IMG/VR virus record: IMGVR_UViG_3300035698_003044
Coordinates: 1-28,397 of that record
DNA from: a virus
Strand: one strand, 5' to 3'
DNA: 28,397 nt
The notes under the pieces were generated by a model that saw nothing but the letters and a program-made list of their open reading frames with translations, was not told where the DNA came from and did not search any database. This document shows positions 1-28,397 of the stretch, piece by piece. Both the position numbers and the translations under genes were made by a program. The stretch's first letter is position 1. The number at the start of each line of letters is the position of its first letter.

Positions 1-1
1 A

Positions 2-61
2 AACAGTAATACTTATCCGCCTTTATTCGATAGTAGATGGTTCTTTGAGACGGTGAGATGA
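2..61 (+). CDS. 3' end of an upstream tail-region gene (partial)
   Basis: An open frame enters from the left edge and ends at TGA 59-61, giving a tail that ends in RWFFETVR. Its stop overlaps the ATG at 58 (ATGA), the same coupling used throughout this genome, which supports it as a real gene end in the tail operon. Too little is present to name a function. Confidence 0.6.
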   Translation, partial: NSNTYPPLFDSRWFFETVR

Positions 62-1938
62 GTAAGTACGGAACCTTCACATATAACAGGAACGCATGGA
101 GAACGCTAACCCCGTTTGACTTGTCTCCTGATTCTCAGTTAATAGATGTTGAAGGAACTTCTCCAACCGCTACAGATATGCGGGGCTATACTTTTCCTGG
201 TACACAAAGAGAATGGGGTGCGCTTGAGTATTTTCCTTCTGAAGTCGGAGGCGCAGAACACGAAAGCGGAACTACTACTAAATTAATAACGCCCTTTGAT
301 TTATCGGAAAATAGTCAATTAATTGATGTGGCAGGAACTGCACCACCAGCAACCGATATGAGGGGTGAAAGTGTAATTGGTACACAGAGAGAATGGGGCG
401 CATTAGAATATGATGCCGACCTTTTGACTCTTGCTATCGCTGAAGGATTAGAATTTAGATACGGGCTTACAGTCAATACTAATCTTTTATGGGCAATGGA
501 AATTGATTGGGACGATGACGGTGTATTCGGTGGAAGTAACGAAGCAACATACGCCTATGATTTCCAGTCATCGAGAGGAAGAGATTATTACATAAGACCT
601 AAAGCGGACGGATTTGAAAGAATGCCTATCGGTGAGGCGGTGATTAGACTCTATAATGACACTGGCAGATATGATCCTTTTAATGCCGCTGGAGCTTTAT
701 ACGGTAATTTAGAATCTGGAAAGAAAGTACAGATTAAAGTCAAGAACGGAACTGCAGGAGAAAATTATCCTGCCTTTACTGGAATCCTTGACGAGATCAT
801 TCCGTATGGCCGCAGGGGTACAGTAGATTTAATAATTAAAGGATGCTGGAGTTTCCTACAAGAAGCTGATGTGAGAGCGGCAATTCAGGAAGATATAACT
901 GCCGATACTGCCATTGGTGCGATTCTTGATTATGTAAACTGGCCTGTTATTTGGGGGAGGGATTTGGATATTGGCCCGGATGTTATTAATTACTGGTGGG
1001 AGCCGAAATTAAAAGCAAAGGGCGAAATAGAAAGTCTTTCAGAATCAGGAATGGGTTATGTCTTTGTTGCTAGAGATGGAAAGCTAACATATTATAGCCG
1101 CCATAATGATGCTGCTGCAGTAATGGAATTAACAGAAGATGAATTATTAAAAGATATAAGCATCCCCCAACCAGGAAAATTCACAAGGAATATTGTTGGT
1201 ATTCAGGCATATCCAAAAGTTTTACAAGCACTTCAAGCAATATGGACGCTGAATGAAAAACCATCTATTAGCGGGAGTGGTGATTCTTATACTGTTTGGG
1301 CATACCATACTTATGATGGAAACCCAGTACCAGCTATTGATATAGTTACTCCATTATTAAATACTGACTGGTCTATGAATACCCAGGAAGATGGCGGTGG
1401 GGTTGACATTGGAGCAGACTGTACTATTTCTTTTTCAGATTTTGGAGAAACGTCAAAAACAACAATCACTAACAATAATGCTAATACAGGATATTTAACT
1501 CTTTTACAAGTAAGAGGAAAGCCGGTCGAATCTCCTGATGTGGCTGAAAAGGTTGGAGAGGGAGAAGGATACTTAACAAACCCAAAGGCATTTAATTTAG
1601 ACCTTGCATGGCTTCAGGATACAAATGTTGCTCAGGACATGGCGACTTTCCTGTCTGGCTTTATGTTGGCGAATCCTATATTTCCCAAAGGTTTTGTAGT
1701 GGATAGACCGACCATTCAATTTGATTTAGAATTGTTTGACAAGGCTACATTGAATTTAGCAACCTGGGGAATTAATACAGATTTTCAAGTAAGTAAAATA
1801 AAACATAAGTGGCTGGATAAGTCAGGGCAGTTAGTGAGAACAGAGTTTCAATTTGAGCCGACTTATAACGTGGGTGGTGGAGACTTCTGGAGATTAGGGG
1901 TTGATCTATTAGGAACTGGTACAATAATGGCATGGTGA
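58..1938 (+). CDS. Large phage tail protein with duplicated N-terminal module
   Basis: A 626-residue protein, probably structural in the tail tip or baseplate. Residues 18-58 and 78-118 are near-copies of one module (TPFDLS..SQLIDV.GT, then GTQREWGALEY), 60 residues apart. From about residue 145 the sequence (LLWAMEIDWDDDGVF, then RLYNDTGRYDPFN) resembles minor tail proteins of siphophages that precede fibre genes, and the body is rich in beta-type and aromatic sequence with no enzymatic motif. It starts by ATGA overlap with the previous gene and is followed by fibre-like genes, so a role in the tail tip or as a fibre attachment platform is inferred from position. The exact family is not recognised. 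Confidence 0.65.
   Translation: MSKYGTFTYNRNAWRTLTPFDLSPDSQLIDVEGTSPTATDMRGYTFPGTQREWGALEYFPSEVGGAEHESGTTTKLITPFDLSENSQLIDVAGTAPPATDMRGESVIGTQREWGALEYDADLLTLAIAEGLEFRYGLTVNTNLLWAMEIDWDDDGVFGGSNEATYAYDFQSSRGRDYYIRPKADGFERMPIGEAVIRLYNDTGRYDPFNAAGALYGNLESGKKVQIKVKNGTAGENYPAFTGILDEIIPYGRRGTVDLIIKGCWSFLQEADVRAAIQEDITADTAIGAILDYVNWPVIWGRDLDIGPDVINYWWEPKLKAKGEIESLSESGMGYVFVARDGKLTYYSRHNDAAAVMELTEDELLKDISIPQPGKFTRNIVGIQAYPKVLQALQAIWTLNEKPSISGSGDSYTVWAYHTYDGNPVPAIDIVTPLLNTDWSMNTQEDGGGVDIGADCTISFSDFGETSKTTITNNNANTGYLTLLQVRGKPVESPDVAEKVGEGEGYLTNPKAFNLDLAWLQDTNVAQDMATFLSGFMLANPIFPKGFVVDRPTIQFDLELFDKATLNLATWGINTDFQVSKIKHKWLDKSGQLVRTEFQFEPTYNVGGGDFWRLGVDLLGTGTIMAW
109..411 (+). repeat. Two-copy protein-coding repeat, 180 bp period
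   Basis: Copies at 109-231 and 289-411 encode about 41 residues each, with roughly two thirds identity in protein but many synonymous differences in DNA. The shared cores are TPFDLS, SQLIDV and GTQREWGALEY. The 57-base linker is not repeated. The divergence at silent sites suggests an old duplication kept by selection on protein sequence. Confidence 0.8.
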
Positions 1939-2450
1939 ATATGAATACAAAAATGAAAATTATAAGTGCAAAAGATTACATGTTCCGCGAACACGTCAAA
2001 ACAATGAAGGAGCGTATTAATAAAATCTGTGGAGAGATGAAAAGGCGTGGGATTTTAGATACGCCGTTTATTGACTGTGATCCGATTGGCTCTCCTGTTT
2101 ATGCAGAAGTAAATTTTGGCCAATGGGTTGCAAGATGTGAGTGTGGTGGAGCAGAGACGGTTGATCCAGACGAACCGATATTCTATTGTTTCAGTTGCGG
2201 AAACTTTGATAATCATGGAAAACCCAGAAAAGTTATTTTCCCTTCAAAGAAGGAAATGAAAGATATTGAGACAGTGTTGTTAGAAAGACCAGTAAAAATA
2301 AAACCACGTTCACACATGATCGAGAGGGCAATAGATGCAACCCCGGTAATCACAGATAAATATGGAGTTTTATCAAGGTCATGGCTTCCAGGTGAAACAG
2401 TAAAGCATTTGAGAAAAGAAAATAAAGAATCCATTAGGGCGGTGAAATAA
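1932..2450 (+). CDS. Hypothetical zinc-ribbon-like protein in tail module
   Basis: A 172-residue protein overlapping the large tail protein by 7 bases. Around residues 64-88 it has C-x-C (RCECGG) and then C-x-x-C (FYCFSCGN), the four-cysteine pattern of a small zinc ribbon. The rest is basic and lysine-rich with no signal peptide or membrane segment. Zinc knuckles of this kind occur in small phage proteins of unknown role. Its place between a tail protein and fibre proteins suggests a structural or assembly function, but that is context only. An alternative start at ATG 1941 would shorten it by three residues. Confidence 0.6.
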   Translation: MVNMNTKMKIISAKDYMFREHVKTMKERINKICGEMKRRGILDTPFIDCDPIGSPVYAEVNFGQWVARCECGGAETVDPDEPIFYCFSCGNFDNHGKPRKVIFPSKKEMKDIETVLLERPVKIKPRSHMIERAIDATPVITDKYGVLSRSWLPGETVKHLRKENKESIRAVK

Positions 2451-3196
2451 TGGCACGCAGCGCAATCCCCCTCTACGTAACTAACCAAGTCATCACAGCC
2501 GCGCACGGAAACACATACTGGCGTGATAACGAAGCTGCTCATTGGGTTGGTACAACTGCTGGAGATGTAGATTACTATACGGCGGCAACCACAAAAAGCA
2601 GGCTTGCAATTGGAACGGCTGGAGAAACATTAGTAGTTAATGCCGGGGAAACTGCTCCGGAATGGGGAAGTGGGGGAGCGTTTCAATTAATAGAAGAAAT
2701 ATTAGCTGGTGGTCCAGTAGCAAGCCTTGATTTTACAGCTATTCCAGCCACGTATACCCACTTGAAATTAATATGTAATATTAGAGGAGACAATGCAGCG
2801 GGTAGTAGCACGTTGCAAGTTACCGTAAACGGGGATGCAGGGGCTAATTATGACTGGCGAGACTTAACGACGGCCAACGCCGGTACAATATCAAGCGCAG
2901 CCGTGCTTGCTGATAATAGCTGGGAAGTTGTGCAAATGACTACCGCAACAGGCACCGCCAGCCATGTAGGCTCTGCTGATATGTTGTTTATAGATTATAC
3001 AAACACTACTTTTAGAAAGAGTATGTTATGTCATGGATTTCTAAAGCATGCGCAAGCCGCCGCAAATGCGAGCATGATGTTTAAAACAACTGGTGGAACA
3101 TGGCGCAGTACCGCAATAATTGACCAAATAACATTAACATTAAAGGCTGGAAATATAATAGCTGACTCAAAGGCATCTTTGTATGGAATAAAATAA
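2450..3196 (+). CDS. Tail fibre / receptor-binding-type protein
   Basis: A 248-residue protein. The N-terminal ~75 residues (TNQVITAAHGNTYWRDNE) resemble the attachment part of phage fibre proteins. The C-terminal ~160 residues begin with a stretch like SLDFTAIPATYTHLKLI, which I recognise as a common beta-sandwich head domain in siphophage fibres, and continue through alternating polar and hydrophobic strands. There is no catalytic motif. Start and stop overlap the neighbours (TAATG at 2448 and 3194). It probably contributes to host surface recognition. Confidence 0.7.
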   Translation: MARSAIPLYVTNQVITAAHGNTYWRDNEAAHWVGTTAGDVDYYTAATTKSRLAIGTAGETLVVNAGETAPEWGSGGAFQLIEEILAGGPVASLDFTAIPATYTHLKLICNIRGDNAAGSSTLQVTVNGDAGANYDWRDLTTANAGTISSAAVLADNSWEVVQMTTATGTASHVGSADMLFIDYTNTTFRKSMLCHGFLKHAQAAANASMMFKTTGGTWRSTAIIDQITLTLKAGNIIADSKASLYGIK

Positions 3197-3522
3197 TGAT
3201 AGAGCGAATTATTTTATTTTTGCTTTCACTTTTTGGGTTTAGGGGAGCCTATTTTCCAGACTTTGATTATATTGTTTGCAATGATGTAAGCACTTGTATT
3301 CACGAGCAGGGGCATAGAATGGATTATGCTCTTGGGCTTCCATCTCAAACATCAGAATTTAAAGAAGCGATTAGCGCATTTCCGTTTGTACTTGAAAATA
3401 ACACCTGTCTTGTAAACACGGAAATGTGTAAACATAAGGAGGCGTACGCAATATTATGGCAAGCGGTAGAGGGGAGTATATATAGTTTGCCTGAGGAGTT
3501 TCAACAATTTTATAAGGAGTAA
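3196..3522 (+). CDS. Small HExxH metallopeptidase-like protein
   Basis: A 108-residue protein with a hydrophobic N-terminus (residues 4-15) and the motif HEQGH at residues 36-40, directly followed by RMDYALG. In gluzincin-type zinc peptidases the two histidines bind zinc and the glutamate activates water. A downstream KEAYAIL stretch, with Glu82, could supply the third zinc ligand, as the ExFA-type helix does in lethal-factor-like proteins. Six cysteines at most are present, so it could be stabilised outside the cell. It sits inside the fibre cassette (TAATG coupled), so a virion-associated or surface protease is possible. Very short for a full protease, so it may be degenerate or only a fold relative. 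Confidence 0.5.
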   Translation: MIERIILFLLSLFGFRGAYFPDFDYIVCNDVSTCIHEQGHRMDYALGLPSQTSEFKEAISAFPFVLENNTCLVNTEMCKHKEAYAILWQAVEGSIYSLPEEFQQFYKE

Positions 3523-3525
3523 TTT

Positions 3526-4497
3526 ATGGCGAGAACAATATTAGCGCATACTGTAAAAGTTGATAACACCTGGGATGTAATGGCGGCTCATGTTAATCTG
3601 TTACAGATAAACCAGGAAAAGATCTGGAATACTCTTACACTTGTTGAGGCAACAGAATTAACTATTGATGCCGCTGGAGCGATAACGGTTACACAGAACT
3701 ATCATACAGTAGATACTTTGGCTGATGCGGCTTCGGATAACTTGGATACTATTAATCTGGGAGCAAATGTTGAAGAAGGGACAATATTAATAATTCGCCC
3801 TGACCATACCGCTAGGACTATTGTTGTCAGGCATGGAATAGATAATATCCTATGTAATGGAAATGCCGACATTCACCTTGAAGACTCTCACGATTTCGCT
3901 TTTCTAATTTATGATGAAACCCTAACAGCATGGATGGCGTTTGGTGGTAGTGCCGAATTAGTTGCTGACCTAACGCCACAGCTTGGTGGAGATTTGGATC
4001 TAAACGGTCATGTAATAACTGATGTGGTTGTTAGTGATACGACCCCGCAACTTGGCGGCAATCTCGATCTAAATGATTTCAGCATAGAAGCCACGATTGA
4101 GCCTGCCGCAGATGAAACGCCACAAGGAATTATAGCTGATGTTACAGTAGATTCTAACTCAACTGGAATAGGTTGCCCTCTTTATATAGCCGCTGATGGG
4201 CATTGGGACGAAGCGGATGCAGATACGATAGCAACTGCTCCCTGTTTTGCATTAGCATTAGAGGCGGGAACAGGAACTAAAAAAGTTTTATTTCATGGAT
4301 TGATGAGGTTAGACGCCTGGAACTGGACGACTGGGCCGGGTGAGATTTCATTAATTTATTTATCTGAAACGGTTGGAGAGCTTACACAAACTCCACCAAC
4401 GACAGAAGATGCGGTTGTTCAACCAGTAGCTTATGCCGTGTCAGATGATATGCTGTACTGGAATCCTTCACTAATCTATATAGAACATGGTGCATAA
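3526..4497 (+). CDS. Tail fibre / appendage protein with LGG-LDLN repeats
   Basis: A 323-residue protein preceded by AAGGAG at 3514-3519. The N-terminal ~140 residues form a domain ending at WMAFGGS. Two copies of TPQLGG(D/N)LDLN follow at about residues 150 and 174; I recognise this repeat from tail fibre and neck appendage proteins. The C-terminal ~130 residues (ADVTVDSNSTGIGCPLYIAA onward) look like a small beta-rich domain also found in phage fibres. The gene shares the fibre cassette with the genes on both sides and probably forms part of a trimeric appendage. Confidence 0.7.
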   Translation: MARTILAHTVKVDNTWDVMAAHVNLLQINQEKIWNTLTLVEATELTIDAAGAITVTQNYHTVDTLADAASDNLDTINLGANVEEGTILIIRPDHTARTIVVRHGIDNILCNGNADIHLEDSHDFAFLIYDETLTAWMAFGGSAELVADLTPQLGGDLDLNGHVITDVVVSDTTPQLGGNLDLNDFSIEATIEPAADETPQGIIADVTVDSNSTGIGCPLYIAADGHWDEADADTIATAPCFALALEAGTGTKKVLFHGLMRLDAWNWTTGPGEISLIYLSETVGELTQTPPTTEDAVVQPVAYAVSDDMLYWNPSLIYIEHGA

Positions 4498-5258
4498 TGG
4501 CAGTAGATGATGGAAATACCGTAGCACTTCTGCATTGTGATGGCGCAGACACTTCAACCACGTTTACAGACGAGAGTGGTAAAATATGGACAGCTCGAGT
4601 TAATGCCCAATTAGACACAGCACAAAAGAAATTCGGCACTGCTTCAGGGATTTTTGATGTTGGCGAAGCTGATTCTATTTCTACCCCCGACCACGCCGAT
4701 TTTGATTTTGATTCTGGTGATATGTGTATTGACCTTCAGATTCGTTTTGCATCAGTGGCAGACTATCAATGGATTTATACACAAGATGCAGATGATGGTG
4801 GCAATAATTATATCCTCTTGTATTGGGTTACTGATAACAAAGTTTATTTTCAAACCAAACTGGGCGGAGTCGTCCAACACGATACAACTTGGGCTTGGAC
4901 ACCAGTAGCTAACACTTGGTATCATTTTGAGCTAAACCGTGATGGGGACAACTTCAAAATGTTTATAGATGGTACTCAGATTGGAGGAACTTATAACGAT
5001 GCTTCAGATTGGCCAAATGTAGCGGCATCTGTTTTTGTTGGCGGTAGATTAATTGGTGGTAGTAAAAGCGTTTACGGTTGGTTAGATGAAATCAGAATCA
5101 CGAAAGGAATATATAGACATACTGCTAACTTTACTTCACCAACAGCGCCTTATACGCACAGACCTCCTGGAGTTAAGTCTGTAAACGAAATACTATCCCC
5201 AAAGTCAATGAATGAAATAGACTGGGGCGACATTAAGGCATTACAAGGATTAGCATGA
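4497..5258 (+). CDS. LamG / concanavalin A-like lectin-domain tail protein
   Basis: A 253-residue protein. Residues ~5-215 read as a single LamG-type jelly-roll: TVALLHCDGADTSTTFTDES at the start, FDFDSGDMCIDLQIRF strand, NTWYHFELNRDGDNFKMFID near the middle and YGWLDEIRITKGIYRH at the end. This fold binds sugars in phage adsorption proteins. The C-terminal ~30 residues (KSMNEIDWGDIKALQGLA) resemble short tags seen at the ends of fibre proteins. It overlaps the endolysin gene by four bases. Inferred role: binding host surface glycans. Confidence 0.8.
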   Translation: MAVDDGNTVALLHCDGADTSTTFTDESGKIWTARVNAQLDTAQKKFGTASGIFDVGEADSISTPDHADFDFDSGDMCIDLQIRFASVADYQWIYTQDADDGGNNYILLYWVTDNKVYFQTKLGGVVQHDTTWAWTPVANTWYHFELNRDGDNFKMFIDGTQIGGTYNDASDWPNVAASVFVGGRLIGGSKSVYGWLDEIRITKGIYRHTANFTSPTAPYTHRPPGVKSVNEILSPKSMNEIDWGDIKALQGLA

Positions 5259-6109
5259 TTCAAGGAATTGATTGCTCACATCACAATAGGAGATTCAACT
5301 GGGATAAGGCTAAAGCCGAGGGAGTCCGGTTTGCTTTCATTCGCGCCATGTTCGGCTATACAAGAGATACAGAATTTGACAGGAACTGGTCAGAAGCGAA
5401 ACGGGTAGGAATTGCGAGAGGGGCGTATGGTTGGGCGTTACACAATATGAACCAGAAGACGCTTGCAAAACTATTTGTCAATCGTTGGATTAATGACCCG
5501 GGAGAGCTTCCCCCGGTTGTTGATTATGAGAATACTAAGTGGCATGGTAAAGCCACATTTGAAGAACTAAGATTATTCATGGATGAAGTCTATAGATTAT
5601 CAGGACTACATCCTATAATCTACACCTCAAAGGGTGCATGGAATAGCGTACCAAAACACAGTGAGCAATTATGGGCGCTGAATCATCATTTATGGGTTGC
5701 TAACTATACTTTAAGCTCTCAGCCGTCTATGCCATCCGTCTGGAAAACCAGCGGCACACCCTGGACATTCTGGCAATATACTTCCCATGGGGATGGTTAT
5801 AAATACGGCAGTGGCGGTAAGAACCTTGACCTTAACTGGTTCAATGGAAGCGAGGAAGAATTTGCAGATTATGTAAAGGGAGATATTCAGCCAGCGCCTT
5901 TACCGGAACAGGTGATAGTGATCTGTAATAAACTGTCGTTCCGGTCCAGACCAGAAATATACTCAGGTGATCGACCGTATATTCCAAAAGGGACGGTATG
6001 CAAGGTCTTAGAAAAAGTAACAACAGATATTGATTGGTATAACGTAGAATTAAGCGGGGGAGATAAGGGCTTCATCAGTGCCGGATTCAATTATGTAAGG
6101 GCGTTATAG
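5255..6109 (+). CDS. GH25 endolysin (N-acetylmuramidase) with C-terminal SH3-like domain
   Basis: A 284-residue lysin that cleaves the beta-1,4 bond after N-acetylmuramic acid in peptidoglycan. Residues 1-200 carry GH25 landmarks: GIDCSHHN at the start (Asp6), FIRAMFGYT, the catalytic pair in PPVVDYEN (Asp90 and Glu92), HPIIYTS, LWVANY and the closing TFWQYTS. A linker (QPAPLPE) leads to residues ~215-284, an SH3-type wall-binding domain (LSFRSRP, GTVCKVLE, DWYNVEL). No signal peptide is present, so release through a holin is expected. It is the first gene of the lysis cassette and starts inside the stop of the lectin gene (ATGA). Confidence 0.92.
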   Translation: MIQGIDCSHHNRRFNWDKAKAEGVRFAFIRAMFGYTRDTEFDRNWSEAKRVGIARGAYGWALHNMNQKTLAKLFVNRWINDPGELPPVVDYENTKWHGKATFEELRLFMDEVYRLSGLHPIIYTSKGAWNSVPKHSEQLWALNHHLWVANYTLSSQPSMPSVWKTSGTPWTFWQYTSHGDGYKYGSGGKNLDLNWFNGSEEEFADYVKGDIQPAPLPEQVIVICNKLSFRSRPEIYSGDRPYIPKGTVCKVLEKVTTDIDWYNVELSGGDKGFISAGFNYVRAL

Positions 6110-6118
6110 GAGATTTAT

Positions 6119-6364
6119 ATGGCAACACAGAGAATAACAGCACCAAAAGTAAAAGGAATTATTGATGATCACGTTATCAGACATATAGAGGTATATGATA
6201 AATTACTTTATAAACATGATACAACATTATATGGAGAAAAAGGAGACGATGGAATCGCCTATGATGTTAGAGATATTGTCAATGGATTCAAGACGATTAA
6301 AGGAGTTGGGTACGCGGTGCTTGTTACCATAGTGGTGGACATAATAACTCGCTTTATAAATTAG
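6119..6364 (+). CDS. Small C-terminally anchored membrane protein of lysis cassette
   Basis: An 81-residue protein with a good site (AGGAG at 6108-6112). The first ~55 residues are charged and predicted soluble; residues ~59-80 (VGYAVLVTIVVDIITRFI) form one membrane helix at the very C-terminus. This layout is like XhlA-type lysis accessory proteins, which lie between endolysin and holin genes in Gram-positive phages. No sequence identity to XhlA can be claimed by eye, so the call rests on topology and on the position between the endolysin and holin genes. Confidence 0.55.
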   Translation: MATQRITAPKVKGIIDDHVIRHIEVYDKLLYKHDTTLYGEKGDDGIAYDVRDIVNGFKTIKGVGYAVLVTIVVDIITRFIN

Positions 6365-6391
6365 AACCTTAACAATTAAATAGGAGGCGTC

Positions 6392-7240
6392 ATGGAGATA
6401 AAACACAACAGTAGAAATGTTATGACTATCAGCATGGATGTAAAGGCTGGCTGGGAACAATGGTTTTTGCTCTCGTCAGACCGTCATTGGGATTCTGTAA
6501 AATGTGATCGTAAGTTAATGTTTCAGCATTTGAAACAGGTCAAGGAACGAAATGCCTATATACTGGACACTGGCGACTTCTTCGATATGATGCAAGGCAG
6601 GTATGACCCACGGAAAAGCTACAGTGAACTCCGACCAGAATATGTTATGGATGATTATCTGGGTGCTATTTCAAGAGATGCGGTTAAACAGCTAAAGCCA
6701 TACGCCGATAGATTCCTGTTATTAGGGCGTGGAAATCACGACCAGGCAGTTAAAAAACATAACAGTATAGATGTTATGAGTTTATTGGCTGCTGGCCTAA
6801 ATAGGCAACCGGGCGCAAATGTTCAACTGGGCGGTTATAGTGGCTGGGTAAGATTCCAGTTTCGCAGAGGCAAATTCAGGATCCGAAAACAACTATATTA
6901 TTTTCATGGATCGGGCGGTGGCGGAGAAGTTACAAGGGGCGTGATCAGAACAAACCGAATGGCGGTATATGTAGAAAACGCCGACTTTGTTATCACTGGC
7001 CATACACATGATTTTTGGGATGTTCCAATAAAGAAAATGCGCCTTAACAATAAAGGTAACATTGAATCGTATAATTGTCGATACTTGAATCTCGGCACTT
7101 ATTCAAACGATTATGGAGATGGGTTTGAGGATTGGTGGGTCGAGAGTGGTAAAAGCCCAAGGCCGCGCGGTGCAATCTGGCTACGCTTTCATTACATAAA
7201 CGACATGATTAAAAATGATATAATATTAGATATAGACTAG
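6392..7240 (+). CDS. Calcineurin-like metallophosphoesterase
   Basis: A 282-residue protein with all the two-metal phosphoesterase motifs in order: D-x-H (SDRHWD, Asp30 and His32), GD (DTGDFFD, ~59-65), GNHD (GRGNHDQ, ~115), a lone His (YFHGSG, ~170) and GHTH (ITGHTHDFW, ~200). The family hydrolyses phosphodiesters or phosphomonoesters, and the substrate cannot be read from sequence. A clear AGGAGG at 6382-6387 supports the ATG at 6392. It lies between the small membrane protein and the holin, an unusual place for such an enzyme. Possible roles include degrading nucleotides or a host signal during lysis. Confidence 0.88.
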   Translation: MEIKHNSRNVMTISMDVKAGWEQWFLLSSDRHWDSVKCDRKLMFQHLKQVKERNAYILDTGDFFDMMQGRYDPRKSYSELRPEYVMDDYLGAISRDAVKQLKPYADRFLLLGRGNHDQAVKKHNSIDVMSLLAAGLNRQPGANVQLGGYSGWVRFQFRRGKFRIRKQLYYFHGSGGGGEVTRGVIRTNRMAVYVENADFVITGHTHDFWDVPIKKMRLNNKGNIESYNCRYLNLGTYSNDYGDGFEDWWVESGKSPRPRGAIWLRFHYINDMIKNDIILDID

Positions 7241-7256
7241 AGGAAAGGAGGTAAAA

Positions 7257-7469
7257 ATGGGTAACGAAGATAAAGGAGAATTTATGAGCGGACTATTAAA
7301 AAGCAGAAAGTTTTGGTTAGCTGTGTTCGGTGTTTTCCAGGCCGTTGTATTGTACTTCTTGGACATCCCGGAATCGGTATGGCAATCTATCTCGGTGCTG
7401 GTTGCTGTGTTGATCGCTGCAATTGCGCTGGAAGATGCTGGAGAGAAGATCGGAAACGGTAAGGAGTAG
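7257..7469 (+). CDS. Holin-like two-helix membrane protein with possible dual start
   Basis: A 70-residue protein. After a charged N-terminus, residues ~19-36 and ~42-58 are hydrophobic, joined by a short FLDIPESVWQS turn, and the tail is charged (EDAGEKIGNGKE). The RKFWLAVFGVFQ stretch resembles holins of Firmicutes-type phages. It would make membrane holes that release the endolysin. ATG 7257 follows GGAGG (7248-7252). A second in-frame ATG at 7284 follows its own GGAG (7274-7277), so two products differing by nine mostly charged residues are possible. It is the last gene before a strong terminator. Confidence 0.75.
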   Translation: MGNEDKGEFMSGLLKSRKFWLAVFGVFQAVVLYFLDIPESVWQSISVLVAVLIAAIALEDAGEKIGNGKE

Positions 7470-7479
7470 TATTAGACAG

Positions 7480-7526
7480 ACACCGCCGAGAAGTCGCATA
7501 GTGTCATCTTGGGCGGTGTTTTGTTT
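7480..7526 (+). terminator. Intrinsic terminator after the lysis cassette
   Basis: A perfect 8-bp stem ACACCGCC (7480-7487) / GGCGGTGT (7512-7519), possibly extended by GAG/CTT pairs, is followed by TTTTGTTTT. It lies 10 bases after the holin stop and would end the late (tail and lysis) transcript. Confidence 0.9.
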
Positions 7527-7538
7527 TAATGATATAAT
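7509..7538 (+). promoter_or_regulatory. Candidate promoter for the 7544-7700 RNA
   Basis: A perfect -10 box TATAAT at 7533-7538 lies just after the terminator. The best -35 is weak (TTGGGC, 7509-7514, 18-bp spacer) and lies inside the terminator stem. The predicted start is around 7544-7546, exactly where the first stem of the structured region begins. Confidence 0.5.
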
Positions 7539-7543
7539 AAATT

Positions 7544-7700
7544 GAACGCCCGAACCTCGAGGTAAGGCGTTTCTCCCTTGCCATACGGTGTAAAAACCGA
7601 AGGATGCCGAGAGAATAAAGTGGCTGAACATCTCGGGCCACCATTGAGTAACAGAACCCGCCACGCCTCTTAACAATGCGCACCGAGGCGGGTCATTTTT
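7544..7700 (+). ncRNA. Candidate structured phage small RNA with pseudoknot
   Basis: This ~155-base stretch has no convincing ORF but several paired segments. P1 is AACGCC (7545-7550) / GGCGTT (7566-7571), capped by ACC-TCGA-GGT. P2 is CCTT (7576-7579) / AAGG (7600-7603) with an inner CGGT/ACCG hairpin (7586-7599). A pseudoknot-type pair follows: CCGAGA (7607-7612) / TCTCGG (7631-7636) interleaved with GTGGC (7620-7624) / GCCAC (7637-7641). The 3' end is a GC-rich terminator hairpin. A TATAAT box is placed so that transcription would start at the P1 stem. I do not recognise the family. It could also be a leader or a DNA site. Confidence 0.55.
7656..7700 (+). terminator. Intrinsic terminator ending the structured RNA
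   Basis: Stem ACCCGCC (7656-7662) / GGCGGGT (7687-7693) is followed by CA and five T residues (7696-7700). An alternative inner stem GCCTC (7665-7669) / GAGGC (7685-7689) competes with it. Confidence 0.8.
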
Positions 7701-7706
7701 ATTAAA

Positions 7707-7735
7707 AAGGAGAGTGCGATGAAAACACTCTCCTT
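7707..7735. promoter_or_regulatory. Perfect 10-bp hairpin enclosing a start codon, or minus-strand terminator
   Basis: AAGGAGAGTG (7707-7716) pairs perfectly with CACTCTCCTT (7726-7735) around a 9-base loop. On the + strand the 5' arm is a ribosome binding site and the loop holds an ATG at 7719 that opens a 12-codon ORF ending at TGA 7755-7757 (MKTLSFRRGPGK), so the hairpin could gate a leader peptide. On the - strand the same stem is followed by a T-run, which would make it a terminator blocking transcription toward the lysis genes. I cannot decide between these. Confidence 0.45.
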
Positions 7736-7756
7736 CAGGAGGGGACCAGGGAAATG

Positions 7757-7815
7757 AAATAACCCTGATCCAGTTTCATTATAGCATAAACCCGAATCTT
7801 AAATAACCCTGAATC
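7757..7815. repeat. Three-copy operator-like repeat upstream of the early promoter
   Basis: Copies: ATAACCCTGATC (7759-7770), ATAAACCCGAATC (7786-7798) and ATAACCCTGAATC (7803-7815). The first and third share AAATAACCCTGA exactly, 44 bases apart (about four helical turns). The last copy ends two bases before the -35 box of the strong promoter, so these may be binding sites for a phage or host regulator. Segments AATGAAA and TTTCATT (7753-7780) also form an inverted repeat around copy one. Confidence 0.5.
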
Positions 7816-7817
7816 AC

Positions 7818-7846
7818 TTGACAACCTATCATATATATTATACAAT
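7818..7846 (+). promoter_or_regulatory. Strong sigma70-type early promoter
   Basis: TTGACA (7818-7823), a 17-bp AT-rich spacer, and TACAAT (7841-7846) give a near-consensus promoter with start near 7853. It faces the early operon that begins at 7878. It is the best promoter in the window. Confidence 0.88.
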
Positions 7847-7877
7847 CTATATGAAGGAATAAAAAACAGGAGAGAAG

Positions 7878-8063
7878 ATGAAAATGAATAAGCGAGTAAG
7901 GTTTTTCAATCACGGATTCAATAGTTTCCAAGTTTGGTTTACGCCTCATTCTGGCGGTCGCAGGAGCTTGAATTTCAGTTTTTTCAAATGGACTTTGACT
8001 ATGGATTTTGGCTGGGCAAAAGACGTATTGGCTGATAATCCTGATTTGACGCGTTGGGGATAA
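7878..8063 (+). CDS. First early gene, small unknown protein
   Basis: A 61-residue aromatic and basic protein, the first ORF behind the strong early promoter, with AGGAG at 7868-7872. It starts MKMNKRVRFFNHGF and ends DLTRWG, with no membrane segment or known motif. Small first early genes in phages often act on host targets, but nothing in the sequence shows this here. It is separated from the Dam-like gene by four bases, so both are in one operon. Confidence 0.6.
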   Translation: MKMNKRVRFFNHGFNSFQVWFTPHSGGRRSLNFSFFKWTLTMDFGWAKDVLADNPDLTRWG

Positions 8064-8067
8064 AAAA

Positions 8068-8478
8068 ATGAAAGTGCATTATAGTAGTCAGTCTAATGAG
8101 TGGGAAACGCCACAAGATTTGTTTGACGATCTTGATGATGAATTTCATTTTACGCTTGACCCTTGTTGCACAAAAGAAAATACCAAATGCAAGAAATATT
8201 ACACGGCAGAGGATAACGGGTTATCGAAGTCATGGGCTGGTGAAATTGTGTTTATGAATCCGCCTTATGGTCGTGAAATTGGCAAGTGGGCAAAGAAAGC
8301 ATACGGGGAATGGCAAGATGGCGCAACGGTTGTCTGTCTTGTACCTTCCAGAACGGACACCGCATATTGGCATGATTATTTTATGAAGGGTGAGATCCGT
8401 TTTATTAGAGGACGCGTGAAGTTTAGTAATTCCAAACAGGGCGCACCATTTCCGAGTGCTATAATAATATTTCAGTAA
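8068..8478 (+). CDS. Phage-type DNA N6-adenine methyltransferase (Dam family)
   Basis: A 136-residue protein matching the short phage Dam family. It transfers a methyl group from S-adenosylmethionine to adenine N6. Visible landmarks are EWETPQDLFDDLD (residues 11-23), FTLDPCCT (the acidic SAM-side strand), the catalytic FMNPPYG motif (~62-68), VCLVPSRTDTAYWHDY and the closing RFIRGRVKF...GAPFPSAIIIF. Its length is typical of the family. As the second gene behind the early promoter it would modify phage DNA soon after infection. No restriction enzyme partner is adjacent. Confidence 0.92.
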   Translation: MKVHYSSQSNEWETPQDLFDDLDDEFHFTLDPCCTKENTKCKKYYTAEDNGLSKSWAGEIVFMNPPYGREIGKWAKKAYGEWQDGATVVCLVPSRTDTAYWHDYFMKGEIRFIRGRVKFSNSKQGAPFPSAIIIFQ

Positions 8479-8497
8479 AATAATAACAGGAGGATCG

Positions 8498-8677
8498 ATG
8501 AAAAAGATACTTGCAATAGGAAATGAAACCGGGATAACAAAAGTCACCTGCCGGGATTGCGGTTCTATTATGGAGCGCATGGACGGGGGATACAGTGAGA
8601 AGTTTACCGGCGAATATGACCAGGTGGATTACCCGGATTATTTCAAATGTGAATGTGGCAGAACGGAGGATGTATAG
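8498..8677 (+). CDS. Small zinc-ribbon protein
   Basis: A 59-codon ORF with AGGAGG at 8488-8493 and ATG at 8498. It contains C-x-x-C (TCRDCGS, ~18-24) and C-x-C (KCECGR, ~50-55), the four cysteines of a zinc ribbon, followed by an acidic end. It fits the operon exactly, with the next gene starting one base after its stop. Function unknown. Confidence 0.65.
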   Translation: MKKILAIGNETGITKVTCRDCGSIMERMDGGYSEKFTGEYDQVDYPDYFKCECGRTEDV

Positions 8678-8908
8678 ATGGGTAAAAGTTTTGACGTAGG
8701 TGAATCGTTTGAGATTCAAGATACGAAATTGTTGGGAGAAGATTTCTCTTTCGCATTATGGATAAGCCCAAGATATAACAAATTCAAATGGTTATGGTAT
8801 AAGATCAAATCGTTTTTTGCCAAATCAGTCTTGACCGATCTTGAATTTTCAAGATGGCAATATCAAAACATTCCAAAACCAACCGGATACGATTGTGAAA
8901 GGATGTAG
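8678..8908 (+). CDS. Unknown early protein
   Basis: A 76-residue protein starting one base after the previous stop, with CGGAGGA at 8664-8670 as its ribosome binding site. The middle is aromatic and basic (YNKFKWLWYKIKSFFAK), possibly an amphipathic membrane-associated helix. No known motif. Confidence 0.55.
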   Translation: MGKSFDVGESFEIQDTKLLGEDFSFALWISPRYNKFKWLWYKIKSFFAKSVLTDLEFSRWQYQNIPKPTGYDCERM

Positions 8909-8910
8909 AA

Positions 8911-9126
8911 ATGACTACACAAATTGAACAGATAGAGTGGCATAAATATCCAGAGACGAAGCCGAAAGAAGAGAAGGAATATTTGTGTGTATATGGAACA
9001 AACGAAATAGCTACAGCGGATTGGGATAATAAAAGACGCGCATTTTGGGACGATCAATATGCGAAGTTTACACATGATATTATCGCATGGGCAGAAATGC
9101 CGAAAGGATGGCAAGATGGAAAATAA
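8911..9126 (+). CDS. DUF551-like small phage protein
   Basis: A 71-residue protein. IEWHKYPETKPKEEKEYLCV, then a short AxAxWD strand pair (IATADWDNKRRAFWDD) and the closing DIIAWAEMPKGW follow the pattern of DUF551, common in phage early regions (W-x-P..P....YLV ... W.... V..W.PLP). The function of the family is unknown. Its 3' end overlaps the next small ORF. Confidence 0.7.
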   Translation: MTTQIEQIEWHKYPETKPKEEKEYLCVYGTNEIATADWDNKRRAFWDDQYAKFTHDIIAWAEMPKGWQDGK

Positions 9127-9238
9127 CTGCCCTAAATGCGGAAGTCCTGAACGCAGGGAAATAGATGTATATAAAGGTAAGTACACCTATGTATGTACTA
9201 AATGTGATAATGTGTGGACAGTAAAGGAGATATTATGA
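9116..9238 (+). CDS. 40-residue zinc-finger microprotein
   Basis: ATG 9116 overlaps the end of the DUF551-like gene and has AAAGGA about 13 bases upstream. The peptide has two C-x-x-C knuckles, NCPKCGS (residues 4-10) and VCTKCDN (26-32), with basic and aromatic residues between: a complete minimal zinc ribbon. The stop TGA overlaps the ATG of the next gene (ATGA), which supports it as a translated member of the operon. Confidence 0.65.
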   Translation: MENNCPKCGSPERREIDVYKGKYTYVCTKCDNVWTVKEIL

Positions 9239-9408
9239 GAACGGTAATACTTATAGGATTGATAACTATATCAGAAGCGATATATATGGTTGCAGGAATA
9301 AACATAGAGGCGCTTTATGCTGAACGCCAGGGCGTTTTATTATTTCTCGTAATTATATTGCTAACTTCCATTGTGATGGATATTACGGACTTCATCAGGA
9401 ATAAATAA
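9235..9408 (+). CDS. Small two-helix membrane protein
   Basis: ATG 9235 is preceded by AAGGAG (9224-9229) and overlaps the preceding stop; an upstream GTG at 9214 is less likely. The 57-residue product has hydrophobic segments at ~3-22 and ~35-50, ending in a charged tail (DITDFIRNK). Function unknown. Early phage membrane proteins of this size sometimes exclude superinfection, but nothing specific is visible. Confidence 0.55.
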   Translation: MRTVILIGLITISEAIYMVAGINIEALYAERQGVLLFLVIILLTSIVMDITDFIRNK

Positions 9409-9424
9409 TAGGATAGGAGGCACT

Positions 9425-9610
9425 ATGCCGGGATTAGAGAAACAATATGAAGATAGATTGACCTTTGCGCTGAGCAGCGACATGAAACAATTTCTCCGTG
9501 AAGAAGGGGAAAGACGTTATCCAGAAGATAAAAAGGGCGCAATGGGTAGAATAGTAAGACAGGCGATATTAGAACATTGGGTATTAACTAATCAGAAGGA
9601 GGAAAGATGA
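9425..9610 (+). CDS. Ribbon-helix-helix-type DNA-binding protein
   Basis: A 61-residue protein with AGGAGG at 9416-9421. The pattern RLTFALSSDMKQFLREEGE (a short beta strand followed by a helix), then GAMGRIVRQAILEHW (second helix), is typical of Arc/CopG-like ribbon-helix-helix repressors that bind DNA as dimers. It is a candidate binder of the repeats at 7757-7815. It overlaps the next gene by four bases (ATGA). Confidence 0.6.
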   Translation: MPGLEKQYEDRLTFALSSDMKQFLREEGERRYPEDKKGAMGRIVRQAILEHWVLTNQKEER

Positions 9611-9885
9611 GTAAGAAAAACAAATTGACGGCAACAAATTGTTTAATTAATTTAGCGGGATTGAGAAATGGTTGGGCGCTAATATCAAATATACCTGACG
9701 ATAAAGCAATCATCAAGGTATCCCCCGAATGTGATATTGATATTAGTTACAATACAATATACTCAGAACCACAATCTAAGTGGTCAATGTTTTACTTGAC
9801 AAAACTTAGGCTTCCACACAGAAAGATAAAAGCATTTTTCAGCTATAAGCAACCGCTTGTAAAAGAGGAGGAAGGAAATGAATAA
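9607..9885 (+). CDS. Unknown early protein
   Basis: A 92-residue protein in a tightly coupled operon: it starts by ATGA overlap and ends eight bases into the next gene. The first half is mixed (CLINLAGLRNGWALISN), the second basic (KLRLPHRKIKAFF). No motif is recognised. It may act with the recombination-type protein that follows, on position only. Confidence 0.5.
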   Translation: MSKKNKLTATNCLINLAGLRNGWALISNIPDDKAIIKVSPECDIDISYNTIYSEPQSKWSMFYLTKLRLPHRKIKAFFSYKQPLVKEEEGNE

Positions 9886-10732
9886 AGAATTAAAAGTAAT
9901 TGAGACAAAGGGAATAAAAGTGACGGCTATTGTTGAGGCAGTGGATCAATATAATATGATGGTTCAGTATGTCAAAACCGTTATGAAAGAGGGTATTGAT
10001 TTTGGGAAAATCCCAGGAACGGGGAAGCCAACATTATTGAAACCAGGGGCCGAGAAGTTGCAACGGCTATTCAAGTTACGTGCGACATTTGAAACAACTG
10101 ATATTAAAGAGGATTGGGACAAACCATTCTTTTATTATCGGTATAAATGTCAGGTGTGGAGCGGGGAACAGGTCATCTCCGAATGTGAGGGATCAACAAA
10201 CAGCTATGAGAAAAAGTATCGGTATCGCTATGTGTTCGCTAATAAAGCAACGCCAGAAGAAAAGGAAAGCGGTTTGCTGATTGAGCGTATGGGAAGAAAT
10301 GGAAAACCCTATACTTCATACCGTATTGAGAATAAAGAAATATTTGACCAGGTAAACACACTACAGAAGATGGCACAGAAGCGGGCGTATGTTGGGGCGA
10401 TCTTATTGGCAGCCAATGCTTCAGAATTCTTTACACAGGACATGGAAGATTTGTCAATTGTTGACGCTGATTTTAGCGAAGCACCAGAGCCAAATAGAGA
10501 AGTGTCTAAGACAAAACCACGTCCTGAAAAGATGAATTTGAAAACAGCGGAGGCGGAAACTGGCCAGAATGGTAAACGCTACGGCGACTGCACGGACAAG
10601 GAACTTGACGGCAAGATGATCGGCATTACGAAAATGCTCAACAAGAATGACACGCCAACGGATAGGCGCACAGAACTTCTATTCAAGAGGGATGCTATAT
10701 TGGCAATACAGAAATCGAGAGCAGGAAAATAA
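9878..10732 (+). CDS. Conserved phage protein, possible single-strand annealing/recombination factor
   Basis: A 284-residue protein preceded by AGGAGG (9866-9871). It contains EGIDFGKIPGTGKPTLLKPG (residues ~38-57) followed by AEKLQRLF, a block I recognise from a widespread phage and plasmid family often found where RecT, ERF or Rad52-like annealing proteins occur. A basic and aromatic middle (SYEKKYRYRYVF), MAQKRAYVGAILLA (~165-178) and an acidic linker to a helical C-terminus follow. The MAxKRAxVxAxL helix is also present in several annealing proteins. The role in recombination is inference; a related family of unknown function is the alternative. Confidence 0.5.
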   Translation: MNKELKVIETKGIKVTAIVEAVDQYNMMVQYVKTVMKEGIDFGKIPGTGKPTLLKPGAEKLQRLFKLRATFETTDIKEDWDKPFFYYRYKCQVWSGEQVISECEGSTNSYEKKYRYRYVFANKATPEEKESGLLIERMGRNGKPYTSYRIENKEIFDQVNTLQKMAQKRAYVGAILLAANASEFFTQDMEDLSIVDADFSEAPEPNREVSKTKPRPEKMNLKTAEAETGQNGKRYGDCTDKELDGKMIGITKMLNKNDTPTDRRTELLFKRDAILAIQKSRAGK

Positions 10733-10749
10733 ACAGAAAGGAGGTAAAC

Positions 10750-11022
10750 ATGAAAGAGATATTGACTGTTGAAATGAATTTGGACGAACATCTGAATCTC
10801 AAGATTTATTATTGGGATGAGGAAACCAGCGATGTGGAAGTAATTGACTATAAGAACTATAAAGAATATGTTGAGAAGCTCGGTTGTACGCCGGAACTTC
10901 TTGAAACATTGTTGACCTTTAGGGGTTCGGTTAATGAGGCTTTTGTAGCTATCAAAGCCGACATGACTGAACTTTATAAAGAAATCAGAGAATTGAAAAG
11001 ACAGATTAATTTGACAACTTGA
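10750..11022 (+). CDS. Unknown acidic protein with C-terminal coiled coil
   Basis: A 90-residue acidic protein with AAGGAGG at 10738-10744. The N-terminal half looks beta-rich (LTVEMNLDEHLNLKIYYWD); residues ~60-88 (VAIKADMTELYKEIRELKRQ) form a likely coiled coil. It is followed by a GC-rich hairpin. No family is recognised. Confidence 0.55.
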   Translation: MKEILTVEMNLDEHLNLKIYYWDEETSDVEVIDYKNYKEYVEKLGCTPELLETLLTFRGSVNEAFVAIKADMTELYKEIRELKRQINLTT

Positions 11023-11032
11023 TTCTCCAGAC

Positions 11033-11061
11033 GGGCAGGGTTTCAGGGGGTTTCCCTGCCC
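11033..11061 (+). promoter_or_regulatory. GC-rich intercistronic hairpin
   Basis: GGGCAGGG (11033-11040) pairs perfectly with CCCTGCCC (11054-11061) around 13 bases. The following sequence is AATTAAAAT rather than a T-run, so it is a poor terminator. It may stabilise the upstream mRNA end or pause polymerase. Confidence 0.6.
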
Positions 11062-11084
11062 AATTAAAATAACAGGAGGAAGTA

Positions 11085-11291
11085 ATGAAATGTAAGAAAT
11101 GCAATAAAGAAATGAGAGCGTGGATGAATACATATTATTATTGCGAATCATGTGATGTACTTTATTGTGGATATTCAGGACTGCAATATCCTCCTGAATG
11201 TTTAGCACACGCTCAAGTTAGGATGTGTGTTACGTGGGAAAGATTCAAAAAAGAATTATTAAACGCATGGAAAAATATGTGGAGGAAGTGA
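11085..11291 (+). CDS. Cysteine-rich zinc-binding-type small protein
   Basis: A 68-residue protein with CAGGAGGA at 11072-11079. C-x-x-C at residues 3-6 (KCKKCNK) and C-x-x-C at ~20-23 (YCESCD) make a zinc ribbon. Further cysteines follow (LYCGY, ECLAH, RMCV), then a basic tryptophan-rich end. Its stop overlaps the next ATG (TGATG). Function unknown. Confidence 0.55.
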   Translation: MKCKKCNKEMRAWMNTYYYCESCDVLYCGYSGLQYPPECLAHAQVRMCVTWERFKKELLNAWKNMWRK

Positions 11292-11512
11292 TGATTAAAA
11301 ATGAATGGACTAAAGAAATTGAAAGACTGCGAGAGCAGAATAAGGAATTGAATGAACTGGCTAAAACCCTAAATAAAGCGGTTGCCGTGTTGAAAGGCGA
11401 ACGCGATAACACAGGGGTTGTATATTTAGGCGATGCAGGATACAGGGATGGTATTAACTTCTCTATAAGAACAATGACTGATTTATTCCCTGGAATAAAG
11501 GAGAAACTATGA
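11291..11512 (+). CDS. Small coiled-coil protein
   Basis: Start chosen at ATG 11291 because it overlaps the previous stop and follows GGAGGAAG (11281-11288). The longer frame from 11225 lies inside the upstream gene. The 73-residue product begins with a heptad-like helix (KEIERLREQNKELNELAKTL, then NKAVAVLKGER) and ends with a short glycine-containing region. Function unknown. Confidence 0.55.
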   Translation: MIKNEWTKEIERLREQNKELNELAKTLNKAVAVLKGERDNTGVVYLGDAGYRDGINFSIRTMTDLFPGIKEKL

Positions 11513-11808
11513 ATAGAGCTGGCGCATTGAATCCCAATTGGAAAGGCGGTATCTCAACTGATTACTACCGCTATAAGCTGATCCAGAAAGAACGCTATCC
11601 AGAACGAATAAAGGCAAGGGAGATCGCCCGCTACGCTATAAAGAGCGGACGGTTGATTAGAGAAGATTGTGAAATATGCGGAGATCCAAATACTCAGCCG
11701 CATCACGATGATTATAGGTTTCCCTTGCGTATTCGCTGGTTATGCATAAAGCACCATCGAGAATATCATCAAGGTATTGGAGTAGGAGGGGTAAAGGAGA
11801 AGAAATGA
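11509..11808 (+). CDS. HNH-type zinc-binding protein with NUMOD3-like start
   Basis: A 99-residue protein. Residues 7-14 (LNPNWKGG) resemble the NUMOD3 DNA-binding motif of homing endonucleases. Residues ~35-85 (AREIARYAI, CEICGDPNTQPHHDDY, WLCIKHHREYH) match a short HNH-like phage family in which CxxC and the C-x-x-H/H residues bind zinc and HH supplies the active-site histidine. It is smaller than freestanding homing enzymes, so nicking activity is uncertain. ATGA overlaps lie on both sides. Confidence 0.7.
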   Translation: MNRAGALNPNWKGGISTDYYRYKLIQKERYPERIKAREIARYAIKSGRLIREDCEICGDPNTQPHHDDYRFPLRIRWLCIKHHREYHQGIGVGGVKEKK

Positions 11809-11972
11809 ACTATACAAGATTGTTGATAATGTTCGGGTTTCTAATTGGCAATTACGCATACATTCAGACTGATGAACATCTTGCCAAGATAAGTCTATTT
11901 GACAAAGTAGTGGTTATTTTGGCGTTGTCAAATACGATGTATATGGGGGCGAAACAGTTTTTTGGATTTTAA
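11805..11972 (+). CDS. Small two-helix membrane protein
   Basis: Start at ATG 11805, overlapping the previous stop and preceded by AAAGGAGA (11794-11801). The 55-residue product has hydrophobic segments at ~6-20 (LLIMFGFLIGNYAYI) and ~32-50 (DKVVVILALSNTMYMG) with a charged turn between. Function unknown. It ends the operon segment before a 93-base gap that holds only AT-rich sequence and the next ribosome binding site. Confidence 0.55.
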   Translation: MNYTRLLIMFGFLIGNYAYIQTDEHLAKISLFDKVVVILALSNTMYMGAKQFFGF

Positions 11973-12065
11973 TAACTTAATAAACAGTAGATAAATGACA
12001 CGCAAATTAACAACCATTAATAATAACACATAATGAGCTATCAGGAACTATCAAGGAGGTAAGGA

Positions 12066-12500
12066 ATGAAAGTAAACCATTTTGTAGTAGATGATTGGGA
12101 GGTTGCTTTTCTGCAGAACAGACCTATTACTGTATGCGTGATAAGGAACATCAAGAAATTGGATCCGCGCTTTATAGGGATGGCTGTATGTAATCCTAAT
12201 GACAAGTGGAATAATGCAGAGGGAAGACATAAGGCGTTGAAAGACGCTTTAACTATTACCAAACCAAATATATCTTGGGCGTTATCAGATGACGAAATAG
12301 ACACAAACAGTTTATTTATAACGCTAAAGAATGAGGGCGAAAGAGAAATCCGATTAACAAATATGTATGCACCGCATGGATTACCAATTAAAGCAATTCA
12401 AAAGGCATATTGGGATCATTACAAGGACGAGGAATTAACCGGCAAGGATGTAATAAAGAAGTGGAAAAGGGAGATGGGCTTTGGAATTCAAAAGAAATAA
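12066..12500 (+). CDS. Conserved-looking phage protein of unknown function
   Basis: A 144-residue protein with AAGGAGG at 12053-12059. The stretch GMAVCNPNDKWNNAEGRHKALKDAL (split in the middle by NPND) resembles a small phage domain in which a counterpart of CxPxDxFxxxxGRxxALxRAL is conserved. The C-terminus (IKKWKREMGFGIQKK) is basic. I recall no function for this family. The gene overlaps the next small ORF by 20 bases. Confidence 0.55.
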   Translation: MKVNHFVVDDWEVAFLQNRPITVCVIRNIKKLDPRFIGMAVCNPNDKWNNAEGRHKALKDALTITKPNISWALSDDEIDTNSLFITLKNEGEREIRLTNMYAPHGLPIKAIQKAYWDHYKDEELTGKDVIKKWKREMGFGIQKK

Positions 12501-12654
12501 TCTGGTTATGACTCCCAGGGGAAAGGGGATCGTGCATTGTCCTATGGAAAATACTTGCCATGTATGTTTATCTCCAACGGTGAATCCTAATGTAAAAAAG
12601 CCGTGTGAGTTTGCTATATTCAAGAATAGCAAGATCAAGAAGGTTGACAAATAA
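12481..12654 (+). CDS. Small Cys-containing protein, TTG start
   Basis: A 57-codon frame from TTG 12481, preceded by AAGGGAG (12467-12473) at good spacing; an internal ATG at 12508 has no ribosome binding site. The protein contains HCPMENTCHVC (residues ~19-29) and PCEF near residue 43, giving four cysteines in a possible zinc or iron-sulphur knuckle, and ends KKVDK. It overlaps the previous gene. Confidence 0.45.
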   Translation: MEFKRNNLVMTPRGKGIVHCPMENTCHVCLSPTVNPNVKKPCEFAIFKNSKIKKVDK

Positions 12655-12657
12655 GTG

Positions 12658-12771
12658 TGGTAAGATTAACGACATGACAAGAAGTAACAGTTGTGATTTT
12701 TTATCGGTAAATACCCACTATCATGCAGCTGTGCTTCTTGTCAGGAACACATTTGGTAGTGGGTTTTACAT
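12658..12771 (+). ncRNA. Candidate pseudoknotted RNA or leader upstream of methyltransferase gene
   Basis: Two long inverted repeats are interleaved: TGACAAGAAG (12675-12684) / CTTCTTGTCA (12734-12743), ten perfect pairs, and ACCCACTATC (12713-12722) / GGTAGTGGGT (12755-12764), ten pairs with one wobble. Order A-B-A'-B' means a pseudoknot or two mutually exclusive stems. The second stem is followed by TTTTACATTTATT, a weak terminator tail. A TGG-TAAGAT extended -10 (12658-12666) would start transcription near 12673, at the first stem. It sits directly before a methyltransferase gene, so an attenuator is possible. It does not match a SAM riboswitch I know. Confidence 0.5.
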
Positions 12772-12787
12772 TTATTAAGGAAATGAT

Positions 12788-13678
12788 ATGAATAAACAAT
12801 TACCAGAAAAAGACTTATTCGGAAATGAGATAAAAAAAGATGTACTACTTCGTGATAAGTTTATTGAACCCCCGTTCTCTGTGCTTGATACTAAAAGTGG
12901 TAGCTGGCAGAAAAGAAAACGACTATGGTTGCAAAGGGGTATAAGGAGTGAATCCGGCAGAGAAGATACCGTAACATTTCGGGGTGCGTTATCCGATAAT
13001 GATTTCTTGGGAAAAAGGATGCAGTCGGCTGGGGATGTAAAGTCTGTATTTGACCCAGCCTTATGCGAGGTTTTATATCATTGGTTTTGTCCTGAAGGGG
13101 GAACAATTTTAGATCCGTTTGCTGGCGGTTCGGTTAGGGGAATAGTGGCTCACTATCTTGATTATTATTACACTGGAATTGAATTACGAAAAGAACAGAT
13201 TGAAAGTAATCGAGAGCAAGCCCTTGATATTCTGCCAGTGACCAATCAGCCCAATTGGTACGTTGGGGACTCCAACAAAATATTAGATGGATTTACAAAC
13301 GAATTTGATTTTGTTTTCAGTTGTCCGCCTTACTTCAATCTCGAAAAGTATAGTGAATTAGAGGGCGAACTTTCAAATATGAACTACGAGAACTTTTTAA
13401 TTGCATACCGCTCTGTAATCCGTAAATCTTGCAAATTGCTTAAATATGGCGCGTTTGCTTGTTTTGTGGTTGCAGAGATTAGAAACAAGAATGGCAACTA
13501 TATTGGTTTTGTTCCTGATACCGTGAACGCTTTTCTTGAATCGGGCATGAAATATTATAATGAATGTATATTATTGAATCCGATTGGAACAGCCATGTTA
13601 AGAACTCGACAAATGGATATTAGTAAAAAGCTGGTAAAGGTTCATCAGAATATTCTTATATTCAGGAAGGATGCATAA
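12788..13678 (+). CDS. DNA N4/N6 methyltransferase (phage type, no ParB domain)
   Basis: A 296-residue methyltransferase. The N-terminal block PPFSVLDTKSGSWQKRKR (residues ~28-45), then RGIRSESGRED, is a signature of a phage methyltransferase family. The SAM-binding motif I is LDPFAGGSVRG (~108-118); the catalytic motif IV is FSCPPYF (~176-182). It methylates an exocyclic amino group of A or C in DNA; the base cannot be told. AAGGAAATGAT precedes ATG 12788. Some relatives are fused to ParB-like domains, which are absent here. The upstream gap holds the pseudoknot candidate. Confidence 0.88.
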   Translation: MNKQLPEKDLFGNEIKKDVLLRDKFIEPPFSVLDTKSGSWQKRKRLWLQRGIRSESGREDTVTFRGALSDNDFLGKRMQSAGDVKSVFDPALCEVLYHWFCPEGGTILDPFAGGSVRGIVAHYLDYYYTGIELRKEQIESNREQALDILPVTNQPNWYVGDSNKILDGFTNEFDFVFSCPPYFNLEKYSELEGELSNMNYENFLIAYRSVIRKSCKLLKYGAFACFVVAEIRNKNGNYIGFVPDTVNAFLESGMKYYNECILLNPIGTAMLRTRQMDISKKLVKVHQNILIFRKDA

Positions 13679-14452
13679 ATGGCAGGGTATAGGCAAATAC
13701 ATCCAGAGATTTGGGACGATCCTTGGTTCCTGGAATTATCCTCAAATGAAAAACTGTTATTTATATATATGTTTAGTAATGACAGGACATCATTATCAGG
13801 ACTATATGAAATAAGCAAAAAGCAAATAGCTTTTGAAACAGGACTTGACAAGAAGTTTGTTTCTACAACACTCGATAAATTTAAGGAAGCGGAAAAGATA
13901 ATTGCAGATGGGAATATCTATTTCATAGTAAATCAATTCAAGCGCCATTTCAGTAGAAGCCCCAAGGTAATTATAAGAGTAAGAAAAGACATTGATTCGA
14001 TCCGCGACTGTGAGCCGAAGCGAGTATGTAAGTGTCTATACGAAGTATTGATAGGTTATCCATATAGTATAGATACTGAAACGCATGAAGATGAAGATGT
14101 TAATGAAGATGTTAATGAAGTTAAAGATATTAATGAAGATGTAGATGTAGTACACGACAACAGCCCTGAAAATCTAATCAAGGCATTTTGTGATCATACC
14201 AGTCTCAAACCAGAAAGGGGCGCGGAAAAGATAGCCGGGCGTTTGAGTAAAGCCGGTGTTATTTGTGAAGATATTATCGGAGCAGCAGACTTTTTGAATG
14301 GCAGCAAGGATCTCAAATGTGTATCTTTTAAATCTGTAGAGAAGTCTGCTATCATAGAAAGAAATAGGCGTAAAGGCAGGAAAAAGGAAAATGATGAGGA
14401 TGATTACATGCGTTATCTCAAGGGCAAGTATGGAGAATTCGGGGAGTATTAG
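13679..14452 (+). CDS. Phage replication initiator / replisome organiser
   Basis: A 257-residue protein. The N-terminal ~100 residues (YRQIHPEIWDDPWFLELSSN, KLLFIYMFSNDRTSLSGLYE, QIAFETGL) form a winged-helix domain typical of phage replisome organisers. A highly acidic linker with tandem VNED-type repeats (~135-160) separates it from a basic helical C-terminal domain that ends in KGRKKENDEDDYMRYLKGKY. Such proteins bind the origin through the first domain and recruit helicase loader or helicase through the last. It follows the methyltransferase gene by zero bases, in the same operon. Confidence 0.75.
   Translation: MAGYRQIHPEIWDDPWFLELSSNEKLLFIYMFSNDRTSLSGLYEISKKQIAFETGLDKKFVSTTLDKFKEAEKIIADGNIYFIVNQFKRHFSRSPKVIIRVRKDIDSIRDCEPKRVCKCLYEVLIGYPYSIDTETHEDEDVNEDVNEVKDINEDVDVVHDNSPENLIKAFCDHTSLKPERGAEKIAGRLSKAGVICEDIIGAADFLNGSKDLKCVSFKSVEKSAIIERNRRKGRKKENDEDDYMRYLKGKYGEFGEY
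14096..14149 (+). repeat. Iteron-like 12-bp repeats inside the initiator gene
   Basis: GATGTTAATGAA occurs twice in tandem (14096-14107, 14108-14119), again as GATATTAATGAA (14126-14137) and degenerates to GATGTAGATGTA (14138-14149). They encode the acidic linker. In lambda-like phages the origin lies within the initiator gene as such iterons, so this is an origin candidate. Confidence 0.55.
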
Positions 14453-14475
14453 TGAATAAAATAATGGAGGAAATA

Positions 14476-14697
14476 ATGCCAACAAAAGCAGAATGGTTAA
14501 TTGACATTGAAAACACGAAGAAGGAAATTGAGGCTTATAGGTTGCTATCCGAAGGATTCGAGATGTTGGCAAATTTACCAGAGCATAGCGAAGCTAAAGC
14601 AAATTTGTATCATCACAAAGCAAGAACCTATGTATCGTTACATGAGGACTGTGCTAAATTTTTGGATAAGTTAAAGGAAGTAAAAGGGCTAAAATGA
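14476..14697 (+). CDS. Unknown helical protein
   Basis: Start chosen at ATG 14476 because GGAGG (14466-14470) precedes it; ATG 14464 and GTG 14452 are upstream in frame. The 73-residue product is helical and charged (IENTKKEIEAYRLLSEG, CAKFLDKLKEVKGLK). Its position next to the initiator suggests a replication accessory role, such as a loader partner, but no motif proves that. Confidence 0.5.
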   Translation: MPTKAEWLIDIENTKKEIEAYRLLSEGFEMLANLPEHSEAKANLYHHKARTYVSLHEDCAKFLDKLKEVKGLK

Positions 14698-14749
14698 GTA
14701 GCCGTAATTGCGTAAGAAGGGCAAGTATGGTCATATTGGAGAGCATTAG

Positions 14750-14809
14750 ATGAACTTCGGCAGCTTATTCGCTGGTATAGGCAGTTATTTCTGCTGGGAT
14801 AGGGTATAA
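14750..14809 (+). pseudogene. Truncated start of a C5-cytosine methyltransferase
   Basis: A 19-codon ORF (ATG 14750 to TAA 14807-14809) with GGAGAG at 14738-14743 reads MNFGSLFAGIG, the SAM-binding motif I that opens C5 methyltransferases, then leaves the family (SYFCWDRV). The same N-terminus reappears intact at 15254 (KFGSLFSGIGGF) after the HNH gene, with clearly different codons. It is best read as a relic of a divergent copy left by insertion or recombination. Confidence 0.6.
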
Positions 14810-14816
14810 TACCAGC
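14802..14816 (+). promoter_or_regulatory. Candidate -10 box for a leaderless HNH transcript
   Basis: TATAAT at 14805-14810 lies only six bases before ATG 14817, so transcription would start at or near the start codon. No clear -35 (best around 14782) and no ribosome binding site is seen in front of the HNH gene, consistent with leaderless translation. Weak evidence alone. Confidence 0.35.
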
Positions 14817-15257
14817 ATGGCAAATAAATATACTTACTCGCCCCCTTTTACAAAAGGGCAATTAGAAATAGAATATTCTGCTGGATTGACACAATCTGAA
14901 ATAGCAGAACGCTATCATACAACACAAAAGGTTGTGTGGCGTGCTATGAAAAACTTTGGAATAAAAGCCAGGGTTGCTGCAAAGAGAAATCAGGTTAGAG
15001 AAAATAACGATTCTTGGAAAGGATCAAGGGCTGGTTACGCAGCTTTTCATAAGCGGATTGAAGTACTTAAGGGAAAGCCACAAAAATGCGAAATATGTGG
15101 AACAGTAGATATATCTAAAACTTATGACTGGGCAAATCTTACCGGAAGATATGATGACCCAAAAGATTATAAACGGATGTGCAGATCATGCCATTGGAAA
15201 TTTGATGGAACATATAAAAATCTTGGTAAGTATGCGCAAAAAGGAGGTGCTAAATGA
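14817..15257 (+). CDS. HNH endonuclease with N-terminal helix-turn-helix
   Basis: A 146-residue protein. Residues ~12-55 (LEIEYSAGLTQSEIAERYHT, TQKVVWRAMKNFGI) are a helix-turn-helix. Residues ~63-135 (SWKGSRAGYAAFHKRIEVLK, KCEICG, WANLTGRYDDPKDYKRMC, RSCHWKFD) match an HNH family in which the two C-x-x-C/H pairs hold zinc. Such enzymes nick or cut DNA and often move as homing endonucleases. It is flanked by a methyltransferase stub and an intact methyltransferase start, and its stop overlaps the latter (ATGA). It probably arrived by homing or cassette exchange. Confidence 0.82.
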   Translation: MANKYTYSPPFTKGQLEIEYSAGLTQSEIAERYHTTQKVVWRAMKNFGIKARVAAKRNQVRENNDSWKGSRAGYAAFHKRIEVLKGKPQKCEICGTVDISKTYDWANLTGRYDDPKDYKRMCRSCHWKFDGTYKNLGKYAQKGGAK

Positions 15258-15965
15258 CGCTTAAATTCGGATCATTATTTTCTGGAATAGGCGGATTTTG
15301 ACCTCGGCCTGGAACGCGCCGGAATGACCTGTGCATGGCAATGCGAAATAGATCCGTTCTGTAACAAGATATTAGAAAAACATTGGCCAGATGTAAGGAG
15401 ATATAAAGATGTCAAAGAAGTCGGAAAACACAACCTTGAACCAGTCGAGCTTATTTGCGGAGGATTCCCTTGCCAGGACATTAGCGCAAGCGGAAAACAA
15501 GCGGGTATCACGCAAGGGTCGAGAAGTGGTTTATGGTTTGAATACAAGCGCATCATTTGCGAAATTAGACCAAGATGGATTATTGTGGAAAACGTTGAGA
15601 ATATCCTTCGACAAGGAATTGGAATTGTACTCGGAGACTTGGCCGCGTGCGGGTATGATGCACAATGGGACGTGTTACCGGCAAAAGAGTTTGGCGCCCC
15701 GCATACGCGAGAAAGGATATTTATTGTTGCCAACTCCAACGGCGAGCGATGCAAAAACGCACCACAGCGATTTGATCAGGTTCGATTGTTTGAGCGCATA
15801 CCTACGACAAAAACTTGGTTATCCGAGTTACCCGAATCCGCAATTTGTGGAGTTGATGATGGGATTCCCGATAGGGTGGACAGACTTAAATCACTCGGAA
15901 ACGCCGTAGTGCCACAGGTAGTTGAATTTATTGGAAGATGTATTATGGAGGTTGATGGAATATAA
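15254..15965 (+). CDS. C5-cytosine DNA methyltransferase, requires +1 frameshift at 15299
   Basis: ATG 15254 (AAGGAGG at 15241-15247) opens KFGSLFSGIGGF, motif I, then meets TGA at 15299-15301. Skipping one T gives FDLGLERAGMTCAWQ and an open frame to 15965. The joined ~236-residue enzyme has the catalytic GGFPCQD (Cys73), ENVEN (112), QWDVLPAKEFGAPHTRERIF (motif VIII) and LGNAVVPQ (motif X). The target-recognition region is short. It methylates cytosine C5. Without the shift, starting at ATG 15324, motif I is lost and the product should be inactive. Options: programmed frameshift, phase-variable T-run, pseudogene or sequencing error. It overlaps the next gene by 11 bases. Confidence 0.85.
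15287..15302 (+). other. prfB-like +1 frameshift site TTT TGA C
   Basis: Reading from ATG 15254, codons run GGC GGA TTT TGA C. The T-run 15296-15299 lets tRNA-Phe slip by one base and still pair perfectly. UGA followed by C is the weakest stop context, as at prfB (CTT TGA C). AGGCGG at 15289-15294 just upstream is a one-mismatch Shine-Dalgarno, though closer than in prfB. After the slip the next codon is GAC. Confidence 0.6.
15409..15909 (+). CDS. ORF embedded in the methyltransferase gene (phage WPRxGM / MGFPIGWTDL family)
   Basis: A 166-codon ORF in the +1 frame relative to the catalytic methyltransferase frame, wholly inside that gene. It has its own AAGGAG (15395-15400), eight bases before ATG. 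The product contains SLFAEDSLARTL (residues ~14-25), SFAKLDQDGLLWKT, ETWPRAGMMHNGT (~76-88), LLLPTPTASDA (~105-115) and FVELMMGFPIGWTDL (~145-160), motifs I recognise from phage proteins usually listed as hypothetical or methyltransferase-related. Several are shifted readings of methyltransferase motifs (EDSLAR over GGFPCQD), so apparent conservation could be a by-product. Function unknown. Confidence 0.55.
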   Translation: MSKKSENTTLNQSSLFAEDSLARTLAQAENKRVSRKGREVVYGLNTSASFAKLDQDGLLWKTLRISFDKELELYSETWPRAGMMHNGTCYRQKSLAPRIREKGYLLLPTPTASDAKTHHSDLIRFDCLSAYLRQKLGYPSYPNPQFVELMMGFPIGWTDLNHSETP

Positions 15966-16923
15966 ACTCATTCAAGGCGATTGTCTGGAAGTGCTGAAAA
16001 CGCTTGACGCTGGTTCTGTGAATATGTGTGTAACATCCCCGCCTTATTATGGTCTGAGATCATATTTAGACGATGACAGTGAAGATAAACCTCTTGAAAT
16101 CGGCCTCGAACAAACGCCCGGTGAGTACGTCAATAAACTGGTAGAAGTGTTCCGGGAAGTAAAAAGAACGCTGCGGGATGATGGAACTTGCTGGCTGAAT
16201 TTGGGAGATAGTTATAATGGCAGTGGTAAAGCGGGTAAAAATCCAGAGTATCAAGATCGACATACTGAATTTGGGAAACCGTCTAAACACAAAGAACGAT
16301 TTGGAAAGCCAACTAATGTTGCGGGACTAAAACCCAAAGACCTAATCGGAATTCCCTGGCGAGTAGCGTTTGCATTACAGGCCGATGGCTGGTGGTTGAG
16401 GTCTGACATCATCTGGGCGAAGCCGAATCCCATGCCCGAAAGTGTGAAAGACAGACCGACTAAAAGCCATGAGTACATATTCCTATTATCGAAGTCCGCC
16501 AAATATTACTATGACCATGAGGCGATAAAAGAGAATTCCAAATACCCAGATGATGATAGAAAATCAAGGGTGAATGATAATGCTAAAGATTTTCAGAGGG
16601 ATGGAAACAAATTGGCAAAAGGAAGCAAGACATATCCAAAAAGAAACAAGCGCACAGTCTGGACCGTAAACACCAAGCCATTCAAAGAAGCGCATTTCGC
16701 AGTATTCCCGCCGAAGTTGATAACGCCGTGTATTCTGGCCGGAAGTCCTAAAGGTGGATTGGTTCTGGACCCGTTCAGCGGCGCAGGAACTACGGGCGTG
16801 GTATGCGCTAAATTCGGCAGGGACTTTATAGGCATTGAATCGAATCCCAAGTATATCAAGATGTCCAGGAAACGAATAGATAAAGCGAATCAGCAGATGA
16901 TATTACCAATGGAAGTCAAATAA
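15955..16923 (+). CDS. DNA N4/N6 methyltransferase (beta class, S-PPY)
   Basis: Start taken at ATG 15955 because relatives begin MxYKLIQGDCLEVL and GGAGG (15947-15951) is close upstream; an in-frame ATG lies at 15922. The 322-residue protein has the catalytic VTSPPYYGLR (~29-38) first and the SAM-binding LDPFSGAGTTG (~274-284) last, the beta-type order, with WWLRSDIIWAKPNPMPESV between, typical of cytosine-N4 or adenine-N6 enzymes. All key residues are present. It overlaps the C5 enzyme by 11 bases. Confidence 0.92.
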   Translation: MEYKLIQGDCLEVLKTLDAGSVNMCVTSPPYYGLRSYLDDDSEDKPLEIGLEQTPGEYVNKLVEVFREVKRTLRDDGTCWLNLGDSYNGSGKAGKNPEYQDRHTEFGKPSKHKERFGKPTNVAGLKPKDLIGIPWRVAFALQADGWWLRSDIIWAKPNPMPESVKDRPTKSHEYIFLLSKSAKYYYDHEAIKENSKYPDDDRKSRVNDNAKDFQRDGNKLAKGSKTYPKRNKRTVWTVNTKPFKEAHFAVFPPKLITPCILAGSPKGGLVLDPFSGAGTTGVVCAKFGRDFIGIESNPKYIKMSRKRIDKANQQMILPMEVK

Positions 16924-16924
16924 G

Positions 16925-17122
16925 ATGAAATTTGAAAACATGCGCAGTTATCACCATGTTAGAGTATTGCGCGATGGTTATAGAGGCTGGGCGAAACTGG
17001 TAGGCAAGTGCGGAAAGCATATTGAAACAGCATCCCATTACATGAATCGTGATACACGCGCGGAAGCAAAACAAGACGCCATTGAAATAGAACGTATATT
17101 GATTAAAGAAAATCAGATTTGA
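16925..17122 (+). CDS. Small basic unknown protein
   Basis: A 65-residue histidine- and arginine-rich protein starting two bases after the methyltransferase stop, without a strong ribosome binding site. The middle (YRGWAKLVGKCGKHIETASH) looks beta-rich and the end helical (AEAKQDAIEIERIL). No family recognised. Confidence 0.5.
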   Translation: MKFENMRSYHHVRVLRDGYRGWAKLVGKCGKHIETASHYMNRDTRAEAKQDAIEIERILIKENQI

Positions 17123-17152
17123 TGACTAAATACCACAATCACCTCATCTGAT
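17112..17152 (+). promoter_or_regulatory. Inverted repeat covering the nuclease start codon
   Basis: ATCAGAT (17112-17118) and ATCTGAT (17146-17152) are perfect 7-bp complements. The second arm includes the first two bases of ATG 17151, which has no ribosome binding site. The hairpin could limit translation of the nuclease until the upstream gene is translated. Confidence 0.35.
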
Positions 17153-17450
17153 GCGATACCAAATAAAGCGCACTGACCATAACCAGCAAGAGATCATGGA
17201 TGCCTTACGCGCTTGTGGCTGGATAGTCAAAGACCTACATGAAGTCGGTGGTGGCTTTCCTGACCTGATTGTGGCAAATCAATTTCAGGAGAATATTCTA
17301 ATCGAGGTCAAACAACCTGGAAAGAAATTGAACGAATTGGAACTGAAGTTCTTCAAAGAATGGCCGGGCAATAAGATAATCGCTTATTCCGGCGAGGACG
17401 CAATAAATAAATTACAGGAATTTAGAGGTAGAGGAGGACTAAATGATTGA
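17151..17450 (+). CDS. PD-(D/E)XK nuclease (VRR-NUC-like)
   Basis: A 99-residue protein with the minimal nuclease core: GGGFPDLIV (Asp38), then ILIEVKQPG (Glu52, Lys54), followed by KKLNELELKFFKEWPG, a helix typical of small phage VRR-NUC or resolvase-like nucleases. The family cuts DNA using Mg2+, often branched structures. It sits behind the methyltransferase block, so it may serve recombination or replication, or could be a restriction-like partner. No DNA-recognition domain is present, so recombination is more likely. Confidence 0.75.
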   Translation: MRYQIKRTDHNQQEIMDALRACGWIVKDLHEVGGGFPDLIVANQFQENILIEVKQPGKKLNELELKFFKEWPGNKIIAYSGEDAINKLQEFRGRGGLND

Positions 17451-17652
17451 CGATAAACAAATTAGTAATACCAGACCAGTTAGGACACATATTGCCAATT
17501 ATCTTGGCAAATGTAAAATGTGTGACCATTGGACTGGCGCAGGTCTTATAGCGGAAGATGACGAGATTTGCGATAAAGCAAAAGTTTATTGTCCGATATG
17601 GGGAACTCATTGGGATAGTGAGCAACTTGAGAAAATATACAAGGAGGACTAA
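17443..17652 (+). CDS. Small Cys-rich unknown protein
   Basis: A 69-residue protein with AGAGGAGGA at 17428-17436, overlapping the nuclease end. It contains KCKMCDHW (~23-30), ICDK and YCPIWG. Four of these cysteines could bind zinc or iron-sulphur. Function unknown. Confidence 0.55.
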   Translation: MIDDKQISNTRPVRTHIANYLGKCKMCDHWTGAGLIAEDDEICDKAKVYCPIWGTHWDSEQLEKIYKED

Positions 17653-17991
17653 ATGAACCCTAAAGAGTTGAATGAATACATGGCAACAGAGGTAATGGGG
17701 TGGCGCTCGTCTGGTGGTCATTACCATTTTGTGTCTGGCAGCAAAGACGGGAAATCGCATGAAACTGGGATGAGCCCTTATTTAAATTGGAATCCCACTA
17801 AGGACATAGCGCAAGCGTTGATGTGTGCGGAGGAAGTATTTACTCAATACGGAATAACTTATAAGAAGAAGTTTAAATCATATTGGTTAGATACTTTTAC
17901 GGGCATAGAGTACAAAGGCAGGAAAGTCGAAACTCTTGACGACCTCCCGCTGGCTATCTGTAAAGCGATAAGAGAGGCGAAGGGAGAGTGA
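17653..17991 (+). CDS. Phage ABA-sandwich domain protein
   Basis: A 112-residue protein starting directly after the previous stop with AAGGAGGA (17641-17648). MNPKELNEYMATEVMGWRSS at the start, YLNWNPTKDIAQALMCAEEV in the middle and a closing PLAICKAIREAKG fit the small alpha-beta-alpha (ABA sandwich) domain common in phage accessory regions. The domain has no established biochemical role that I know of. Confidence 0.75.
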   Translation: MNPKELNEYMATEVMGWRSSGGHYHFVSGSKDGKSHETGMSPYLNWNPTKDIAQALMCAEEVFTQYGITYKKKFKSYWLDTFTGIEYKGRKVETLDDLPLAICKAIREAKGE

Positions 17992-17994
17992 GTG

Positions 17995-18144
17995 ATGATG
18001 GATGATATTCTTGCTGGTTTTGTAGGATTTGCAATAGCTATGGCTATCATATCAGCAGTTGGGGGAATTATCGCATGGACATTAGATGAAGCGCCATTCT
18101 GGATACAACGCATAAAGGACAAAGCGAAAAGGAGAAACCGATGA
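17995..18144 (+). CDS. 49-residue single-helix membrane protein
   Basis: ATG 17995, behind GGGAGAG (17982-17988), opens a 49-codon ORF whose stop overlaps ATG 18141 (ATGA). Residues ~6-30 (LAGFVGFAIAMAIISAVGGI) are one membrane helix, followed by a basic tail (KDKAKRRNR) expected in the cytoplasm. Function unknown. Confidence 0.6.
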   Translation: MMDDILAGFVGFAIAMAIISAVGGIIAWTLDEAPFWIQRIKDKAKRRNR

Positions 18145-18473
18145 GTGAACTGAAACACTTTACTATCAAGTGGTTTATGCGTAGAATAATGACAATGTAT
18201 AAGCGCAATAAATCCCTGCAAGCCGAGTTGAATAATGCTCATCTATCCGTTGCTAAAAAGATGGCGGAGAGTGCAGGATGGGAAGGCGATTATGATGAAC
18301 TGAAAACCGCCATCCAACAGGCTGTGGAGGAGATAGACGAACGGCAATTAGAAAACGGCAATTGGGATGAGCAGAACGGAATGTTGAAAGCGCAGGACAT
18401 TCTCGCCAAGTATGTGTCAATAAGCAAACCCATATTGACAGAGGAGGAAGAAGATGATAGAAAAGATAAGTGA
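18141..18473 (+). CDS. Unknown charged helical protein
   Basis: A 110-residue protein with AAAGGAG at 18127-18133. A basic start (KWFMRRIMTMYKRNKSLQAE) is followed by acidic helices and an acidic run (TEEEEDD) near the end. It overlaps the next gene by 20 bases. The family is not recognised. Confidence 0.5.
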   Translation: MSELKHFTIKWFMRRIMTMYKRNKSLQAELNNAHLSVAKKMAESAGWEGDYDELKTAIQQAVEEIDERQLENGNWDEQNGMLKAQDILAKYVSISKPILTEEEEDDRKDK

Positions 18474-18714
18474 TGAGCGATTGAAAGAATTGATAAGCTA
18501 CCATCTGGAAATTGAGGATAACGGAATTGAATATGACACAGGCACAGCACTTCAAGAACTCCTGCAATACCGCAAGGGGGTTGAACAGATACACTATAAG
18601 GTTGGGTTCTATGCAAGCGGAACGGGAGAACGCCCTTACTTAAAGGGGTTGAGATATGCTCTTGGAGAACTGGAACGGGAATTCCCCGGACTGAAAGGAG
18701 ATAATGCCGACTAA
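18454..18714 (+). CDS. Unknown accessory protein
   Basis: An 86-residue protein with AGAGGAGGAAG at 18439-18449. It begins MIEKISDERLKELISYHLE, reminiscent of small phage proteins that open with ISxERLxELI, and continues with a helical body. Function unknown. It overlaps the HNH gene by 11 bases. Confidence 0.55.
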   Translation: MIEKISDERLKELISYHLEIEDNGIEYDTGTALQELLQYRKGVEQIHYKVGFYASGTGERPYLKGLRYALGELEREFPGLKGDNAD

Positions 18715-19060
18715 ACAATACAAGGACGTTGATTTCAAGATTGATTTAATAAATAAGCGGGGCGGAGCGTGTGAAATATGTGGATCCGGGCTTGCGCTTG
18801 ATCTTCATCACTGTATAGAAAAAAGACGCAAGGGACATCCGGAACTTGACTGTGAAATTAATCTTGAGGTGGTATGTCATAAAGGCCATATGGAAGGTAG
18901 AGCAGATAGCAAAGAGCATGCTATTGAATTTGTGAAGAAGCAAATTGAAAGAGGGCATGACGTGGTCTCATGGTATGACAATCTAAAATTAATAACAAGG
19001 CGATTTCCTAATCTGAAGGGAATGATTTTTAATGTTGACAAGATCCTGAAAGTGGTATAA
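18704..19060 (+). CDS. HNH-type endonuclease-like protein
   Basis: A 118-residue protein with AAAGGAG at 18694-18700. ACEICGSG (~22-29), LDLHHCIEKRR (~33-43), LDCEINLEVVCHKGH (~47-62) make the HNH zinc core: CxxC, catalytic HH, Asn and C-x-x-x-H. The C-terminal helix (EHAIEFVKKQIERGHD) is typical of phage HNH proteins. It is the fourth gene of this class in the window, and ends a few bases before the cargo promoter begins. Confidence 0.75.
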   Translation: MPTKQYKDVDFKIDLINKRGGACEICGSGLALDLHHCIEKRRKGHPELDCEINLEVVCHKGHMEGRADSKEHAIEFVKKQIERGHDVVSWYDNLKLITRRFPNLKGMIFNVDKILKVV

Positions 19061-19061
19061 T
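19035..19061 (+). promoter_or_regulatory. Promoter of the envelope cargo block
   Basis: TTGACA (19035-19040) and TATAAT (19056-19061) are both perfect. The spacer is short (15 bp) but a TGG extended -10 element (19053-19055) compensates. Start near 19068 fits the ATG at 19103. It overlaps the end of the HNH gene. Confidence 0.8.
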
Positions 19062-19102
19062 AGAGTAAACCTATGGCTAAATTGCCCAAAGGAAATTTCC
19101 CT

Positions 19103-20458
19103 ATGAATATAAAAAAGATAATTAATGTATGTCTCTTTGTGTGTATCCTGCTTAGTGTGGGATGCGCTAAAGAAGAAGTAATGCCTGCCGTTGATCTTGA
19201 AGCGCAGGTAGCAGAACTACAAGCCCAGATAAAAGAGCTGGAAACGGTTGAGGAACCTGCACCAACATTAGAGCCTGTTGTGGTAATAGGTCCTGATGAT
19301 ATTCCTGGTGGACCAAGATTGATTAGGAAAGCGCCCCATGACGATAATAAATATAATGGGTATCAATACGAGCTGAATAGTAAATGGATTCCTGGAATAC
19401 CCACTTATAAGAGCTGGTTTACGCCCAGCCCGAAAGTATTTTCGGGCGCAGCATTCCCTTATGGTTGGAGCGTTATGGAAGCTACGGCTGCATATAACGG
19501 GTTTTCACTTGATGGGTACGTGGATGGGGTTGCGTTAATGAGCTGCGCCGATCAAGGATTGCCCGTTTGGCTGAAGCGACCCGGCCATAGCTGGGAAGGT
19601 CCATATTTGGTTGTAGATTGCGCAAAGCGGACAGATTATTATAATGTTTCAGTTCATAATGCGGAATCCGTTGAGGTTGGTTTTGAAACTGCTGTACGGT
19701 GGGGGATGTCTACGGAAAGATATATCTGGAATGACGAATGGGTAAGTTACTGGTTGGAACCCAGAATTGATGATGTGATTGTTTCTAAAACCCCTCCGAA
19801 TCAGTTACCAGCTGATTATGAATCAGTTGAGTATAAGGAATGGTTCCTGGATATGGTTGAATTCGACCACTTTGCCACTGATGAAGAGGCAACTGCTTAT
19901 TATCTATCAGTTCCGAGATTCTTACGCCGGAACCCAACTGAAGCAGGCGGTATGCCTTACTGGAGAATCCCGCCAAGTAACGAGTTTATTCAATTCCCCC
20001 CGGCTGAGATTTATAGCACGCTAGCTGAAACTAACTTGATTATTCCAAAGGCAATGACTGTTCACACACCTACATCAGTTAGTAAGTCATTTGAAGTTGA
20101 AGCCGGGGAGTTCTGGATGGAAATAGACCTCAGCCAGCAAGTGCTTTATGCCTACAGGGGCGATCAGCAGATCAATGAGTTTGTTATTTCTTCTGGAAAA
20201 GTATTGACACCTACCCCCCTTGGAAGCTATGAGGTGTATTCAATGTACGAGGAATATACCATGCTGGGGCAGGACGGAAATATCCCCGGCGTAAAGTGGA
20301 GCATGTTCTTTCATCACGGATATGCGATCCATGCGACAGACTGGCACAATAGCTTTGGAAAACCTATGAGCAGGGGTTGTATCAATATGCGCACGGATGA
20401 TGCTAAGTGGCTTTATGATAGAGTGGATGAAGGTACTCGTGTTTATGTACACATATAA
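19103..20458 (+). CDS. Lipoprotein L,D-transpeptidase
   Basis: Start at ATG 19103 gives a lipoprotein signal (KKIINVCLFVCILLSVGC, lipidated Cys21) and lies 35 bases after the predicted transcript start; an in-frame ATG at 19073 would leave almost no leader. The 451-residue protein has a coiled-coil stalk (LEAQVAELQAQIKELE), a middle domain (PYGWSVMEATAAYNGFSLDG, YLVVDCAKRTD) and a C-terminal YkuD domain with IHATDWHNSF (His ~410) and MSRGCINM (catalytic Cys ~426). YkuD enzymes form 3-3 peptidoglycan cross-links or attach proteins to the wall. Rare in phages: it may remodel the host wall or block other phages or lysins. Confidence 0.88.
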   Translation: MNIKKIINVCLFVCILLSVGCAKEEVMPAVDLEAQVAELQAQIKELETVEEPAPTLEPVVVIGPDDIPGGPRLIRKAPHDDNKYNGYQYELNSKWIPGIPTYKSWFTPSPKVFSGAAFPYGWSVMEATAAYNGFSLDGYVDGVALMSCADQGLPVWLKRPGHSWEGPYLVVDCAKRTDYYNVSVHNAESVEVGFETAVRWGMSTERYIWNDEWVSYWLEPRIDDVIVSKTPPNQLPADYESVEYKEWFLDMVEFDHFATDEEATAYYLSVPRFLRRNPTEAGGMPYWRIPPSNEFIQFPPAEIYSTLAETNLIIPKAMTVHTPTSVSKSFEVEAGEFWMEIDLSQQVLYAYRGDQQINEFVISSGKVLTPTPLGSYEVYSMYEEYTMLGQDGNIPGVKWSMFFHHGYAIHATDWHNSFGKPMSRGCINMRTDDAKWLYDRVDEGTRVYVHI

Positions 20459-20467
20459 GGAGTAAGA

Positions 20468-21010
20468 ATGAAACTCGGAACCTATAACAGCAAACATGGA
20501 ATTTACGAATTTGACGGCAAGCATTATAAACCACGCTGGTTTGCAAACCTATTGAGGATGGAGATCCCGGTAGTATATGCAACCTGCATAACCGGATATG
20601 ATGCTCCTAAACCGGAACCGGCGAAATGGCCAAAGGCGATCTTGGTTGCAGTAAGTAAGGTTACAGTTCCAAGCTTTGACAAGAGTAAAACTGTAGAAGG
20701 GCTGCTTGAGCATTATCCGGGGATCTATGCTCAGTCGCAGTTACACGCATACGCCCCTGGAACCCCTGGCAAATTGCCGAATTGGTGTAAACCCTGGGAA
20801 GGAAACGCATCAATGCTGATTCATGAATATACAGATGGCCATATAGCCTGGTTGCGCCCCAATTTTGATAATGACGTTTATTTGTTCTTTACTGACACTG
20901 CAGCTCCGCCAGTAGACGATGATCCTGGAAATGGGGGCGTTGTCATTCCCGGTATTCCGAAAGTGATAACTGTAAACCTGCATGTATGGCGTCATAATGT
21001 GGATGATTAA
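20468..21010 (+). CDS. Unknown protein of the cargo block
   Basis: A 180-residue protein with AAGGAG at 20457-20462. It lacks a signal peptide and membrane helix. It begins KLGTYNSKHGIYEFDGKHYK and has a proline- and aspartate-rich linker (PPVDDDPGNGGVVIPG, ~150-165) before a short beta-like end (VITVNLHVWRHNVDD). It could be an intracellular or non-classically exported partner of the transpeptidase. No family recognised. Confidence 0.5.
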   Translation: MKLGTYNSKHGIYEFDGKHYKPRWFANLLRMEIPVVYATCITGYDAPKPEPAKWPKAILVAVSKVTVPSFDKSKTVEGLLEHYPGIYAQSQLHAYAPGTPGKLPNWCKPWEGNASMLIHEYTDGHIAWLRPNFDNDVYLFFTDTAAPPVDDDPGNGGVVIPGIPKVITVNLHVWRHNVDD

Positions 21011-21028
21011 TATTTGATAGGAGGAATA

Positions 21029-21424
21029 ATGAAAAAGTGGATGAAGATTGTTTTGCTGATTGTGCTTATGATTGGGTTGATACCATTTGAAATTAAATAT
21101 GAAAAGCATTACTATACCGATGTGAAATCTATATTGTGGTATTACGGTGGTGTTTATAGTACAAATCGCGTGCTTTTTTGGGAGTTACAGATTCTTGGCT
21201 TTACCAAACGTTACGAATCTTCAAAGATACAATTTTATTATCAGCCCCCATTGATGGAAGGAAATGACATGTGGCTTGGCACTCGGTTTTTATATCCAAA
21301 TAAAAAAGTACAAGAAGGTATTACCCCGGCGTGTTTATGGGACTGTGGCTGGTCAAGAAAAGGCGGATGGTTTTGTAATCCTTGTGAGTATGATCCAGGA
21401 TACCCCACTCCGCCACAAGCTTAA
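21029..21424 (+). CDS. Membrane-anchored Cys-rich protein
   Basis: Start at ATG 21029 behind AGGAGG (21019-21024). The 131-residue protein has an N-terminal anchor or signal (KKWMKIVLLIVLMIGLIPF) and an aromatic exported body. The C-terminus has four cysteines in ACLWDCGWSRKGGWFCNPCE, possibly a disulphide knot or metal site outside the membrane, and ends in prolines. It sits between an unknown and a lipoprotein, so a surface role is likely. Confidence 0.6.
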   Translation: MKKWMKIVLLIVLMIGLIPFEIKYEKHYYTDVKSILWYYGGVYSTNRVLFWELQILGFTKRYESSKIQFYYQPPLMEGNDMWLGTRFLYPNKKVQEGITPACLWDCGWSRKGGWFCNPCEYDPGYPTPPQA

Positions 21425-21435
21425 ATTGGAGCCGA

Positions 21436-22041
21436 ATGATCTATCCCCCTAAATTCCGCCAGTTAGTTGAAAAGATAGTCAAGGTAATTGCTTGGATTAT
21501 TATTGTGTATGTATTTGCAATAGTAATGAGCAGTTGCACACCTGAATTTGAAATGCCAGCAGTTAGGACTTTAACACCAGTTGATTCAGAAGTAATTATT
21601 ACGCCTACGTTATCAGCAGAAGCACAGCGATTCAGGGGTGCAGTTGATCAATACGAAAGACGGATACGCTCTTGCGCCGGCATAGAAACGGGAGAATATC
21701 TTGGCGGTGATGTAGCTATGCTATTCCTGCAGCAGTTACAAGAAGATCAGACATTATTCAAGAATCCGCATTTTGTAAAGGTATGGAACTGGTTAATGGA
21801 TGATATTCTGACTTACTGCACGAATCTGGCAGTTGATGATCCCATTACAGCATTGAGAGTAGTAAACGACTTATTCATGAAAGCAGACCAGGAGTATTAT
21901 CAATATCAAAGACAAGGGCGTTATGGGATAGAAGAGGGGAATATGGATCTTATCGAAAGCGCATTTGAACATCGAGAAAAAGCACACGGATTCATGCAGG
22001 AAGCCGCCTATTATTATGACGATCTGTTTGATTATTATTAG
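21436..22041 (+). CDS. Second lipoprotein of the cargo block
   Basis: A 201-residue protein with a long basic N-terminus, a membrane stretch (VIAWIIIVYVFAIVMSSC) and a lipidated Cys at ~34. The first mature residues C-x-x-E-x-x-MPAV match those of the L,D-transpeptidase. The mature part is helical and acidic, with HREKAHGFMQEAAYYYDDLF near the end. The ribosome binding site is GGAG at 21428-21431. It may act at the membrane surface as an exclusion protein or as a partner of the transpeptidase. Function not established. Confidence 0.65.
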   Translation: MIYPPKFRQLVEKIVKVIAWIIIVYVFAIVMSSCTPEFEMPAVRTLTPVDSEVIITPTLSAEAQRFRGAVDQYERRIRSCAGIETGEYLGGDVAMLFLQQLQEDQTLFKNPHFVKVWNWLMDDILTYCTNLAVDDPITALRVVNDLFMKADQEYYQYQRQGRYGIEEGNMDLIESAFEHREKAHGFMQEAAYYYDDLFDYY

Positions 22042-22049
22042 GAGCAATA

Positions 22050-22262
22050 ATGGCTGAACTAATCCCTTTATGCGACTTCCCTGCCGGGATTGTAAAGGTA
22101 CAGACAATGGCAGATGGATCTCCTCGAATAGTATTAGAGTGTGAGGAAAGCGTAAATGAACATTTGTCCTTACTGGCAAAATGCCATGCCGACAAGAGAT
22201 ACCTGCATATTGTGATCTATGATGAACGGGAATTCAAAGGTGCTATAATAAATCAAAGATGA
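22050..22262 (+). CDS. Unknown small protein
   Basis: A 70-residue protein with AGGAG at 22041-22045. It reads as alternating strands and one helix (GIVKVQTMADGSPRIVLECE, RYLHIVIYDEREFKGAI) with no motif. The end of the gene contains the candidate packaging-operon promoter. Confidence 0.5.
   Translation: MAELIPLCDFPAGIVKVQTMADGSPRIVLECEESVNEHLSLLAKCHADKRYLHIVIYDEREFKGAIINQR
22241..22249 (+). promoter_or_regulatory. Extended -10 promoter for the packaging module
   Basis: TGC-TATAAT (22241-22249) is a perfect extended -10; no good -35 is visible upstream. Start near 22256 would give a 57-base leader before the small terminase gene, containing the tandem repeat at 22285. Confidence 0.5.
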
Positions 22263-22284
22263 ACCTTATTGATACTTAATTAAT

Positions 22285-22309
22285 CCAAATTGTTACCAAA
22301 TTGTTACCA
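22285..22309 (+). repeat. Tandem 11-bp repeat before the small terminase gene
   Basis: CCAAATTGTTA occurs at 22285-22295 and again at 22296-22306, with CCA beginning a third copy. It fills the space where a ribosome binding site would be. Small terminases often bind repeats near their own gene (cos or pac sites), so this may be a packaging site or operator. Confidence 0.5.
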
Positions 22310-22312
22310 TAA

Positions 22313-22756
22313 ATGACCGAATTAGCTACTAAATTAGACCAAATAGGGGATGACCATAAACTTAACTATGTGCTGGAACGTGCTGATGTAAATACCGATC
22401 AAGCAGGTTATGTAAATGCAGGTATAAGAAAAGCAGTATTTTACAGATGGCCAAAGGAAACAAGAGAGCACCTAAATAAACTTGCTCTTCAATTAAAATT
22501 AGAGACAGCACTAAAGGCGAAGCTGGTATTAAGGGCGGCAACAAAAGACGCGGCTGAAATGAAAGTGGCAGGTCTAAGTTCTGGCAAGGAACACGTGCAA
22601 CAATCCGCAGCTACAGAGATACTTGATAGGATGTTAGGCAAGCCAACTCAAAAGCAGGAGATTGAACACGATATAAAAAAGCCAGTCAAAATAATATTTG
22701 TGCATACTATAAAAGATCCAAATGAGATTGTAGAAGGAGAATCTGAAGATGAGTAA
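22313..22756 (+). CDS. Terminase small subunit (probable)
   Basis: A 147-residue protein, mostly helical with basic N-terminal half. Near the middle, SAATEILDRMLGKPTQK (~97-113) is a block I know from phage small terminases and their relatives, which bind the packaging site as rings. The C-terminus (KIIFVHTIKDPNEI) is a strand plus acidic tail, probably the contact with the large subunit. No Shine-Dalgarno precedes ATG 22313. It is two genes ahead of the large subunit. Confidence 0.65.
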   Translation: MTELATKLDQIGDDHKLNYVLERADVNTDQAGYVNAGIRKAVFYRWPKETREHLNKLALQLKLETALKAKLVLRAATKDAAEMKVAGLSSGKEHVQQSAATEILDRMLGKPTQKQEIEHDIKKPVKIIFVHTIKDPNEIVEGESEDE

Positions 22757-23036
22757 AGAGAAATTAGATAAAGTGGCTCCGTTCGAGAGCTTAAATAAGT
22801 TGATTGAGGAACAGGAAGCGGAGCGTAAACCGCGAGAGAAAAAATCAAGTAGAGGGCGAGGGCGTAAAGCAATATACACAAGGATTGTCAGAGTTTGGCT
22901 TCGTGAAAGCACTTATGACAAGTTGGCAGATATGGCAATTAATAACAATGTTGGATTATCGGAAGTGTTGAGGACTGTTATACGTTTTGGATTGGTAGCA
23001 ATAGATCTTGAGAATCAGAAAGTAGATAATGGGTAA
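22749..23036 (+). CDS. Ribbon-helix-helix-like DNA-binding protein in packaging operon
   Basis: A 95-residue protein with GAAGGAGA at 22732-22739. A basic linker (KPREKKSSRGRGRKAI) leads to TRIVRVWLRESTYDKLADMA, then VGLSEVLRTVIRFGLVAI: one strand and two helices as in ribbon-helix-helix proteins. It lies between the two terminase genes, so it could assist packaging-site recognition or regulate the late operon. Confidence 0.6.
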   Translation: MSKEKLDKVAPFESLNKLIEEQEAERKPREKKSSRGRGRKAIYTRIVRVWLRESTYDKLADMAINNNVGLSEVLRTVIRFGLVAIDLENQKVDNG

Positions 23037-23047
23037 ATTGGCATAAG

Positions 23048-24295
23048 ATGACGATTGAGTTTATCGTTCATGCCGGAATTGATGCGGATGGATACAATGT
23101 ATATAAACCCTGTTTTCATACAGGGCAGGACTTAGCGTGGTATAGCAGGGCGCGTTTCCCGTTCATTATTGCAGGTTCGCAATCAGGCAAAACGTGTTTT
23201 GGCCCATGGTGGCTGTACCAAGAGATTAAAAAATGCGGGGACGGGGATTATTTAGCAGTTACAGCAACATACGATCTTTTCAAACTTAAATTACTTCCTG
23301 AACTAAAAAAGGTATTTGGTATTTATATTCCTGGATGGGAGTACAAGGCAAGTGATAGGATGTTATCGAATGGCAAATCAAGGATTATATTGAGGTCGGC
23401 CGATGCGGAGGGCGGGCTTGAAAGTGCAACGGTAAAAGCGGCATGGTTAGATGAATGCGGTCAGGATAAATTCAAGCTGGGCGCATGGGAAGCGGTACAA
23501 AGACGGCTATCTCTTTACGGTGGGCGTGCATTAGGAACTACAACACCTTATAACTTGGGCTGGCTGAAAACAGAAGTATATGACAGGTGGGTTAATGGAG
23601 ATACAGACTACGAGATTATCAACTTCAAGTCAATAATGAATCCCATATTTCCACGCAAGGAATATGACAGGATGAAGCGGATTCTGCCAGCCTGGAAATT
23701 CAATATGTTTTACAACGGAACATTTGAAAGACCTGCAGGGTTGATTTACTCCGACTTCAATCCAGATGTTCAGAAGATCAAGCCTCAACCATTAAACCCG
23801 GAATGGCCTCGTTATGTAGGGATAGACTTTGGCGCAGTCAATACGGCATTGGTATGGATAGCAGAAGATCCGAACACTCATTGTTATTATATTTATCGCT
23901 GCATGATGATGGGAAATAAGACCACAAGAGAAAAGGCGCTGATGGCGTTAGCTTATAAACATGAGAATACGGTCAGGTGGATTGGCGGTGCTAAGTCAGA
24001 GAAGCAGGAGAGAATGGATTGGCAAGCTGAGGGAGTGCCGGTCCAGGAAAGCCCGATCATAAGCGTTGAGGCAGGCATCGATCGAGTGATTGAACTATTC
24101 AAAACAAGGCGGCTGTTTGTATTCAATACGTGTAAGGGATTGCTTGATGAACTCGGTACTTATTCGAGGGTGCTTAACGAATACGGTCAGCCAACAGAGA
24201 AGATAAAAGACAAGGCGGACTATCATAGACTTGATGCTCTAAGGTATAATATAAGCGGTATAGGATTTTCCCTTTATGGAGGTATAAATGTATGA
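23048..24295 (+). CDS. Terminase large subunit
   Basis: A 415-residue ATPase-nuclease that moves DNA into the prohead. Walker A is GSQSGKT (43-49), Walker B is AAWLDE (131-136), and a coupling TTTPYN follows. The nuclease domain begins at YVGIDFG (~256) and holds conserved acidic residues to DYHRLDALRY near the end. Length and order are normal for the family. It overlaps the next gene by four bases. The start has only a weak ribosome binding site. Confidence 0.93.
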   Translation: MTIEFIVHAGIDADGYNVYKPCFHTGQDLAWYSRARFPFIIAGSQSGKTCFGPWWLYQEIKKCGDGDYLAVTATYDLFKLKLLPELKKVFGIYIPGWEYKASDRMLSNGKSRIILRSADAEGGLESATVKAAWLDECGQDKFKLGAWEAVQRRLSLYGGRALGTTTPYNLGWLKTEVYDRWVNGDTDYEIINFKSIMNPIFPRKEYDRMKRILPAWKFNMFYNGTFERPAGLIYSDFNPDVQKIKPQPLNPEWPRYVGIDFGAVNTALVWIAEDPNTHCYYIYRCMMMGNKTTREKALMALAYKHENTVRWIGGAKSEKQERMDWQAEGVPVQESPIISVEAGIDRVIELFKTRRLFVFNTCKGLLDELGTYSRVLNEYGQPTEKIKDKADYHRLDALRYNISGIGFSLYGGINV

Positions 24296-24621
24296 ACATA
24301 TTTGCATATTCTGAAAATAATGATAAGTTTCTAAGTTTAGGGGATGAAAAGTGGTGTCTTGTTAGCGGTGGCTTGTATGATGATCTAATCTCTTTCGGCT
24401 CCCCGTTAATAAAATTACCGATAATGAAAGACGTGTATATTAGAATGGCTAAGATAGATTCAAGTAAAACGCTATCGGAATTAACAGAAGAATGGCTAAG
24501 GAAGGACGCGCTTATCACCGAGGAAATGGGGAACGGCTTAGAGATTACATATAGGCATACCGTATTCTTTTGCGATGGAGGCACTATACCAGACAGATTT
24601 TTTAATAATGATGAGGATTGA
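24292..24621 (+). CDS. Unknown protein in packaging module
   Basis: A 109-residue protein starting by ATGA overlap with the large terminase. It contains no membrane segment and no motif; aromatic strands (TYRHTVFFCDGGTIPDRFF) end it. It may be an accessory or moron gene inserted between terminase and the HNH gene. Confidence 0.5.
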   Translation: MNIFAYSENNDKFLSLGDEKWCLVSGGLYDDLISFGSPLIKLPIMKDVYIRMAKIDSSKTLSELTEEWLRKDALITEEMGNGLEITYRHTVFFCDGGTIPDRFFNNDED

Positions 24622-24622
24622 A

Positions 24623-25168
24623 ATGAGGTATTTGACGAGAGAAGAAGTGGCAGAGTCAAACAAAAAGATTGGTAAATTCCTTGCTGCTATTCCAGAATCC
24701 GAGATAAATTGGATAAAGGATAATTACGTTAATCATTTTACAGAACCGGAACTGGAAGAACTGGTCGAGAATTTCTCAATAGATTTGTGTTTGAATAATT
24801 GGCCTTTTTGCTACAATCTCAACCCAGATGACGTAGTAGTGTCAGACAACATCCTTCGCAGGTTTTTTGTTATATTAGAAAGAGAAAAATATCCAAAAAC
24901 CCGTCTTCGAGAAAAACGCAGAACGTTTCTTACAAACACCCCATCATCGCAAAGAGCTCGCGGTCATTGGAGAAAGGCTGTATTTGAACGAGACGAATAT
25001 AAATGCTGTAATTGCGGTAGTAACAAAAACTTATGCGGACATCACATAAAACCACGTTCTAAATATCCTGAATTGCAATTTGACGTTGATAACGGAATGA
25101 CACTTTGTAAAGACTGTCATGCAAAAAGACATTCTAAGCAAGCAAATTTAATAATGAGTCGCAGATGA
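24623..25168 (+). CDS. HNH endonuclease next to terminase
   Basis: Start at ATG 24623 with GAGG at 24613-24616; longer frames start inside the previous gene. The 181-residue protein has a helical N-terminal ~105 residues and a classic HNH domain: HWRKAVFERDEYKC, CNCGS, GHHIKPRSKYPELQFD, VDNGMTLCKDCHAKRH. Key His, Asn and His and both CxxC pairs are present. In HK97-like phages an HNH enzyme beside terminase takes part in DNA cutting for packaging; its position between terminase and portal fits that. A homing enzyme is the alternative. Confidence 0.88.
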   Translation: MRYLTREEVAESNKKIGKFLAAIPESEINWIKDNYVNHFTEPELEELVENFSIDLCLNNWPFCYNLNPDDVVVSDNILRRFFVILEREKYPKTRLREKRRTFLTNTPSSQRARGHWRKAVFERDEYKCCNCGSNKNLCGHHIKPRSKYPELQFDVDNGMTLCKDCHAKRHSKQANLIMSRR

Positions 25169-25195
25169 ATAGGTTTAGTTGATAAGGAATAGATT

Positions 25196-26584
25196 ATGAA
25201 CATAATAGACAGGATCAGATTAGGGCTTGATATTCTAATGAGAGGGGAGAAGGTATTACAAGCAACACGGGTAAAAGGGTGGGATGAAGGAAAGCCGTCA
25301 TATCCTGAAGTTGATTTCAAAACGATGGCAACACAGGGATACCGTAAGAACGAACTTATATTTGCGTGTGTAGCCAAGACTGCTAATTCTGCAAGTCAGA
25401 TCGCTTTGAAGGTTTACGATAAAAGAACAGAACAAGAGATTCCAGATCATCCACTAAGGCAGTTGATAAAAGCGCCTAATAGTGAAATGGCTGAATATGA
25501 TTTCTGGTCCGCTAACGTGATTTATGAGGACTTAGCAGGGACAGCGTATTGGGAGAAAGAACGAAGCGCTGCAGGCCGGGTAGTTGGATTATGGCCGTTG
25601 AGGCCGGATTGGATCAGACCTGTAAAATCATCCACTGAATTTATATCTTATTACGAGTATGAGATCCCCGGAACGAACACAAAGATACCGATAGCAAAAG
25701 AAGATGTACTGGTATTCAAGAACTTCGACCCGTTGAATATGTATCAGGGCTGGCCTCCTGCTGCTGTAGCGGCAAGGGTTGGGGATGTGGATAATGCAAC
25801 GACTGACTTTATAAAGATGTTCTGGGAACGTGGGGGGATGCCTGCTGGGATACTGACAACGAAACAACACTTACAAGAAGCGCAGGTCAAGGCTATTAGG
25901 CGTAGGTGGGACAAGAGATACGGCGGAAGTAAAAACTGGCTATCTCCGGCAGTCCTTGACGCTGATGCAACATATCAAAAGACAGGCTCTACGTTTAATG
26001 AAATGGGCTTTGAAGTATTGGATGAAAGGAATGAAGCGCGAATCTGTATGGTCATGGATGTACCGCCTATTCTTGTCGGTGCAGTAGTTGGATTGAAAAG
26101 AAGCACTTATTCAAACTATGCTGAAGCGAGAAAGGCATGGTGGCAGGATACGCTATCAGCCATGTTCCAGCATTACGATGATACTATCAATGCTCGCTTG
26201 GTTCCTGACTTCGGAGATAACATCTATTGCAAGTGGGATTTCTCACAGGTGGCAGCTTATCAGGAAGAAGCAGAGAAGTTATGGCTGCGCTATCAGGCTG
26301 CCCTAACAGCAGGCGGTATCACGGTCAATGAGTTTAGAGAAGGGATTAACCTACCACGTTTACGGGGCGGGGATGTATTGTTGAGGACTTTGAATATCTA
26401 TGATGTTCCTGTTCTTGAAGAGGGAGCGACCAAGCAGGTAATTGAAATGATCGAAGGCAAGCTATTAGGCGAAGGAAATAGAACGGAGGACGAGAATAAG
26501 ATAATGAAAGAGATGGTAACTCATTTGAGGAAACAAAAGAATCGGGTAATTGATGAAGCAGAAGGGGAAGTATTGAAAGGATAA
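25196..26584 (+). CDS. Portal protein (HK97 type)
   Basis: A 462-residue protein of normal portal length. YRKNELIFACVAKTANSASQ (~48-67), KVYDKRTEQEIPDHPL, DFWSANVIYEDLAGTAYWEK, LWPLRPDWIRPV, EDVLVFKNFDP and the later MDVPPILVGAVVGLKRSTYS are the HK97 portal landmarks. Twelve copies form the ring through which DNA enters and leaves the head. The C-terminus is charged and helical. It follows the HNH gene and precedes minor head genes. Confidence 0.93.
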   Translation: MNIIDRIRLGLDILMRGEKVLQATRVKGWDEGKPSYPEVDFKTMATQGYRKNELIFACVAKTANSASQIALKVYDKRTEQEIPDHPLRQLIKAPNSEMAEYDFWSANVIYEDLAGTAYWEKERSAAGRVVGLWPLRPDWIRPVKSSTEFISYYEYEIPGTNTKIPIAKEDVLVFKNFDPLNMYQGWPPAAVAARVGDVDNATTDFIKMFWERGGMPAGILTTKQHLQEAQVKAIRRRWDKRYGGSKNWLSPAVLDADATYQKTGSTFNEMGFEVLDERNEARICMVMDVPPILVGAVVGLKRSTYSNYAEARKAWWQDTLSAMFQHYDDTINARLVPDFGDNIYCKWDFSQVAAYQEEAEKLWLRYQAALTAGGITVNEFREGINLPRLRGGDVLLRTLNIYDVPVLEEGATKQVIEMIEGKLLGEGNRTEDENKIMKEMVTHLRKQKNRVIDEAEGEVLKG

Positions 26585-26588
26585 GAGA

Positions 26589-26783
26589 ATGAAACAATAT
26601 AAATCATGGCTACGTGAACATTTCGCTACATTGAGCGAGGAAGAAAAGCTGAAGTATTACCCCGAAATAATCGCACAACTTGAAGAGAGTATAACATATC
26701 ACAGGCACACTATGCTTATACTACTATTCTTTTCCGTAGTGTATCCCATATTAATTGTATTGGTGTTTGCATTGAAAGGATAA
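26589..26783 (+). CDS. Small C-terminally anchored membrane protein
   Basis: A 64-residue protein with a soluble start (LREHFATLSEEEKLKYYPEI) and a C-terminal membrane helix (~42-61, MLILLFFSVVYPILIVLVFA). It lies four bases after portal. Membrane proteins are unusual among head genes, so it may be a moron gene. Function unknown. Confidence 0.55.
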   Translation: MKQYKSWLREHFATLSEEEKLKYYPEIIAQLEESITYHRHTMLILLFFSVVYPILIVLVFALKG

Positions 26784-26786
26784 TAA

Positions 26787-27047
26787 ATGACAGGAAATTA
26801 TTATCAACATGAACCATATAAAGAGCTTGCATATTCTATTGTAGAAAGGGCTTTATTAGATGCCACTGGAAAAGTATCATATTTACAAGGTAAAATGAAA
26901 GAAGGAAAACGCCTACATAAAGAAAGAATAATGTTCGAAGCACGCCGTTGGATTAGAGAACGTGGCGGAGATTTTGATTATTATTGTGGCGCATTAAATA
27001 TAAATGCAAATGATAAAAGGGCAAGACTTGGAATTGAAAGGAGATAG
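26787..27047 (+). CDS. Unknown small protein in head module
   Basis: An 86-residue protein with AAAGGATAAT upstream. It is helical and charged. FEARRWIRERGGDFDYYCGA (~50-69) followed by LNINANDKRAR resembles small phage proteins in which an EAxRFL segment precedes a cysteine-containing helix, a family without known function. Confidence 0.5.
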   Translation: MTGNYYQHEPYKELAYSIVERALLDATGKVSYLQGKMKEGKRLHKERIMFEARRWIRERGGDFDYYCGALNINANDKRARLGIERR

Positions 27048-27048
27048 G

Positions 27049-27273
27049 ATGAAAAAGAAAGAACTATTAAAGCGGATTGAGGAATTAGAGGCGAGGCTGG
27101 AAGATGCAGAGGCAAGGATATTATTACTTGAGGGCAGTATAGTAGCGGTTCCATACGTACCGCAACCATATATTCCATATACACCGATACAACCAGCGCA
27201 GCCAATTCCGTGTACTCCTTACCCAGGAACGGCTACTCCCTATTGGTGGGATAACGGAATAACAATTAGTTAA
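27049..27273 (+). CDS. Coiled-coil protein with proline-rich tail
   Basis: Start at ATG 27049 behind AAAGGAGA (27038-27045), two bases after the previous stop. Residues ~1-28 form a coiled coil (LLKRIEELEARLEDAEARIL); residues ~34-62 are proline- and tyrosine-rich (VPQPYIPYTPIQPAQPIPCT). No enzyme motif. Perhaps a small structural linker. Its stop overlaps the next gene. Confidence 0.6.
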   Translation: MKKKELLKRIEELEARLEDAEARILLLEGSIVAVPYVPQPYIPYTPIQPAQPIPCTPYPGTATPYWWDNGITIS

Positions 27274-27857
27274 TGACTAATAAGCCCGAACTAAAAAGTG
27301 TCTTCGATTCCTTCTTCTGGATGGATGAGGCAGACATACTTTACTGGATTCTGCTACCATTGATAACTAAGTTGGCGGTAGAGATTGGCAAAGGAGCCGC
27401 CATTGGAATTGGTGTTCAATGGGGCTTAGTTAATGATGCGGTTGTTAATTGGGCAAGAGAACATACGTTGATAGAGGTGTCGAAAATTGGTGTAACAACG
27501 CAGAAGTTCGTACAAGACAAGGTGGCTGATTGGATAGCATCAGGCGAGCCACTAAGAGAATTAGAGAAGGAGCTATTACCAATGTTTGGCAAGGTCAGAG
27601 CTAAACGAATTGCGGTTACGGAAGTTACCAATGCTTATGCGGGTGGGAATCTGGAGGCATGGAAAGCAAGCGGGGTGGTAGAAAAGAAAAGATGGAATAC
27701 TGCTGGAACTGATGTATGCCCTATTTGTATAGACTTGGATCAACAGGTTGTTCCGATTGATGCTATGTTTATAGGTAGCGATGGAATGCAATACGAAAGG
27801 CCACCAGCACACGTAAACTGCAAGTGTAATGTTACTCCTGTTGTGGAGCTACCATGA
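27273..27857 (+). CDS. Minor head protein (Mu gpF / SPP1 gp7 type)
   Basis: A 194-residue protein. An N-terminal helical part with hydrophobic stretches leads to the MuF core: RAKRIAVTEVTNAYAGGNLE (~109-128), EAWKASGV, KRWNTAGTDVCPICIDLDQQ (~139-158) and the closing PPAHVNCKCNVTPVV with cysteine pairs that may bind metal. Family members link portal and capsid and may be ejected with DNA. It is shorter than SPP1 gp7 (~300), so this is a compact form. Confidence 0.8.
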   Translation: MTNKPELKSVFDSFFWMDEADILYWILLPLITKLAVEIGKGAAIGIGVQWGLVNDAVVNWAREHTLIEVSKIGVTTQKFVQDKVADWIASGEPLRELEKELLPMFGKVRAKRIAVTEVTNAYAGGNLEAWKASGVVEKKRWNTAGTDVCPICIDLDQQVVPIDAMFIGSDGMQYERPPAHVNCKCNVTPVVELP

Positions 27858-28273
27858 ACTTCAAAATATTCGGACTTAACAAACTGACTGCAAAGCTAAA
27901 ACGCCTGTCTGCTCCTGAACTTACAAAGGAGCTGGAAAAGACAACTAGGAAGGCAACCTTTTATGTTCATGGCAAATTACCATCTGAAAGCAGCATACCG
28001 CAACCTGCTGGAAGTACATATAAAAGAACTGGAAATATGGTTGCAGGCATTAATACCGATGTTAAAACAATGGGCAGTAATGTTATTGGGTTGATTGGCA
28101 CTCCTATAAGCTATGCTCCATGGGTAATAAGCAGCGAGAAGATCCCCGGCAAGGGCGGGCCACAAGCAAGAGTACACAAAGGCAGATGGTACACGCTCCA
28201 AGCCCATGTCAAGAAATACCAGAAGGACATTAATAAATTCTTCGAGGATCTTGTAAAGAGGCTGATCAGATGA
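27854..28273 (+). CDS. HK97 gp10-like / head-tail morphogenesis protein
   Basis: A 139-residue basic protein. MNFKIFGLNKLTAKLKRLSA at the start, a helical KELEKTTRKATFYVHGKLP, GNMVAGI, and a C-terminal SYAPWVISSEKIPG with later helix (HVKKYQKDINKFFEDLVKRL) resemble HK97 gp10-like proteins, where Y-A-xxVExG-type sequence is conserved; those proteins act at the head-tail joint. It overlaps the upstream gene by four bases (ATGA). Confidence 0.7.
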   Translation: MNFKIFGLNKLTAKLKRLSAPELTKELEKTTRKATFYVHGKLPSESSIPQPAGSTYKRTGNMVAGINTDVKTMGSNVIGLIGTPISYAPWVISSEKIPGKGGPQARVHKGRWYTLQAHVKKYQKDINKFFEDLVKRLIR

Positions 28274-28397
28274 TATTATTAATAATGTGGTTTATGAATC
28301 CAGGACTAACGGAAATGCAACTATTCTTGAAGTATTGGTATTGTACTTTGGTAGATGTTGGAATAGTATTCAGTTATCTCTATATCAAATATTTAAT
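28270..28397 (+). CDS. Start of a hydrophobic protein, cut by the window end
   Basis: ATG 28270 overlaps the previous stop. The 42 readable codons are hydrophobic and aromatic (ILLIMWFMNPGLTEMQLF, LVDVGIVFSYLYIKYL), suggesting a membrane protein. The end is outside the window. Confidence 0.55.
   Translation, partial: MILLIMWFMNPGLTEMQLFLKYWYCTLVDVGIVFSYLYIKYL

Follow-up and report, generated by a model that had tools for sequence, protein, structure and literature searches.

The window analysed here is the whole of IMG/VR virus record IMGVR_UViG_3300035698_003044 (positions 1 to 28,397), a 28.4-kb record that is probably incomplete. Relatives of the phage's terminase are only about 25% identical, and these matches indicate no host. 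Between the terminator-like hairpin of a holin/lysis operon and a set of small ORFs followed by a Dam methylase gene lies a region that no + strand ORF of the window spans, as the initial annotation had noted in proposing an autonomous structured RNA at this site (Table 1). Four DNA methyltransferase ORFs are present in the early region (8068-8478, 12788-13678, 15324-15965 and 15922-16923), consistent with anti-restriction cargo. The third matches the C-5 cytosine methylase profile only in part and is overlapped in a different frame by another long ORF (15409-15909), such that a frameshift is possible. The phage also encodes a YkuD (L,D-transpeptidase) domain protein with a lipoprotein-like N-terminus (19073-20458).

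An abiF RNA hairpin behind a predicted leader

The RNA class had at first gone unrecognised, and a search with Rfam covariance models, which the initial annotation had suggested, resolves it. Positions 7657-7693 match abiF RNA (RF03085) with a cmscan score of 47.7 bits, far above chance and above the gathering cut-off of 37, and this is the sole Rfam match in the window at the curated cut-off. The outer stem pairs CCCGCC (7657-7662) with GGCGGG (7687-7692) and is followed by a bulged A (7663), an inner stem (7664-7666/7678-7680) and a UN-AAC-N'A mini-stem (7670-7671/7675-7676). The GC stem with five T residues that had been placed at the 3' end of the RNA is thus present, with TTTTT at 7696-7700.

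Table 1. Features at the RNA locus, and skipping-rope RNAs of Bacillus phage tRNA regions
Feature	Position	Strand	Basis or remark
Terminator-like hairpin of holin/lysis operon, 5' of RNA	7474..7526	+	fold of 7470-7530, z -5.05
TATAAT, -10-like box	7533..7538	+	TATAATAAATTGAA kept at same junction in sister phage L003
5' leader of predicted transcript	7545..7656	+	putative stem and possible H-type pseudoknot
Full antitoxin-like element: AACAGAA 5' flank, abiF hairpin, TCA + U5 tail (terminator-like)	7650..7700	+	plasmid comparison
abiF RNA hairpin (RF03085)	7657..7693	+	cmscan 47.7 bits; covariation in 31 phage sequences
Hairpin GGAGAGTG/CACTCTCC, 3' of RNA	7709..7733	+	equivalent hairpin at L003 junction
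Skipping-rope RNA	L196:4005-4075		
Skipping-rope RNA	L200:2929-2998		
Skipping-rope RNA	L205:2589-2659		

AbiF is widespread in bacteria and is a proposed ancestor of Cas13, as HEPN RNases are held to be more generally. The protein, which carries the Abi_2 domain, is a Cas13-related RNase of the HEPN type, for which an RNA-bound structure is available (8VZ6; PMC12737573). In prophages of Clostridioides difficile, the abiF RNA RCd22 is located upstream of AbiF, which it binds and neutralises both in cis and in trans; breaking its stems abolishes activity, and compensated stems keep it (PMC12373285). The window RNA shares the hairpin, the core, the AACAGA 5' flank and the U-rich tail of the abiF RNA/RCd22/AbiFr family of AbiF/AbiD type III-like antitoxins. 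It differs from AbiF operons in being phage-borne and in having no toxin gene. Small ORFs, and not Abi_2, lie directly 3' of the RNA, and a search of the window with Pfam Abi_2 (PF07751) gave no match and no trace of a toxin gene, an absence that holds for the window alone because the record is probably incomplete. The two motifs of RCd22 also have no counterpart, since no second abiF motif was found in the 5' leader.

A further difference concerns transcription. AbiF operons have a promoter just upstream and an RNA start near the motif, whereas the window RNA would begin with a 112-nt leader. The TATAAT box to which transcription had been attributed is present, but it has no acceptable -35 element and therefore went unreported by a promoter scan. 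The leader letters are likewise as first described, both for the stem at the transcript start (AACGCC, 7545-7550/GGCGTT, 7566-7571) and for the interleaved pairs CCGAGA (7607-7612)/TCTCGG (7631-7636) and GTGGC (7620-7624)/GCCAC (7637-7641), whose 3' arms are adjacent. However, folded in full length, the 157 nt do no better than shuffled sequences (z -0.91), and the leader is unsupported as a structure. Of sequences obtained by dinucleotide shuffling, 0.5-1.1% contain a perfect H-type pseudoknot of 6+5 bp with its 3' arms side by side. The pattern is thus unusual, but it was noticed post hoc, and the pseudoknot, though possible, is unsupported. The only homologues of 7545-7656 belong to identical copies of this phage, and the leader is consequently beyond the reach of covariation tests. 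We also looked for a ToxI-type array of 34-50 nt pseudoknot tandem repeats, as precedes a ToxN-like gene, and found no repeats, no leader homologue and, at the Rfam cut-off, no family besides abiF. The proposal of an autonomous structured RNA is therefore upheld for the 3' element, a hairpin with a U-run end that is probably a separate transcript, but not for the leader and its pseudoknot.

Solitary copies in phages and selection on their stems

The exact 19-nt abiF core, used as a search pattern, occurs in 71 viral contigs and in 106 stretches of bacterial DNA. Only 4 of the 71 viral loci yielded an Abi_2 gene, versus 58 of the 106 bacterial ones, and where found the gene lies nearly always directly 3' of the core on the same strand. 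When 43 larger core-bearing viral records were searched whole, two proved to have Abi_2 and the other 41 to lack it. When a second core variant was added, the viral set grew to 160 loci in 91 clusters; Abi_2 is beside the motif in 5 of these, while a further 79 extend 1 kb or more downstream and show no Abi_2. The solitary state therefore applies to about 86 viral clusters. Sampled viral loci encode portal, DNA polymerase, head and tape-measure proteins, although some IMG/VR contigs could be bacterial, as illustrated by one (L040) that resembles the bacterial loci L105 and L145 around the motif. Besides tRNAs, no conserved neighbour gene of the solitary copies was found.

Bacteria, too, have solitary copies, since no Abi_2 is detectable at 48 of the 106 bacterial loci in the stretch analysed (mostly 8 kb). 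Some of these bacterial RNAs (for example L134, L109 and L155) have promoter-like sequences and no detectable Abi_2 nearby. Such RNAs may reflect lost toxins, prophages or chromosomal antitoxins.

Cultured and named phages carry the element as well. Copies with re-paired stems are present in Bacillus phages phiNIT1, SBSphiJ and P59, Staphylococcus phage Stau2, Enterococcus phage phiSHEF4, Acinetobacter phage Acj61, Sulfurimonas phage SNW-1 and Streptococcus phage Javan129. Acj61 is the only cultured phage above the Rfam cut-off (58 bits); SNW-1 (33.3 bits), phiSHEF4 (31.1) and Javan129 (30.1) fall below it, and phiNIT1, SBSphiJ, P59 and Stau2 have no RF03085 match listed even at an E value of 0.5. 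These sub-cut-off copies were assigned by the shared core and re-paired stems. The cut-off is strict, given that the AbiF-linked RNAs L034 (32.4 bits) and L089 (35.2 bits) likewise score under it, and for this reason it was rejected as a separator.

Abi_2 is carried by some temperate phages and satellites, and the window record is probably incomplete, so that the RNA might act in trans as the antitoxin of an AbiF-like toxin encoded in the missing part of this phage or in a prophage that it manages. We consider this very unlikely, as true operons have the RNA directly 5' of the toxin, no Abi_2 was found in nine named phage records with the element, each searched whole, and the same holds for the 41 larger viral core records noted above.

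The stems of phage abiF RNAs are under selection. In an alignment of 31 phage sequences, standard pairs fill 98.8% of pair cells, a value inflated by the preselection of these sequences for a stem of at least 5 pairs. Double-sided changes number 57 versus 16.1 in shuffled alignments (0 of 500 shuffles), the covariation score is 0.473 versus 0.124, and the pairing signal collapses when partners are slid. The 31 sequences accordingly have the core together with a two-part stem backed by covariation. An unselected test, in which 3' arms were re-dealt among 86 viral orphan clusters, gives the same picture: 55 of the 86 form a stem of at least 6 pairs, whereas 2000 re-dealings gave 15.3 on average and never more than 26. 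Alignment columns 15 and 19 (window 7671 and 7675) also covary almost perfectly (C-G 27, U-A 24, A-U 4 and U-G 1 in 56 clusters), and this pair, undrawn in the Rfam consensus, closes an AAC triloop. The invariance of the remaining loop is not evidence, because the loop is fixed by the search pattern.

These data bear on whether the RNA is the remnant of a degraded AbiF operon that has lost its toxin, with the RNA now idle or serving merely as a terminator. Such an origin would explain why the RNA so closely resembles those of AbiF operons, flanks and U-run included, and would fit the presence of AbiF in some temperate phages. We nonetheless judge it improbable: the window holds no Abi_2 trace, solitary copies across so many viral clusters have kept their stems through compensatory changes, large phages without Abi_2 are among the carriers, and many copies reside inside tRNA arrays.

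Mobile relatives, insertion site and tRNA arrays

Over the 51 nt at 7650-7700, identity is 92% with a segment of Metabacillus plasmid pB218 and 88-90% with Cytobacillus plasmids. The latter were first suggested by a hand-composed Abi_2-like probe and not by a database protein, and the conclusions here are drawn from later plasmid comparisons. In every plasmid record examined, the matching RNA lies 20-21 nt upstream of an Abi-family gene. Phage and plasmid RNAs have AACAGAACCC in common on the 5' side of the hairpin and GGGTCATTTT on the 3' side, and the outer stem differs by a compensatory pair, G-C in the phage (CCCGCC/GGCGGG) versus A-U in the plasmids (CCCACC/GGTGGG). A B. velezensis plasmid, which is phage-plasmid-like, carries a divergent solitary abiF-like element (L301:1501-1550) along with several YopX-family genes and no Abi gene near the element.

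The sister phage L003, with 76% identity in the neighbouring metallophosphatase, retains TATAATAAATTGAA and the downstream hairpin at the equivalent junction but has a plain terminator where the window has the RNA, and a search of its record gave no RF03085 match. The downstream hairpin marks the 3' border of the inserted RNA. Because the sister phage has both flanks without an abiF RNA, we regard the RNA as accessory cargo. This arrangement also counts against a packaging or replication element, whether RNA or DNA, in line with the packaging-type role first considered. The phiSHEF4 element does lie between terminase subunits, yet the window RNA has no terminase nearby, the element occupies unrelated locations in other phages, and its strongest enrichment is at tRNA genes; we hold this reading to be extremely unlikely.

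Among 81 viral orphan clusters, 22 have a same-strand tRNA within 300 bp, versus 5.95 expected and a maximum of 14 in 20,000 simulation runs. All tRNA-adjacent viral copies are on the same strand as the tRNA, and only 1 of 33 bacterial loci is near one. The P59 copy, for instance, is located between tRNA-Asp and tRNA-Pro. At L258 and L270, immediately 5' of the abiF core, a pair of abiF motifs lies in tandem near a phage tRNA cluster and lacks Abi_2, an arrangement reminiscent of the two-motif RCd22 or of an expanded decoy. Skipping-rope RNA (RF02924) occurs in the same Bacillus phage tRNA regions as abiF RNA.

The location in tRNA arrays, the hairpin with a U-run at the 3' end and the lack of a conserved neighbour gene would also suit a hairpin that serves the phage's own expression, as a terminator or for 3'-end protection, perhaps on processed tRNA-array transcripts, with the likeness to antitoxins reflecting a shared fold. 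We view this as unlikely. Termination does not depend on a particular internal core, yet the element has its loop and inner stem in common with AbiF-linked RNAs; moreover, the U-run is missing in some copies, and another terminator already lies just 5' of the window RNA.

A candidate decoy for AbiF

The window RNA is a solitary phage copy of a defence-system RNA, and the regulatory role initially put forward is too vague for it, as the AbiF toxin is the only known partner of abiF RNA. Many unrelated phages carry toxin-less copies, which makes it probable that the RNA disarms a host defence as a decoy. We assign a probability of roughly two in three to the reading that it is a solitary abiF-type antitoxin RNA, carried as accessory cargo and acting as a putative decoy against AbiF of the host, a plasmid or a prophage. 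Transcription would start from the promoter-like box near 7535 and end at the abiF hairpin and U-run, and the hairpin folds as in true AbiF operons, as homology and covariation show. The RNA might then bind free AbiF made by the host or from a plasmid or resident prophage, blocking its activity, such that abortive infection would not ensue and the phage would be protected, an antidote without the poison.

The decoy logic draws plausibility from the trans-neutralisation and direct binding shown for RCd22 (PMC12373285) and from two phage precedents. Pseudo-ToxI of phage PhiTE is likewise a phage-encoded mimic of a defence antitoxin RNA, although ToxIN has a different toxin fold and pseudoknot repeats, and the wild-type PhiTE locus needed repeat expansion (PMC3475682); the abiF elements reported here, by contrast, are complete. 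Racrs, the RNA anti-CRISPRs, are also solitary phage copies of a defence-system RNA, encoded as solitary repeats, but they target CRISPR-Cas complexes (PMC10651486), while the putative target of the window RNA is the AbiF toxin. A matching toxin in the host population is seen at the species level for P59: plasmids of C. oceanisediminis, the P59 host species, carry AbiF with abiF RNA. An abiF sRNA has been predicted in the lytic cyanophage S-CREM1, the one earlier account of a phage abiF RNA that we found, without function, mechanism or survey (PMC9964418; repeated in PMC12197685). In the open-access literature we found no decoy proposal for phage abiF RNA, although the original abiF RNA and AbiF-Cas13 evolution papers might contain earlier remarks.

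Several observations argue against a decoy. The -35 region is poor, the long leader before the motif is unlike true operons, and toxin-less copies occur at bacterial loci as well. In addition, DNA of lactococcal phage sk1 is reported to protect phage 712 from AbiF, according to a title cited in PMC12737573 and PMC6105707, yet no canonical abiF RNA is recognisable in either sk1 or 712. Phage sk1 (L296) has one tRNA-like gene more than 712, at 27505-27717.

Since the AbiF relative Cas13a cleaves tRNAs at their anticodons (PMC11042736), tRNAs and antitoxin RNA may plausibly act together in counter-defence. A broader proposal, to which we give even odds, is that solitary abiF RNAs, borne by phages of many lineages and often situated in tRNA arrays, make up a widespread kind of RNA counter-defence that has so far gone unrecognised and for which we suggest the name "anti-AbiF RNAs". 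Under this proposal the arrays would serve as counter-defence islands where replacement tRNAs and antitoxin RNAs together overcome HEPN RNases. The presence of the element in the cultured B. subtilis phages SBSphiJ and phiNIT1 makes the decoy idea testable at once. If phages across families indeed carry the antitoxin RNA alone, RNA decoys would be a common means of counter-defence and not two special cases.
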